Shown piece by piece: positions 1 through 64,000 of a stretch of 64,000 nt of DNA. The translations under genes and the position numbers were made by a program. Under the pieces are notes generated by a model. That model saw nothing but the letters and a program-made list of their open reading frames with translations. It was not told where the DNA came from and did no database searches. Each line of letters opens with the position of its first letter. The first letter of the stretch is position 1. The DNA comes from Paludisphaera borealis (lineage in GTDB: Bacteria > Planctomycetota > Planctomycetia > Isosphaerales > Isosphaeraceae), in contig NZ_CP019082.1 of assembly GCF_001956985.1 (NCBI RefSeq), positions 1,922,001-1,986,000 on the forward strand. The letters run 5' to 3'.

Positions 1-1896
1 CTGGATCAACTTGACCAGCTCGGCCTGGTCGGTCATGACCTGATTGAAATCGCCGTCCGTCGCCAGTACCACGCGGTTGAGGCCGTTGTTGATGAAGTTC
101 TGGGCGGCGACGTCATACGCGAGCTGGATGCCCGCACCGCCGTTGGTCGAGCCGCCGGCGCGGAGCTGTTCGATCCGCGACATGATCTCGGCCTTGTTGA
201 GGCACGAAGTCGAGGGAAGAACCAGACCGGCGGCCCCGGCGAAGACCACGATGGCGATCCGGTCGTTCTCGCCGAGCTGTTCGACGAGCCGTTGCAGACC
301 CCACTGAACCAGAGGCAGCTTGTTCGGCTGATCCATCGAACCGGAGACGTCGATCAGGAACACGAGGTTGGTCGGCTTGCGGGCCGACTGGTCGATCGGC
401 CTGCCCATGATCCCGATTCGGGCGAGCCGGTTCGAAGCGTTCCAGGGGCAGCGGGCGACCTCGACGTGGACCGCGAACGGGTCGGGGCTGTCGGCGGCCG
501 GCGGCGCGTCCTGATAGGGGAAGTAGTTGATCATCTCCTCGATCCGAACCGCGTCGGGCGGAGGAAGCTGGTTCGACTGGGTCAGGAAGCGGCGGACGAT
601 CGAATAGCTCGCCGTATCGACGTCGATCGAGAAGGTCGAAACGGCCTCCTGACCGACCAGCACGAACGGGTTCTCCGGGACGGCGTCGAACCTCGGATTC
701 GCGAACATCACGTTGCGGTCCTGCAGCTCCGCGAATTCGGCTACCGGCTGGCCTGCCGCCTCGCGGGCGGAATCGCCGGCAGAATCATGAAGGGCCGAGA
801 ACTTCGATTCGTTCTCAACACGAGCGGCGGCCGGCGCCATCGCCTGGTTGAGCGGTGCCAGACCGGGAAGCGACGACTGGGGCTCGGCGGCAGCCAGAGC
901 CGTGACGCTCTCCTTCATCGATTGCTTGGCATACTGGTGTTTCATGTCCAAGGCGACCGGGCCGACATTCCCGTTCTGTACAGACAGTTGAACGGATTGG
1001 CCTTGGCTCTCCTCGCCGATCTTGCCCCTCTGACCCTGGCCATCCCCCTTCTGGGCCAAGCCTTCTGCCTTTTCGGCCTGGCCTTGCTGTTGGCCCCGGC
1101 CCTGGCCGTTCGGATTTCCGTCACCTTGAGCTTTGGCTCCTCCAAAGCCAACCTGCTGGCCTGGCTCATCTTTCTGTCCTGGGGCCGGCGTGCTGGAAAG
1201 TGTGATGGCTTCCCTCTCGGGCGTGACAAAGGCGTAGTAGTCGCTGGGGCCTTGATCGGCGAGTTTCCGGCCGAGGGCTTGCCGCTGATCGATGGGCGGC
1301 TTAGCAGCATCGGCTTGTCTGCCGGCCATCATCCCGCCCATCGTTGCTCCGGGAGGCGCGACGGGCGTGGCGGACTTCGTTCCACCACGCATCGCCAGCA
1401 TGGGCTCGGCTGCAATCGGGCTCTTGTCAGAGTTGCTCTTGTGCTTCCGAAGGACGAAGCCCTCGGCCGAGTCGGCCTGGGCCCGCCGGGCTATAGCCAG
1501 TCCCTCAGCCCTTCTCGCCGCTTCGCGGGCGGATTGCGTGGCGGGCAGGAGGAGCGCGCCGCCGACCATTGCGAACAGGAAGAGTGCGGCGATCGAAGTG
1601 AGGAATTCACGCGACGGCCACTGAAAGAGGGCGGCCCGGGGCGGCGTGGCTGGAGTCTGCACGGAAGGAAGCGTCGCCGCGACCGCCTGGAGACCGTCGG
1701 TGTGAGCGGCGAGTTCGTGCATCTGCTCGTCGTGGAGTCGTTCCGACAGCAGGCTGGCGGTGAGGGCGATTTCGTCGATGGCTTTGCGCAGGTCCGGCCG
1801 GTCCGCGAGCAGGCGTTCGAAGTCTTGTTTCTCGGACTCTTCGAGTTCGCCTAAGGCGTAGGCGGTGAGCCGGGGGTCGTCGATGTCGAAGTTCAT
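1..1896 (-). CDS. vWA-domain membrane protein with anti-sigma-like N-terminus (3' end outside window)
   Basis: The frame is open from an ATG at 1896 to the window edge (632 codons), so the C-terminus is missing. Residues 1-40 ([17 protein letters not shown]) resemble the start of anti-sigma factors but lack zinc-binding Cys/His. A membrane segment lies near residues 105-125, followed by a long Gly/Gln-rich linker, the [11 protein letters not shown] block typical of the vWF_A N-terminal family, and then a vWA domain with the MIDAS motif DVSGSM near residue 515. The gene starts 25 bp after the ECF sigma gene, so the two form an operon. The likely role is envelope-anchored metal-dependent protein binding that may also restrain the sigma factor; that coupling is inferred from position. 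YfbK-like vWA proteins are the closest family. Confidence 0.85.
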
Positions 1897-1921
1897 TTCA
1901 GGTTCTCCTTGATCGAAGATT

Positions 1922-2461
1922 TCAGGCTCTGGCCTCGGCCGGCTGACCGTCGAAGAGACGGCCACGAAGCGTTTTGATCCCGGCGTGAATCAGGTAGCCG
2001 ACGTTGGACACGCTGTGGCCGCTGATCCGGCTGATCTCCTGGTAAGAGAACCCGTTCTGAAATTTGAGACGGATGACCTCGCGCTGGTTGGGGGGGAGGG
2101 TGTCGAGGAGCGCCAGCACGCGCGCCCCCAGGTCGTGACGTTCGGCGACGTCGTGCGGACCGGGGGCGGGGCTCAGGCAGCGGTTGACCTGTTCGTCTTG
2201 TAACCGAGTCATGCGATGCTCCTTCCGGAGGACGTCCAGAGCCCGGTTGCGGCAGACCGTGAACAACCACTCGGCGAGGTGGCCGTCGATCTCGGCGCGC
2301 GACTGCCCGCACAGACGCAGAAAGACGTCTTGCACCACGTCGCGAGCCGATTCGGCGTCGGTCAAAAGGCGGCGGGCGTAGAGCAAGAGCGGCCCCTCGA
2401 ATCGGGACACCGCCTCACGCACCCAGGCCTCGCTCTCGAGGTTCGTTGGACCTGCCATCAC
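1922..2461 (-). CDS. ECF-type RNA polymerase sigma factor
   Basis: A 179-residue protein with the sigma-70 region 2 pattern ([12 protein letters not shown], then [15 protein letters not shown]) and region 4 ([35 protein letters not shown]). The length is normal for an ECF sigma factor. Two ATG codons three bases apart could start it (2461 or 2458). It is the first gene of a two-gene operon with the vWA/anti-sigma-like protein, a common planctomycete arrangement. It would direct RNA polymerase to a small stress or envelope regulon; the target genes cannot be read from the window. Confidence 0.9.
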
Positions 2462-2617
2462 CGTCCTCGATAGGGGACGTGTTCCCGTACATGGAAACTA
2501 CGGGCCATGACGAACTTTCTTAGCCGGCGATCGAAAAAAGCCGCGGCCGACGATTCAGGTCAGTCGGGGCGGAGTCGCAAAGCGATGTGTCCCAGAAAGA
2601 TGTGTCTGCGCGCCCGC

Positions 2618-3007
2618 TCACGCCGGCTTGGTCTCGGCCGACTTGGGTTCGCCGAATCGGAGCCGGTTGCCGAACGGGTCGATGACCATCAGCTCGCGCG
2701 TGTTCCACGGCGTCTCCTCGACGCCCGGCCTCATGTACGGATAGCCCTTGGATGTGATCTCGGCGTGATAGGCGTCGAGCCCCTTCGCACGCACGTAGAC
2801 GGTCGATCCCGGGCAGCAGTCGCCGTGATGCTCGCTGAGGTGGAGCGTCAACCCGTCGCGGGTGATCTGCATGTACACCGGCATCGTCGGCTCGTAGCGA
2901 TGCTCCCACTCGACCTTGAATCCCAAGAAGCCAACATAGAACTCCTTGGCTTTTTCGATGTCGAAGATCCGCAGGATCGGCACGGCTTCAAAGTGGAAAT
3001 CAGACAT
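2618..3007 (-). CDS. VOC superfamily (glyoxalase/bleomycin-resistance-like) protein
   Basis: A 129-residue protein starting MSDFHFEAVPILRIFD. It shows the two-repeat beta-alpha-beta pattern of VOC proteins: KAKEFYVGFLGFKVEW in the first half, and a C-terminal block ending LMVIDPFGNRLRFGE, where the Glu is a usual metal ligand position. The frame stays open further upstream, but the ATG at 3007 sits exactly at the family start. A function as dioxygenase, lyase or antibiotic-binding protein cannot be chosen from sequence. It stands alone, downstream of and in the same direction as the DUF2961 gene with a 41-bp gap. Confidence 0.8.
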   Translation of the reverse strand: MSDFHFEAVPILRIFDIEKAKEFYVGFLGFKVEWEHRYEPTMPVYMQITRDGLTLHLSEHHGDCCPGSTVYVRAKGLDAYHAEITSKGYPYMRPGVEETPWNTRELMVIDPFGNRLRFGEPKSAETKPA

Positions 3008-3048
3008 GAACGGGCTCTCCAGGAATCGTAGTCGCGGGCGGATCGGTC

Positions 3049-4587
3049 TCACGGAACTCGATGCGTCGGGCTCGGGTTCGGCGAATACCAGAAGACCCCC
3101 GCGCGGTAGTCGGCCTCGAACTGATTCTCGCCGCCGTGCTCGATTCCCGCCGTGATCGAAATCGAGAACGGGACCGGGTCGGCGACGTTCCATCGGTACG
3201 CCGCAGCCTGCCAGACCTCGTTCTCGGGGCTCCGATAGATTGGGAACCCGTGCGAAGGATACGCCGAGGGACCGTTGAGCCGGCCTTCCAGGGCGTACCA
3301 GCCGCCGTTGAAGAAGTCTTCCGAGCCGGTGCCGTGAATCGCCAGCTTGCCGTCGATGGTGAACCGGTCGTCCCCTTCGAGCCAGTACGGCAGCTTGGCG
3401 CGGCCTTGAGTCGACATCAACACGCCAGCGAAATGCCCCCTACCCTCCTCCTTGAGCCAGCCGAAATCCTCCTTCGGCCGGGTGGGAAGCGCCTCGCGGT
3501 ACGAGGCCCGCAGATAGCCCGCGTCGGCGTCGACCCCCTTCCGGTAGCGGACCCGGAGCTTACCCTTGATGGGCTTCTCGGCGTCGATCCGCAACGAGGC
3601 CTGGCGGTGATAAGGCATCGGGAAGCGGTTGTACCACGAACCACCGCGCTGGCCGATCAGGAGCGACTGAAAGCCGATGGCGTCGGGCAGCGTTCCGAAC
3701 GCGTAGTCGAAAGGAAGATCGACGCCCGGCTCGCCGCTCGCGTCTTGATCCCAGACCATCCGCAGTCGAGCCGACCGCCAGCCGTCGGCCGTGCCGGCGC
3801 TCGGCTCAAGCTCGATCGACTGGATCGTCGCCGGGCCGGCGGGCATTCCGAAGACCTGCTCGCTGCGGGCGATCCCTTCCACGGAATACTCGGCCGTCAA
3901 CGACTTGGCGAGCATCTGGGTCTCGTAGGTCTCGGGCGAAGCCCAGAGCGCCTTCGCCGCCTTGAGGTCAGCCAGCACCGGGGCCGACGGCTGTTCGACG
4001 AACGTATCGACTCCCTCCGCGCTGGGGAGAGTGACGAGCCCGATCTGGTAGAACCGCACGCCCTGCCCTTCGACGACGACCTTGCATCCGTTGCGGAACG
4101 GGATCGGGACGTACGAGACGAATCCGCCCGAGCCTTCCATGACCAGAGGTCTGGGGAAGTGCGGGTGCTTGCCCGAAAAAAGAGTCTCCAGCGGGACGTC
4201 GAGCGCGGGCTTGGCCTGGCCGTCGAGGTAGATCTTGATGTGTTCGTTCTTGCGGTCGAGCAGGCCCGCGTGCTCACCGCTGGTGTGCGTGGTCCAGATC
4301 CGCTGGATGACGCCCGGTCCGTCGAGTTCGGCCAGGACGGAGTTGCCATCCTCGACGCGGAGCTTCGAGTACGTGCCGTTGAAACCGTCGTAGTTCCCCC
4401 CCTTGCGGTCGTACGAGCTGAAGCCCATTGCGCGAACCCTCGGGTCGCGGAGCCGCGCGAGCCGGACCAGGTCGTGAAGATCGGCGGGCGAGCCCGAGGG
4501 GATGTAGCCTGGACCGGGCCCCGGCATCGGCTGATCCTGGGCGGTGAGGAGGATCGCCAGGGCGGGAACGAGCGTGATCAGGTTCAT
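3049..4587 (-). CDS. DUF2961 (GH172-like) secreted protein
   Basis: A 512-residue protein with an N-terminal signal peptide (MNLITLVPALAILLTAQ). The body carries DUF2961 family features: SSYDRKGGNYDGFNG, LAELDGPGVIQRIWTTH, the LIHFRN-like region SYVPIPFRNGCKVVVEG, HGTGSEDFFNGGWY near the C-terminal third, and a final EADYRAGVFWY block. Characterised relatives (glycoside hydrolase family 172) act on fructofuranosyl or arabinofuranosyl linkages, so extracytoplasmic polysaccharide breakdown is likely; the substrate is unknown. It is transcribed divergently from the M28 peptidase gene, with about 210 bp between the starts. Confidence 0.85.
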   Translation of the reverse strand: MNLITLVPALAILLTAQDQPMPGPGPGYIPSGSPADLHDLVRLARLRDPRVRAMGFSSYDRKGGNYDGFNGTYSKLRVEDGNSVLAELDGPGVIQRIWTTHTSGEHAGLLDRKNEHIKIYLDGQAKPALDVPLETLFSGKHPHFPRPLVMEGSGGFVSYVPIPFRNGCKVVVEGQGVRFYQIGLVTLPSAEGVDTFVEQPSAPVLADLKAAKALWASPETYETQMLAKSLTAEYSVEGIARSEQVFGMPAGPATIQSIELEPSAGTADGWRSARLRMVWDQDASGEPGVDLPFDYAFGTLPDAIGFQSLLIGQRGGSWYNRFPMPYHRQASLRIDAEKPIKGKLRVRYRKGVDADAGYLRASYREALPTRPKEDFGWLKEEGRGHFAGVLMSTQGRAKLPYWLEGDDRFTIDGKLAIHGTGSEDFFNGGWYALEGRLNGPSAYPSHGFPIYRSPENEVWQAAAYRWNVADPVPFSISITAGIEHGGENQFEADYRAGVFWYSPNPSPTHRVP

Positions 4588-4797
4588 CGGTGCGGACTCT
4601 CGCGCGGATCAAATTGGACGGATTCGACCGCGCGGCGGCGGTTCGTCCGACCGGGGGATCGACTCTGGAATCAGGCCGAGGGGCGTCGTATCCTGGGTGA
4701 CTTCCTCTCAGACTCCAGTCACGACCGGCGGCCCTGAGTGTGCCGCCGTTCTTGAGCCGCTGTCAAGCGTTCGCCCCCCCCCGAGAAAGGCCCCTCG

Positions 4798-7131
4798 ATG
4801 AGTCGTACCGCTCGGCCGCTCGCGCGGCGTTTCGTTCTCGCGGCGTTCGGTGTTTACGTCCTGCTCCAGACGACGCCGCGTCTGGGCGCGTCGGAGCCGG
4901 CGATGCTCGGTTTCGCGCCGGCCTCGCGCGGCAAGCAGATCGAAGCCGAAGCCCGGGCGCTGGCGGTTCCGACGCCCAAGAACGCCCGAGCCTTGCTCCG
5001 AACGCTGACGGCCGAACCCCACGCCGCCGGAACCCTCGCCGACCAGCGGACGGCGAAGTTCGTCCACGACCGGCTCAAGGAGTGGGGATGGTCGGTCGAG
5101 ATCCTCCCGTACGAGGTCTTGCTCAATCACCCGAGCGCGCCGCCGAAGCTCGAAATCGTCCGTCCCGAGCCGGCGCCGCTCGACCTCGAAGAGAAGCCGC
5201 TGGCGACCGACAAGGATTCCGCGAACTCGCTCGCCTTCCCGGCGTTCAACGGCTACGGGGTCTCGGGGACGGCTGCGGGCCAGGTCGTCTATGCGAATTA
5301 TGCCCGCCCCGAGGACTTCGATGCGCTCGAAAAGCTCGGCGTCTCCGTCAAGGACAAGATCGTTCTTGCTCGATACGGCGGCCTGTTCCGCGGACTCAAG
5401 GTGCTCAACGCCCAGAAGCGCGGGGCGAAGGGGATCTTGATCTACTCCGACCCCGGCGACGATGGCTACGCCAAGGGGGACGTCTACCCCGCCGGCCCGT
5501 TCCGGCCGGAGTCGGCCGTGCAGCGCGGCAGCGTCCAGTTCCTGTCACTCGGCCCCGGCGATCCCTCGACGCCCCGAGGCCCGTCTATCCCTGGCGCGGA
5601 TCGATTACCGATCGACCTGAAGCATGGTTTTCGGTTGGACGATCCCGAATGGGACAAGAACACCGGCTTGAAGCGCGGTGAATACTTCGCCACGATCCCG
5701 TCACTACCGATCGGCTACGGTGCCGCGCGGGAGATCCTCAAGCTGCTGGCCGGATCGAACGTCCCCGACGGCTGGCAAGGGGGCCTGCCGTTGGCTTACC
5801 ACGTCGGCCCGGGGCCCGTCGAGCTGAAGTTCTCGGTCTGGAACGAGTACAAAGTGCGGACGATCTGGAACGTCGTCGCCAAGATTCCCGGAGCCGTCGA
5901 ACCCGATCGCTGGGTCATGGTCGGCAACCATCGCGACGCCTGGGTGTACGGGGCGGTCGACCCCGGCAGCGGCACGGCGGCGACCCTCGAAACCTGCCGC
6001 GCCCTTGGCGAAGCCGTCCGCGCCGGCTGGAAGCCTCGGCGGACGATCGTCTACGCGAGCTGGGACGCCGAGGAGTACGGCCTGGTCGGCTCGACCGAAT
6101 GGGCCGAACAGTTCACCGACGAGATCGACCGCAAGGCCGCCCTGATGCTCAACGTCGACGTGGCCGTCGCCGGCCCCGACCTCGACATGGGAGGCGTCCC
6201 CTCGCTCCGCGACCTGATGCTCGAAGCCGCCGGCGCCGTGACCGACGTCCGCTCCAGCCGCTCGCTCCGCGACGTCTGGCTCGAATCCAAGCGGAACGCC
6301 TGGGTTGCGAGCAGTCCGCTGGTCCTTATCGATCCGTTCTGGACGCGACCGACCAGCGTCGGCGATCCTCCGTCCTCGCCTCGCGGCTTCACGCCGCAAC
6401 TCCACCCGCTCGGTTCAGGCTCCGACTACACGGCGTTCCTCGACCACCTGGGTGTCCCCGCGCTTGACGTCGGGTTCTCCGGCAAGTACGGCGTCTATCA
6501 CTCGATGTACGACGACTTCAACTGGATGGAGAAGTTCGGCGACCCCGAGTTCCTCACCCACACGATGGCCGCCCGCCTCTACACCGTGCTCTTGATGCGT
6601 GCCGCCAATGCCGACGTACTCCCGTTTCGCTTCGTCCCCTACGCGGAAGCCCTCCGCGACCACGTCGACGAGCTTAGGCTGATCCGCGCCCGCAAGGTCC
6701 GCAAATCTGCGAAGCCAGGCACGAGGCCCGATGAGGACTTCGAAGGGCTCGGCGACCTCGCCGAGTCCGTCCTCAGGTTCCAGTCCGAGGCCCGAAGCCT
6801 CGACAAGGCGCTCGACGCACTCGCCGCCAAGGACGGCGCGCGGGCCGATGCGCTCTCCTCTCTCAACGAGGCGCTCACGCGGCTGGAGCGCGCGTTCCTG
6901 TTGCCCGGCGGCCTCGAAGGCCGCTCGTGGTTCAAGCACGCGATCTACGCGCCCGGCGTGACGACGGGGTACGCCGCCTGGCCGTTGCCGGCCATCCGCG
7001 AATCGCTCGAGGCCCGCAAATCCGATAATCTGAAGAGCGCCGTTTCTTCGACGACCGCCGCGATCGACGCGGCGACCGCCGCGCTGAAGCGCGCTTCGGC
7101 TCTCGCCCGCGACGCCGCGACCGGCCTGTAG
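4798..7131 (+). CDS. M28-family, glutamate carboxypeptidase II-like metallopeptidase
   Basis: A 777-residue secreted or membrane-anchored protein (hydrophobic N-terminus, residues 9-30). It has a protease-associated insert (residues about 130-330), an M28 catalytic domain and a C-terminal transferrin-receptor-type dimerisation domain (about 610-770). Expected zinc ligands and catalytic Glu are visible: NHRDAW (His about 378), AVDPGSG (Asp about 388), SWDAEEYG (Glu pair about 425/426), LNVDVAV (Asp about 454) and YHSMYDDF (His about 567), in the order and spacing of human GCPII. It probably removes C-terminal acidic residues from peptides outside the cytoplasm. The ATG follows a purine-rich site (gagaaagg). 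Next gene: an amino acid permease 131 bp downstream, which could take up the product. Confidence 0.9.
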   Translation: MSRTARPLARRFVLAAFGVYVLLQTTPRLGASEPAMLGFAPASRGKQIEAEARALAVPTPKNARALLRTLTAEPHAAGTLADQRTAKFVHDRLKEWGWSVEILPYEVLLNHPSAPPKLEIVRPEPAPLDLEEKPLATDKDSANSLAFPAFNGYGVSGTAAGQVVYANYARPEDFDALEKLGVSVKDKIVLARYGGLFRGLKVLNAQKRGAKGILIYSDPGDDGYAKGDVYPAGPFRPESAVQRGSVQFLSLGPGDPSTPRGPSIPGADRLPIDLKHGFRLDDPEWDKNTGLKRGEYFATIPSLPIGYGAAREILKLLAGSNVPDGWQGGLPLAYHVGPGPVELKFSVWNEYKVRTIWNVVAKIPGAVEPDRWVMVGNHRDAWVYGAVDPGSGTAATLETCRALGEAVRAGWKPRRTIVYASWDAEEYGLVGSTEWAEQFTDEIDRKAALMLNVDVAVAGPDLDMGGVPSLRDLMLEAAGAVTDVRSSRSLRDVWLESKRNAWVASSPLVLIDPFWTRPTSVGDPPSSPRGFTPQLHPLGSGSDYTAFLDHLGVPALDVGFSGKYGVYHSMYDDFNWMEKFGDPEFLTHTMAARLYTVLLMRAANADVLPFRFVPYAEALRDHVDELRLIRARKVRKSAKPGTRPDEDFEGLGDLAESVLRFQSEARSLDKALDALAAKDGARADALSSLNEALTRLERAFLLPGGLEGRSWFKHAIYAPGVTTGYAAWPLPAIRESLEARKSDNLKSAVSSTTAAIDAATAALKRASALARDAATGL

Positions 7132-7262
7132 CGGGGGCGGATCACGCTTCGGCGATCCGAATGCTATCCGTCGTTCATGATTTCTGGTGGAATACCACCT
7201 ACGACCGATCGGGGAGACGACGGGCTTGACCCCGGGACGACCGGGATGAGGAAACTTCACGC

Positions 7263-8741
7263 ATGAAAACCCCTACGTCCGTCGCCCCGCACGCCGTCAC
7301 GTTGCCGCGTGTGCTCGGGCCGGTCGCCGCCCTCTGCGTGGTGGTCGGTTCGGTCATTGGCTCAGGGATCTTCATCGTGCCGGCCAGCGTCGCGAAGGAA
7401 GTTCCGTTTCTAAGCGGGATCGTCGCCGTCTGGATCATCGGCGGCATCTTCTCGGCGGCGGGGGCGCTGACGATGGCCGAATTGGGAGCCATGATGCCCC
7501 GGGCGGGCGGTCCTTACGTCTATTTGCGTGAAGCGTATGGTCCGATTCCGGCGTTTCTCTTCGGCTGGTCCGAGTTCACCGTCTCGCGCGCGGGGTCGAT
7601 GGCGACGCTGGCCGCGGCGTTCGCGCGGTATTTCATCCAGATCGTGCCCCCTCCGTCGTTTCTCGGCGGCGCCGTCTGGCAAGCGGCGGCCGCGATCGCC
7701 GCGATCTCGATCGTGACGATCGTCAACATCCTGGGGACGCGCGGCGGCGGCGCGGTTCAGGTCTTCGGGACGGCGATCAAGGTCGGCGGGGTCCTTGCAT
7801 TGATCGCCCTGCCGTTCGCAATCGGCGGTGGAAGCGTCGGCAACATGGCGCCGATCTGGCCCGAACGCGTCGACGGCTCGATCTTCACCGGCGTTATGGC
7901 GGCGATGGTCGGCGTGCTGTGGGCCTACGACGGCTGGATGAATGTGACGCCGCTCGCCGAGGAGATCCGGGAGCCTGAGAAGAACATTCCCAGGTCGATG
8001 ATCTGGGGGATGGCGGTCTTGATCTCCGTTTATCTGGCCATGACGCTCGCCTACCACTACGTCCTGCCGATGTCCGAGATGGCCGCCGCCGATGAGCCCG
8101 AGGGAGGGATCACGAAGGCCGTGGCCGCCGTCTATTGCAAGGCGCTCCTCGGTGGGTACGGCGTGCTCGCGATCTCCGCGCTGGTGATGTGCTCGACGTT
8201 CATCTCGCTCAACGGCAACGCGCTGACCGGCCCGCGTTCGTACTTCGCGATCGCCCGCGACGGGATGCTTCCCGCATGGTTCCAACGCGTGCATCCCCGG
8301 TTCCAGACCCCAGCCTCGGCGATCCTCGCCCAGGGCGTCTGGGCGATCATCCTGACGGCGGTGGGAACGGCTCTCGTCGTCATCCCGCCCCCCGAATCGA
8401 CGGCCGGGATGCCGCAATTCCTCACTTCCGCCTGGCTGACGCTGAACAAGACGCCGCTGTACGACATTTTGCGAACCTACGTGATCTTCGGCGCGACGAT
8501 CTTCTACATGCTGACGATCACGAGCGTCTTCGTCCTCCGCGTCAAGCAGCCCGATCTTCCGCGCCCGTACCGGACCTGGGGCTACCCATTCACCCCTTTG
8601 CTGTTCGTCGCCGGCTCGCTCTTGCTCCTGGGCGACATGCTCCGCAACGAACAGAGCCGTATGCAGGCGGTCGTCGGCACCGTGCTGATCCTCGCGGGCC
8701 TGCCGGCTTACTACTTGCTCCGACGCGACGACCGCGACTGA
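7263..8741 (+). CDS. APC-family amino acid permease
   Basis: A 492-residue integral membrane protein with about 12 predicted hydrophobic segments. The first helix contains GSVIGSGIFIVP, the unwound substrate-binding segment of APC/LAT-type transporters, and helix 3 begins LFGWSEFTVSRAGSMA. This fits the basic/neutral amino acid exchanger (LAT-like) branch; the substrate is not predictable. The ATG has a gagg site upstream. It lies after the GCPII-like peptidase on the same strand and ends 13 bp from the convergent SDR gene. Confidence 0.88.
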   Translation: MKTPTSVAPHAVTLPRVLGPVAALCVVVGSVIGSGIFIVPASVAKEVPFLSGIVAVWIIGGIFSAAGALTMAELGAMMPRAGGPYVYLREAYGPIPAFLFGWSEFTVSRAGSMATLAAAFARYFIQIVPPPSFLGGAVWQAAAAIAAISIVTIVNILGTRGGGAVQVFGTAIKVGGVLALIALPFAIGGGSVGNMAPIWPERVDGSIFTGVMAAMVGVLWAYDGWMNVTPLAEEIREPEKNIPRSMIWGMAVLISVYLAMTLAYHYVLPMSEMAAADEPEGGITKAVAAVYCKALLGGYGVLAISALVMCSTFISLNGNALTGPRSYFAIARDGMLPAWFQRVHPRFQTPASAILAQGVWAIILTAVGTALVVIPPPESTAGMPQFLTSAWLTLNKTPLYDILRTYVIFGATIFYMLTITSVFVLRVKQPDLPRPYRTWGYPFTPLLFVAGSLLLLGDMLRNEQSRMQAVVGTVLILAGLPAYYLLRRDDRD

Positions 8742-8754
8742 TAACGAATCGCCC

Positions 8755-9636
8755 TCAGTTCCTACTCGACATCCTCCACACGGCCTCCTCGATCAGAGGC
8801 CGGTCAAGATCTGGCAGAAGGTCGGCGAGGCGCGTGGTGTCGAGCGACAGGTCGGCCGGGCGCGGTTCGGTGAAAACGGCCTCAGCCCGGCTGTTCGCGG
8901 CGATGAGCGACTCGTCGAGGCCGAGCGCCCGGGCGATGCGCGACATGAACGCGAACCGACTCAGCCGATCGCGACCGCCGACGTGGACGACGCCCTCGAA
9001 ATCGGCGTCGGTGAGTGCGACGAGAACTTCCGCCGCCGTCCGGTAGTCGAGCGGCGTGCGGTGCTCGTCGTGAAAGAAGGTCTGCGAACGCCCGGCGCGG
9101 AGGGCCGCCACGGCGCGATCGAAGAAGCCCTCGCGACCACATCGCGACGGTCCGTACAGCAGCGACAGCCGAGCCGCCACGCCGCCCGGCGTTCGGACGA
9201 CCTCGGCTTCGGCCTCGTGTTTGGTCCGACCGTAGGCGAGGATCGGACTCGGCTCGTCGCTTTCCGTGTACCACGATCGGTCGCCGTCGAAGACCATGTC
9301 GGTCGACGTGAAGACGATCCGCCGCCCTCGATCGCGACACCAATCGGCCAGGTGGCGGGTTGCTTCCACGTTGACGAGTCGGGCTCGATCGAGGTCTTTG
9401 GACACCTGGTCCGCCGCGCTGATCGCCGCTACGTGGAGGATCACGGCGGGGTCGGCGTTCACGAGAGCCCGGTCGACGGCGCCGAGGTCGGCCAGGTCGA
9501 CGGGTCGCAGTCGGGTCGTTCCCCAATCGCCCCGGGCGCCGCCGCTCCAGGGGACCACGTCCCAACCCGTCCTCATCAGCGGCTCTAACAAGTAAGCGCC
9601 GATCTGACCACTCGCGCCCGTCACGACAATCCGCAT
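8755..9636 (-). CDS. NAD(P)-dependent reductase, dTDP-4-dehydrorhamnose reductase (RmlD)-like SDR
   Basis: A 293-residue extended SDR. The N-terminus MRIVVTGASGQIGAYL is the Rossmann nucleotide loop; the middle has STDMVFDG and the catalytic YGRTKHEAE (Tyr-x-x-x-Lys). The substrate-binding half follows RmlD proteins (TPLDYRTAAEVLVAL). No rhamnose genes (rmlA/B/C) are near, so an exact role in dTDP-rhamnose synthesis is not supported; sugar-nucleotide or other 4-keto reduction is equally possible. The frame extends upstream but MRIVVTGASG is the natural start. Confidence 0.82.
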   Translation of the reverse strand: MRIVVTGASGQIGAYLLEPLMRTGWDVVPWSGGARGDWGTTRLRPVDLADLGAVDRALVNADPAVILHVAAISAADQVSKDLDRARLVNVEATRHLADWCRDRGRRIVFTSTDMVFDGDRSWYTESDEPSPILAYGRTKHEAEAEVVRTPGGVAARLSLLYGPSRCGREGFFDRAVAALRAGRSQTFFHDEHRTPLDYRTAAEVLVALTDADFEGVVHVGGRDRLSRFAFMSRIARALGLDESLIAANSRAEAVFTEPRPADLSLDTTRLADLLPDLDRPLIEEAVWRMSSRN

Positions 9637-9791
9637 GATCGCCAACTCCCACATCCGCACCGCGGACTTCCCGAAAACCATCGCAAGCCCGATTCCAGCC
9701 CTGCCGATGATAGGCCAACAAGGTCCCTCAGGGAACGACTTTGACGCGCCAGGGTTCTTGGACTTGCATGAGCAACGTGGGAGCGGCCGCG

Positions 9792-10679
9792 ATGGATATT
9801 CGCAACGTGGCATTGGACGACTTGGTCCTGGACCCGAATCTCAACCTCCGAGATCGGCTCGACGACTTCACGGTGGAGCGCTACGCCGAGGCCTGGGACC
9901 GGCTGCCGCCGATCACGGTCTATAGCGTCGACGAACGCTGGCTCATTGCCGACGGCTTCCACCGCCACGCCGCGGCGGTCATGCTCGGCAAGCGGACCAT
10001 CCCCGTCGAGATCCGCGCCGGCTCGTTCAACGAGGCGCTCGACTACGTTTCGAGCGTCAACCTGTTCCACGGCCTGCCGCTCACGCGCACCGAGCGCCGG
10101 CGGGCCGTCGAGGTCAAACTCAAGCTCCACCACGACTGGTCGGACCGCCGGACGGCCGAAGAGCTGGGCGTCTCCCGCGAGCTGGTCGCCAAGATCCGCA
10201 AGCAGTTGATTGAAGGCGCGCAGATCCCCAACAACCCCGGTCGTGTCGGCTCCGACGGCAAACTCTACACGACGGCCGGCCTCCCTCGCGATCCTAACGA
10301 ACACGCCCCGAGTGACAAGCGTGAACTCGACGGGTCGGAGCAAGGGCGACGCAGCATGAGCGGCGCCGCCACGGCGACTGCCCCGTGGGACGACGACGCG
10401 CCGGCGGCCAGGACCAAGAACCCGATCGCCGACGAGGTCCATTTCGCCGGCGGCGTCGACCCGCGCATCATCGCCTCGCAAGGCCCGATCGACGTGGCCG
10501 CGCCTTCGATCGAAGAGTTGCTCGACGTCATGTCCAAACAAATCATGGAGGTCGTGGCCTGGACCCAGGCCGACGGCTTCGTCGACAGCTATCGCGCGGC
10601 AAGCTCCAACGCGCGCGGCGTCTTCCACGCCGCCGTCATCAAGCTCGCCGCCCGGGCCGATCAGATGCGCCGAGGTTGA
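9792..10679 (+). CDS. Orphan ParB/Srx-like domain protein with HTH
   Basis: About 295 residues. Residues 1-75 carry a ParB N-terminal-like fold with the box WLIADGFHRHAAAV and then IPVEIRAGS. A helix-turn-helix follows (RRTAEELGVSRELVAKIRKQL). The C-terminal half is an acidic, Ala-rich linker plus a helical region (SIEELLDVMSKQIMEVVAW) that may oligomerise. No ParA gene or parS-like site accompanies it, so this is not a standard chromosome-partition pair; a regulatory or plasmid/phage-derived role is possible. Start: ATG at 9792 has gggag eight bases upstream; ATG at 9768 and TTG at 9741 are in-frame alternatives. Confidence 0.75.
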   Translation: MDIRNVALDDLVLDPNLNLRDRLDDFTVERYAEAWDRLPPITVYSVDERWLIADGFHRHAAAVMLGKRTIPVEIRAGSFNEALDYVSSVNLFHGLPLTRTERRRAVEVKLKLHHDWSDRRTAEELGVSRELVAKIRKQLIEGAQIPNNPGRVGSDGKLYTTAGLPRDPNEHAPSDKRELDGSEQGRRSMSGAATATAPWDDDAPAARTKNPIADEVHFAGGVDPRIIASQGPIDVAAPSIEELLDVMSKQIMEVVAWTQADGFVDSYRAASSNARGVFHAAVIKLAARADQMRRG

Positions 10680-10695
10680 TGATCGTCCGGACGCC

Positions 10696-11886
10696 TCAAA
10701 CGACCTCGCAGAGAACACGGTCGGCGAGGAATCGCCCCTCCCGAGTCAACCGGATGCGCCGGCCGTTGTCCTCGAGCAAGCCTTCGCCGACGAACCGGGT
10801 GATCGCGGGGCCGATCAAAGCGTCGAGATCGAACCCGGTTCGGGTCCGGAAATCGTCGCGATCGAGACCGACCACCGTGCGGCGAAGCATGAGCATGGCC
10901 GTCTCGTGCGCGCGCTCCTCGGGTTCGAGCCGCTCATTGGGCCCGATCGCCGACTCTCCGGCCTCGATCCGTTTCAGGTAGGCCGACATTTCGCGGGTGT
11001 TCACCGTGCGGAGCCCGTCGAGGTACTGCGCCGCGCCCAGGCCGAGCCCGTAATAGGCGTCGTTGGCCCAGTAGACCAGGTTATGCCGCGACTCGTGACC
11101 GGGCCGGGCGTAGTTGGAGATCTCGTAGAGCATCAGGCCCGAGGCTTCAAGCCGGTCCATGACGTGCTCGTACATCAGCCGCTCGGTTTCCTCGCAGACC
11201 TCTTGGACATCGCCTTTCTCGCGCTGCTTCCAGAGGTTCGTCCCCTTCTCGTAGACGAGCCCGTAGCACGAAAGATGCGACGGTGCGAGGTCGAGGGTCG
11301 CCTCCAGGTCGGCCCGCCAGTCGTCGAGCGTCGAGCCGGGGACGCCGAAGATCAGGTCGAGCGACCAGCGAGGGAACCGCGAGCGGACGATTTCCACCGC
11401 CTTGCCGACCTCCTCGGGCGCATGGTTGCGTTCGAGTGCCGCCAGCAGCCGGGGCTGAAACGACTGCGCGCCCAGGCTGACCCGGTTGACGCCGGCCTCG
11501 GCCATCACGTCGGCCTTTTCGGCGTCGAGCGTGCCGGGATTCGCCTCGATCGTCCACTCACCACCGGGGTTCATGGGGAGCCAGTGGCGGACCATCGTCG
11601 CCAGCCGACCAAGGGCCGGGGCGTCGAGCCGGGTCGGGGTCCCGCCGCCGATGAAGATCGTGTCGACGGGTCGGGGCTCGACCAGCGTCATCCGCATCTC
11701 GCGTTCGAGGGCGTCGAGATACCGTTCGGACAGATGGTCGGCACCCGCCAGCGAGGCGAAATCGCAGTAGCCGCATTTATGGGCGCAGAACGGAATGTGG
11801 ACGTAAGCCGAGCGCGGCCGGAGCCAGGGCGGATCCAGATCCGTCGCGGTCGGCACCGCGTTGAGGTCGCAACTCGATAGATTCAT
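10696..11886 (-). CDS. hemW: Radical SAM heme chaperone HemW
   Basis: A 396-residue radical SAM protein. HIPFCAHKCGYCDF (Cys34, Cys38, Cys41) is the 4Fe-4S/SAM site, followed by the SAM-binding IFIGGGTPT. The HNLVYW block is diagnostic of HemW rather than coproporphyrinogen dehydrogenase HemN, and the extra N-terminal HemN residues are absent. HemW delivers heme to respiratory enzymes, which fits an organism with the cytochrome oxidase cluster in this window, though the genes are far apart. It converges on the ParB-like gene (16-bp gap). The ATG at 11886 sits about 20 residues before the first conserved strand. Confidence 0.9.
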   Translation of the reverse strand: MNLSSCDLNAVPTATDLDPPWLRPRSAYVHIPFCAHKCGYCDFASLAGADHLSERYLDALEREMRMTLVEPRPVDTIFIGGGTPTRLDAPALGRLATMVRHWLPMNPGGEWTIEANPGTLDAEKADVMAEAGVNRVSLGAQSFQPRLLAALERNHAPEEVGKAVEIVRSRFPRWSLDLIFGVPGSTLDDWRADLEATLDLAPSHLSCYGLVYEKGTNLWKQREKGDVQEVCEETERLMYEHVMDRLEASGLMLYEISNYARPGHESRHNLVYWANDAYYGLGLGAAQYLDGLRTVNTREMSAYLKRIEAGESAIGPNERLEPEERAHETAMLMLRRTVVGLDRDDFRTRTGFDLDALIGPAITRFVGEGLLEDNGRRIRLTREGRFLADRVLCEVV

Positions 11887-11954
11887 GGGACTTTCATCGA
11901 CCGGCGCGGCGACGATGGGTTGCTCCGCTCCGGTCGAGTTCGATCGGGGACTGC

Positions 11955-12233
11955 TCAGGGAATCGCTTCCAGGAACCGGACTTCCGGGACCTCGGCCTTG
12001 ACGGCCTTCTCGATGAACATGGTCATGGTGACGACGGACGACACGCAGCCCTGGCACGTCCCAAGCAGGCGGACCTGGACGATATGGTCTTCGTCGATGC
12101 TGACGACCTGGACCTCGCCGCCGTCCTCGATGAGGCCGGGGCGGACCCGTTCGTTCAGCACGTTTTCGATGCGTCCCAGAAGCTCTTGGCGAACTTCGGG
12201 AGTCGACTGCCGCGACTGGGCTGTAACGTTCAT
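11955..12233 (-). CDS. NifU-like C-terminal domain protein (Fe-S scaffold)
   Basis: A 92-residue stand-alone NifU C-terminal (Nfu) domain: RPGLIEDGGEVQVV, then the iron-sulfur binding CxxC in LLGTCQGCVSS (Cys60, Cys63). It would assemble or carry a 4Fe-4S cluster between two subunits. It lies 68 bp upstream of hemW on the same strand, and HemW needs a 4Fe-4S cluster, so co-expression makes sense. The frame is open 48 codons further upstream, but no family similarity is visible there; ATGs at 12233 and 12239 are the plausible starts. Confidence 0.85.
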   Translation of the reverse strand: MNVTAQSRQSTPEVRQELLGRIENVLNERVRPGLIEDGGEVQVVSIDEDHIVQVRLLGTCQGCVSSVVTMTMFIEKAVKAEVPEVRFLEAIP

Positions 12234-12431
12234 CAGCATGAGGCTCGCGCGGGACGATGCGATGAGTGGAGGCTCGCCGTTGACAGGGACCTCCCCTGAA
12301 AGTCCGACGCACCTTCCCGTCAGGACGATCGGGACCGTTCGACGAGGCGAACGATCTCGATCCGACGATCCGTACATCCGGACCCTGAAGGAAGTGTACC
12401 GCCTGAGTCCAGCCCCGGCGACCCGACGTCC

Positions 12432-12752
12432 TTAATAATCGTCGCCGCCGCCGCCCCGATAGCCGCCGCCACGGTATCCGCCGCCGCCACCGCCGCCGCC
12501 CGGTGTGCGCGGACGCGCTTCATTGACGGTCAGCCGACGACCGTCGATGTCCTGGCCGTCGAGCGTGTCGATCGCCGCTTGCGCCTCGTCGTCGTTGGGC
12601 ATTTCGACGAATCCGAAGCCCCGGCTGCGGCCGGTCTCGCGATCGCCGAGCACCTGCGCGGAGCTGACCGCTCCGAACTGCTCGAACATCTCTTGAAGAT
12701 GTTCGGACGTGACCGAGTACTTGAGATTACCGACGTAAAGCCTCTTCGCCAT
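12432..12752 (-). CDS. RRM RNA-binding protein with glycine-rich tail
   Basis: A 106-residue protein with one RNA recognition motif: RNP2 (LYVGNLKY) at residues 5-12 and RNP1 (RGFGFVEM) near residues 44-51. The tail (about residues 83-106) is Gly-rich with RGG-like units and ends GDDY. This is the architecture of bacterial cold-inducible RRM proteins, which bind single-stranded RNA and act as RNA chaperones. Both RNP motifs keep their aromatic residues. The next upstream gene is divergent and almost 400 bp away, leaving room for a long regulated 5' leader. Confidence 0.9.
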   Translation of the reverse strand: MAKRLYVGNLKYSVTSEHLQEMFEQFGAVSSAQVLGDRETGRSRGFGFVEMPNDDEAQAAIDTLDGQDIDGRRLTVNEARPRTPGGGGGGGGYRGGGYRGGGGDDY

Positions 12753-13147
12753 TGCATTCGCCTGCAACAGGCTCTCCACCGATCGACCGCAACGTGGTCC
12801 AACAGCACGACTCCGCGGGAGCGGACGAGCCGAACCCCGCAGGGCATCGCCACTCCAATCCGGCGCCTGGGCTGTTGGCCGACCCGGGACCCTCGCCGCC
12901 TGGTCTGGAGCGTCTGGCACTGTATCCAGTTCGATCGCGCTGTTCAACAAAAAAGCCGACGATGCAACATGGATGCCGGGAAACCTCCTTTCTCTCTCCG
13001 CACTCTGGTTTGCGACCCTCTTTCGGCCCGCTCGGCGACCTCCGATTCGCGACCCCGCCGCGTTCGGTACTTGCATCGGGCCCCGCGCTGGCGGACATTG
13101 AACGTCGATGGGCCTCGCCTCCTCGGTTCACCCTGGAAAAAACGTCG
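12753..13147. other. Divergent intergenic region between the RRM and PmoA-like genes
   Basis: 395 bp without a convincing gene on either strand. It must hold the promoters of both flanking genes. No clear hairpin terminator, repeat or RNA family was recognised; a cold-shock-type leader for the RRM mRNA is possible but not demonstrable by eye. Confidence 0.4.
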
Positions 13148-14368
13148 ATGCGAACATCACTGAGATATGAACGGACTCGCATTGTTGTCCTCGGAATGAT
13201 CGGACTCGCCGTTTGCGGCACGACGTCCGCCAAGGACTGGAGTCTGACGTTCCGGCCGTCGGGCTCCTTGCAGGCCGACACGCCGATCGTCGCGCCGGCG
13301 CCCGACGGCGTCGATGAGGGCGTTTACCGACTCTCGACCGGAGCGGATGCGGCGTCGACGCCGGCCATTGTGTCGACAGTGGACGGCAAGCGGACCCTGA
13401 CCGTCGTCCTGCCGGCGCTCACGGGGCCGTCGACCTTCGTCTTGAAGAAGGACGACGCGAAGGGCTCTCCCGGCGCGGGGGTCGCATTCGTCCCTCAAGG
13501 ACCGAATCTGGAAATCCAGATCGACGGCAAGCGGTTCGCGGTCCACCGCGTGGACGTCGGGGCCAAGCCGTTCCTGTTCCCGCTCGTCGGCCCGACCGGC
13601 GATTCGTACACCCGCGCCTTCCCGATGGAGAAGGTCGAAGGAGAGGACGAAGATCATCCCCACCAGCGTTCGTTCTGGTTCACGCACGGACTGGTCAACG
13701 GCGTCGACTTCTGGAGCGAGCTGAAGAACCACGGCACGATCAAGGAGACTGAGCGGACGATCTCGGCGCCGACGCCCGTTCTCGGCCGGCTGACGACCCG
13801 CGACGACTGGCTCGGCCCCGACGGCGCGAAGGTCTGCGAGGACGAGCGCGTGCTGACCGTCTACAACACTCGATCGGTGCGCGTCCTCGACTTCGCGGTG
13901 AAGCTCAAGGCGACCGAGGGGCCGCTCGTGCTGGGCGACACGAAGGAAGGGACGTTTGGCGTGCGAGTCGCCTCCAGCATGGACGTCACCAAGAAGGCGG
14001 GGGGCAAGATCCGCAACGCCGAGGGGCTTGAAGACGACAAGGCGTGGGGCAAGCCCTCGCCCTGGGTCGACTACTCGGGGCCGGTCGGCGGCAAGACGGT
14101 CGGGATCGCGATCCTCAACCATCCTCAGAGCTTCCGCTATCCCACGACCTGGCACGTTCGGACCTACGGCCTGTTCGCCGCCAACCCGTTCGGATGGCAT
14201 GATTTCGGCCTGTCCGAAAAAGGCGAACACACGATCCCGAAAGGGGAGTCGGCGTGGTTCGGCTACCGCGTGATCCTTCACGCAGGCGACGGCCCGTCAG
14301 CCGGAATCGCCGACCAGTTCGCCGGCTACGCGTCGCCGCCGTCCGTCAGGTGGATCGCCGCCAATTGA
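13148..14368 (+). CDS. Secreted PmoA-like (DUF6807) protein
   Basis: A 406-residue protein with a signal peptide (hydrophobic stretch, residues 12-28, ending GTTSA). Residues from about 130 onward match the DUF6807 family, often labelled 'methane oxygenase PmoA': YTRAFPMEK, DHPHQRSFWFTHGLVNGVDFWSE, and ILNHPQSFRYPTTWHVR. The label is historical; there is no similarity to the membrane methane monooxygenase and no methane-oxidation function is implied. These proteins are abundant in planctomycetes and probably act on extracellular carbohydrate. Monocistronic. Confidence 0.82.
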   Translation: MRTSLRYERTRIVVLGMIGLAVCGTTSAKDWSLTFRPSGSLQADTPIVAPAPDGVDEGVYRLSTGADAASTPAIVSTVDGKRTLTVVLPALTGPSTFVLKKDDAKGSPGAGVAFVPQGPNLEIQIDGKRFAVHRVDVGAKPFLFPLVGPTGDSYTRAFPMEKVEGEDEDHPHQRSFWFTHGLVNGVDFWSELKNHGTIKETERTISAPTPVLGRLTTRDDWLGPDGAKVCEDERVLTVYNTRSVRVLDFAVKLKATEGPLVLGDTKEGTFGVRVASSMDVTKKAGGKIRNAEGLEDDKAWGKPSPWVDYSGPVGGKTVGIAILNHPQSFRYPTTWHVRTYGLFAANPFGWHDFGLSEKGEHTIPKGESAWFGYRVILHAGDGPSAGIADQFAGYASPPSVRWIAAN

Positions 14369-14382
14369 ATGTCAATCACGGC

Positions 14383-14982
14383 TCACGCCCGAGCGGCGAT
14401 TCGTCCCGCCGGCGTGAGCACTCCGCGGAGCGGAACGTCGTGCGACTCGACCGGGATCGGGTCGAGGATCTGGCAGTCGAACGCGATGGCCCAGGTCTCG
14501 ACCTTCGGGCGAACCCCCGGCAGGAACCGGTCGTAATGCCCCGCGCCTCGGCCGATCCGGTTGCAACGGAGGTCGAAGGCCACCCCCGGGACAAGAACCC
14601 AGTCGACCTCGCCGGGGGCGACCACTCGACAGGTCCGCCGAGGCTCGGGGATGCCCAGCACGCCCGGTTCCAGGTCGCGCTCCAGGTCCTCGATCTCAAA
14701 CAACTCAAGCTGGTGAGCGACCTTGTCGACCCGAGGACAGATCACCCGCCGCGAGGCTTCGAGCGCCTTCGCGATCAGGGGAAGCGTGTCGATCTCCTCG
14801 TCGAAGGCCTTGACGTACAGGAGCAGGGTCTTTGCATCGCGATACTCGGGAAGCTCGGCGACCTGGTCGAGCAACAGGGCCTCTTGCGCGCGGCGGACGT
14901 CCGGATCAAGGTCGCGGATCGCCTGGATCGTCGACATCCGGAGCGCCTTCTTGAAGGCCTTCACGGCGGGATCGGATTTCAC
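14383..14982 (-). CDS. 5-formyltetrahydrofolate cyclo-ligase
   Basis: About 199 residues. It converts 5-formyl-THF and ATP to 5,10-methenyl-THF. Visible family features: the basic N-terminal FKKALR, the acidic LYVKAFDEEIDT region, and the folate/ATP loop GRGAGHYDRFLPG near residue 150. I chose the GTG at 14982 because it has a G-rich site nine bases upstream and because an apparent transcription terminator (15007-15052) lies just before it; starting further upstream would put the coding region through that terminator and into the 6S RNA. An ATG at 14938 would cut the conserved basic N-terminus. Confidence 0.88.
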   Translation of the reverse strand: MKSDPAVKAFKKALRMSTIQAIRDLDPDVRRAQEALLLDQVAELPEYRDAKTLLLYVKAFDEEIDTLPLIAKALEASRRVICPRVDKVAHQLELFEIEDLERDLEPGVLGIPEPRRTCRVVAPGEVDWVLVPGVAFDLRCNRIGRGAGHYDRFLPGVRPKVETWAIAFDCQILDPIPVESHDVPLRGVLTPAGRIAARA

Positions 14983-15006
14983 GACGCGACGCCCCCGATT
15001 GACCGG

Positions 15007-15052
15007 AAAAATGAAACAGCCCGTGACTCCCCGCCGAAACGAGGGGCACGGG
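15007..15052 (-). terminator. Rho-independent terminator of the 6S RNA candidate
   Basis: On the minus strand, cccgtg (15025-15020 complement side) and cacggg arms pair around a G/C-rich inner stem, followed by a run of five T. It separates the 6S RNA candidate from the 5-formyl-THF cyclo-ligase start. Confidence 0.65.
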
Positions 15053-15057
15053 CCGAT

Positions 15058-15241
15058 CAAACCTCCACCGCAATGCCGTTGAGGCGCTTTTGAGAACCCG
15101 CAGTTCAGGTGGGAGCCGCAGACCTACGAGAAAGCAGAGCTTCAAGAGGCCGATATGGGATCCCTACGGGCTTAACGTTGGTTCGCCAAAAGTACGCCCC
15201 CTGTCGAACATGGCAGAGGCGTTGTTCAGCCGAAACTGAAC
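15058..15241 (-). ncRNA. ssrS: 6S RNA candidate
   Basis: About 184 nt between a promoter (15248-15276) and a terminator (15007-15052). The 5' half has ccatgttcg, the 3' half has cacctgaactgcgggttc followed by cggcattgcgg; these match in order the conserved 5' and 3' blocks of E. coli 6S RNA (gatgttcg; caccttgaac..gggttc..ggcggcatc). CCTCTGCC near the 5' end can pair with GGTGGAGG at the 3' end (two G-U pairs), giving the closing stem typical of 6S. The predicted transcript starts with a perfect 6-bp hairpin (15224-15241). The position just upstream of 5-formyl-THF cyclo-ligase is the same as in many proteobacteria. 6S RNA binds sigma-70 holoenzyme and mimics an open promoter. Confidence 0.75.
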
Positions 15242-15247
15242 TTCTCC

Positions 15248-15276
15248 ATAGTAGCTTCCGAACCCCGAAAAGGCAA
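15248..15276 (-). promoter_or_regulatory. ssrS: Promoter of the 6S RNA candidate
   Basis: On the minus strand TTGCCT (complement of 15271-15276), 17 bp, then TACTAT (complement of 15248-15253). The predicted start point seven bases on is 15241, the first base of a perfect hairpin. Confidence 0.6.
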
Positions 15277-15349
15277 GCCGAGAGCGTCTCGATTCAGTGA
15301 ATGAAAGTCCACCTCACGAACACGCGTGTCGGAGTCGGACATCAAGATT

Positions 15350-16162
15350 TCATTGATCCTGGATGATCGAGCCCGGCTGCGTCGCCGTCATCCCGAGGCC
15401 GGGGGCTTCGGGGGCCTCCGCCCCTTTCAGCTTGCGGATCTGGTCACGGAGTCGGGCGGCCTCTTCGTAGATCTCGAGCGCGACGGCAAGTTCGAGCTGC
15501 TCTTCGAGACGCTCCAGCGGTCCGGTGGGGCGGTCGTGCTGGACGTCGCGCCGCCAGCGGAGCAGGAAGCTGAGTTCGGAGCAATCGGCCTCGCGGTCGC
15601 CCTGGTGGTACTCTTCGAGGAACTCGCGGATCAGCCGGACTCCGTCGTCGATCTTTTCAAGGGCCGCGGCGTGGTCGTTGCGAGCGAGCTCCTTGAGGGC
15701 GAGGGCGCGGCTCCGCATCATGGCGACGTAAGGTCGGTACTGGTCGAACTGGATCTTGTCGCGACGGCGGGAGGCGTAGCGGGCGACGAACGCGAACAAT
15801 CGCAAGTTGCGCTCGGTGTCGCGGGCGACCATGTCGTAAAGTTGGAGATGGAAGGCCGACAGGTAACGATGGTAATACTGAAGGCCCTCGCGCATCAGGA
15901 TCGAGCAGGCGTCGGGCTCGAGCGAGAACTCGTCGCCGGCCGTTTCCGTTTCGTTCCGACGGGCCTCGTACTGGTCGAGGAACGAGTCGAAGCCATCGGG
16001 ACGCTGGCCGTCGGGACGGCCCTCGCACTCCATCTGGAGCACGCCTAGGTCGATGCGCATCTGGATCCGCTCGCGGCCGTCGTCGCCGACGATCATACGG
16101 ACCTGGAGATCGTCGGCGTGGAAGTCCCAGCCGGCCAGCGCGGCGCTGATGTCTTCGCTCAA
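15350..16162 (-). CDS. UVR-motif protein of unknown function
   Basis: A 270-residue protein. Residues about 215-248 form a UVR (UvrB/UvrC) motif, LEEQLELAVALEIYEEAARLRDQIRKL-like, a helical pair used by UvrB/UvrC, ClpC and McsA for protein contacts. The N-terminal 200 residues (start MSEDISAALAGWDFHADDL) match no family I can name; they contain helical segments and no Cys-pair as in McsA. Similar proteins occur in other planctomycetes. A role in DNA repair is not supported by the motif alone. Confidence 0.75.
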   Translation of the reverse strand: MSEDISAALAGWDFHADDLQVRMIVGDDGRERIQMRIDLGVLQMECEGRPDGQRPDGFDSFLDQYEARRNETETAGDEFSLEPDACSILMREGLQYYHRYLSAFHLQLYDMVARDTERNLRLFAFVARYASRRRDKIQFDQYRPYVAMMRSRALALKELARNDHAAALEKIDDGVRLIREFLEEYHQGDREADCSELSFLLRWRRDVQHDRPTGPLERLEEQLELAVALEIYEEAARLRDQIRKLKGAEAPEAPGLGMTATQPGSIIQDQ

Positions 16163-16377
16163 TGGAAAATCCCCTCGGTTCCCGATCGACGGTCGGCCGC
16201 TCGCCGCGCGAGGAGCGGGCAGTCGGCACCCATCATCTCAAATGTACGCACGACCGCCGTTTTGGGCAACCTCGCGCGCGACGAACCGCGAGCGTCGCGG
16301 CAGGAACGCGACGCTCGCGGTCGGTGTCGAACGGGTGGACGCATGGCGTCCGGGACGACGAGGGAGGACGTCGCGGC

Positions 16378-17472
16378 TTACAGCTCGTTGCTGTCGTGGA
16401 TCATCGGCTCGAGCTCTTTCGTGTTCCGTTCAACGGCCAGGACGATCGTCCGCTCCTCAACGCCGTCGGCGCTGGAGGCGACGGCCGGGATGATCTGGCG
16501 CGAATCCGGCAGGCTGAACCGGACGGTGAACGTGCCGTCGGGCCGGAGCTGGACCGACTCGCCTTGCAAGGTCACCTGGGCGTTGGGCTCGGTCGTCCCA
16601 TAAACGATCAATTCCGCGTCGAGCTGAAAGTGGAAGTTCCGGCCGATGCCCGGCAGCGCTCCCAGCGAGAGGTTCTGCATCGAGAGACTCGACAGCGGGC
16701 GGCGGAGCCGCTCGTCGAACAGGTCATTGAGGTCGACCGAGGCGTTGTTCGCCTTGTTCGCGCCGATCGTGGAGGGGTTCTGGACGCGCTCGAACTGTTG
16801 CTGGACGCTGGCCCAGTTCTCCTCAAGAGCGTCGGTGACGCCGGCCTTGGGGGTCGTGACGATGTTCGACCGGGCCAGGACGTAGAATTTGCCGCGACGC
16901 GACAGATAGCCGACGTCGATCCGGAACGACCTCGGGGGCTTGAGGACGTCGATGTACCAGTTGTTGACGCCGCCGTGGATCGGGATGTCGCGGAGCTGGC
17001 GTTCGGTCGCGTTGGTCGTGTCCTCGCTCGTCACGTCCATCAGTCGGAGGATCGGCTGGGCGCTGTGCCATTCCTGGCCGAGAGCGGCCTGGGCCCGGGC
17101 CAACGTCGTCCGGCTCAGCTCCCAGTGGGCGTGCAGCCAGTACGGGTCGCGGGCCAGGACGATGATCCGGTCTTTCTGCGACGCGTGGTCGAGCGTGTGC
17201 GGCGCCGCACACGCCAGCGGCAGTGACGGCGCGGCCGCGCCGCGGCGGGCGACGGGAGCGTCGGGCAGCGCCGGCACGGGGCGCTTGGCGATCTTGGGGG
17301 CGCGGGGGGCGGGTCGTTCTTTCTTGACGCGAGCCGACGGGGTCGAGCGGGTTACCGAGAGAGCCCGAATCAACTGGTCTTTCCGCATCGCGTGCCAGCC
17401 CGAGATTCCTCGCTCTTTGGCCAACTGGGACAGATGCTTCTTATTACAATCTTTGAGCGCGTCGACGGTCAT
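16378..17472 (-). CDS. DUF4912 protein with Rho-N/SAP-like N-terminus
   Basis: A 364-residue protein. Residues 4-37 (LKDCNKKHLSQLAKERGI, then MRKDQLIRAL) look like a Rho N-terminal or SAP-type helical motif that often binds nucleic acid. A basic, Pro-rich linker follows. The DUF4912 domain occupies roughly residues 95-235 (RIIVLARDPYWLHAHWELS, INNWYIDV-like, FYVLARSN), and the C-terminal part carries a beta-rich segment (VQLRPDGTFTVRFSLPD). The function is unknown. The frame continues upstream, but that segment would overlap a likely leader; ATG at 17472 is preferred. Confidence 0.8.
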   Translation of the reverse strand: MTVDALKDCNKKHLSQLAKERGISGWHAMRKDQLIRALSVTRSTPSARVKKERPAPRAPKIAKRPVPALPDAPVARRGAAAPSLPLACAAPHTLDHASQKDRIIVLARDPYWLHAHWELSRTTLARAQAALGQEWHSAQPILRLMDVTSEDTTNATERQLRDIPIHGGVNNWYIDVLKPPRSFRIDVGYLSRRGKFYVLARSNIVTTPKAGVTDALEENWASVQQQFERVQNPSTIGANKANNASVDLNDLFDERLRRPLSSLSMQNLSLGALPGIGRNFHFQLDAELIVYGTTEPNAQVTLQGESVQLRPDGTFTVRFSLPDSRQIIPAVASSADGVEERTIVLAVERNTKELEPMIHDSNEL

Positions 17473-17645
17473 GCGGAGCCACTCCAGCACCGCAAGCCGC
17501 GCGACGGAGCGCCCTAGCGGTGGATGACGGGTTGCGTGAATCCTCCGTGAGTGGACCGATCCGGAAAACTCCCTGTGTTCCGGATGAGCTGAGTCGACAA
17601 GAGATTCAACAGACCAGATCGACTGTCCGTGAAGGGCGCCGAACG

Positions 17646-17686
17646 AAAAAAAAACGGCCGTCGACCCTCCATGGGTCGAGACCGTT
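17646..17686 (-). terminator. Rho-independent terminator in front of the DUF4912 gene
   Basis: On the minus strand a 7-bp inner stem TCGACCC/GGGTCGA and a 5-bp outer stem AACGG/CCGTT are followed by eight or nine T. There is no protein gene immediately upstream on this strand, so it must end a non-coding transcript or act within a leader. Confidence 0.65.
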
Positions 17687-17800
17687 TCCTCAGCCGCAGC
17701 CGTTTCGTTCAAGCCTTCGTGGTGGCATCGCTGGTCCCCTCATTCAAGGCCTATCGGGGGTGGCGGGAGCCGATGTACGCCTGCTGTCAGGCACCCGCTG
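17646..17800 (-). ncRNA. Candidate small RNA or attenuated leader upstream of the DUF4912 gene
   Basis: A promoter-like pair (17807-17836) and a strong terminator (17646-17686) bracket about 155 nt with no open frame. The predicted transcript has small stems (gcgggtgcctgacagcaggc region) and two near-identical boxes, GCCTTGAATGAG and GGCTTGAACGAA, about 35 nt apart. It matches no RNA family I can recognise (not tmRNA, RNase P, SRP or 6S). It could be a free small RNA, or the 5' leader of the DUF4912 mRNA with a regulated terminator. Confidence 0.4.
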
Positions 17801-17806
17801 CTAAAC

Positions 17807-17836
17807 GGGATACCACAATGACAGAGAGACTGTCAA
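17807..17836 (-). promoter_or_regulatory. Promoter-like element for the candidate small RNA
   Basis: On the minus strand a perfect TTGACA (complement of 17831-17836), 18 bp, then TATCCC (complement of 17807-17812). The predicted start is near 17800. Confidence 0.4.
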
Positions 17837-18086
17837 TTCCGATTTCTTCACAAGCAAGCGACTTCCGACGACGTGGCGCATCGACGCCCCTTTGATCGAT
17901 CATAAGCTCATGCCCCCAGCCGCCGCGACGAGCCACGCATGAGCGAATGCGCCAGTAAGAGGGCGGCCCCGGCCGACGGCCGGCTCGAAGCCCTTTCGGA
18001 CGCGCGCCGGAAAGGCCCTCAAACAGGTGCGACCACGAGAGTCGACCGACTTTGTGAAAAATTTCTCGATCTTTGCCTGTGGGTGG

Positions 18087-18116
18087 TTGACAGGGCCTGG
18101 GACGCACTGCTTAATG
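18087..18116 (+). promoter_or_regulatory. Candidate promoter of the atp operon
   Basis: A perfect TTGACA at 18087-18092, 18 bp, then TTAATG at 18111-18116, about 35 bp upstream of the first atp-operon ATG. Confidence 0.45.
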
Positions 18117-18152
18117 GTACGTGCGTGCGACGGCAGTCCTGCCGAGACCCCC

Positions 18153-18539
18153 ATGCTTACCGCGTCCAACCCCATGCGTTTCGCCGTTCGCGGCGGTTCG
18201 TCGGCCGGCGTCGCGGTGTGTGGAATCGACGGCGAGCGGGAGGCGATCGTGATCGATGATCAGGATTCGCGCTCGTCGCTGTCCGTCGGCCTGGACTGGA
18301 GCGCGCGGGTGACGACGATCGGCCTGGAGTTCTGCGTGCCGGCCGTACTCGGGCATGTGGTCGACCGTTGGTTGAGCACGGCGCCCTGGCTGACGGTGCT
18401 CGGAGCGCTCCTGGGGATGGCGATCGGCATGCTGCATGTGCTCCGCCTGCCCGGCGAGCTCGCGAGGGCCGACGAGCGGGCGAAGGCGAGGGCCCGGCGA
18501 AAGCCCGGAGACTCGCCCTCCCGGAACGTACCGGACTGA
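18153..18539 (+). CDS. AtpZ/AtpI-family ATP synthase assembly protein
   Basis: A 128-residue protein with two hydrophobic segments: TIGLEFCVPAVLGHVVDRWL and LGALLGMAIGMLHVLRLP, the two-helix pattern of the AtpZ/AtpI family. A charged tail follows. It is the first gene of the ATP synthase operon, 91 bp before atpB. AtpI-type proteins help assemble the c-ring or move Mg2+/Ca2+ in other bacteria; which role applies here is unknown. ATG at 18153 is used; ATG at 18174 is in frame. Confidence 0.75.
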   Translation: MLTASNPMRFAVRGGSSAGVAVCGIDGEREAIVIDDQDSRSSLSVGLDWSARVTTIGLEFCVPAVLGHVVDRWLSTAPWLTVLGALLGMAIGMLHVLRLPGELARADERAKARARRKPGDSPSRNVPD

Positions 18540-18630
18540 ATCGACGTGGAAAGAAACCGGTTGAGGCGACGCGGCGTATCGGGCCGGCCGCCGAAACGAT
18601 CCTTCTCAGACTCAGAGCTAGTTCTCGACC

Positions 18631-19452
18631 ATGGCAGCACACGACCCCCTCGACCACGTCGTCGATCACAACTACCTGGAACTGCCCTGGTGGACGCCTC
18701 CCACGTATGAGTGGAAGGTCGAACTGCCGCGCATCCCCGTCATCGGGGTCCCCCTCACCCGGTTCATGGTGATGGAGCTGATCGCGGCGGTCTTGATGGT
18801 GCTGATCCTGATTCCGGTGGTCCGCCACATCTCCGCACGAGCGGTGACCCGGGGCGGGTTCATGAACGCCTTCGAGGCGTTGCTCATGTACATCCGGGAC
18901 GAGGTCGCCCGGCCGGCGATCGGCGGCCACGGGGCCGACCATTTCCTGCCGTACCTGTGGACGGCGTTCTTCTTCGTCCTGTTCAACAACCTGCTGGGGA
19001 TGATCCCCGGGCTCGCCTCGCCGACCGGCAACATCAATGTGACGGCGGCGCTGGCCGTGATGACCCTGGGGACCGTGCTCACCGCGGGCATCCGCGAGGC
19101 CGGCCTGGCGGGCTACTTCGTGGGGCTCGTGCCTCACATCGACGTCCCCCCGGTGCTCAAGCTGTTCCTCTGGCCCCTGATGTTCGTCATCGAGGTGGTG
19201 GGCCTCTTGATCAAGCACATCGTGCTGGCCGTGCGACTTTTCGCGAACATGTTCGCGGGGCACGTCGTGCTGGCCGTGATCCTGGGGTTCATCCTGGTGG
19301 CCAAGGGGACCCTGTTCTATTTCGTCATGCCGGCCAGCATCACGGGCGTGGTCCTGCTCAGCCTGTTGGAGCTGCTGGTGGCGTTCCTCCAAGCCTACAT
19401 TTTCACCTTCCTGTCGGCGCTCTTCATCGGTTCGGCCGTTCACCCGCATTGA
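18631..19452 (+). CDS. atpB: ATP synthase F0 subunit a
   Basis: A 273-residue membrane protein with five or six hydrophobic helices. The conserved ion-channel helix reads VLAVRLFANMFAGHVVLAV, containing the essential Arg and the Asn that face the c-ring, and the last helices (LLELLVAFLQAYIFTFLSALF) carry the conserved Gln-Ala-Tyr. It forms the proton half-channels with the c-ring. The length is normal. Confidence 0.95.
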   Translation: MAAHDPLDHVVDHNYLELPWWTPPTYEWKVELPRIPVIGVPLTRFMVMELIAAVLMVLILIPVVRHISARAVTRGGFMNAFEALLMYIRDEVARPAIGGHGADHFLPYLWTAFFFVLFNNLLGMIPGLASPTGNINVTAALAVMTLGTVLTAGIREAGLAGYFVGLVPHIDVPPVLKLFLWPLMFVIEVVGLLIKHIVLAVRLFANMFAGHVVLAVILGFILVAKGTLFYFVMPASITGVVLLSLLELLVAFLQAYIFTFLSALFIGSAVHPH

Positions 19453-19659
19453 CGGGGAGGCGGCCGCGAGGCCGTGAAGCGAAGTCGGCCGGAGTCGTGG
19501 AAGCCGCCGTTGGTTCATGTTCGGTTTGCCTGCAATCTCGTGATAAGTGAAGACGATCGGAGGGGGGGCCCCGAGGCCGCCCTTGATCGCGGCGAGGCGT
19601 TGTGAAGCCTCGCGACGTCCGCCTGCTCGTCGAATCGTTACCAAGGAGTCTAGGGTCCG

Positions 19660-19959
19660 ATGAAACTGATCAAGTCCGCCCTGTTCGCGTTCGCCCTGCT
19701 GCTGATGAGCGAAGGGGCCGCCCACGCCCAAGACGCCACGGCCCAAGCCGCCGCCGTTGCCGGCAGCCTCAAGCCGATCGGCGCCGGCATCGTGATCGTC
19801 GGCGCCTCGCTCGGCATCGGCCTGCTGGCCCGCGCCGCCGTCGAGAGCATGGCCCGCCAGCCCGAGATCGCCGGCAACATCCAGACGGCCATGATCATCG
19901 CGGCCGCCCTTATCGAAGGCGTCACGTTCTTCGCGCTGCTGCTTCAGATCATCGTCTGA
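19660..19959 (+). CDS. atpE: ATP synthase F0 subunit c
   Basis: A 99-residue protein, longer than the usual 70-80 because of an N-terminal signal-like extension (MKLIKSALFAFALLLMSEGAAHA). Helix 1 is Gly/Ala-rich; the polar loop is ARQPE; helix 2 has the ion-binding Glu86 (AALIEGVTFFALL). The residue after Glu is Gly and there is no Gln/Ser pattern of sodium-binding rings, so proton coupling is inferred. The gene is 207 bp after atpB, a gap with no other gene. The cleaved leader, as in a few other bacteria, is an inference. Confidence 0.93.
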   Translation: MKLIKSALFAFALLLMSEGAAHAQDATAQAAAVAGSLKPIGAGIVIVGASLGIGLLARAAVESMARQPEIAGNIQTAMIIAAALIEGVTFFALLLQIIV

Positions 19960-20098
19960 GCTGGCCCCCAGCACGGCGGCAGTCGGCGTCGCGTCCACCG
20001 ACGACCCGGCCCCCCTCTTTGGGCGCGGCCGGGTCTTCCTCAACTTTCCCTCGTTCGTCGATCGCATGATCGCGCCCCGCACTCGCGAGAACCAATCC

Positions 20099-20809
20099 AT
20101 GCTCCGCAGTTCATCGTTCGCAATGGGGTTCCGGCTCGTCGTGCTGGTCTTGGCCGTCGCCGTCGTCTCGGTCTTCTCGCGGGCCTCCAACGCGGAGCAA
20201 CCCGCCGCCCACGATGCCCCGGCGCCCCACGGCGTGGCGGTGGTGAAGGCGGAGGCCGGCCATGAAGAACATGGCGGCCACGAAGCGAAGTCCAACCCGA
20301 TGGAGCCGCAGCCGGGCCTAGCCATCTTTACGGTCCTCGTCTTTCTGGGACTGCTGACGTTGCTCGGCAAGTTCGCCTGGAAGCCGCTGGTCCAGGCTCT
20401 CCACAACCGTGAAGAGCACCTCGAACACTGTCTGTCGCAATCGGAAAAAGCCCGCAACGACGCCGAGCGGCTGCTGGCCGACCACCGTCGGCTGATGGCC
20501 GAGACCGACGACAAGGTCCGGTCGATCCTCTACCAGGCCCAGCGCGACGCTCAGACGAGCGCGGCCGAGGTGCTCCGCCAGGCCCAGGCCGAGGCCGACG
20601 CCTCCCGCGACCGCGCCTCCCGCGACATCGCGACGGCCCGCGACCAGGCCCTGGCCGACATCTGGAGCCAGACCGCCGACGTCGCGGTGAGCGTCGCCGG
20701 CCGGGTCCTGGGCAAGAATCTCGGCGACGACGACCGCCGCCGGCTGCTTGACCAGGCCATCGCCGAGCTTCCCGCGGCCCCCAACGGCCAGGGAGGCGTC
20801 CGCGCATGA
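20099..20809 (+). CDS. atpF: ATP synthase F0 subunit b
   Basis: A 236-residue protein, longer than the usual 156-170. A signal-like hydrophobic N-terminus is followed by a His/Glu/Ala-rich linker (GHEEHGGHEAKS). The family membrane helix is AIFTVLVFLGLLTLLGKFAWKPL, followed by the long charged coiled coil of the stator stalk. Alternative start: ATG at 20066, 11 codons upstream. Its stop overlaps the atpH start (ATGA), showing translational coupling. Confidence 0.92.
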   Translation: MLRSSSFAMGFRLVVLVLAVAVVSVFSRASNAEQPAAHDAPAPHGVAVVKAEAGHEEHGGHEAKSNPMEPQPGLAIFTVLVFLGLLTLLGKFAWKPLVQALHNREEHLEHCLSQSEKARNDAERLLADHRRLMAETDDKVRSILYQAQRDAQTSAAEVLRQAQAEADASRDRASRDIATARDQALADIWSQTADVAVSVAGRVLGKNLGDDDRRRLLDQAIAELPAAPNGQGGVRA

Positions 20810-21379
20810 CGACCAAGGCATCCGTGCTCTCCGAGGACGACGCCGAAGCGGTCCGGCAGTACGCCGCCGCCTTGCTCGGCGCCGCGGAGAAAGAGAACCA
20901 GGTCGAAGCGGCCCTCGACGATCTGGACGCGGTCCGCGTCGAGATCCTCGACCCCAACCCGAAATTCACGCAGCTTCTGGCGTCGCCGCAGATGGCGGGC
21001 GACGAGAAGGACCGCATCCTGGTCGAGCTGCTGGACGGCCGGATCTCCAGCGTCGCCCTGCGGTTCCTCCGCGTCCTCAACCGTCACGGCCGGGTCGGCC
21101 TGATCGGTCCCCTGTCTCTGGAAGCCCGGAAGATCTGGGATCGTCGTCATGGTCGCATCCCCGTGCACGTGAAAACGGCGTCCCCGCTCGACGCCGGCCA
21201 GGAAGCAGCCCTCACGAAGAAGCTGGCCGCCATGATCGCGGCGACCCCGATTCTTCACGTCGTCATCGACCCCGACCTGATCGGCGGTCTGGTCGTCCAG
21301 GTGGGCGATCAAGTATGCGACGCCTCGGTACGAACTCGTCTTGAACAGGTACGCCAGCGGCTGATCGAAGGGAAGATGT

Positions 21380-23089
<1,710 letters not shown>

Positions 23090-23194
23090 CTCGTCGTCCC
23101 CAGAGAGTCGATACCCGATCAGCCCCCGACGCCGGTTTGGCAGACGATCCAAGTCCGGCGTCGGGCGTCCGAGTGATTCCCAAGAGACCCAACG

Positions 23195-24115
23195 ATGGCC
23201 AAGGCCCGCGCGATCATCAAACGCCGCAAGGCGGTCGACAATATTCGGAAGATCACCCGGACGATGGAGCTGATCGCCACCGCCAGGTTCCGCAAGGCGA
23301 TGGATCGGGCCACCGAAGCCGAGGCTTACACGAAGAAGATCGCCGAGCTCGTCTCCGATCTGGGCGAGACCTCCCAGAACGTCGCCCACCCGCTGTTCGC
23401 CAAGCGCGAGCCGGTCAAGCGGTCGCTGCTGCTGGTCCTGACCAGCAACCGGGGGCTGGCCGGCGGCTACAACGGCAACGTCCTCCGCGCGGCGTTCCGC
23501 ACGTACCAGGATCTTCAGGCCGACGGCGTCGTCCCCGACGTCGAGGTCTCCGGCAAGCGGGGCGTCACCTTCTGGAAGTACCGTAAGCTGCCGCTCACCG
23601 CCAGCTACACCCAGTATGAGGACCGCCCCCAGTTCGACGACGTCGAGAAGCTCGCCGAACGGTACATCACGATGTTTCTGAAGGGCGAGATCGACCGCCT
23701 CGACGTGGTCTATACCGAGTACGTCAATGCATCCCGCCAAAACGCCGTCGTGAAGACCTTGCTGCCGATCCCGACCGCCGACCCCGGCGCGTCGCGGCCG
23801 AATCCCGAGACGGCCGACGCGGCCGCCGGAAAGGGAGTCGGAGCGAAGGCTGAGGCCGTCCCTTACGAGTACATCCCGGACGCCCAGGGGATTCTTGAGG
23901 AGATCGTGCCGGTCTCGTTCAAGGTCCGGCTGTTCAAGTGCTTCCTGGACGCGGCCGTCAGCGAGCAGATCGCGCGGATGGTGGCCATGCGGGGGGCGAC
24001 CCAGAACGCCGACGACCTCGTCAAGGAACTCACCCGGTCGTACAACCGGGCCCGGCAATCGCAGATCACCCGCGACCTGGCCGACATCGTGGGAGCGGCG
24101 GCCGCCCTGAAGTGA
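23195..24115 (+). CDS. atpG: ATP synthase F1 subunit gamma
   Basis: A 306-residue central-stalk subunit. The N-terminal helix (RRKAVDNIRKITRTMELIATARFRKA) and C-terminal helix (MVAMRGATQNADDLVKELT) are the conserved coiled coil that rotates inside the alpha-beta ring. A stretch at about residues 185-230 is Pro/Ala/Gly-rich and longer than in E. coli, probably a surface loop. It starts 105 bp after atpA. Confidence 0.94.
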   Translation: MAKARAIIKRRKAVDNIRKITRTMELIATARFRKAMDRATEAEAYTKKIAELVSDLGETSQNVAHPLFAKREPVKRSLLLVLTSNRGLAGGYNGNVLRAAFRTYQDLQADGVVPDVEVSGKRGVTFWKYRKLPLTASYTQYEDRPQFDDVEKLAERYITMFLKGEIDRLDVVYTEYVNASRQNAVVKTLLPIPTADPGASRPNPETADAAAGKGVGAKAEAVPYEYIPDAQGILEEIVPVSFKVRLFKCFLDAAVSEQIARMVAMRGATQNADDLVKELTRSYNRARQSQITRDLADIVGAAAALK

Positions 24116-24176
24116 GCCGCCGAGGGCCGGCGACCCCGTCGGCCCGAACCCGAAACAACGCTTCGGACTCGAATGA

Positions 24177-25703
<1,527 letters not shown>

Positions 25704-25739
25704 TTCCTCCTCGGTCCAGGTTCGGGAGTTCGTAACACG

Positions 25740-26180
25740 ATGGCCAGTCATTCCGAAACCGGCGACGACCGCGGCGCGGGGCTTCATGCGAGGCTCCAGT
25801 GCCAGGTCGTCACCCCCGAGAAGACGCTTTTCGACAAGACCGTCGATTTCGTCGCCCTGCCCCTCTACGACGGCGAGCTAGGGGTCCTCCCCGGCCGCTC
25901 GCCTCTGATCGGCCGGCTCGGTTACGGCGAGCTCCGCACCAGGACGAACGACGCCGTCGAGCGCTACTTCGTCGACGGCGGGTTCGCCCAGATTCGCGGC
26001 AACCTGGTCACCATCCTGACCAGCCGCGCCCTGCCCGCCAGCCAGATCGACTCGTCCAACACCGCCGAGGCGCTCGAAAAGGCCGAGCAGCAGCCGGCCC
26101 ACACCGACGAGGCCGTGGCCGAAAAGACCAAGACCGTCGCCCGCCTCAGGGCCATGCTCCGCGTCAGCGGCAAGCACTGA
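25740..26180 (+). CDS. atpC: ATP synthase F1 subunit epsilon
   Basis: A 146-residue protein. After about 17 extra N-terminal residues comes the beta-sandwich domain (CQVVTPEKTLFDKTVDFVALPLYDGELGVLPGRSPLIG) followed by a helical pair that can inhibit ATP hydrolysis. It is the last gene of the operon, 36 bp after atpD, and a terminator begins 24 bp after its stop. Confidence 0.94.
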   Translation: MASHSETGDDRGAGLHARLQCQVVTPEKTLFDKTVDFVALPLYDGELGVLPGRSPLIGRLGYGELRTRTNDAVERYFVDGGFAQIRGNLVTILTSRALPASQIDSSNTAEALEKAEQQPAHTDEAVAEKTKTVARLRAMLRVSGKH

Positions 26181-26203
26181 CCCAACTTGGCCCTCCGAAA
26201 TCC

Positions 26204-26249
26204 GGGACCGAGCGGACCTCCTCGAATTGGGTTCGCTCGGTCCCTTTTT
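26204..26249 (+). terminator. Terminator of the atp operon
   Basis: An 11-bp perfect stem GGGACCGAGCG (26204-26214) / CGCTCGGTCCC (26234-26244) with a 19-nt loop, followed at once by five T. It ends the atp operon. Confidence 0.85.
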
Positions 26250-26734
26250 CCTGCGCCTTCCCGCCCGGTCCGGCCCTTCCCCTCCTCCACCGCCGCCCCA
26301 TCGCCCCTGCTCCCCAATTGGGTTCGTTCGACGCTCGCAAACGATCCCATTTCCAGATGTAAGTCTATTTCAGGAAGGGATTTGCAGCCGTCCGGAGTTT
26401 TGGCTTCGCTCGACCGAAAAACCAACCGGATTCACCCGGATCGACGGGCTCGGCCGGCCCTCCTCGGCCCGTCCAGGGCTTGCTTTCGGTCCGTCGGGCA
26501 TTGGCTTCGATCGTCCGTTTTTTGCTCTTCCTCGCGGGCCTTTTCGCCCCCCTTCACGATCCAGCCGGATTGCCAACGAGCCCTCCGCGCGCAGCGTCCC
26601 CTACGGTTAACTTACTCCCGAACCGCCACATTCGGCGCGCTCTTGTCCCCGGAGTCTTGAAATCGAGTCGCCGGCGATGAACCGGTCCGGCTCGGCCCGC
26701 GACTGTCTGTGAGTTGACGCTGGGGAGGCGAAGC
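26250..26734. other. Intergenic region between atp operon and second ECF sigma gene
   Basis: About 485 bp, pyrimidine-rich at the left end. No gene, RNA family or repeat was recognised; the promoter of the sigma gene must lie near the right end. Confidence 0.4.
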
Positions 26735-27289
26735 ATGGACCAGGATCGTCGGGATCTCGAACGCGAGCTGCTTGTTCTGCGCTGTCAGCGCGGGGAGCGT
26801 TCGGCCTTCGACGAGTTGATCCGGTCCTGGGAGCAGCGGCTGTTCTTCTACGTCCGGCGGTTGGTCGCGAACGAGGAGGACGCCTGGCAGGTCCTCCAGG
26901 ACGTGTGGCTTCAGGTGGTCCGGGGCGTCCATGCCCTCCGCGATCCTCAACGGCTGCCCGTCTGGTTGTATGCGGTCGCCCGCAACAACGCGCTGAGCCA
27001 TCACCGCAAGGCGTACGTCCGCGACCGCGTGCTCGACGCCACCGCGACCGTCGCGACGCGAGTCGACGACCAGGCTCGGTTCGAGGTGGCCGATTTCGTC
27101 CATCATGGGCTCGCGCTGCTGGCCGAAGGGGACCGCGAAATCCTGACCCTTTTCTTCCTTCGCGACCTCAGCGTCAACGACGTGGCCGAAGTGCTCGGCA
27201 TTCCGCCGGGGACGGTCAAGTCCCGGCTGCACAAGGCGAAGAAGTCCCTGCGCGACGTTCTCGAACGAGAAGGAGCCCACGATGAATGA
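26735..27289 (+). CDS. ECF-type RNA polymerase sigma factor
   Basis: A 184-residue sigma factor. Region 2: NEEDAWQVLQDVWLQVVRG and LPVWLYAVARNNALSHHRK; region 4: EGDREILTLFFLRDLSVNDVAEVLGIPPGTVKSRLHKAKKSL, as expected for ECF factors. ATG at 26735 follows a strong ggggagg site. Its end overlaps the next gene by 8 bp, so the membrane protein downstream is probably its regulator. Confidence 0.92.
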   Translation: MDQDRRDLERELLVLRCQRGERSAFDELIRSWEQRLFFYVRRLVANEEDAWQVLQDVWLQVVRGVHALRDPQRLPVWLYAVARNNALSHHRKAYVRDRVLDATATVATRVDDQARFEVADFVHHGLALLAEGDREILTLFFLRDLSVNDVAEVLGIPPGTVKSRLHKAKKSLRDVLEREGAHDE

Positions 27290-27881
27290 CCGGACCGAAG
27301 CCATCGACAAGCTGCTCAACGACCTGGAGCCGACCGACCCCGCCCTCCAGGCGCGCTACCGTTCCATCCTCGACGCCGGCCTCGCCGATCTCAAACCGGG
27401 CGGCGGCAAGGCCCGCTACATCGCCGTCGGCCTGGCGGGTCTGATCGGCTGCGTGGTGTGCGGGTCGCTCGGCCTGACGGAGCCGGAATCGACGCCCCGG
27501 GCGGTGCGCTGGCTCCTCATCTTGTTCGCCTTCTTCGGCCTCGGCTGGACGTTGCTGGCCGGCTGGATGCTCGCCCGGGGTCGCGGGAATTTCGCCGCCG
27601 AGCGACTCATCGCCGCGCGGATGGCCTTCGGCTTCACCCTGGTCGCGGTGACGGCCCTGTCCTTGACCTCGTCCCTGCTCGGCAAGGAATCGGCGAGTAT
27701 GCCGCTGGTCGCGACCGGCCTCGCCCTCCTGATCCTCGGCGCGGTCCTGCTCATCGGTGCCCGGATCGAGCAAGCCGTTCTGACGATCCGCGAGCAGATC
27801 CTCCGCCTCGAATGCCGCACCGCCGGCTTCGCCGAGGCCGTCAGCCGGGCGCGTGAGGCTCGCAGCGGTCAGATAGAATAG
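27282..27881 (+). CDS. Membrane protein coupled to the ECF sigma factor (putative anti-sigma)
   Basis: A 199-residue protein. Residues 1-40 are soluble and Asp/Leu-rich (TEAIDKLLNDLEPTDPALQARYRSILDAGL); four hydrophobic segments follow at about 46-65, 76-98, 112-130 and 140-160; the C-terminal 35 residues form a charged helix (REQILRLECRTAGFAEAV). Overlapping the sigma gene by 8 bp is the usual arrangement for an anti-sigma factor, but no zinc-finger motif is present, so that function is inferred from position. Part of it is duplicated as a broken copy at 28670-28966. Confidence 0.7.
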   Translation: MNDRTEAIDKLLNDLEPTDPALQARYRSILDAGLADLKPGGGKARYIAVGLAGLIGCVVCGSLGLTEPESTPRAVRWLLILFAFFGLGWTLLAGWMLARGRGNFAAERLIAARMAFGFTLVAVTALSLTSSLLGKESASMPLVATGLALLILGAVLLIGARIEQAVLTIREQILRLECRTAGFAEAVSRAREARSGQIE

Positions 27882-28108
27882 GGAGAGAAAGTGCGTCGGA
27901 ATCATCGAGCCGCCGAATCCGCATTTTCAATACTCTGCGAGGGCCTTCTTGATCTCCTCAAGGAAATCGCATGAGATAGACTTCACGGGCACTCGTGGTT
28001 CTTACGATCGCAGCCCCCGTAGGACGCCGAGCGGACGCTTCCGCAAGACACCCGGATGGGGGTCGCGAAGTTCTTTCCATCGGTCATTTGCTTCAAGGAG
28101 ACTTACCC

Positions 28109-28615
28109 ATGCGAGCAGTTCTTCTCAGCATCGGCGTCATCGCCGCTGGAAGTCTCCTGAGCGGTTCGGCGACCGCCCAGTACGTCCCGTACCCCACCGG
28201 AGAGGGCTTCTACTATGACATGGGATTCGTGCAGCAAGATCCTTTCCAGCCCTACGGGAACGGATACGGCGCACAAGTCAACGGCGGCAATGGGGATCTG
28301 ATGGGAAATGTTGGGTGGGCCAATCAAGACCTACAGATGTTCCCCAACGATCTGCGCCAGTATCAGAATCAACTGTACGGGGCGCAGCCGCGGTACTTTT
28401 ACCCGAAGAATGTGCTGCGTCCGGATCCGATGCGGCAGACGCAATACATGCAACAATTCCCTTATGTCCAACAACTCCAGCCCATGCAACAGCCCCAGTA
28501 CGGGCCACAGCCTCAATATATGGCGCAGCCCAAGATCGCCCCTCACCTCAATTTCGCCCAGCAGCCCTTCTACATCATGCCGGTCCCGACGATTGAGTCG
28601 TTCAACGTACGCTGA
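28109..28615 (+). CDS. Secreted Gln/Pro/Tyr-rich protein
   Basis: A 168-residue protein with a clear signal peptide (MRAVLLSIGVIAAGSLLSGSATA). The mature part has no cysteine and is rich in Gln, Pro, Tyr and Met, with repeated short units such as QPQY, MQQ and PYVQQ. This composition suggests an unstructured or surface/matrix protein; no family is recognised. A good ribosome site (aaggag) precedes the ATG. It sits between the intact membrane gene and its broken duplicate. Confidence 0.65.
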   Translation: MRAVLLSIGVIAAGSLLSGSATAQYVPYPTGEGFYYDMGFVQQDPFQPYGNGYGAQVNGGNGDLMGNVGWANQDLQMFPNDLRQYQNQLYGAQPRYFYPKNVLRPDPMRQTQYMQQFPYVQQLQPMQQPQYGPQPQYMAQPKIAPHLNFAQQPFYIMPVPTIESFNVR

Positions 28616-28669
28616 CTCGGGCGGTAGAGGGGCGTAATCCTGGGGATAACTGAGATCGGCTCACAATCC

Positions 28670-28966
28670 TTCCGTCTCGGCTGGACGCCGCTGAACGCCC
28701 GGCGGTTCGCCCGAAGCCTTCGCCGCGCGGATGGCCTTCGGCTTCACCCTGGTCGCGGTGTGGCCTTCTCATTGACCTCGTCACTGCTCGGCAAGGAATA
28801 GGCAAGCATGCTGCTCGTCGCGGCGGGCCTCGCCCTGCTGATCCTCGGTGTTTTCTTCCTCATCCGTGCCCCAATCATGCAAGCCGAGCAGTCGATCCGT
28901 GATCAGATCCTCCCCCTCGAATGCCGCACCGCCGGCTTCGCTGATGCCGTCGGCCGGGCGAGATAG
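28670..28966 (+). pseudogene. Broken partial copy of the sigma-associated membrane protein gene
   Basis: The DNA is clearly homologous to 27536-27865 (for example ggatggccttcggcttcacc is identical). Compared with the original it has an internal deletion of about 30 bp near 28710, a 1-bp deletion near 28762 and an in-frame TAG at about 28799. No upstream half is present. It is a decaying direct duplicate about 1.1 kb from the parent. Confidence 0.85.
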
Positions 28967-29058
28967 GAAATGAGAGCGTTTCGCCCCTGTTTTCGCCTCC
29001 CAAGGGCCTCTCGCCCTGGAAAATCCCCGGTCACCACAAATAGCAAGGCAGGATTCGC

Positions 29059-29796
29059 ATGGGACGGATCTTCGAGAAGCGCAAGGCTTCGATCTTCAAA
29101 ACCTCCGCTCAGAAATCAAAGCTCTTTTCCAAGTATGGAAGGCAATTGTACATGGCCGCCAAGAATGGCGTGCCCGACCCGGACGCCAATCCGGCCTTGC
29201 GCGCTCTCGTCGAGAAGGCGAAGCGCGACAACGTAGCCAGTCATGTGATCGAAAAGGCGATCCAGAAAGCGGCCGGCGCGGGGGGCGAGGACTTCCAAGC
29301 CGCGCGTTATGAGGGGTTTGGTCCCGGTGGCTCCTTGCTCATCGTCGATTGCTTGACCGACAACAACACACGCACCATCTCCGCCGTTCGCAATTGTTTC
29401 AGCAAGACGGGGTCCAAATTAGCTGCCAATGGATCCGTGGCCATGTCTTTCGACCACCTGGCGGTGCTTTCTTTCAATGGTGACGACGAGGAGAAAGTGA
29501 TCGAGGCCATGTTCGCCGCGGATGTCGCTGTTGAAGACGTCGAATGCAGGGATGGCACCGTTACGATTTTCGCCCCTCCCGCCGAGTTCTATAAAGCGAA
29601 AATGGCCCTGCACGAGGCGTTCCCCGCCCTTGAGCTGGAAGTGCAGGAAATCACTTTCCTCCCGCAGTCGAGCAAGACTCTCAGCGGGGACGATTTGGGC
29701 GCGTTCGAGAAATTGCTAGGCATGCTCGACGATTGCGATGACGTGCAAGAGATCTACCATAATGTCACCCTTCCCATTGAACCTGCGTCCGGATAG
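29059..29796 (+). CDS. YebC/PmpR-family protein (YeeN-like)
   Basis: A 245-residue YebC-family protein. The start MGRIFEKRKASIFKT and the helical KSKLFSKYGRQLYMAAKNGVPDP block are family features, as are RDNVASHVIEKAIQKA and YEGFGPGGSLLIVD. The version with Phe-Glu-Lys-Arg at the N-terminus is closer to the YeeN branch than to the main YebC of the RuvC operon. YebC proteins act as transcription regulators or as translation factors for proline stretches. Base composition and codon use are more mixed than in neighbouring genes, which suggests transfer. It stands alone at the edge of the mobile-element island. Confidence 0.85.
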   Translation: MGRIFEKRKASIFKTSAQKSKLFSKYGRQLYMAAKNGVPDPDANPALRALVEKAKRDNVASHVIEKAIQKAAGAGGEDFQAARYEGFGPGGSLLIVDCLTDNNTRTISAVRNCFSKTGSKLAANGSVAMSFDHLAVLSFNGDDEEKVIEAMFAADVAVEDVECRDGTVTIFAPPAEFYKAKMALHEAFPALELEVQEITFLPQSSKTLSGDDLGAFEKLLGMLDDCDDVQEIYHNVTLPIEPASG

Positions 29797-29829
29797 ACCC
29801 ATCATCAAAGAGGCTCGATCGGAAAGAGT

Positions 29830-29942
29830 AACGGGGACAAAAGAGAAACGGGGACAAAAAGAGAAACGGGGACATAGCGAATTGATTCATTCCGAGGCCG
29901 TCTCCAGGGTCGAACCAATGAAAGCTCTATGTCCCCGTTTTC
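29830..29942. repeat. CGGGGACA repeats with a 14-bp inverted repeat (REP/RAYT-like remnant)
   Basis: Three direct copies of aacggggaca begin at 29830, 29848 and 29865. The last copy continues as acatag and has an inverted partner ctatgtccccgtttt at 29927-29942 (14-bp arms, about 50 bp between). Such CGGGGACA hairpins often flank RAYT (IS200-like) transposases; no transposase is seen here, so this is a remnant or non-autonomous unit. Confidence 0.6.
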
Positions 29943-30063
29943 GTGCGCACATCTCCCGAGTTCGCGACGAAGAAATCTGGGCCTATAGGTGACGGTCCTA
30001 GGATCGGTTAGACAATGAAGATAATCAATACGTTTGGAGAGTGTTGTGAACTTCACCAGAAAT

Positions 30064-30172
30064 GGGGGGCGGCTTTGTGAAGCATGAGGATGCTGAAGGG
30101 TACGTAGCTCAGCCCTTCGAGGGTCTCGTCGAGTCGCTCGTAATCCCGGTTCAGGCGGCTGAACCGCGCCAT
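30064..30172 (-). pseudogene. IS5-type transposase C-terminal remnant
   Basis: The minus strand reads MARFSRLNRDYERLDETLEG then LSYVPFSILMLHKAA, which aligns with the common C-terminal end of IS5-family transposases (RRLSKDYERL..SEA..Y...I..MLRRLA). A stop codon lies just upstream in the same frame (YR then TGA). Only about 35 codons survive; no inverted repeat was found. Confidence 0.65.
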
Positions 30173-30311
30173 TCAGCGGTAACTCTTCCAGCGTTCTCTC
30201 GGAGATACTGGACCGACGCGACGATTAGTGGCGGATCGACCGTGGCCTGTGGTGTATCGACGGGACCCATTGGGTGTTGTTGGTGAATGGATAGTGGGTG
30301 GAGTTGCAAAA

Positions 30312-30494
30312 ATGAAAAGGCTTTTAGCATGGACTCTAATGGTGATGGTAATGATAGTATTGTGGTTGCCCGGATTGGGAACTGTTGTGGCGACGCACCG
30401 TCGTTACAAAAGGCTGTCATACGGTATTTGGGGTTACTACATAAAGGAACAGGTGGATGGAGTTGTCGTATATGATGGCATAAGACCGTTGTAA
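30312..30494 (+). CDS. Small membrane protein, apparently cut by the IS66 element
   Basis: A 60-residue frame with a hydrophobic N-terminus (LLAWTLMVMVMIVLWLPGL) and a soluble tail, ggag before the ATG, in a low-GC stretch. Its stop codon TAA (30492-30494) lies inside the left end of the IS66 element, so the original protein was longer. No family is recognised. It may be only a chance frame. Confidence 0.35.
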   Translation: MKRLLAWTLMVMVMIVLWLPGLGTVVATHRRYKRLSYGIWGYYIKEQVDGVVVYDGIRPL

Positions 30495-32018
30495 CCGTTC
30501 ACGGGTCGGCGCTGTTGAATCAGCGCGAGCCGACTGAGGGCGGGGTCAGCGATGGGACGGCGAGGGCCGCGCGATGGGCCTGGAAGGCGGAGGTCAGATA
30601 GTCGAGCACGTTGCGGCCTTGTCGTCGGCAGGTGGCGACGACCGTCAGCATCCGCTCGACGAACCGACTCCCCGAAGCGCTGGCGGTCCCGCCGCTGATC
30701 CGTCGCCAGATCACGGCGTGACGCACCGCGCGTTCCGAGACGTTGTTGGTCGGCTCGACGCCCGGCCGCCGCGCGAAGTTCCACAGCCCGGCTTCCAGCC
30801 GCAACAGCTCCGAGCACGTACCGGCCGCCCGCTCGCTCGCGCACCGCGCGCCGGCCTCCAGCGTCGCGTGGACCAGCCGTTCCAGACCGCCGATCGCTTT
30901 TTGATATGTCGCTCCGCCGAGCAGTCCGTCGCGCGCCTTGCGATGGATCCGGAACAGCCGGTTCGACAACCCCAGCAGCCGGCCGCCGAACTTCGCGCCG
31001 ACCCCGCCGCGGTCGATCATCGCCTGGAAATCGCGGCGGAGATGGCTCCAGCACAGTTGCCGGTCCGCCGCGGCGATCCAGTTGTACGCGCTGAAGCGGT
31101 CGCTGCCGACGGTCCGGTCCGGCCTGTCGCCGAGCAGGCTTCGGGCGACCTCGCCGGAGCGGTTCGCGGCGATCGCGAAGACCGTGGCGGTCGGGGTCGT
31201 CGCCGCCCACAGCCAGGCCCGACGGCCTTGCTCGCGCCAGCCGGTCTCGTCGACGTTGACCACGGCCGCCTCGTGGACCGCCGCGGCCAGTTCGCGGTGG
31301 GGTTCGGCCAGGGCGAGGGCCGACCGCCGCTCCAACTTGGCGATCATGCCGGTGGAGATCGACAGCCCCAGCAAGTCGCCGGCCAACTGGCGGATCTGCC
31401 GCTTGCTCAGCCGATAGGCCCCGGCCAGGGTCGCCAGCACCGCCTGGAGCCGCGGGCCGAAACAACTCGCGGAGCCCCCCTCGGGGAGCGTGCCGCAAGT
31501 CGACGCGCCGCAGCCGGGGCAGGTCAGACGATGCAACCGATACTGATCCACCCACGGATCGAACCGGGGGATTTCGGCGACCTGATGGACCAACGGCGCC
31601 GGATCGACGCCGTCGAGCGGCCCCTTGCACCGCCGGCACGACGTCGGCTTGCAGTCGGTCGACGAGTCGAGCTGCTCCGGCGGAACCAGCGGCCGGACCG
31701 CCCTGCGATGCCCGGGCTGTCCGCCCCGCTTGCGTCGCGACGGCGGCGCCGGCGGCTTCCGCTTCACCCCGATCGGGTCCGACGACGGCGGCTTCGACGA
31801 GTTGGTCGAGTTCTGGTTCAGCCGCGCCTCGAGATCGGCGATCCGCCGCTCCAGAACGTCGATCCGCCGCTGTGTCGCCAGAAACACGGCGGCGACGGCC
31901 GCCTGCGCGTCAGGCGGCACTTTACTCCAAAGCTCCTCGGGGATCGGCGGCGCGTTCGTCATTACGACGGTATAGCGCCCTCAACGGCAAAGTTCAATAC
32001 CAGGCCGTGACCGCTTAC
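30491..32018. mobile_element. IS66-family insertion sequence (single-transposase type)
   Basis: 1,528 bp. The left end gtaaccgttcacgggtcgg and the right end (inverted) gtaagcggtcacggcctgg match at about 13 of 19 positions and start with GTAA, as IS66 ends do. It contains only the large transposase; the small tnpA/tnpB genes of classic IS66 are absent, as in the ISBst12-like subgroup. The 8-bp flanks (agaccgtt, cttcatgg) do not match, so no target duplication remains. Confidence 0.75.
30520..31962 (-). CDS. IS66-family transposase
   Basis: A 480-residue transposase. It begins with a coiled-coil (RRIDVLERRIADLEARL), then NSSKPPSSDP (leucine/Ser-Pro segment typical of IS66), a zinc-finger-like set CRRCKG and CPGCGASTCG, and the DDE catalytic domain: NVDETGW (Asp), SDRFSAYNW (Asp) and NNVSERAVR (Glu). 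The length is at the short end for TnpC of IS66. Both ends and all catalytic residues are intact, so it may be active. Confidence 0.9.
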   Translation of the reverse strand: MTNAPPIPEELWSKVPPDAQAAVAAVFLATQRRIDVLERRIADLEARLNQNSTNSSKPPSSDPIGVKRKPPAPPSRRKRGGQPGHRRAVRPLVPPEQLDSSTDCKPTSCRRCKGPLDGVDPAPLVHQVAEIPRFDPWVDQYRLHRLTCPGCGASTCGTLPEGGSASCFGPRLQAVLATLAGAYRLSKRQIRQLAGDLLGLSISTGMIAKLERRSALALAEPHRELAAAVHEAAVVNVDETGWREQGRRAWLWAATTPTATVFAIAANRSGEVARSLLGDRPDRTVGSDRFSAYNWIAAADRQLCWSHLRRDFQAMIDRGGVGAKFGGRLLGLSNRLFRIHRKARDGLLGGATYQKAIGGLERLVHATLEAGARCASERAAGTCSELLRLEAGLWNFARRPGVEPTNNVSERAVRHAVIWRRISGGTASASGSRFVERMLTVVATCRRQGRNVLDYLTSAFQAHRAALAVPSLTPPSVGSR

Positions 32019-32095
32019 CTTCATGGGCGGCTCGTCCCAGTGAATCAGAGGCTTCAATGGATTCACGTTCGCCCCCAGGGCGAGAGTCAAGCAGC

Positions 32096-32208
32096 GCGAT
32101 GCAACCAGCTGATCGCGCGTGTGGGCAGTGCATGGTGTTCGAGAGGACCAACTCAGCAATCGCCACCGCGATGCAACCAGCCGGTCGCGCGCTAGGGCAG
32201 TGCATGGT
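32096..32208. repeat. Two 41-bp direct repeats 72 bp apart
   Basis: Copies at 32096-32136 and 32168-32208 share gcgatgcaaccagc at the left and gggcagtgcatggt at the right, with a few changes between. They lie between the IS66 right end and the stop codon of the next gene. The origin is unknown; the 72-bp spacing is a multiple of three. Confidence 0.8.
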
Positions 32209-32210
32209 CC

Positions 32211-32729
32211 TCAGAATTTGCTGATTGTCCTGTATCGCGTGGAAACCTCGTCGGCGATTCTCTCGGCCTCTGTCCAGACCGGCATCGCCTCCCATGGTCG
32301 GAATGCGCTCCGCCAACATCGCCTCGCTCTCGCGGCGAAGATCTCTGCGATGCGCTCGTGGTCCTCGGCCGCCCGTCGATGCTCCTCGGCGATGCGGTCC
32401 CGCGCCCGCGCCACGGCTGCCAGCCAACGCGCATCGGCGATGCGGTCCCCCTCCTTCTCGGCGGACGCGGGGTACAAGTGGTCCATGTTGGGGTCATCGC
32501 AGTAGTAAATAAAGGGAGAGGGCGGGTGGGGCAGGCCACAATCCCGATAAAGCGCCGCCAGGGAGCGGCACATCCGACTCAAATCATCCGCTTGCAAGCA
32601 CAGAACCCTACAGCGCAAGAAATGGGGGACGGCGTGTCTCGCGAACCGGGCTGGGGCGAGGATCAAGGCGACGACCGAGACCGCGAGCATCAGGCGGCGA
32701 ATCGTGAACTGCATGCGGGGCGGTTTCAT
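32211..32729 (-). CDS. Small planctomycete membrane-anchored protein (FTIRRLM type)
   Basis: A 172-residue protein beginning MKPPRMQFTIRRLMLAVSVVALILAPARFA, the short basic-plus-hydrophobic N-terminus shared by many planctomycete proteins of unknown function. The rest is Arg/Ala/Glu-rich helix (ARARDRIAEEHRRAAEDHERIAEIFAARA) with one Cys-rich segment near 40-65. It is probably anchored in the membrane with a helical soluble domain. Function unknown. ATG at 32729 has gaggg upstream; a second ATG is at 32714. Confidence 0.7.
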   Translation of the reverse strand: MKPPRMQFTIRRLMLAVSVVALILAPARFARHAVPHFLRCRVLCLQADDLSRMCRSLAALYRDCGLPHPPSPFIYYCDDPNMDHLYPASAEKEGDRIADARWLAAVARARDRIAEEHRRAAEDHERIAEIFAARARRCWRSAFRPWEAMPVWTEAERIADEVSTRYRTISKF

Positions 32730-33065
32730 GTCCGAGCCCTCGTTGAGTCTCGACCGTTTCGATGCCGACGGACGCGACCAGGCGTCAACCCTCGGCCGCT
32801 GTCCGCGTCCGGGGCCTCCCGTAGTCGGGCATTCAGCCGACCGCCGATCCTGCCAGCCTTTAGCGGTCGGCGGTTCATGAGTGGCCGTCGACCGTTTGAG
32901 AGGCTCGACCGATCCACGAAGGCCATTCTCCCACGGCGCTCGAGGGAGTGGCTACGACGTTCGTCATGCTGTCGGTCGTAACCACCACTGTGTCGGTGTG
33001 GTCGGGTCCGGGTGGACAACGCTTACGGATATCCCGAACGACCAAGCCACTTTGTACAGGGCCAC
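32730..33065. other. Intergenic region
   Basis: About 335 bp between two minus-strand genes. No gene, hairpin or repeat was recognised. Confidence 0.35.
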
Positions 33066-34607
33066 TCAGACACCGCTCGGAGGCTGGTACATTAAGTATG
33101 TGACGTAGTGTTCAGGCGAGTAGGTGCTGCCCGCGGGAACCTTGTGCCCGATGGTCAGATTTAGAACTATACCCTGGTAATATTTCATCATTTGACTATC
33201 CCACATGGATACTGCCCGACTAGTTTCACCTGCGGAGACGCTCCACTCATGAACATAAACATCCGGGGGATATCCAGCGAGCCAATAGCCCGTCTTCCCA
33301 CATGGGTCATCGAGGTTCCACTCGCCGGACGCCCATCCCGGCGGACTGGATCTTTCGTCCCTCGCCTCCATAATTTCGGTTCTTGGCAAACCCGTCACTC
33401 TGTCATTGAACCTACGCGATCGATCCGGCTTCACCAGTTGAAGAAACATGAACTTACCGCCGACCGATGATGCCGCCTTGGTGCTGGCTGTGATCTCGAT
33501 CCCGGACTCCGCTTCGGTCTCGCCATAGGGAGTAAGGCACAATCCTGTCCAGATAAAAGCGTATGGGTTACCGGCTTGCGGCGTACCCTGATGCTCCACC
33601 GTCAATGTGGCCGTGTCCGGAGAGACGGTGGTGAACGTGCAGTGCAAGACGGAATCCGGGGCCGTGCCCGTGGGCTCCGCTTTATACTTGATCGTCAACT
33701 TCACATCGTAATTCTGCGGGGCGACCGTGGCGGGGATGATGAAATCATACCCCGCCTGATTAGTGGGCACCCCGGGCGTCATGCTGACGAACTTGTGCAG
33801 GGACGAAGCGTCCTGGCCGTCACCGCCGAAATAGCTCTTAATGTCGCTGCCGCCGGACCAAGTATAGGACAAGATCTTCGATGTATCGATGTTCTCCACC
33901 CAGAAGTGCATGATGTCGCCAATCGGAGCCGGGTTGTTGTTGTAGAGGATCCAATTCTTCGGCTTGGCAGGGTCTTCTCCCGGGGCCAAGATCGAGCCTA
34001 CGCTGCCGCCGCTGCCCTTCAAGGTCGGATAGTAGGCCGGGGGGTTGCCGCCGGAGCCGCTCATCGTCGTGAAGTCGAGCGTGGAATCGCGAGCGGTGGA
34101 GCGGCTGGCACCAGGAGCGAGGGCCAGGGGACGAATCGCGCCAGGCGTCGAGACAGCGGTTGATCGCGAGCGTGAGAATCCGGCGCGGCTCGCCGGCCCC
34201 GCTACTGCACCGCCCGCGGCCGGCGTGTTTCCGGCGTTCGACGAACGCATGGCGAGATGAACGGAATTCGATCCGGCCGACGCCGTGAAGATGCCGTTTG
34301 CTCCGAGCGCGGATGTGTGAGCGACGTGGTGCTGTGAGCCCGCTGCTTTCGACGCCGTCAATCAAGCCACGACCACCGAATTCCCGAAGCCGCGGTGAGC
34401 CAGAGATGCACCGTCGCCGTTAACGAGCCCCTGGATTCGCACTGGCATCGCGGTCGAAGCACTGTTTCTCCCGTAGCCGACCCACCCTCCATGAGCCGTC
34501 GGAGACGGCACGGCAACGCCGGCGACCAGCGTCGACAGCACGAAGCGTTCCTCGAGATGATCGATCTTGGGTGTCAACGTCCGCGATCTGCGCGCGGAGC
34601 GTCTCAT
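33066..34607 (-). pseudogene. LEPRxLL-type secreted protein gene interrupted by an in-frame TGA
   Basis: One reading frame of about 514 codons from ATG 34607 (gagg site upstream) to 33066, broken only by TGA at 34364-34362; the codon after it is TTG and the frame continues. The N-terminal part has the basic stretch MRRSARRSRTLTPKIDH and LEERFVLST, a variant of the LEPRxLL motif of planctomycete surface proteins. The C-terminal part is Gly/Ser/Pro-rich and then beta-rich (HFWVENIDTSKILSYTWSGGSDIK, VTYLMYQPP), with no named domain. Codon use is more AT-rich than in neighbours. It is either a recent pseudogene or a read-through gene. Confidence 0.7.
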
Positions 34608-34746
34608 GCTTCGTATCCTCGATGATTTTGGCCACGGGTGCGTCAAGTCAACGGAGTTCAACCATCGGCGATCTGCTGGCTATCTTGCACGGGATGGCGG
34701 GAATTGGTGGGCACGCGATAAACCGGACATTAAGCCCGTACGAATT

Positions 34747-35715
34747 GCTCTGTAGAAAACCCGTGAACCGTCGTCCACTGGCGGTCGTAGAATGACATGT
34801 GACTACGAGCAAATCACCACTGCGGGTGTTCCAGGTCGCCTACGAGGCGGCTTGTCGCGCCCTTCCGGCGCACCGCCACCAGTTCAGCCCCAAGAAGTTC
34901 ACCCAGCCTCAACTTCTGGCCTGCCTGGTGCTCAAGGAGTTCCTCCGCCTCGACTACCGCGGGTTGGCGGCGCATCTGGCGGACCAGGCCGACCTCCGGG
35001 ACCGGATCGGGCTGACGGTCGTCCCGCACTTCACCACGTTTCAGAAGGCCGCACAGCGGTTGCTGGCCTCGGTCCCCGGCCGCCGGATGTTCGACGCCGT
35101 GCTCGATCGTGCGAGGGAGGACGGCACGCTGAAGCGCCGCGTCCCGTTGGCGGCCGTCGACGGCACGGGGATGGAGTCGCGGCACGTCAGCCGCTACTAC
35201 GCCAAGCGTCGCTCCGCCGGAGACTCCGACCCCGCCAGGACTTACGCGCATTATCCGAAGGTCGTCTTCGTGGTCGACTGCAAGAGCCATATGATCCTCT
35301 CGGCGGTCCCGGGGCGTGGCCCGGCGTCGGATCTGGTGCAGTTCGGCCGGGCCTGGACCCAGGCCGTGCGCCGCGCCCGGATCGACACGCTGCTGGCCGA
35401 CGCCGACTTCGACGCCGAACGGGTCCACCGGGCCGTCCGGTCGCACGGCGTGCGGACGATCATCCCGCCGAAGCGGGGCCGGCCGACCGACAAGCCCCCC
35501 ACGGGCTGGTGGCGGCGGGTGATGAAACAGCGTTTCGCCGGGCTCAAACGCAAGTACGGTCAACGGTGGCAGGTGGAGACGGTGAACTCGATGCTCAAGC
35601 GGCGCTTGGGCTCGGCCCTCCGCGCGCGGAAGCATCCGACCCAGTGCCGCGAGATCGTCCTTCGGGCCATTACCCATAACGTCATGATTGTGCGACTACG
35701 GGTTTTCTACAGAGC
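34747..35715. mobile_element. 969-bp insertion sequence with perfect 18-bp inverted repeats
   Basis: Left end 34747-34764 reads gctctgtagaaaacccgt; right end 35698-35715 is its exact reverse complement. It contains one transposase frame that starts at 34799 and has no stop codon inside the element. No target duplication is visible (left flank ..cgaatt, right flank aacgac..). Confidence 0.85.
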
Positions 35716-36379
35716 AACGACGGACGGTTTTGCGACTCAACGCCGACTCCTGGATCTTGATGGCTTCCGGGCCCAGGCGTACGACCTGCTGACCACACCT
35801 GCCGCCCAAGAGGCGTTTCGGATCGACAAGGAGGACCCGAAGACGCGCGACCGGTACGGCCGTAACATCTACGGCCAGAGCGTCTTGCTGGCCCGCCGCC
35901 TGGTCGAGGCCGGGGTCCGGGTCGCCAGCATTTCGTGGGCGCCCGACGCCAACGCCACATGGGACACCCACGGCAACAACTTCACCGCTCTGAAAAACAG
36001 GCTGCTGCCGCAACTCGACTCCGCCCTCTCGTCTCTGCTGGACGACCTCCAGACGCGAGGCCGCCTCGATCGGACGCTCGTCGTCGTCATGGGCGAGTTC
36101 GGCCGCAGCCCCAGGGTCAACGCCGGCGCCGGCCGCGATCACTGGAACTTCGGATACAGTCTGTTCTTCGCCGGGGGAGGGATCAAGGCGGGCCATGTCC
36201 ACGGGGCCAGCGACAAGATCGGCGGCCGTCCTCAACTTGATCCCGTCACCCCGGCCGAGATCATCGCCACGATCTACCACTGTCTGGGAATCTCCGCCGA
36301 CACGATCCTCCACGATCAGTTCCAGCGGCCGATGACCGTCGTCCCAGACGGCCGCCCGATCAACGCCTTGCTCGCCTGA
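34799..36379 (+). CDS. Chimeric frame: IS4/IS5-type transposase fused to a truncated DUF1501 protein
   Basis: A 526-codon frame. Residues 1-300 are a DDE_Tnp_1 (IS4/IS5 superfamily) transposase: AAVDGTGM (Asp), LLADADFDAE (Asp) and WQVETVNSMLKRRL (Glu). At about residue 305 the frame crosses the right inverted repeat (VFYRA) and enters the C-terminal half of a DUF1501 protein (RDRYGRNIYGQSVLLARRLVEAG, WDTHGNN, MGEFGRSPRVN, GRDHW). Start codon GTG. The transposase normally needs a stop from its flank; here the flank supplies 220 extra residues. Whether the fusion is made or active is unknown. Confidence 0.8.
   Translation: MTTSKSPLRVFQVAYEAACRALPAHRHQFSPKKFTQPQLLACLVLKEFLRLDYRGLAAHLADQADLRDRIGLTVVPHFTTFQKAAQRLLASVPGRRMFDAVLDRAREDGTLKRRVPLAAVDGTGMESRHVSRYYAKRRSAGDSDPARTYAHYPKVVFVVDCKSHMILSAVPGRGPASDLVQFGRAWTQAVRRARIDTLLADADFDAERVHRAVRSHGVRTIIPPKRGRPTDKPPTGWWRRVMKQRFAGLKRKYGQRWQVETVNSMLKRRLGSALRARKHPTQCREIVLRAITHNVMIVRLRVFYRATTDGFATQRRLLDLDGFRAQAYDLLTTPAAQEAFRIDKEDPKTRDRYGRNIYGQSVLLARRLVEAGVRVASISWAPDANATWDTHGNNFTALKNRLLPQLDSALSSLLDDLQTRGRLDRTLVVVMGEFGRSPRVNAGAGRDHWNFGYSLFFAGGGIKAGHVHGASDKIGGRPQLDPVTPAEIIATIYHCLGISADTILHDQFQRPMTVVPDGRPINALLA
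35716..36379 (+). pseudogene. 5'-truncated DUF1501 gene fragment
   Basis: About 220 codons matching the last half of DUF1501 proteins such as that at 57331-58707 (shared RDRYG, LLARRL, WD-HG, EFGR-PRVN, GRDHW, GASD-IG). The first 230-240 residues, including the Tat signal, are missing, and the left flank of the IS is unrelated DNA, so the lost half was deleted and not just separated. No DUF1549/1553 partner is present here. Confidence 0.8.
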
Positions 36380-36497
36380 GCCCCGGCTCGGTCCTTCGAC
36401 CTCGGACGGTGAAAGCGGAAGACGTACGATAGAATGGGCCTGGATGACGGTCGAAGAGGACCGTGTGCCGATCGCTTCGCCCTTCCGAAAGGCTGAT

Positions 36498-37382
36498 ATG
36501 CTCAACAACGTGCGGGTTGCCGCGGTCGCCGTCGACACCCAGCCCGGCCGGGTCGCGGAGAATTTGGAGAAGATCTCCGCCTGGACCGGGAAGGCGGCCT
36601 CGGCCGGCGCTCAATTGGTTCTATTCCAGGAGCTGTCCCTATCGGGATTTATCCCGAATCATCCCACGCAGAACCACGACGCATGGCTCCGCGAGGCGCT
36701 CCAGTTCGGCCGGGAGACAGCGGAACGCCTCGACGGCCGGGCCGTGCGTCAACTCTCGAAGCTCGCCGCCGAGCATGACGTGCTGGTCTCGGCCGGCCTG
36801 CTGGAAGACGCCGGAAACGTGCTCCACAATACCCAAGTCCTGGTCGATCGGACCGGGCTGCTCGGGCACTGGCGGAAGATGCACGTCCCGATGTACGAGA
36901 CGCCGTTTTATAACGGCGGCGGCGCGCCCGACGTGGTCGAGACTCCGCTGGGTCGGATCGGCGCGAATATCTGCTTCGACGTCCTGATCCCCGAATCGAC
37001 CCGCCTGCTCGCGGTCAAGAACGTCGAGATCGTCCTGTTCCCGTTCGCTTCCGACCCGCCCCCCGTGACGCCGCAGGGCTGGGCCGAGTGGGCGGGGACC
37101 GCGCTCAGGTCCAGGTGCGCGGAGAACGGCGTCTACGGCGTCGCTTGCAATTATGTCGGCGCGGTGACCTGTGCGTCCGTCAGCCAGTTCTTCCCCGGCG
37201 GTGGGATGGCCGTCGACCCTCGGGGCCGGATCTTCGGGGATTGGACCGCCTCCACCGGGGAGCCGGGCATGATGGTCGTCGACCTCTCGGCGGAGTTGCT
37301 CCGCCAGGCGAGGGCGGAGCCAGAATACCTCTACCGCTTCCGGCGCCCTGAACTGTACGGATCTCTCACCAGCACACGTTGA
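36498..37382 (+). CDS. Carbon-nitrogen hydrolase (nitrilase superfamily)
   Basis: A 294-residue protein with the full catalytic set: Glu45 (LVLFQELSLSGF), Lys127 (HWRKMHVPM) and Cys159 (GANICFDVLIPES). It hydrolyses an amide or nitrile; the substrate is not predictable. ATG at 36498 starts the first beta-strand (MLNNVRVAAVAVDTQ) and has an aagg site; another ATG at 36444 is 18 codons upstream. Confidence 0.88.
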   Translation: MLNNVRVAAVAVDTQPGRVAENLEKISAWTGKAASAGAQLVLFQELSLSGFIPNHPTQNHDAWLREALQFGRETAERLDGRAVRQLSKLAAEHDVLVSAGLLEDAGNVLHNTQVLVDRTGLLGHWRKMHVPMYETPFYNGGGAPDVVETPLGRIGANICFDVLIPESTRLLAVKNVEIVLFPFASDPPPVTPQGWAEWAGTALRSRCAENGVYGVACNYVGAVTCASVSQFFPGGGMAVDPRGRIFGDWTASTGEPGMMVVDLSAELLRQARAEPEYLYRFRRPELYGSLTSTR

Positions 37383-37435
37383 ACGTACCGGGGTCACGGA
37401 CGCCGCGCATGCCCGTCGTCGGCGTCCGGACCGGC

Positions 37436-38401
37436 TCACGCCTTGCGGTCGCGAATCCAGGAGAAGCTGGCGGCGGGCTCGGACTTGGACCGAGCTTCGA
37501 GTTCGGGGGCGAGATTCTCGTAGCGCTGGGGCTGGTTGCAGATGTAGTCTTGGGCCTTGGCGGCTTTGCCGGTGAGGGAAAGCGAGCCGATGTTCCAGGC
37601 CTTGTTCAAGTGGCTGATGATGCCCGCGTACTCGGTGGTGGTGTAGACGCCGGTGCGCTGGGTGACGTTCGAGTAGTGGTCGAACAGGTCGGGGTCGCGA
37701 CCGTCTTCCATGCGGGCACCGGGCATCGAGATCAGGCGGCGGAGCATGTGGCGGTAGGCCAGCATCGCGTTCTCGGGGTCGCCCTTGAAGATCTCGCCTA
37801 CGATCTTGGTGTAGAAGACTTCGTGGCGGGTCTCGTCGGCGGCGATCTTGCGGCAGATCTTGGCCAACGTCTCCTCGCCGGAGCGATCCACCAGCCGGGC
37901 GAGGTTGCCGTGGCTCAGGCGGGTGGCCCGCTCCTGGAACGAGGCGTAGATCAGCCCCGCGTAAGGGTTGCCTTCGTTGCCGGTCGTGAAGCCGTTGCGG
38001 ATCAGGTGGTGGATCGTCGTCTCGACGCTGCGGATGTCGACGCGCCCGGTCAGTCGGAGATAGGCGTTGAGCAGGTCGCCGTGACGGTTCTCCTCGGCCG
38101 TCCAGCCGCGGAGCCAGCGGGCCCAGGGGGTGTCGGTGATCCCCGTCGGGTCTTTGGCGATCTGCTCGAGCGAGATCGAGTAGTTCGGCAGCGCTTCCTC
38201 GGTGATCATGTTGCCGACGAGCACGACCAAAAGGTCGTCGGGCACGCAGAGCGCCCCTTCGCGGAACGCCTTCAACTGGTCGTACCAGTCCTCGGCGGAG
38301 AAGTCGGGGAGGAAGTCGGTCGGCTGCCAGGCGGATTCGACCGGCGCGAGCAGAGCCAGATTCTCCTCAACCTGATCCTGAAGGCTTGCGACAATACTCA
38401 T
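37436..38401 (-). CDS. Acyl-ACP desaturase-like diiron protein
   Basis: A 321-residue ferritin-like protein with both diiron motifs of soluble acyl-ACP desaturases: TAEENRHG and ADETRHEVF, plus an upstream Glu in MITEEALPNY. Such enzymes introduce a double bond into acyl-ACP chains using O2 and ferredoxin, and so adjust membrane fluidity. Start ATG at 38401; an ATG at 38413 is in frame. Confidence 0.85.
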   Translation of the reverse strand: MSIVASLQDQVEENLALLAPVESAWQPTDFLPDFSAEDWYDQLKAFREGALCVPDDLLVVLVGNMITEEALPNYSISLEQIAKDPTGITDTPWARWLRGWTAEENRHGDLLNAYLRLTGRVDIRSVETTIHHLIRNGFTTGNEGNPYAGLIYASFQERATRLSHGNLARLVDRSGEETLAKICRKIAADETRHEVFYTKIVGEIFKGDPENAMLAYRHMLRRLISMPGARMEDGRDPDLFDHYSNVTQRTGVYTTTEYAGIISHLNKAWNIGSLSLTGKAAKAQDYICNQPQRYENLAPELEARSKSEPAASFSWIRDRKA

Positions 38402-38933
38402 GGGCGGAGTCACCTGTAATTCTCGATCGGGAAGGCGAACGGAGACCGCGTAAGCGTCTATGTCTCGTTATGACGGGGAGTTGCAATCAGCATGCCGCGC
38501 CGAGGCGGCCGTCGCGCCGTTCATCCCACCGCAGTGCGCGGCGGCGTTTCGCGGGCGCGGCAGAGGTCGGCTTCGCGACAACGGCCGCACGAGGCGAAGA
38601 ATGCGCTTTCCCAGTCGAAGTTGGCGGGATCAGCGAGGGAGCGCATGGTGAATCTATCGAACTTTCCTGCCTGGCGAGTGGAGAGAATCCGGGCCGAAGC
38701 GAGGAGGCGAAATCATCCACGCGAGCGAATGGAGCGCCGTCGTCGCCTCGATTCAAGACGATTCGCGGCGTCGGCCTGACGGACCAGAAACCGCAACAAG
38801 GGAAGGAGCCCGTACCGCTCCCGATTCCCCGTCGGATTCCGATTCTCGCGAATAGGATGAATTTGTCGATATCATTCAACAGATAACGAAAGCCGGCCCA
38901 GAATGCCAGGGCGGCCGGATTCGATTTCCAAGA
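38402..38933. other. Intergenic region
   Basis: About 530 bp without a convincing gene. A CCGGCC/GGCCGG hairpin (38893-38918) near the right end could end the metallophosphoesterase transcript on the minus strand. The remainder shows nothing recognisable. Confidence 0.4.
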
Positions 38934-39830
38934 TCAGAAGGCGCGTCGCTCGAAAAAGCCGGGCCGGTGGACCAGCGGGCGCGTTTCCCAATCATGACCG
39001 TTCCAGTAATGATGATCGACGTGTACGTCGGCGGCGTCGAGGACGATTTCGAGGAAGCCCGGCGGGTTGGCGCCGCTCGGATCGCGGAGCAGCGGAGCGC
39101 CCGCGTTCAGGCAAAGCTGGTCGGTGATCTCGGTCGGTCCGAACGCCCAGGCGCGGTGGACGTGGCCGCAGCAATAGAGGTGGGGACCGACGGTCGACAG
39201 CCACCGGCCGACCTCGCCCGCGTTCGTCATCCGCTTGGGATGAAGCTCGTCGCGGAACGGCTCCGGGGCATCGAGCGGGTAGTGGCAGGCGACGATCAGG
39301 CGGTCGCCTGCGCGTCGGCGTTCATTCCACAGCGCCTTCGCCGCTTCGAGTTGCGAGCGGGGAAGCATGCCGCGCGCCGACCAGCCGGCGCGAGTGGGGT
39401 CGAGGCCGAGGATCGACGTCCGGTCGTCGAGCGGTCGAATCCACGGGTAGTCGGCCGCGCCGGCGAACTCTCCGAACGTCTGCTCAAAATGGCGGTCGCG
39501 CGCGGCGGCACCGGTGTAACGGTCGTGATTGCCGGGGATCACCGTGGCCCGCGCGGGATCGCCGAGCCAGAGGGCAAGGGCCTCGCGCGCGGCCTGGAAC
39601 TCGATCGGCAGGGCCGTCGTGGTGAGGTCGCCCGAGATCAGGATGTGGTCGGGCTTGAGCGCGACGACGCGGTCGACGACGTGCGCCAGCCGCTCCAGCC
39701 GGAACTTGCGGGCCCGCCTGACCAGGAGCGCGCTCATCCCAAAGAGCCGCTTGTTGAACAACTGCGCGGGGTTGATCGCGTAGCGCCAGACGTGGACGTC
39801 GGAGACGTGGACGAGTCGAATCGGCGGCAA
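38934..39830 (-). CDS. Metallophosphoesterase
   Basis: A 298-residue calcineurin-like phosphoesterase with the ordered metal-binding blocks: DVHVW (residues 11-15), GDLTT, GNHDR, the ACHYPLD His, and GHVHRAW. It hydrolyses phosphodiesters or phosphomonoesters with two metal ions; substrate unknown. It lies 45 bp downstream of the CPBP protease gene on the same strand. Confidence 0.87.
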   Translation of the reverse strand: MPPIRLVHVSDVHVWRYAINPAQLFNKRLFGMSALLVRRARKFRLERLAHVVDRVVALKPDHILISGDLTTTALPIEFQAAREALALWLGDPARATVIPGNHDRYTGAAARDRHFEQTFGEFAGAADYPWIRPLDDRTSILGLDPTRAGWSARGMLPRSQLEAAKALWNERRRAGDRLIVACHYPLDAPEPFRDELHPKRMTNAGEVGRWLSTVGPHLYCCGHVHRAWAFGPTEITDQLCLNAGAPLLRDPSGANPPGFLEIVLDAADVHVDHHYWNGHDWETRPLVHRPGFFERRAF

Positions 39831-39875
39831 GGCGGACGTTCCGGATGGAAGGATGGCGGATGAGCTGGGCCGAAA

Positions 39876-40736
39876 TCAGCCGTGCCAGCCGACCCAGCCG
39901 ACGAGGATATCGTAGGCGGTGTGCGCGCCGACGGCGATCCCGAAACCCCGGAGGATGAACACCCAGGCGAAAAAGACCCCCGCCATCCAGCGGAAGACGA
40001 ATGCGAACCAGGTGAACGACTCGCCGGGGTTACCCGCGTGATGAGCCAGCGAGAACAAGAGCGCCGACCCCGTCACGGCCAGGGCGCACGCCAGCACCTG
40101 CGGCGTTTGCAAGATCCGCAGGGCGTAGAAGAAGATCGGCACCAACAGCAGGCGGAAGAGAGCCTCCTCGTAAACCCCCGCGCCAAGGAAGCCGATGAGC
40201 TGGGCCAGCTCTTTCCGGCCGGCGTCGGGAGCGACCTGCAAGAGCCGAAGCGTCGGGCCTGATCGCTCCAGGTAGGAGAAACCGAGGTCGACGAGCCGGC
40301 TGACGCCGACGAGGCAGACGGCCAGAACGAGGCTCTCGATCAGCATCCCCGCGACGATCGTCGGCGAGAACCGCCATTCCTTGGGTCGCACGGCCTGCCA
40401 GCCGAGGAGGATCATCAGCAAGGCCAGCGGTAGGAACCAGTGATCGGTGAGCCCGAGTTCCGCCAGCGACCGGCGCATCCAGGCGTCGGCCCCGGTCCGG
40501 ATCGTGTTCGACGAGACCCCCGCCAGCCAGGCGACTCCGCCTTCATAAGCCAGGACGATCGGACCGACGAGGGCCAGCGACGGCAGCGGCCGCCGCGTGC
40601 TCCCCCAGTACCCTGGAGGGGCGGGCTCCATCGGTTCGATGTAAAGCCGGCGCTTCGACCGCCGCTCGCTCCAGCGTTCCTCGCCGTCGCGGGATCGCGT
40701 CAGCCGATAGTCCGGTTGCGAGCGGGAAGTATTCAT
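39876..40736 (-). CDS. CPBP-family intramembrane glutamic endopeptidase
   Basis: A 286-residue membrane protein with about seven hydrophobic segments and the CPBP (Abi/Rce1) motifs: YEEALFRLLL (Glu-Glu...Arg), FSLAHHAG (His) and GAHTAYDI (His). The family processes prenylated or bacteriocin-like peptides in the membrane; substrate unknown. The ATG at 40736 begins after an unconserved extension and is preferred. Confidence 0.87.
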   Translation of the reverse strand: MNTSRSQPDYRLTRSRDGEERWSERRSKRRLYIEPMEPAPPGYWGSTRRPLPSLALVGPIVLAYEGGVAWLAGVSSNTIRTGADAWMRRSLAELGLTDHWFLPLALLMILLGWQAVRPKEWRFSPTIVAGMLIESLVLAVCLVGVSRLVDLGFSYLERSGPTLRLLQVAPDAGRKELAQLIGFLGAGVYEEALFRLLLVPIFFYALRILQTPQVLACALAVTGSALLFSLAHHAGNPGESFTWFAFVFRWMAGVFFAWVFILRGFGIAVGAHTAYDILVGWVGWHG

Positions 40737-41161
40737 GGGTACTCTCGATCGATCGCCGTCGGCCGCGGATTCGAGAAACGTCGCCTTCACCCCGGGGGCC
40801 GCCGCTCCGTTTCGAACGCTCCAAACTCTTCGTTCTCGTCGAAAATTACGAAATAGGCGTCCGTCTTGTGGGCGTGGTGGGAGGCGGCTAGGATAACCTT
40901 ATCATACGGATGGGTCGTCCGCTTGACGGCGTCGCAGGCCGGCTTCAGAATAGTGCAGCCCGTGGTTTTCCTTGGTCTGCGATCGGAATTCGTCAACGAC
41001 GACGCGAGCCGGAACGGCCCCGATCGTCCGGTTCGCACGGGTTCAAACAGTCTCCTTTGCAAGGATCAAAAGATCCTCTGACGCGCCTTGGCGTCGGGCG
41101 ATCGCTGTTTGCAACGAACCTCGCGAACGAGGCGGGCTCCGTTTTTTGGGGAGGGGATCGC
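40737..41161. other. Divergent intergenic region upstream of the cytochrome oxidase cluster
   Basis: About 425 bp between the CPBP gene and the cytochrome c gene. Apart from the promoter candidate at 40923-40951, nothing was recognised. Confidence 0.4.
40923..40951 (+). promoter_or_regulatory. Candidate promoter of the cytochrome oxidase cluster
   Basis: TTGACG (40923-40928), 17 bp, then CAGAAT (40946-40951), about 210 bp upstream of the first gene. Confidence 0.3.
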
Positions 41162-42454
41162 GTGATCGTGCGGCGACGTCTGGTTCTGGAATTCGGGCTC
41201 TTGGTTGTGCTGCTGACGTCGGCCGGCTGCTCCGACAGCTTCCTCGCCGGTCCCATCGTCTACGAAGAACAAGAGACGATGACCAAGGAATTGCCGGGGA
41301 AATCCAATCTCGCGGGCAAGCCCGTGATTCAGGACAAGGTTCGTAAGGCCCTGGCCGAGTCGTTCGGCGAGTCTCCCCAGAAGATGCGCGTGCAACCCGG
41401 CGCGCCCCTCACGGGCGCCGACAGCGGCTATGTGGGCATGCGACTGGCGAACCGGATGCAGGGAGCGGACGGGAAAGTCGGGCCGGTCGCAGTCCGCCGC
41501 GCCGACGGGACGACCGCCACCCAGACCGGCGGCTACGGCCTCTATCGCCGCCATTGCCTCCACTGCCACGGCGTCAGCGGTGCTGGCGACGGGCCGACGG
41601 CCGCGTTCCTGTACCCGATCCCGCGCGACTACCGTCGGGGCCTGTTCAAGTTCACGTCGACGCCCAACGGTGCCCGGCCCGACCGCGACGACCTGCGGCG
41701 GACCGTCCGCCACGGCCTCCACGGCACGTCAATGCCCGCCTTCGAGGCGCTCATGACGGACGAGGAGATCGAGGAAGTCGTCGATTACGTGATCTTCCTG
41801 ACCAATCGCGGCGAGACCGAGCTGGCGCTCATTGAGGAAGGCTTCATCGCCGACGAGAAAGACCCCGACGCGATCTCCGAGGACGTGGTTAAAGACCTGA
41901 TCGAGGGGGTTTTCAAGAAGTGGACGACCGCGCCGGCGACGGTGGTGAATCCACCTATACCGCGGACCCCTTCGAGCCAGGCGAGCATCCTCCGGGGGCG
42001 GGAGCTGTTCCTCGGCAAGACCAAGGAAAAGCTCGAATGCGCCGGCTGCCACGGGCCCCAGGGCCGCGGCGACGGACCGAGCTTCGTGAGCCAGGACGTC
42101 TTCAACGCCGTGGTTTTCGGTGGCGACCCGAGCGAGCGGCAGAAGCGGGTCGACGCCCTCGACGCGAAGACGAAGGAACTCTGGGGCCAGAAGCTCGACG
42201 AATGGGGCAACCCGCTGCGTCCGGCCAACCTGAACCGCGGAGTGTACAAAGGGGGGAGACGGCCGCTCGACATTTACTGGCGGATCGCCAAGGGGATCAC
42301 CGGCGCCCAGATGCCGGCCCACTACCCGACCATCAACCATGAACAGATCTGGGACCTTGTCAATTTCGTGCTGGCGCTGCCGTATCAGCCCCACCTGCTT
42401 CGAGGCGGCGAGCCGTCGGACGCCGAGGCCGAGGCGGCGGTCGCCCATCGCTGA
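41162..42454 (+). CDS. Diheme cytochrome c lipoprotein
   Basis: A 430-residue protein with a lipobox (LLTSAGC) after a short hydrophobic leader, so it is attached to the outer face of the membrane. Two heme c sites are seen: CLHCH near residue 135 and CAGCH near residue 296, each followed by a c-type fold with a distal Met (STPMPAFEAL-like; QMPAHY). It probably passes electrons to the oxidase encoded just downstream. Start: GTG at 41162 with a strong ggggagggg site. Confidence 0.85.
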   Translation: MIVRRRLVLEFGLLVVLLTSAGCSDSFLAGPIVYEEQETMTKELPGKSNLAGKPVIQDKVRKALAESFGESPQKMRVQPGAPLTGADSGYVGMRLANRMQGADGKVGPVAVRRADGTTATQTGGYGLYRRHCLHCHGVSGAGDGPTAAFLYPIPRDYRRGLFKFTSTPNGARPDRDDLRRTVRHGLHGTSMPAFEALMTDEEIEEVVDYVIFLTNRGETELALIEEGFIADEKDPDAISEDVVKDLIEGVFKKWTTAPATVVNPPIPRTPSSQASILRGRELFLGKTKEKLECAGCHGPQGRGDGPSFVSQDVFNAVVFGGDPSERQKRVDALDAKTKELWGQKLDEWGNPLRPANLNRGVYKGGRRPLDIYWRIAKGITGAQMPAHYPTINHEQIWDLVNFVLALPYQPHLLRGGEPSDAEAEAAVAHR

Positions 42455-42616
42455 GGAACGAGACGGAGACGGCCGGCCGTCGCGGCTCGCGACGGCGCGG
42501 GTCGACTGGTCTTCGCCGAAGATTCGGCTGCTTTCAAACTAAGTGACGACGCGGCCCGGCCCGGTCCGACCGTCGGTACACTCGAATCCAAGGGCTGGTC
42601 CTGGGGGAGTCTCCTC

Positions 42617-43441
42617 GTGCGATACTGGAGTATCCTGTTCGCCGTCGCCGCCGTCTTCAGCGTCGGGGCTTTCGTCTACGCTCCGTTCTCGGCCGACTGG
42701 TGGCTGCCCAACGTCGCCGGCGACCCCTACCATGTCGTCTCCACGTTCGGTAAGGAGATCGACAGCCTCTACTTCATCATCCTGGGGATCACCGGCGTCG
42801 CCTTCATCGGCACCCAGATCGTCCTGGTCTGGGTGCAGTACCGGTACGTCGACGAGATCGGCCCGGACGGCAAGCCGACGCGCCCCGCGCAGTATTTCCA
42901 CGGCAGCCAGCGGCTCGAGGTCGTCTGGACGATCATCCCCGCGGCGATCCTGGTGTTCCTCGCCCTCTACCAGATGGACACCTGGGCGAGCATCAAGCTC
43001 CGGTCGGCGACGCCCCGGGTGCCGGTGCTGGCCGAGATCACGGGGCGGCAGTTCCAGTGGGTCATCAAGTATCCGGGGCCTGACGGCAAATTGAACACGG
43101 CCGACGACCTGTTCACCGTCAGCGACCTGCATTTCGTGAAGAACCAGACGGCCCTGATCCAGCTCAAGTCGTCGGACGTACTCCACTCGTTCTTCCTTCC
43201 TCAGATGCGGATCAAGCAGGACGCCGTGCCGGGGATGACGATCCCCGTCTGGTTCGACGCCGACACGGCGGGCCACTACGAGCTAGTGTGCGCCGAGCTT
43301 TGCGGCTGGGGGCACTACAAGATGCGCGGCCACGTCACGGTCCACGAGACGGAAGAAGAATTTCAGAAATGGCAGGCCGACCAGTTGGCCGAACAGAACC
43401 GGAGCCAGCTTTCGATGGCCTCGGAATCCCAGGGGAGGTGA
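42617..43441 (+). CDS. coxB: Cytochrome c oxidase subunit II
   Basis: A 274-residue protein with two membrane segments in the first 85 residues and a CuA domain. The copper ligands are in CAELCGWGHYKM (Cys225, Glu227, Cys229, His233, Met236), with the earlier His in VLHSFFLP. No fused cytochrome c domain. Start: GTG at 42617 with ggggg upstream. It is followed 6 bp later by coxA. Confidence 0.95.
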   Translation: MRYWSILFAVAAVFSVGAFVYAPFSADWWLPNVAGDPYHVVSTFGKEIDSLYFIILGITGVAFIGTQIVLVWVQYRYVDEIGPDGKPTRPAQYFHGSQRLEVVWTIIPAAILVFLALYQMDTWASIKLRSATPRVPVLAEITGRQFQWVIKYPGPDGKLNTADDLFTVSDLHFVKNQTALIQLKSSDVLHSFFLPQMRIKQDAVPGMTIPVWFDADTAGHYELVCAELCGWGHYKMRGHVTVHETEEEFQKWQADQLAEQNRSQLSMASESQGR

Positions 43442-43447
43442 TCGGAA

Positions 43448-45307
<1,860 letters not shown>

Positions 45308-45412
45308 ACGAAACGGGCCTTGTCCTCCCGCTCGTTCGCGAGCCCGTTCCGGGCTTCCGAGCGAGCGGCGGCGGACCTTCCGGCCGCCGCGCCCAATCGT
45401 CCGCGACCCTCG

Positions 45413-46447
45413 ATGAAATCAATCCAGGACGGCGATCACCCGATCGCCGGGTTTTCCGAAAGCATGACACGGCTGACATCGAATCCGAAATCTGATCCCC
45501 CCTCGGCCTACCGCCCGGGTCCGCACTGGGCCGCGGTTTTCGCCGCGGTCTTCACGCTGCCGCTGCTATTTGTAGGCGGCTCAGTGACGACCTACCGCGT
45601 GGGGCTCGCGGTCCCCGACTGGCCGACGACGTTCGGCATTAACATGTTCCTGTACGACTTCTGGAACGCCCCGTTCGGCGTTCGGGTCGAACATACGCAC
45701 CGGCTCTACGGCGCTGCCGTGGGCCTGGCCACGGTCGGGCTCTGCGTCTGGTTCCTGATGTTCGAGTCCCGGCGATGGATGAAGGCGCTCGGAGTGGTCG
45801 CCCTGGTCGTCGTTATCGTCCAGGGGATTCTGGGCGGGACCCGTGTGACGCAGGTCTCGACGCTGCTGGCGGCCTTGCACGGCTGTCTCGGCCAGGCCTT
45901 CTTCGCGCTGACGACGGCCCTCGCCGTGACGACCGGGCGGGACTGGCTGAGCGACGCGCGACCGTCGGCCGACGTCGCCCGCCTGAGAACGCATTCGGCC
46001 CTCAACCTCGCCTTGATTTACGCTCAGGTGGTGCTCGGGGCGACGGTCCGGCACCTCGGCGGCCTATCGCCGGCGCTGGTCCACGGCGGCCTGGCCCTGG
46101 CGATCTGGGTCTCGACGGCCGTCTTCCTGCACCGCGCCCGGCGTGCCTCGGCGCCGCCTTCGGTCGTGCGCGCGGCCTGGGCTCAGGTGGCGATCGCGTC
46201 GCTCCAGATCGTCCTGGGAATCGCGTCGTTCATCACGCTCTTGCCGTTCGACGGCTACCCGCGGGCCGTCGGTTTTTATCAGGCGGTCGTCCGCACAGGG
46301 CATCAGACCAATGGGGCGGTGCTGTTGGCCGCGTCGTTGGTGCTGACCTTGCGCGCGTTCCGCCGGCTGGGGCCGTCGTCCCCGCCCGAATCCGCCTCGT
46401 CCCCTTCGTCTCCGTCCGCACAGGTCCCTTTGGAGGTGCTCGCTTGA
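45413..46447 (+). CDS. ctaA: Heme A synthase (CtaA/COX15)
   Basis: A 344-residue membrane protein with eight hydrophobic segments in two repeats. Heme-binding His appear in RVEHTHRLYG, ALHGCLGQ, LVHGGLAL and TGHQTNGA, the pattern of CtaA. It oxidises the methyl group of heme O to give heme A for subunit I. Two starts are possible: ATG 45413 or ATG 45464. Its stop overlaps the ctaB start. Confidence 0.9.
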   Translation: MKSIQDGDHPIAGFSESMTRLTSNPKSDPPSAYRPGPHWAAVFAAVFTLPLLFVGGSVTTYRVGLAVPDWPTTFGINMFLYDFWNAPFGVRVEHTHRLYGAAVGLATVGLCVWFLMFESRRWMKALGVVALVVVIVQGILGGTRVTQVSTLLAALHGCLGQAFFALTTALAVTTGRDWLSDARPSADVARLRTHSALNLALIYAQVVLGATVRHLGGLSPALVHGGLALAIWVSTAVFLHRARRASAPPSVVRAAWAQVAIASLQIVLGIASFITLLPFDGYPRAVGFYQAVVRTGHQTNGAVLLAASLVLTLRAFRRLGPSSPPESASSPSSPSAQVPLEVLA

Positions 46448-47379
46448 AATCCGCAGTTTCCGTAAGCCAGGACACCCTCGTTTCTCCGTCCGCCGACGCC
46501 GCTCTGGCGGCCGCGGTCGGGGGCCGAGCCTCGGCTTACCTGTCGCTCACGAAGCCTCGCATCGTGCTCATGGTTCTGATCACGGTCGGGGTCGGCTTCC
46601 TGCTGGGAGCCCGCGGCAGCGCTCATCCGATGACGTTCACCCTCACCCTCCTGGGCACCGGGCTCGTGGCCGGCGGCGCCAGCACTCTCAACCAGTATCT
46701 GGAACGATCGCGCGACGCCCTGATGAGGCGGACGGCCCGTCGAGCCTTGCCGAGCGGTCGGCTGGCCTCCCCCGAAGCCGCGATCTTCGGGGCGGCCTTG
46801 GGCCTGATTGGAACGCTCATCCTGCTGGTCGGCGTCAACGGGCTGGCGGCGGCGACGGCCTTGGTCACTCTCTTGCTTTATGTTTACGTCTACACGCCTC
46901 TGAAACCTTACACGACGTTGAACACGGCCATCGGCGCGGTGCCGGGCGCGCTGCCGCCGGTGATCGGTTGGACGGCCGCCACGGGAAGTCTGAGCATCGA
47001 AGCCTGGGTGCTGTTCCTGATCGTCTTCCTCTGGCAGTTCCCGCACTTTCTGGCGATCGCCTGGATCTACCGCGACGACTACGCGCGGGGTGGAATGAAG
47101 ATGCTTCCTGGGGTCGATCCGCGGGGGACGATGACCGGCCGCCAGTCGACGCTCTACGCATTGGCCCTGGTGCCGGCGGGTCTGCTGCCGTCGATCGTGG
47201 GGTTGGCCGGTCCGTTCTATTTCGTCGGAGCGATGATCCTCGGCCTGGCCTACCTGGAGTCGGCGGCCCGGTTCTGGTCGTGCGTGAACGACGCGACGGC
47301 CCGCCGTCTGCTTCGCGCCTCGATCGTGTATCTGCCGGCGGTCTTGCTGCTGCTCGTTCTGAATCCCATGCCGGCCTGA
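46444..47379 (+). CDS. ctaB: Protoheme IX farnesyltransferase (heme O synthase)
   Basis: A 311-residue UbiA-type prenyltransferase with about nine helices. The first prenyl-diphosphate motif is NQYLERSRDALMRRT, the second IAWIYRDDYARGGMKML. It adds a farnesyl group to heme b; CtaA then makes heme A. The TTG at 46444 has a perfect ggaggt six bases upstream and overlaps the ctaA stop, so TTG is the likely start. Confidence 0.9.
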   Translation: MKSAVSVSQDTLVSPSADAALAAAVGGRASAYLSLTKPRIVLMVLITVGVGFLLGARGSAHPMTFTLTLLGTGLVAGGASTLNQYLERSRDALMRRTARRALPSGRLASPEAAIFGAALGLIGTLILLVGVNGLAAATALVTLLLYVYVYTPLKPYTTLNTAIGAVPGALPPVIGWTAATGSLSIEAWVLFLIVFLWQFPHFLAIAWIYRDDYARGGMKMLPGVDPRGTMTGRQSTLYALALVPAGLLPSIVGLAGPFYFVGAMILGLAYLESAARFWSCVNDATARRLLRASIVYLPAVLLLLVLNPMPA

Positions 47380-47451
47380 CCTGACCGACGCGCGATCGGC
47401 GCGGGTCGCTTCGTTTTCCTCCTCGGTTTCGTCTCAGGGGTTTCCACCACG

Positions 47452-48384
47452 ATGGCACACGCCGACGTCTCGACCACTTCCGAAGCCGGCCACGGCCGCT
47501 CGACCGGCCATCACGCTCCGGCTACGGCCGGCAAGGTGGCCGTGTGGCTGTTCCTGGCGACCGAGATCATGTTCTTCACGGGCCTGATCGGCTCGTACAT
47601 CGTCCTCCGCGCGGGAAGCTCGTCGCGGGGGTACAGCAACCTCTACCCGCCGACGACCAACATCGCCGAACTCGAGAAGACCCACGGCGTGGTCATCAAG
47701 GCGGTCGGCGGCGCGCCGGAACAGGTCGCCCACGCGATCGAGGGGGCGACCGGGATGACCCCCGTCGAGGTCGAGAAGGTCCTTGAAGCGGTCCCTCACG
47801 CGGTCGTCGCCCGGCTGAGCGCCGCCAAGGCCCATGCGCTGCTCGAACAGCTTGAGTCCCAAGGGGCGAAGGCCGAGACCGAAGAGCTGGTGACGCACAA
47901 CTGGCCCAAGCCCTACGACCCGATGACCAACCCGCTGAGCATCGACCTGACGGCCGCCAACACGTTCGTCCTGATCTGTTCGTCGGTGACGATGGTGCTG
48001 GCCCTCGCGGCGATCCAGCAGGGCAAGAAGGGGAAATGCTCCGCATACCTCCTGGCCACGGTGGTGATCGGATCAGTGTTCGTCGGCGTGCAGGTCTTCG
48101 AGTATTATCAGCTCATGGTCGGCCACCACTACCCGCCCGGGATCAGCGCGACCGGGCATTTCCGGCCCGACGTCAGCCTGTTCGCCTCGTGCTTCTTCGC
48201 CATGACCGGGTTCCACGGCCTGCACGTCTCGATCGGCGTCCTCGCGCTGTTCCTGGTGTTCCTCCAGTCGCTCACAGGCAAGTACAATCCGGCGAACTAC
48301 GCGACGATCGAGCACGTCGGCCTCTACTGGCACTTCGTCGACCTCGTCTGGATCATCCTGTTCACGATCGTTTATCTCGTCTGA
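47452..48384 (+). CDS. coxC: Cytochrome c oxidase subunit III with an embedded L7/L12-like domain
   Basis: A 310-residue protein. The COX3 helices are split: residues 27-55 (AVWLFLATEIMFFTGLIGSYI) and then 160-310 (with FHGLHVSIGVLAL and EHVGLYWHFVDLVWI). Between them lies a soluble insert of about 90 residues; residues 92-142 align without gaps to the C-terminal domain of ribosomal protein L7/L12 at about 19 of 51 positions (EGATGM, KVLEAVP, LEQLESQGAK). Subunit III does not carry metal centres and stabilises the oxidase. Confidence 0.92.
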   Translation: MAHADVSTTSEAGHGRSTGHHAPATAGKVAVWLFLATEIMFFTGLIGSYIVLRAGSSSRGYSNLYPPTTNIAELEKTHGVVIKAVGGAPEQVAHAIEGATGMTPVEVEKVLEAVPHAVVARLSAAKAHALLEQLESQGAKAETEELVTHNWPKPYDPMTNPLSIDLTAANTFVLICSSVTMVLALAAIQQGKKGKCSAYLLATVVIGSVFVGVQVFEYYQLMVGHHYPPGISATGHFRPDVSLFASCFFAMTGFHGLHVSIGVLALFLVFLQSLTGKYNPANYATIEHVGLYWHFVDLVWIILFTIVYLV

Positions 48385-48416
48385 CCGAAGTCAACGCCGT
48401 CCCGAGGACCCCGCTC

Positions 48417-48839
48417 ATGAGCGACCAAGCCGCCGCGATCTCCCCGAGCGAAGCCGCCGAGCTCGAAGTCGAGTCGCATACTCCGTACCTCAAGGTCTGG
48501 TTCGGGCTGCTCGTGTTCACCCTCGTCGAGTATTTCTACGCCCGAATTTTCATGGATCATTTCACGTTCCTGATCCTCGGCCTCTTGTTCCTGGCGATCG
48601 TCAAGGCCTGCATGGTCGGTTGGTACTTCATGCACCTGAAGTTCGAGAAGCCCTGGGTCTATCTCATGATCGTCCCCGCCCTGGTCTTCGCGGCGATCTT
48701 GACCCTCGCGCTGTGCCCCGACATGGTTCTGAAGTACGATGAGGCTGAGGACGAGGCGAACGAACCGCAAACGACCACGGCCCACTTGATCGGCGAGCGG
48801 CCCTCGTTCGCCGTCGCGACCGTCGTCAACCCTCACTAA
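48417..48839 (+). CDS. coxD: Cytochrome c oxidase subunit IV-type small membrane protein
   Basis: A 140-residue protein with three hydrophobic segments (VWFGLLVFTLVEYFYARIF, FLILGLLFLAIVKACMVGWYFM, WVYLMIVPALVFAAILTLAL), as in prokaryotic subunit IV (caa3/COX4_pro). The GWYFMHLKFEKP block is the family signature. It is a peripheral helper of the oxidase. Short charged N- and C-terminal tails. Confidence 0.85.
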   Translation: MSDQAAAISPSEAAELEVESHTPYLKVWFGLLVFTLVEYFYARIFMDHFTFLILGLLFLAIVKACMVGWYFMHLKFEKPWVYLMIVPALVFAAILTLALCPDMVLKYDEAEDEANEPQTTTAHLIGERPSFAVATVVNPH

Positions 48840-48894
48840 CACCATCCCATCGCAACCCTCTCTCCGGTTTGCTAGACAGCCAGGCGGCGTTATC

Positions 48895-50031
48895 GTGGAA
48901 TCGGCCTATCGGCGCGGATCGCTCATCGTCTTGTTCACGGTTCTGGCCTCGGGCCTGCTCTGCCTGGCGACGGCCCGGGGGCCGCGCGGCGGGGCTTCAG
49001 CGGCTCAGGATCTCGGCGATGGAGCCTACGACCTCGGCGCATTCCACCTGACCGAGCGGTCGGGCGACGCGGTCACCGACGCGACCCTCGCCGACCGAGT
49101 CTGGATCGGTTCGTTCATCTTCACGCGCTGCCAGCTCTCATGTCCTCGGATCACGAGCATCATGAGGAGCCTTCAGGAGCGGCTCGCGGGCGACGACGTC
49201 CTGCTCGTCAGCCTCTCGGTCGATCCCGACCACGACACCCCGGCCATCCTGGCCGACTACGCCAAGCGGTTCGGCGCGATCGCCGGGCGGTGGTTGTTTT
49301 TGACCGGCGACCACGACGCCATCTACGAGATGATCGCCAAGCGGTTCCATCTCACGGCGCTGGCCAACCCGGCCCCCGACCCCGACGGCAAGGACGAGGC
49401 GATCGTCCACAGCGACCGCCTGGCCCTGGTCGACCGCGGCCGGATCGTCGGCCTGTTCGATTCCCAGGATTCGAAGGCCCTCGACGAACTGATCTCCCAG
49501 GCCAAACGCCGCGCCTTGCCGCGTTGGGTTCGCGCGCTCCCCGCCGTCAACGCCAGCCTCAACGGCCTCTGCACGATCCTCTTGCTCACCGGCTGGGTGC
49601 TCATCCGCCGTCCCGGGTCGGATCGATCGACCCGCGTCGCCCCCGCCGTCTTCTCGGCGTCCGACGCGCTTCATCACCCGGCCACGCGCGGCCACGTGAT
49701 CGCGATGGCCCTGGCCGTCACGGCCGCCGCCCTGTTCCTGGGATCGTACCTCTTCTACCACTTTCACGCCGGTAGCGTGGCCTTTCGGGGACAGGGTTCG
49801 ACCCGCTGGCTCTACTTCACGATCCTGCTCTCGCACACAGTGCTCGCCACCCTCGGCGTCGCGCCGCTCGTGCTCATCACGCTCTACCGCGCCCTGCGCG
49901 GCGACTTCGCACGCCACGCCCGGCTCGGCCAGCTCACCTTCCCCATCTGGCTCTACGTCTCGATCACGGGCGTCGTCATCTACTTGATGCTCTATCAGAT
50001 GCCTGTCTCGACCTCGACCTCGAGCTACTGA
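48895..50031 (+). CDS. SCO copper chaperone fused to a DUF420 (CtaM-like) domain
   Basis: A 378-residue protein. After a signal anchor (residues 8-27), residues 45-215 are an SCO domain with the copper/disulfide site CQLSC (Cys79, Cys83) and the third ligand His172 in IVHSD. Residues 230-378 hold four hydrophobic helices of the DUF420 family (FLGSYLFYHFHAGS, ILLSHTVLATLGVAPLVLITL, ITGVVIYLMLY), related to CtaM/YozB that matures aa3-type oxidases. The start is GTG at 48895. It is the last gene of the cluster. Two assembly factors on one chain would deliver copper and finish the oxidase together. Confidence 0.87.
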   Translation: MESAYRRGSLIVLFTVLASGLLCLATARGPRGGASAAQDLGDGAYDLGAFHLTERSGDAVTDATLADRVWIGSFIFTRCQLSCPRITSIMRSLQERLAGDDVLLVSLSVDPDHDTPAILADYAKRFGAIAGRWLFLTGDHDAIYEMIAKRFHLTALANPAPDPDGKDEAIVHSDRLALVDRGRIVGLFDSQDSKALDELISQAKRRALPRWVRALPAVNASLNGLCTILLLTGWVLIRRPGSDRSTRVAPAVFSASDALHHPATRGHVIAMALAVTAAALFLGSYLFYHFHAGSVAFRGQGSTRWLYFTILLSHTVLATLGVAPLVLITLYRALRGDFARHARLGQLTFPIWLYVSITGVVIYLMLYQMPVSTSTSSY

Positions 50032-50368
50032 TCCGGGCTCTCGTCCTTGCGCAACCCAACTCATCCCGGGTGCGGGTTGCGGCGATTCGGCTTGACAAGA
50101 TCTCCAGCCGGCCCAGAGAATGATGGTAGGTTTACTGCAACCAATCGCACTCGCGTTAACCGATCCTGTGACAGGGTTATGTCCACTAAATAGGGAATCC
50201 CGGAAAATGTTCGATCCTTTTTCCGGTGGTTTCGTATCATAATCCTAATTCCTTGAGCGAGACTGCGTAGAGACAGAGGAGCAAGGATCGTCGCCGTTTT
50301 GGTCGACTGCATGTTGCGACGCAACGGTGCTTGACGTTCATCTGGAATTCTCTTCGCGATGAGCATCC
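50032..50368. other. Leader region of the large LEPRxLL gene
   Basis: About 337 bp, more AT-rich than its surroundings. A promoter candidate is at 50093-50122 (TTGACA, 18 bp, GAGAAT), which would leave a leader of about 240 nt. No terminator or RNA family was seen. Confidence 0.35.
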
Positions 50369-53300
50369 ATGCGACTTCCCGTTTCAGTCCGTGGCTTATC
50401 CGCTGGCATTCGACGACGTAAGTCGCGGGGGCCGACGCTTGAATATTTTGAACGGCGGATCTTGCTCTCGACGTTCACGGTCGAGAACACGGCGGACGAC
50501 GGCGCGGGCTCGCTGCGCTGGGCGATCCTCCAGGTCAACGCCGACACGTCGCCGAGCACGATCCAGTTCGCCATTCCGGGCGCGGGGGTGCGGACGATCG
50601 CGCTGACCTCGGCCCTTGAGCCGATCATCCACCCGGTGACGATCGACGCTCGGACGCAGCCGGCCTATTCGGGCCAACCGCTCGTCAAGCTCGACGGGTC
50701 GGCCTTGCCGATGATTCAGAACGGCCTGGTGATCTCGGCCGGCGACAGCACGGTGGCCGGCCTGATCATCTCGGGGTTCCAGGGCGCGGGCATCCTCCTG
50801 ACCACGGGAGGCGGGAACCTCGTCGCTTCGAACTACATCGGAGTCGGTCCCCAGGGGGTCTCCGCGCAGCCCAACGGCGACGGCGTGGTGATCCTCGCGT
50901 CGTCGCACAACACGATCGGCGGCGGGACCGGCGCGGGAAATCTGATCTCCGGCAACCAAGGCAACGGCGTCAAGATCACGGGCACGTCGCTCGATACGAT
51001 CGGCAACCAGGTCTCGGGCAATCTCATCGGCACGACGCTCGACGGCTTGCGATCGCTGGGCAACGGGTCGGACGGCGTTCTGCTCTCGGGAGGCCGCGGC
51101 GCGATCATCGGCGGGATGGGCCCCAGGCTGGGCAACGTGATCTCCGGCAACAAGGGGAACGGCCTGGAGCTGAATTCCGGCGCGCGCGAGAGCCAGATCA
51201 CGGGGAACGCGATCGGTCTGGCGATCGACGGGGTGCACGCCGTGGCCAACCTTCGCGACGGGGTGCTGCTCAACTCCGCGCCGGCGAACACGATCGGCGG
51301 GCTCACGTCCCAGGCGGCCAACCAGATCTCCGGCAACAACGGCAGCGGCATACGAACGCAGGTCGACACGACCGGCCTGGTGGTCCAGGGCAACCAGATC
51401 GGCACCGACGCCTCGGGCCGGCTGGTCCTGGGCAATCTCGGCAACGGCCTCACTCTCGGCACCGGATCGAACTCGATCGGCGGGATGAGCATGGGGGCCG
51501 GCAACACCATCGCGTACAATGGCACGGGCGCGGTCGGGTCGGGCGTCCAGCTCATGGGACTCGTCACCGGCGTGACGATCCTCTCCAACTCGATCCACCA
51601 CAACGCCAATCTCGGCATCAACTTCGGCGACGGACCGACCCTCAATCATCCGACGATCCATGGTCCCGGGCCTAACAACTGGCAGAACTACCCGATCCTG
51701 TCGACGGCCCAGAGCGACGGCCAGGCGACGCTGGCCGAGGGGACCCTCTCGGGCGGAGCGTCGCAGTCGTACACGATCCAGTTTTTCTGGAGCGATCTGC
51801 CCGATCCCTCGGGGTTCGGCGAGGGAAAACTGTATCTCGGGTCGATTTCGGTTACGACCGACGCGGCCGGCGCGGCGACCTTCAAGCTGCCGACGCTCGG
51901 TGCCGTTGCGCCCGGCGGGTTTATTTCGGCGACCGCCACCGACGCCCAGGGCGACACGTCCGAGTTCTCGCAAGCCGTGCTCGTCCAACCCGTCTCCGAC
52001 GTCAGCGTCCAGCTCACGGCGAATCCCAACCCCGCGTCCCCGGGCGCGGCGATCACGTATACGGCGACCGTCAAGAACACCGGCAATCTCATCGCCCATC
52101 ACGTCGTCCTGACCGCTCAGCTCCCCATGGGAGCGACGATCGGCTCGTCGTCGGGCTCGCAGGGGTCGTCGCCCGTCATCCAGGGAGGGACGCTCACCGC
52201 CGCCCTGGGCTCACTGTTGCCGGGAGCGTCGGCCGTCGTGGTCGTCGTGGTTCAACCCCCGGCTGGTTACTTGGGGAACCTCGTCAGCACGGCTCAGGTG
52301 ACGATGGATGAGGTCGACGCTCATCCCGGCGACAACTCGACGAGCGTCTCGGTCCGCATCGCGACGACGGCCGACCTGAACCTCAAGCTGACCGCCGGGC
52401 CCCCCTCGGGCCACGTCGGCGACCTCCTCACCTACGAGCTGACCGTCTCGAACGCGGGACCGGACCCGGCGTCGAACGCGGTCCTCATCCTCCCCTTCGC
52501 CAGCAACACCTCGTATGTGAGCGCCTCGGGAACGCAAGGGGCGGGCGTGTTGCAGTCGGACCGGCTGATCGTCAATCTGGGCTCGATCGCGTCGGGCGGC
52601 CAGGCTCGGATCACGGTCGTCCTGAAGGCGACGGGCCTGGGGACGATCGCCTCGACCGCGAGCGTCACGAGCGACGCCTACGATCCGAATCTGAACGACG
52701 ACTTCGCGAGCCTGGCGACGATGATTCGCCCCCAGGCCGACCTCCGGCTCGTCATGCAAGCGCCCCCGGTCGCCGCCGACGGCTACAACGTCGTGTACGG
52801 GGTGACGATTTTCAACGCGGGTCCCGACGCCGCCGAGGGCGTCACGATCCAGGATCTGTTGCCGTCGCGGACGGCGTACGTGGCAGCCTCGGTCGACGGC
52901 GGCGGCGCGGTGAGCTTCGCGAACGGGATCGTCACGGCGGTCGTCGGCCACCTGGCCAGCGGCGCATCGACGACCCTCTGGATCGTCGCGGTTCCCAGCT
53001 TGTCCGTGGGGACGACTCTGATTAACGCGGCCCACGTCGGAAGCACGGTCGACGACCCCAACGACGCCGACAACTCCGACTGGCGCCAGACGCCCGTCCG
53101 CCCCCTCGGCGACCTGGCCGTGGCCATGCTCCCCATGTCGCCGTCGGCGCCGCGCGGCCAGCCGGCGACGTTCGGCGTTCTGGTCGTCAATCAGGGCCCT
53201 TCGACCGAACCGAACGCCGTGCTCTCGATCCCGCTTCCCGACTGGGCGAATTTTGTGTCGGCCTCGTCCAACCAGGGCGCGCCGCCGGCGCTCGCCGGCG

Positions 53301-55336
53301 GGGTTCTCACCGCGCGGCTGGGGACGTTGGAGCCGGGCGGAATGGCGCGGCTGACGCTCGTGTTGACTCCCAAAACTTCAGCGACGGGTCCGTTCACGGT
53401 CACGGCCGCCGTGCAGGGCGACGACGCGGATTTCAACCAGGTCAACAACACGGCCGTCGCAAGCGTCACGCTCGCGCCGTCGTCCGACCTGTCGGTCGTC
53501 GTGACGCCGCCGTCCGGGCCCGTGCACGAGCGGTCGATCTTCGCCTACTCGGTGGTCGTGACCGCGAACGGGCCCGACGACGCTACCGGAGTGGCGATCC
53601 GGGCGCCGTTGCCGGCCGGCGTCGAGTTCGTCTCCGCCGCGTCGAGCCAGGGACCGCCGCCGCAGCTCGACGCGGGAATTGTCGTCGCGCAGGTCGGAAG
53701 CCTTGCCGTCGGTCAGTCGGCGGCCTTGACCGTCTTCGTTCGGCCGACCGCCCCGGCCGACTCGACTCTGTCGCTGCCGGGCTCGGCGGTCGAGGACCCG
53801 TTCAATCCGACTTCCGGCGTCGCCTCTCCCGCCAACGTCATGGTCCAGCCGACGGTCGACCTCGCCGTCAGCCTGACGTCCTTGCAGGCTCAGACCGACG
53901 TCGGCCAGTACGTCACCTGGGTTTCGAGCGTCGCCAACTGGGGGCCGTCACCAGCCACGGGCGTCGTCCTCAACCTGCCGCTGGCGAACGCCTGGGCCTA
54001 CGTCGCCTCGACGACCACTCAGGGGTTCGTTCAGAGCGCCGCCGGCCAGGTCTCGGTCCAACTGGGGACCCTGGCGCCCGGGGCCGTCGCGACCGTCGTG
54101 CTCGTTTTGACGCCGACCGTCGCCGGAACGAGCAGCCTGTCGGCCCTCGTCGGGGGCGATCAGTACGATCTGAACCCGGCCGACGATCAGGCCTCCGCGA
54201 CCGTCACGGTCCAGGAGTCGCCCGGGGCGATCGAGTTCTCGCAGCCTTCCTTCAGCGTGCCCGAGAACGCCGGCTTGGCGACGATCCCCGTCTATCGCAC
54301 CCTGGGCGCGCGCGGGACGGTGACGGTGCCGTACGCGACGTTCGGCGGCAACGCGACGCCCGGGATCGATTACCTGCCGGTATCGGGCGTTTTGTCGTTC
54401 GGCCCCGGCGAGACTGTCAAGTACATCACGGTTCCGGTCCTCCCCAACCCGCACGACAACCACGACGAGGGCGTCGGACTTTACCTCGGAGCGCCGACCG
54501 GCGGCGCCGTGCTCGGCGGCCGTTACGCCGTCCCTCTTACGATTCAAGACATCGATCCCGACTTCACCCCGCCGCAGGTCCAATGGGTCCACCTGAACGG
54601 CGACTCGACATCGATCACAAGTCTGACGATCGGCTTCAGCGAGCCCCTCAGCCCCGGCCCGGCCTTCAGCAGCACGGGTTACGGCATTCTCGATCTCGGC
54701 GCGAGCGGCGTCTACGGGGCGGGCGACAACAGTTGGATCGCGTTCTCCGCGCCCAGCTACGATCCGTCGTCCCAGACCGTCACGATCACGCCCACCCAGC
54801 CGCTGACCACTGGCCGTAATTACGCAATCCGACTCGTGGGGACCGGTCCCTCCGCGATCACCGACCTCGCCGGCAATCCGCTCGGCGGCGGTGTCGACTA
54901 TGCGAGCCTGTTCGCCCGGGGGGCGTCGCTGAACTATACGGACTCCATCGGCAATCTGGTCTCGTTCCAGGTCACCGGCGGCGGGTTCCTGGACGTCACG
55001 CGGAACGTCGCGGGCGACGCCCAGGTCGTGACGCTCCAGCAGGGCGCGCCGGGATATTCCGTCCTCTCGGGCAGCGTCGCCCGGCAGTACGGGCGCGGCA
55101 CCGGCGTCACGGCGGTGGGCGCCATCGAGGGTTTGGGCGCGTTCGGGCAGATCCGCGTCAACCTCAAGAGTCCGCCGTTCCTCGTCAAAAACTATCCGTT
55201 CGCGCTTTCGACCGGCAAGCCGATCCCGGGAGCGAGCCGGCAACCGATCAACCCGCGCGTCCCCCCCATTCGACCGAGGCCCGTCGCCGTCCGCCCGGTC
55301 CCCGCGCCAAAGGTCGTCGCGCTCCGCCACCGCTGA
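50369..55336 (+). CDS. Giant LEPRxLL-type surface protein (beta-helix, six DUF11 repeats, Calx-beta)
   Basis: A 1,655-residue secreted protein. Residues 15-35 carry a basic stretch and LEYFERRILLST, a LEPRxLL-type motif. Residues about 35-430 form a parallel beta-helix (repeated NxIG, NxISGNxGNG units). Six tandem DUF11-type repeats follow (about residues 543-1280), each starting D(V/L)xVxL and containing NxGPxxAxGV and a GxLxxGxxAxxxV end. A Calx-beta domain (about 1285-1390; IEFSQPSFSVPENAG) and an Ig-like segment come next. The C-terminus is Pro/Arg/Val-rich with no sorting signal recognised. It is probably attached to the cell surface and adhesive. Confidence 0.85.
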   Translation: MRLPVSVRGLSAGIRRRKSRGPTLEYFERRILLSTFTVENTADDGAGSLRWAILQVNADTSPSTIQFAIPGAGVRTIALTSALEPIIHPVTIDARTQPAYSGQPLVKLDGSALPMIQNGLVISAGDSTVAGLIISGFQGAGILLTTGGGNLVASNYIGVGPQGVSAQPNGDGVVILASSHNTIGGGTGAGNLISGNQGNGVKITGTSLDTIGNQVSGNLIGTTLDGLRSLGNGSDGVLLSGGRGAIIGGMGPRLGNVISGNKGNGLELNSGARESQITGNAIGLAIDGVHAVANLRDGVLLNSAPANTIGGLTSQAANQISGNNGSGIRTQVDTTGLVVQGNQIGTDASGRLVLGNLGNGLTLGTGSNSIGGMSMGAGNTIAYNGTGAVGSGVQLMGLVTGVTILSNSIHHNANLGINFGDGPTLNHPTIHGPGPNNWQNYPILSTAQSDGQATLAEGTLSGGASQSYTIQFFWSDLPDPSGFGEGKLYLGSISVTTDAAGAATFKLPTLGAVAPGGFISATATDAQGDTSEFSQAVLVQPVSDVSVQLTANPNPASPGAAITYTATVKNTGNLIAHHVVLTAQLPMGATIGSSSGSQGSSPVIQGGTLTAALGSLLPGASAVVVVVVQPPAGYLGNLVSTAQVTMDEVDAHPGDNSTSVSVRIATTADLNLKLTAGPPSGHVGDLLTYELTVSNAGPDPASNAVLILPFASNTSYVSASGTQGAGVLQSDRLIVNLGSIASGGQARITVVLKATGLGTIASTASVTSDAYDPNLNDDFASLATMIRPQADLRLVMQAPPVAADGYNVVYGVTIFNAGPDAAEGVTIQDLLPSRTAYVAASVDGGGAVSFANGIVTAVVGHLASGASTTLWIVAVPSLSVGTTLINAAHVGSTVDDPNDADNSDWRQTPVRPLGDLAVAMLPMSPSAPRGQPATFGVLVVNQGPSTEPNAVLSIPLPDWANFVSASSNQGAPPALAGGVLTARLGTLEPGGMARLTLVLTPKTSATGPFTVTAAVQGDDADFNQVNNTAVASVTLAPSSDLSVVVTPPSGPVHERSIFAYSVVVTANGPDDATGVAIRAPLPAGVEFVSAASSQGPPPQLDAGIVVAQVGSLAVGQSAALTVFVRPTAPADSTLSLPGSAVEDPFNPTSGVASPANVMVQPTVDLAVSLTSLQAQTDVGQYVTWVSSVANWGPSPATGVVLNLPLANAWAYVASTTTQGFVQSAAGQVSVQLGTLAPGAVATVVLVLTPTVAGTSSLSALVGGDQYDLNPADDQASATVTVQESPGAIEFSQPSFSVPENAGLATIPVYRTLGARGTVTVPYATFGGNATPGIDYLPVSGVLSFGPGETVKYITVPVLPNPHDNHDEGVGLYLGAPTGGAVLGGRYAVPLTIQDIDPDFTPPQVQWVHLNGDSTSITSLTIGFSEPLSPGPAFSSTGYGILDLGASGVYGAGDNSWIAFSAPSYDPSSQTVTITPTQPLTTGRNYAIRLVGTGPSAITDLAGNPLGGGVDYASLFARGASLNYTDSIGNLVSFQVTGGGFLDVTRNVAGDAQVVTLQQGAPGYSVLSGSVARQYGRGTGVTAVGAIEGLGAFGQIRVNLKSPPFLVKNYPFALSTGKPIPGASRQPINPRVPPIRPRPVAVRPVPAPKVVALRHR

Positions 55337-55459
55337 GCCGAACGCTCGGGAAGCTTGCCTCCAGACACCTAAGCGTCTAGAGTAAGGTGAACGAGCGCCG
55401 CCGTCGACTTGACCGCCGGCGCGACAACGACCGGAGATCTCGCTCGCGGAGCCTGTATC

Positions 55460-55717
55460 ATGCGATGGATTCGACGTCGGGCCTGGCTTTCGATCTGCGT
55501 CGCATCACTCGCCTTCGCCCTCACAATCTCGGGCAAGGCCTCGGCATGCCCCAATTGCAAGGAAGCCGTCTCCGCCCAGCCGGCCGACGTCGCGCGCATG
55601 GCCGACGGCTACAACTGGAGCGTCATGTTCATGATCGGGGTTCCCTTCACCATGCTCGGGGCAGGCGCCGTCGCCGTCCGACGCGCCGTCAAGCTGGGCG
55701 TCCTGCCCGAGATGTAA
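55460..55717 (+). CDS. Small secreted or membrane protein with a CPNC motif
   Basis: An 85-residue protein: a signal peptide (residues 7-28, ending GKASA), then CPNCKEAVSAQPADVARMADGYNWSVMF and a C-terminal hydrophobic helix (MFMIGVPFTMLGAGAVAV). The CPNC pair could bind a metal or be redox-active outside the membrane. Similar small proteins often sit next to SCO/cytochrome-oxidase genes in planctomycetes; here the giant surface gene separates them. Function unknown. Confidence 0.65.
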   Translation: MRWIRRRAWLSICVASLAFALTISGKASACPNCKEAVSAQPADVARMADGYNWSVMFMIGVPFTMLGAGAVAVRRAVKLGVLPEM

Positions 55718-55724
55718 CAGCCGA

Positions 55725-56663
55725 TCAGCCGGACCGGAGCCGTCCCGCCGGCGTATTCTGGGCCAGGTCGTCGATCATGTCGCGCACCGCCTGCTCGACG
55801 GCCCGCTGCCACTCGCCCTTGAACCGATCACGATAGGCGGCCTTCGCATAAGCGAAGGTGATCCCGCGCGAGCTGTTCACGAGCGCGCCCTGCCCGTTCT
55901 CATCGAAGCCGGCCGCGATCGCCTGCGCCGTGCCCCCCTGCGTGCCGTACCCCGGAACGAGCAACAAGACCCCCGGAAGATCCGCCCGAAGCTGGGCCAG
56001 TTCTTGAGGATACGTCGCCCCGACCACGGCCCCCAGAAGGTTGTAGCCTTCCGCCCCCTGATGCCCCTGCCCCCAGCCCTTCAGCCGATTCGCCACGTGT
56101 CGGTACACTGGGAGGCCGTCGCAAACCAGATCCTGAAAGTCGCCGGCCGAGGCGTTGCTCGTCCGCACGAGGACGAACACGCCCTTCTGCTCGCGCGAGG
56201 CGATCTTGACGAACGGCGCGATTCCGTCGGTCCCCAGGTAGGGATTGATCGTCATCGCGTCGACGTCCCAGGCCGGCTCGAACGACCCGCCGACTGGAAC
56301 CTTGCCTAGATAGGCGCGCGCGTAAGCCTCGGCCGTCGTGCCGATGTCGTTCCGCTTGCCGTCGAAGATCACCAGGACGTCGTACTTCCGCGCGTGCTCG
56401 ATGGTGTCGCGCAGCGCCGCGAGCCCCTCCGGCCCATACGCCTCATAGAACGCCGACTGAAATTTGATCACTGGCGCGAGCGGCGCAACGACGTCGACGA
56501 TCGCGCACCCGAAAGCCCGAAGCGCGTCCGCGACCCCCTTCCGGTCGTCCGGGAAGCCGTCCAGGAAGCCTGGAGGCAGTTCCTCGGGCCGTGGATCGAT
56601 CCCCGCGACGATCGGATTTCCCTTCGCCCGCACAGCCAACACCACTCGGTCGGCGAATTCCAC
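55725..56663 (-). CDS. pyrF: Orotidine 5'-phosphate decarboxylase (subfamily 2)
   Basis: A 312-residue protein. The catalytic FDGKRNDIGTTAEAYA (Asp-Lys-x-x-Asp) near residue 97 is the PyrF signature; IVAGIDPRPEELP and KFQSAFYEAYGPEG bind orotate and phosphate; GAVVGATYP and VPGYGTQGG form the C-terminal phosphate loop. It makes UMP from OMP in pyrimidine synthesis. The length is that of subfamily 2 (about 280-310). It converges on the small CPNC gene with a 7-bp gap. Confidence 0.92.
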   Translation of the reverse strand: MEFADRVVLAVRAKGNPIVAGIDPRPEELPPGFLDGFPDDRKGVADALRAFGCAIVDVVAPLAPVIKFQSAFYEAYGPEGLAALRDTIEHARKYDVLVIFDGKRNDIGTTAEAYARAYLGKVPVGGSFEPAWDVDAMTINPYLGTDGIAPFVKIASREQKGVFVLVRTSNASAGDFQDLVCDGLPVYRHVANRLKGWGQGHQGAEGYNLLGAVVGATYPQELAQLRADLPGVLLLVPGYGTQGGTAQAIAAGFDENGQGALVNSSRGITFAYAKAAYRDRFKGEWQRAVEQAVRDMIDDLAQNTPAGRLRSG

Positions 56664-56772
56664 GCCTTATCCTCCCGTACCGCGATTGACAGATCCCGTC
56701 GATAACTTACAATAAACCGTCGACTGGGAACAACCGGCACTGAACAGTGAATGGTTTTTCTCAAAAGACGAT

Positions 56773-56847
56773 CGGGGCGTAGCGCAGCTTGGCTAGCGCG
56801 CTAGCTTGGGGTGCTAGAGGTCAGGGGTTCAAATCCCCTCGCCCCGA
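56773..56847 (+). tRNA. tRNA-Pro (GGG)
   Basis: A 75-nt cloverleaf without encoded CCA: acceptor CGGGGCG/CGCCCCG, D arm, anticodon arm CTAGC-TTGGGGT-GCTAG with anticodon GGG, T arm CAGGGG-TTCAAAT-CCCCTC and discriminator A. C1-G72 and the anticodon both fit proline. Confidence 0.93.
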
Positions 56848-56866
56848 CTTAATGAATGGGTTAAAG

Positions 56867-56910
56867 AAACAAGGGCTCGCGTCGCTTCGACGCGAGCCCT
56901 TGTTTCGTTT
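56867..56910 (+). terminator. Terminator after tRNA-Pro
   Basis: An 18-bp perfect stem: AAACAAGGGCTCGCGTCG (56867-56884) and its complement (56888-56905) with a 3-nt loop, then TTT-rich DNA. It is 20 bp after the tRNA and is symmetric, so it could work on both strands. Confidence 0.85.
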
Positions 56911-57330
56911 CACGTTGCGGACGTCCGCTCCGCCCCTGCTGTGGCTCGGGTTGAGGATCTCGTTCCTCCTGAACGGGTCGGCGATGCGGGGCGACGGCCT
57001 GAATTGGGCCTCGCGACGGTGTTCCCGTCCATGCGGGAAACTGGCTCGGCATCGCCGCAGGTCGCGATGCGGTGATTCGCACCGAGTCCGGGCCGAGCCG
57101 AGTTTTTCCGCATCATGCCGACCGAACTTGCCGAAGGAGAGGCATGACTCGCCGGCCGGGAGCGGTTAGGATGAACCTTGGCGAGGCAGTGGACGGGTCG
57201 GGATGATGGCGCTACACCGCGATCCGGTTGGCCATCGCCCAGCGAGGTCGTCGACCTCCGCGCCCTCGAACGAACGTCGGGGCCGCGAGCCATCGCGGTC
57301 GCAGCGGGAATCTCAGCCAGAGGTCGTCGC
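56911..57330. other. Intergenic region upstream of the DUF1501 gene
   Basis: About 420 bp. No gene or RNA recognised; the frame of the DUF1501 gene is open back to 57178 but without conserved sequence. Confidence 0.35.
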
Positions 57331-58707
57331 ATGCTCACCTTCACCGGAAGAGGCCAGGTCGCCACGTGCGGCGGCGTGACCCGTCGCGATTTCCTTCAGG
57401 TCGGCGCGCTGGGCGCCCTGGGGTTTTCGCTCCCGCACCTGATGGCCGCGAGGGCGGCCGGGGCGGTTAAACCGGGGCACGACGACCGGTCGTGCATCAT
57501 GATCTTCAACCTCGGCGCACCGAGCAACATGGACCTCTGGGACATGAAGCCGGACGCTCCGGCCGAGATCCGAGGGCCGTTCAAGCCGGTCCAGACCACG
57601 ATTCCGGGCTACCAGTTCTCGGAGATCCTGCCCGGCCACGCCCGGCTCGCCGACAAGATCTCGCTGGTCCGGTCGGTGCACCACGGCGGGGCCGCGGTCC
57701 ACGACGCCGGCTGGCAGATGATGCAGACCGGGCGGCTGTTCACCGGGGGCGTCAACACACCGCACGTCGGGGCCGTCGTGAGCTATCTCCAGGGCCGGAA
57801 GACCGACCTTCCCCCGTTCGCCGTCCTGCCCGAGCTGATGGGCCGAGGCGGCGGCAACATGCCCAACGGGCAGGCCGGCGGATTCCTCGGCAAGGCCCAC
57901 GATCCGTTCGAGTTGCACGCCGACCCGTCGAAACCGGGTTTCCGTGTGCCCGACCTTCTGCCTCCCCAGGAGATCGGGACGGTCCGACTCGACCGTCGCC
58001 GGAAGATCCGCGACCTCGTGGACAACGCCGTCGACCTGTTCGAGTCGAGCGAAAGCGCGGCGATCCTGGACGACAACTTCCAGTCGGCGTTCCGCTTGAT
58101 GACCAGCACCCAGGCGCGCGAAGCGTTCGATCTGTCGCAAGAGCCCCAACAGGTCCGCGATCGGTACGGCATGACCCGGTTCGGCCAGAGCTGCCTGCTC
58201 GCCCGCCGGCTGATCGAGAACGGCGTCCGGTTCGTGACGATCAACACGTTCCTGACCGTGTTCGACGAGATCACCTGGGACATCCACGGCTCTAAGCCGT
58301 TCACGTCGATCGAAGGCATGCGCGACATTGTTTGCCCACTGTACGACCAGGGGTACAGCGCGTTGATCGAGGATCTTGACCAGCGCGGGCTGCTCGACGC
58401 GACGTTGGTCTGCAACCTGGCCGAGTTCGGCCGAACGCCCCGCGTGAACCCCGCCGGCGGACGCGACCACTGGCCCCAGTGCTTCACCGTGGGCTTCGCA
58501 GGCGGCGGGGTCAAGGGGGGGCGGATTGTGGGGGCGAGCGACCCGATCGGCGCGGTGCCCGCGGACCGGCCCGTCGAGCCGCCCGACGTCGCGGCGACGA
58601 TCTTCCACAGCCTCGGTCTGAACCTCGAAACTCAGCTCCCCGGCCCGGCCGGTCGACCGTTCCCGATCGTGGACTTCGGCCATCGCGAGATCCGAGAGCT
58701 GTTCTGA
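57331..58707 (+). CDS. DUF1501 protein with Tat signal
   Basis: A 458-residue protein with a twin-arginine signal (TRRDFLQVGALGALGF). DUF1501 blocks: IMIFNLGAPSNMDLWDMKPDAP near residue 55, SVHHGGAAVHDAGW, LARRLIENGVRFVTIN, EFGRTPRVNPAGGRDHW. The fold is alkaline phosphatase/sulfatase-like, but the metal-binding residues are not those of true sulfatases. It is exported folded. The partner gene (DUF1549/1553) follows 27 bp later; the pair is typical of planctomycetes and may degrade sulfated or complex carbohydrate. Confidence 0.9.
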   Translation: MLTFTGRGQVATCGGVTRRDFLQVGALGALGFSLPHLMAARAAGAVKPGHDDRSCIMIFNLGAPSNMDLWDMKPDAPAEIRGPFKPVQTTIPGYQFSEILPGHARLADKISLVRSVHHGGAAVHDAGWQMMQTGRLFTGGVNTPHVGAVVSYLQGRKTDLPPFAVLPELMGRGGGNMPNGQAGGFLGKAHDPFELHADPSKPGFRVPDLLPPQEIGTVRLDRRRKIRDLVDNAVDLFESSESAAILDDNFQSAFRLMTSTQAREAFDLSQEPQQVRDRYGMTRFGQSCLLARRLIENGVRFVTINTFLTVFDEITWDIHGSKPFTSIEGMRDIVCPLYDQGYSALIEDLDQRGLLDATLVCNLAEFGRTPRVNPAGGRDHWPQCFTVGFAGGGVKGGRIVGASDPIGAVPADRPVEPPDVAATIFHSLGLNLETQLPGPAGRPFPIVDFGHREIRELF

Positions 58708-58734
58708 TCCCCCACCGTCGATGAGGTGACGCGC

Positions 58735-61245
58735 ATGTGGAACGTCTGGATCTGGTCGTACTCGATCGCCGTTCTGATCGCCTTCCAAGGCGGCGCCCGG
58801 GCGGGAGCTGACGGCCTCGTCCTGCTCCCCTCCGAGGTCGCGCTCGGGACGTCGGAAAGCGCGCAGTCGATGCTCCTCCAGGAGACGGTCAACGGTGAAG
58901 TCGCTCGGCGCTTGACCGACGGAATCGAATGGTCGTCGAGCAACCCAAAGGTCGCCACCGTGACGGACGGCCTGGTGAAGCCGGCAGGCGACGGAGAGGC
59001 CGTCGTGTCGGCCAAGGCCGGCGATCGATCCGCCTCGGCCAAAATCGTCGTGTCCGGCATGGGCCGGCCGATCGAGCGGAGCTTTCGCAACCAGGTCGAG
59101 CCGATCTTCGCCAAGATGGGCTGCAACACCGGCGCGTGTCACGGGGCCCTCGCCGGCAAGGGGGGCTTCCGGCTCTCGCTCAACGGCTTCGACCCGGCGT
59201 CCGACTGCTTCAATATCGTCAAGCTCGATCGCGGGCGACGGGTCGAACTCTCCGATCCCGGCCGCAGCCTCGTTCTCGCGAAGCCGTCCGGGGCCATCCC
59301 TCACAAGGGGGGGCTCCGATTCTCGACCGACACGCGGGAATACCGGATCATCGCCGACTGGATCGCCTCCGGTGCCGTCCCCCCGGCCGACTCCGACCCC
59401 CGCGTCGAGGCGTTGGAGGTCTTGCCCGGCAGCTCGATCCACCGGGTTGGCGAGTCGCAACCGATCCTCGTCCGCGCCCGCTCCAGCGACGGCCGGTCTG
59501 AAGACGTCACCCGCTGGGTGAAATGGTCGTCGGCCGATGAGTCGGTCTGCCGGGTCGACGATCAGGGGATCGCATCCGTCGTCGGACCGGGCGAGGGGGC
59601 CGTGATCGCCTGGTATGCGAGCAAGATCGCCATCGCCCGCATCACGGTTCCCTATGGCGACGGAACGCCCGCCGTCAAGGAAGGCATCGTCGTCGATGTT
59701 CGTAAGCCGCGCAATTTCATCGACGAGCTGATCGACAAGCAGCTCGCCCGGCTGAATCTGCCCGCCGCGCCGGCCTGCGACGACGCCGAGTTCGTCCGCC
59801 GCGCCTGGATCGACACGGTCGGCCGGCCGCCGACCACCGACGAAGTCCGCGAGTTCCTGGCGAAGACCGCGCCGGACAAGCGAGACGCGCTGATCGACGA
59901 GTTGCTCGCCAGACCGGAGTTCGCCGATTACTGGACCTACAAGTGGTCCGACGTGCTGACGCTCACGAGCACGCGACTGCTCCCGCCGTCGGTCAAATCG
60001 TATTACACTTGGCTCCACAAGCATGTGGCGGCCAATACGCCCTGGGACAAGCTGGTCCGCGAGATCCTGGTCGCGACCGGCGAGAGCCTCGAGAACGGGG
60101 CCACTAACTTCTACGGCCTCAGCCAATCGCCCGAGGAGATGACCGAGAACGCCAGCCAGGCGTTTTTGGGCCTGTCCATCGGCTGCGCCAAATGCCACAA
60201 CCACCCGCTCGAAAAATGGACCAACGACCAGTATTACGCGATGGCCAACCTGTTCGCGCGAGTGAAGGCCAAGGGCTGGGGCGGCGACGCCGGCGCGGGC
60301 GACGGCAAGCGGACGCTCTACGTCGCGCAGTCCGGCGACCTGATCCAGCCGAGGACCGGCAAGCCGCAGCCGCCGACGCCGCTCGACGGCCGGCCGCTGG
60401 CGATGGACGATCCCTCGGATCGCCGGGCGAGCCTGGCCGACTGGCTGACCGCTCCCGACAACCCCTACTTCGCCCGGGCGATCACCAATCGCGTCTGGGC
60501 CAATTTCTTCGGCGTCGGCCTGGTCGAGAAGGTGGATGACGTCCGGCTCTCGAACCCCGCGAGCAACGAGGCGTTGCTCAAAGCGGCGGCCGACGACCTG
60601 GTCAAGAACAAGTTCGACCTCAAGACCCTGATGAAGTCGATCCTCCGGTCAAACGCCTACCAGAGATCGAGCCGTCCTCTGCCAGGCAACAAAGGCGATC
60701 ATCGCTTCTATTCACGGTACTACCCGCGCCGGATGATGGCCGAAGTCCTCCACGACGCCATCGTGCAGGTCACCCAGGTCCCGACGAAATTTGAGAACAT
60801 CCTCGTTCCCGGCGGGTCCAAGCAGAAGACCGATTTCTATCCGCCGGGCACCCGGGCGATCCAGCTCTACGACGCCTCGGTCGACAATTACTTCCTGCAA
60901 TCGTTCGGCCGAAACCCGCGCCGGATCGTCTGCGAATGCGACCGCTCGGCCGAGCCTTCGATCGTCCAGGTTCTCCACCTCACGAACGGCGACACCCTGA
61001 ATGAGAAGCTGAGCGCGAAGGGCAACCGGGTCGAAAGGTTGCTCAGCCTGCGGAAGCAGGGGATGTCCGAGGCTGCGATCGTCGACGAGATCTACCTGGC
61101 TTGCCTGAGCCGCTATCCGACCGGCGCGGAGCGCAGCCGGTTAGTCGCGATGCTCCCCCCGCCCGGCGACCCGGACGAGCGGCCCGTCGTCGAAGACGTT
61201 CTCTGGGGCCTGCTGAGCAGCCGGGAATTCCTGTTCAACCACTAA
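58735..61245 (+). CDS. DUF1549/DUF1553 protein with a BIG2-like domain and cytochrome-like motifs
   Basis: An 836-residue secreted protein. A signal peptide (residues 1-25) is followed by a BIG2-like domain (EWSSSNPKVATVTDGLVKPAGDGEAVV), a cytochrome-like block GCNTGACHG with unusual spacing (Cys-x4-Cys-His), a second BIG2-like segment, then DUF1549 (IDTVGRPPTTDEVREFL, CAKCHNHPLEKW) and DUF1553 (RASLADWLTAPDNPYFARAITNRVWANFFG). CAKCHN is a normal heme c motif. Start: ATG 58735 after gaggtga. It forms an operon with the DUF1501 gene. Confidence 0.9.
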   Translation: MWNVWIWSYSIAVLIAFQGGARAGADGLVLLPSEVALGTSESAQSMLLQETVNGEVARRLTDGIEWSSSNPKVATVTDGLVKPAGDGEAVVSAKAGDRSASAKIVVSGMGRPIERSFRNQVEPIFAKMGCNTGACHGALAGKGGFRLSLNGFDPASDCFNIVKLDRGRRVELSDPGRSLVLAKPSGAIPHKGGLRFSTDTREYRIIADWIASGAVPPADSDPRVEALEVLPGSSIHRVGESQPILVRARSSDGRSEDVTRWVKWSSADESVCRVDDQGIASVVGPGEGAVIAWYASKIAIARITVPYGDGTPAVKEGIVVDVRKPRNFIDELIDKQLARLNLPAAPACDDAEFVRRAWIDTVGRPPTTDEVREFLAKTAPDKRDALIDELLARPEFADYWTYKWSDVLTLTSTRLLPPSVKSYYTWLHKHVAANTPWDKLVREILVATGESLENGATNFYGLSQSPEEMTENASQAFLGLSIGCAKCHNHPLEKWTNDQYYAMANLFARVKAKGWGGDAGAGDGKRTLYVAQSGDLIQPRTGKPQPPTPLDGRPLAMDDPSDRRASLADWLTAPDNPYFARAITNRVWANFFGVGLVEKVDDVRLSNPASNEALLKAAADDLVKNKFDLKTLMKSILRSNAYQRSSRPLPGNKGDHRFYSRYYPRRMMAEVLHDAIVQVTQVPTKFENILVPGGSKQKTDFYPPGTRAIQLYDASVDNYFLQSFGRNPRRIVCECDRSAEPSIVQVLHLTNGDTLNEKLSAKGNRVERLLSLRKQGMSEAAIVDEIYLACLSRYPTGAERSRLVAMLPPPGDPDERPVVEDVLWGLLSSREFLFNH

Positions 61246-61389
61246 CGAGGTTTGCTGTTGCGACGCAGACAGATGTGGCCGACGTCACTTCTCTCCTTGC
61301 GGGAGAAGGCATGCTCGCGGCAGCCGATTCTGATAGCCCCATGCAAGTCCGGTTGAATCCCCTACTCAGACTCTCAGGACGCCTTCTCA

Positions 61390-64000
61390 TGTTGCGATCC
61401 CTGGTCGTGGCCACTCTCCTGACGGCGACTCCGACCCGGGCGGCCGATGATTCGCCGGCCGTCGACTATGCGTCCCAGGTCGCGCCGATTCTTCAGAAGT
61501 ATTGCGCGGGCTGCCACAACGACGAGGAGCGCGAGGGGGAGTTCTCTTTGGAGTCCTTCGCGTCGTTGCAGAAAGGAACCGAGCACGGCCCGGCGTTCAA
61601 GGCCGGCGACGCGGCGTCGAGCCGGATGATCCGCGTGCTGACCGGGGCCGCGAAGCCGATCATGCCGCCGAAAGGCGAGCCCAAGCCGGGCGACCCGGAG
61701 ATTGCAACGCTCAAGGCCTGGATCAACGCGGGCGCGCCGGCGCCGAAAGGTGACCCGGCCGACCGCCCGGCCCTGGTCGTCCCCAAGATCGCTTCGCGAG
61801 CGAAGGCCCGGCCGGTCACGGCGGTCGCCTCCACGCGCGACGGCAAGTGGCTGGCGGTCGCGCGCTTCGGCAGGGTCGAACTGCACGCGGCCTCGGGCGA
61901 CGGCCCCACTCCGGACGACAAACCCAAACGCGTGCTGAACGACTTCCCCGGCAAGGTCACCGCCGTCCATTTTTCGAGCGACGGCGCCCGCCTGGCGACC
62001 GCCTCGGGGGTCGTCGGCCTCGAAGGCGAGGCGGCTCTCTGGAATCCCGAGGACGGCTCGCTGATCAGCCGATTCCGGGGCCATCGCGATCTCCTCTTCG
62101 ACGCCGAGCTTTCCCCCGACGGCAAGGTTCTGGCCACGGCCGGATACGACCGGACGATCCGACTCTGGGATGTGGATACCGGCAAGTCGCTACGGACCCT
62201 CGAAGGCCACAACGGGGCCGTCTACAAGGTGTCGTTCAGCCCCGACGGTCGGTTTCTGGCGACCTCGAGCGCGGACGACACCTGCAAGGTCTGGCGGATC
62301 GAGGACGGCCTGCGGCTGGACACGCTCCCGCAGCCGCTCAAGGAGGAATACGCCTGCGCCTTCAGCCCGGACGGCCGCGCGATCGTCGCCGGGGGGGCTG
62401 ACAACACGATCCGCGTCTGGGATTTCGTGTCGACCGACCGGCCGAGGATCAATCCGATGGTCCTGGCTCGGTTCGCCCACGAGGGGCCGATCGTCCAGCT
62501 TGCGTTCACTCCGGACGGCTCGCGACTCGTCACCACCGCCGAGGACCGGACCATCAAGGTCTGGGACGCCGCCGATTACTCGGAACTTCAGCTCTGGGAG
62601 AATCAGCCGGACGTCGCAACAGCTCTCGCGGTCGCCGGCGACGGCAAGTCGTTCTGGGTCGGCCGGATGGACGGAACGTCGTCGCGTTATCCGCTGCCGG
62701 CCGCTCGTGAGCGAAAGAACGACGCTCGGGTTGTGAAAGACGCCTCGGCCGCGCCCGTTCGCGACGTAGTCGAGGCCAAGCGGGTCGCGGAGCACGAGCC
62801 CAACAACGCCGTCGAGCAGGCGAACGAGTTGGAGCTTCCCGCGATCGCCGCCGGGACCATCGGCGGGGGCAAGGACGGCTGGGCCGACATCGACCTCTAT
62901 CGTTTCTTGGCGAAGGCCGGAGAGCCCCTGGTTCTGGAAGTCGAGGCGGCGCGAACCGGCTCGAAGCTCGACTCGTTCGTCGAGGTTCTCGACGCTAAAG
63001 GCAAGCGCATCGAGCGCGTCCGACTTCAGGCGGTCCGCGAATCGTACTTCACGTTCCGGGGCAAGGACGACGGCACGGTCAACGATTTCCGCCTCTTCAG
63101 CCAGGACGAGATGCATTTGAATGAGTATCTCTTCACCAACGGCGAAGTCGTGAAGCTCTGGCTCTATCCGAGGGGTCCGGATTCCGGATTCGGCGTTTAT
63201 CCCGGCCAGGGGAATCGGTGGGGCTACTTCGACACCACCCCACTCGCCCACGCCCTCGGCGAGCCGTGCTACGTGGTCCAGGCGCATCCGCCCGGCACTG
63301 AACTGGTCCCCAACGGACTGCCGGTCTTTCCCTTGTACTATGAGAACGACGACGAGTCGCATCGCGAACTCGGCAAGGACTCGAAGCTCTATTTCAACGC
63401 CCCGGCCGACGGCTCGTACCTGGCGAGAATCCGGGACGTCCGGGGCCTGGATGGAGCCGACCTCCGGTACACGCTGACGATCCGTCCGAGTCGCCCCGAC
63501 TTCCGGGTCGAGTTCACTCCGCTGAAGACCGCGATCGAAGCGGGCGGGGCCCAGGAATTCCGGGTCAAGGCGCAGCGGATCGACGGCTTCGAAGGTCCGA
63601 TCCGCATCGATGTCGACGGCCTTCCGCCGGGCTTCTCCGTCACGACGCCGCTGGTGATCGAGGAGGGCCAGGTCGAGGCCTTGGGCGTTGTCTCCGCGAA
63701 GGTCGACGCCAAGGCGCCCTCACCCGACCAGGCCAAGGCGGGCAAGGTCACGGCGTCGGCCGTGATCGGCGGTCGCGAGTTGAGCCACCCGGTCGGCGCC
63801 CTCGGTGAAGTCAAACTGGCCGACAAGCCCCAGTTGACCCTCGCGATCCGGCCGGCCGAGGGGGGCGCGAAGCCGGTCCGCGACTCGGCCGACGGGCCGC
63901 TGGAGTTCGAGATCCATCCCGGCCAGACGATCGAGCTCAAGGTCGTGCTGGAGCGGAACGGACATGCCGGGCCGGTTTCCCTGGGCAACGAAGGGGCGGG
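61390..64000 (+). CDS. c-type cytochrome/WD40 protein with pre-peptidase-like domain (3' end outside window)
   Basis: The frame is open from ATG 61390 to the window edge (870 codons). A signal peptide (residues 1-19, ending TRA) is followed by a planctomycete cytochrome c domain with CAGCH (Cys39, Cys42, His43). Five or six WD40 repeats follow (about residues 135-440; YDRTIRLWDVDTG, ADDTCKVWRIEDG, EDRTIKVWD). Then comes an EPNN-type pre-peptidase C-terminal-like domain (about 470-690) and beta-rich segments. It lies 144 bp after the DUF1549/1553 gene and belongs to the same locus. Function inferred: exported, membrane-associated redox or scaffold protein. Confidence 0.87.

Follow-up and report, generated by a model that had tools for sequence, protein, structure and literature searches.

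A domain homologous to the C-terminal domain of ribosomal protein L7/L12 within cytochrome c oxidase subunit III of Isosphaeraceae

Subunit III of the cytochrome c oxidase of Paludisphaera borealis (CoxC, a protein of 310 residues of the five-helix type, encoded at 47452-48384 on the forward strand of the 64,000-nucleotide stretch analyzed here, which we refer to as the window) contains a true homolog of the C-terminal domain (CTD) of ribosomal protein L7/L12. The domain covers residues 77-146 (47680-47889, forward strand), on the evidence of Pfam, profile comparisons, a PDB search, an AF2 model and structure matches, and it is predicted to form the complete L7/L12 CTD fold, set between the first two CoxC helices. 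It is optional in the oxidase, because orthologous enzymes within Isosphaeraceae do without it. We think it probable that the domain is an exapted module of subunit III, which would lie in the periplasm and either stabilize the oxidase or contact a putative partner.

Apart from the insert, CoxC is a conventional subunit III. The Pfam COX3 match (3.8e-21) spans residues 151-309, the helical bundle of the model matches bovine and plant COX3 with a Z score of 22.5, and the alignment with the bovine protein (1v54_C, rmsd 2.2, 185 residues aligned) runs over bovine residues 72-259. The first transmembrane helix (residues 26-55; 47527-47616, forward strand), located from the AF2 model and the alignment range, corresponds to helix III of the seven-helix COX3, and helices 2 to 5, at residues 164-189, 193-223, 243-274 and 284-309, follow the domain (residues 164-309 overall; 47941-48378, forward strand). 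Because the model aligns to bovine residues 72-259, the insert lies in the COX3 helix III-IV loop. CoxC thus resembles other five-helix COX3 proteins (PF00510; CtaE/CyoC-like) in its five modeled helices, its COX3 profile match and its standard operon, and differs in that its first loop is 100 residues long, compared with 33-38 in short-loop orthologs, the approximately 66 extra residues being folded as a domain. It is best called a domain insertion in an otherwise known enzyme subunit. The original prediction had placed an L7/L12-like domain at 47725-47877, which does correspond to residues 92-142 of CoxC, and had counted 19 identities in 51 positions, where our count by eye against Escherichia coli L12 is 18 in about 50; the domain is indeed there, but that span is too small, as it starts at residue 77 and continues to about residue 146.

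The AF2 model was built from CoxC and 28 relatives, one of which carries the insert (two insert-bearing rows with the query). It contains the β-α-α-β-α-β fold that the original prediction had set as a test, with strands at residues 77-84, 117-122 and 140-146 and helices at 89-100, 104-112 and 124-136. Ten-residue mean confidence is 83-95 for residues 81-140 and falls toward either end of the domain, to 64 over residues 71-80 and 71 over residues 141-150, and the insert modeled alone has the same order of elements with a pLDDT of 69. L7/L12 CTDs rank first in searches with Foldseek and VIA-align, including 8yeq (Z 9.4), 3j9y_7 (Z 9.2, rmsd 1.8, 68 aligned) and 1ctf (Z 8.5, rmsd 2.0, 67 aligned). 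The ClpS adaptor comes close, its highest Z score being 8.4 where the best L7/L12 reaches 9.4, but it shares only 8-20% identity with the insert, and no ClpS family is listed among the Pfam matches of either CoxC (at E up to 1) or the inserts; the predicted structure by itself does not distinguish the two families, and it is the sequence that points to L7/L12.

In a Pfam scan of whole CoxC, Ribosomal_L12 is the second-best family (residues 80-142, E 1.6e-4, 22.3 bits), below the 25.9-bit cut-off of the L7/L12 CTD family (PF00542). The 98-residue insert alone scores 25.7 bits (E 1.5e-5), and an 81-residue version passes the cut-off (26.5 bits, E 8.4e-6), such that the excised domain belongs to PF00542 by profile and by predicted fold while the whole protein stays under the threshold. 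Among the 30 insert-bearing genomes, PF00542 matches CoxC in 19 at E up to 0.1, seven of these scoring above the curated cut-off and the best, in G013, at 46.5 bits; when 14 of the 29 inserts were scanned with Pfam at E up to 0.01, 12 matched PF00542 (best 2.3e-12) and no other families were listed. A single-sequence search of 177635 distinct PDB sequences returned L7/L12 as the top six matches (4.9e-5 to 2.2e-4, 1ctf among them at 4.9e-5), the seventh being an unrelated enzyme at 0.09. A profile made from the 29 inserts, with no L12 included, matches all 57 planctomycete L12-CTD proteins collected at 32.5-47.4 bits, far above the best of 2850 shuffles (15.3 bits); 30 of these proteins were fetched by PF00542, and the other 27, which include a DUF4340-L12 fusion (L140), are not independent of the window insert because they were fetched through its matches. 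With hhalign, the inserts align to Isosphaeraceae RplL CTDs over 65 columns (probability 98.3, E 1.3e-14, 26% identity), and identity between insert and L7/L12 CTDs is 26-34% in all. In the reverse direction, with the database size set to 1000, a ribosomal CTD profile at E up to 10 found the CoxC of 27 of the 30 genomes with the insert (19 of the 30 at E up to 0.01) and of none of the 14 with a short loop.

These results leave a chance or convergent origin, in which an Ala/Glu-rich helical loop would merely resemble L12, with almost no probability. The Pfam score of the window copy does straddle the cut-off, from 22.3 to 26.5 bits, and the ClpS fold is also similar, but the stronger ortholog, the shuffled controls, the uniform top of the PDB sequence search and the complete order of fold elements in the model all stand against it, and we reject it. 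An assembly or gene-call artifact is likewise rejected, as each of 30 genomes has the insert in frame (the gene being partial in G019 and G017). Neither of the two refuting conditions set in the original prediction, a model lacking the L7/L12 fold or profile matches at background level only, applies, and the homology and fold claimed there therefore hold; what does not is a tether acting through ribosomal function, to which we return below. CoxC resembles bL12 in the predicted fold, the element order and the core residues kept, and differs in having neither the N-terminal dimerization/bL10-binding domain nor the hinge, in that the domain sits inside a membrane protein whose remainder is COX3, and in that the basic GTPase-binding face is mostly gone. 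CoxC thus does not have the attributes of a functional bL12, and the P. borealis genome has its own RplL elsewhere (contig 1, 3.49 Mb), which scores 104 bits with PF00542 and is followed by CoxC at 25.9 bits.

The insert appears restricted to Isosphaeraceae, where 30 of the 45 genomes of the order (all of this family) carry it, across several genera; 14 have a clean short loop, and one yielded no ortholog. G003, in which only a distant CoxC paralog was found, was counted as neither and G019, with a partial CoxC, as insert-bearing; both were left out of the insert alignment, and the Paludisphaera soli locus L035 was left out of the counts because it is the same as G030. The full-length insert-profile matches listed for 148 genomes of the class (20 matches) and for 392 genomes of the phylum (two matches) all fall in Isosphaeraceae, with no CoxC insert among the matches listed outside the family, and among the best 80 of at least 582 GTDB CoxC loci only that of P. 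soli has the domain. Among the matches listed outside the family, most genomes have a single insert-profile match, usually a short frame as expected for RplL, and a few have extra ones (e.g., G442, G446, G351, G049, G088 and G139). The planctomycete survey that the original prediction called for thus finds the insert, among the matches listed, in one family. When the window insert itself was searched against the 392 Planctomycetota genomes, the first matches were its own gene and the CoxC of G022, followed by others lying mostly in short frames.

The domain may have been acquired once or twice. A FastTree phylogeny of concatenated operon proteins with one outgroup (five taxa with less than 60% coverage and outgroup G497 being left out) places insert-less lineages at the base and is compatible with a single gain plus a single loss as well as with two gains; support is 0.36-0.94 at many nodes, a midpoint-rooted tree of the ingroup alone has another root, and an unfinished IQ-TREE tree with two outgroups, which carries no support values, has a different root with three Fitch changes. 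Two independent acquisitions, rather than one gain followed by loss, are a tentative alternative that we consider the less likely. Insert-less clades separate the insert-bearing genomes into two groups, and inserts of the two groups share 28.4% identity, no higher than either group shares with RplL (27.6 and 28.5%); however, the insertion site is identical in both groups, and separate descents from a conserved RplL should have left the groups less alike than each is to RplL.

The insert-bearing CoxC is part of an ordinary oxidase operon on the forward strand, with the order cytochrome c - CoxB - CoxA - CtaA - CtaB - CoxC - CoxD - Sco/DUF420. The first gene (40910-42454, start uncertain) encodes a cytochrome c protein with two cytochrome c-type domains (Cytochrome_CBB3 3.6e-20, Cytochrom_C 2.4e-18), followed by coxB for subunit II with the CuA domain (42617-43441; Pfam COX2 and COX2_TM), coxA for subunit I (43448-45307; COX1 7.1e-152), the heme A synthase gene ctaA/COX15 (45320-46447; COX15-CtaA 4.2e-17) and the heme O synthase gene ctaB (46573-47379, the UbiA domain to the stop, the true start lying upstream; UbiA 3.9e-55). 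Downstream of coxC are coxD for subunit IV (48417-48839, start read from the sequence; COX4_pro 7.6e-13 on 48441-48836) and a SCO1/SenC-DUF420 fusion in one frame, a copper assembly factor (48895-50031; SCO1-SenC 6.4e-22, DUF420 1.8e-31). Gene order is alike in 16 loci, nine insert-bearing and seven insert-less (the exceptions being L196 without CoxD and Sco matches and L200 without a Sco match), and we therefore reject the insert as a marker of a different operon. Upstream of the operon, by eye, are frames at 34799-36379 and 30520-31962 that we take to be transposase-like, and the former seems to be in frame with, and to extend into, the last part of what is presumably a DUF1501-like gene, as would be the case after insertion of an element.

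The helix III-IV loop of bovine COX3 is on the P side of the membrane. From the alignment to bovine residues 72-259 and this topology, and in part from loop charges, we infer that the insert loop is periplasmic. In 42 CoxC proteins the loops between helices 2 and 3 (mean of 3.3 Lys/Arg versus 0.9 Asp/Glu) and between helices 4 and 5 (1.6 versus 0.4) are positive, and acidic residues outnumber basic ones in the insert loop (7.1 versus 11.1); the charges fit this placement in part, as the N-terminal tail, which is expected inside, is not positive (1.2 versus 1.8) and disagrees. If the loop is on the periplasmic side, the domain would therefore have left translation.

Most of the ribosomal binding surface of the domain has been lost. 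The GTPase-binding site of L12 is described as highly conserved, positively charged, and located in helices 4 and 5 (PMC6753160). We aligned 29 inserts, trimmed by the strand-1 pattern, with 30 Isosphaeraceae RplL proteins and E. coli L12. Positions are given in what we take to be the E. coli L12 numbering, and the list of face residues is likewise our assumption. The core is retained, with Leu110 and Gly114 each present in 28 of the 29 inserts, Ala115 and Gly62 in 26, Leu106 in 25, and Val68 and Ala103 in 24. By contrast with the RplL proteins, where Lys65, Lys70, Lys81 and Leu80 are found in 29 or 30 of 30, none of the inserts has any of these four residues; Ile69 and Lys84 are retained in three inserts each and Arg73 in 11. 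At the nine face positions, inserts have a mean identity of 6.5% to the RplL majority residue, compared with 34% elsewhere, and net charge over positions 65, 70, 73, 81 and 84 is +5 in 30 of 31 L12 proteins but averages -1.2 in the inserts (negative in 20, zero in five, positive in four). As judged from this alignment, neutral or acidic residues have replaced most of the basic GTPase-binding face. An insert-specific feature is a 'PHG' turn whose His, at residue 116 of CoxC (47797-47799, forward strand; placed by aligning the inserts with RplL), is present in 20 of 29 inserts, the position being Lys in all 30 Isosphaeraceae RplL proteins.

A role in coupling synthesis or insertion of the oxidase to translation, through binding of translation GTPases or ribosomes by the domain, is thus very improbable. 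Homology to the L7/L12 CTD and the 11 inserts that keep Arg73 are what speak for such a tether, but the loop is periplasmic by COX3 homology, and Lys65, Lys70, Lys81 and Leu80 are gone from every insert and Lys84 from all but three; ribosome tethering is unlikely because of these two lines together. The original prediction had offered a tether as one of two possible roles, and through ribosomal function this is disfavored; its other suggestion, a borrowed small stable fold for assembly, may be close to the accessory module that we prefer.

The accessory-module reading starts from an L7/L12 CTD placed in the COX3 helix III-IV loop of an aa3-type oxidase within Isosphaeraceae, where, facing the periplasm, it would be removed from translation. 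Most of its basic GTPase-binding face has been lost, and selection keeps its core and glycines. On this reading the domain could serve subunit III as a rigid cap or a contact surface, stabilizing either the oxidase or the attachment of a partner that faces the periplasm; candidates are subunit II with its CuA domain, the operon's di-domain cytochrome c, and some other respiratory complex. The main rival is a passive, tolerated insertion, in which a self-folding soluble domain sits in a permissive loop with no partner and is retained only since its misfolding would harm subunit III, and we regard this as a possible but distinctly less likely account. In dN/dS comparisons (Nei-Gojobori) of ten close pairs (G028 and G030 being in two pairs each, and the part outside the insert amounting to just 52 codons in one pair), ratios for the insert are 0.15-0.57, and the rest of CoxC 0.05-0.19. 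In all ten pairs the insert is therefore under purifying selection, but it changes more quickly than the membrane part, its omega being 1.8-6.7 times as high and its mean pairwise identity 33% versus 73%. Selection keeps the hydrophobic core and the fold glycines, and the surface drifts, a fast surface divergence that suits passive insertion as well as a docking site. That 14 of 45 genomes are without the insert in an unchanged operon is as expected of a passenger, and so is the variability of this loop, which ranges from 16 to 113 residues among 81 CoxC proteins (80 loci and the window) and, in other phyla, holds long inserts unrelated to this one. On the other side of the balance are the retention of the insert by deeply diverged lineages (30 of 45 genomes, from several genera), the omega below 1 in every pair (some genomes being in two pairs), and the insert-specific His kept in 20 of 29. 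A more specific scenario is that the CTD, whose role on the ribosome is to recruit soluble partners, evolved anew in the periplasm into an arm with which the oxidase captures either an electron donor, the operon di-domain cytochrome c, or a partner respiratory complex, an acidic face replacing the basic one; this is in our view unlikely.

Other long loops occur at the same COX3 site: an acidic, His-rich loop of 81 residues in a Verrucomicrobia locus (L095), and loops of 71 residues in two Bacteroidetes loci (L055 and L058), all unrelated to the insert.

A partner at the insert site, as the accessory-module reading allows, is plausible because subunit III is the contact subunit in known supercomplexes. 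In the ACIII-aa3 supercomplex of Flavobacterium johnsoniae, the five-helix subunit III is described as the contact subunit to the partner complex, and its equivalent in Mycobacterium smegmatis likewise (PMC8361435). The F. johnsoniae system is thus similar in making its partner contact through a five-helix subunit III, and differs in that the sections of PMC8361435 drawn on here mention no L12-like domain. Alternative complex III looks unlikely as the operon partner: in the P. borealis genome (G000) the NrfD-family, alternative complex III-like gene is located on contig 2 in the neighborhood of a second CoxC, a paralog that has no insert (68782-69756 and 76492-77118), and cytochrome b genes are on contig 1. 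We also scanned the eight operon proteins, in which just three columns outside the insert (CoxB 86, CoxB 263 and Sco 334) separate insert-bearing from insert-less genomes. The alignment around CoxB 86 is gapped and shifted, CoxB 263 has an exception, and the scan gives no clear signal of a co-evolving partner. CoxB 263, in the C-terminal tail, is Ser in 20 of 23 insert-bearing and Asp in 10 of 10 insert-less genomes, and insert-bearing G021 has Asp; it is a weak lead to co-variation with the insert.

We found no description of an L12 CTD within COX3 in the titles and starts of abstracts of the open-licence literature. A domain of the translation machinery has apparently been reused in the core of a respiratory enzyme, across the membrane, and the coexistence of insert-bearing and insert-less orthologs in one family and the same operon provides a natural experiment on the gain of a soluble domain by a membrane enzyme, which also bears on whether surface loops of subunit III set its partners. 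PF00542 matches are not always ribosomal, and caution is warranted in annotation.

Several further L12-like sequences were seen in the course of these searches. An L12 CTD is encoded at 27 of the 28 non-CoxC loci examined that the window insert matched; the exception is a STAS-domain protein (L133 in G067, 1108-2124, reverse strand). An L12-like stretch precedes its STAS domain; the CoxC insert matches this protein at 1.9e-4, and Pfam detects only STAS in it. A DUF4340 protein (L140 in G160, 1492-2892, reverse strand; PF00542 67.5 bits, DUF4340 55.7 bits) has a C-terminal L7/L12 CTD and, on domain matches, appears to be a second non-ribosomal case in Planctomycetota, perhaps also extracytoplasmic, as guessed from a hydrophobic N-terminal stretch. 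Outside Isosphaeraceae, G139 has a second strong insert-profile match (C1:3323753-3323947, 49.7 bits) in a frame of 532 residues, which could be another non-ribosomal L12 CTD. Finally, paired short PF00542 matches occur in other Isosphaeraceae frames (G040:C1:4311802-4312047, G041:C9:34350-34592, G031:C1:5921635-5921874 and similar); they cover profile positions of about 8-37, the region of the GTPase-binding helices, and perhaps represent a separate family of L12-like repeats.
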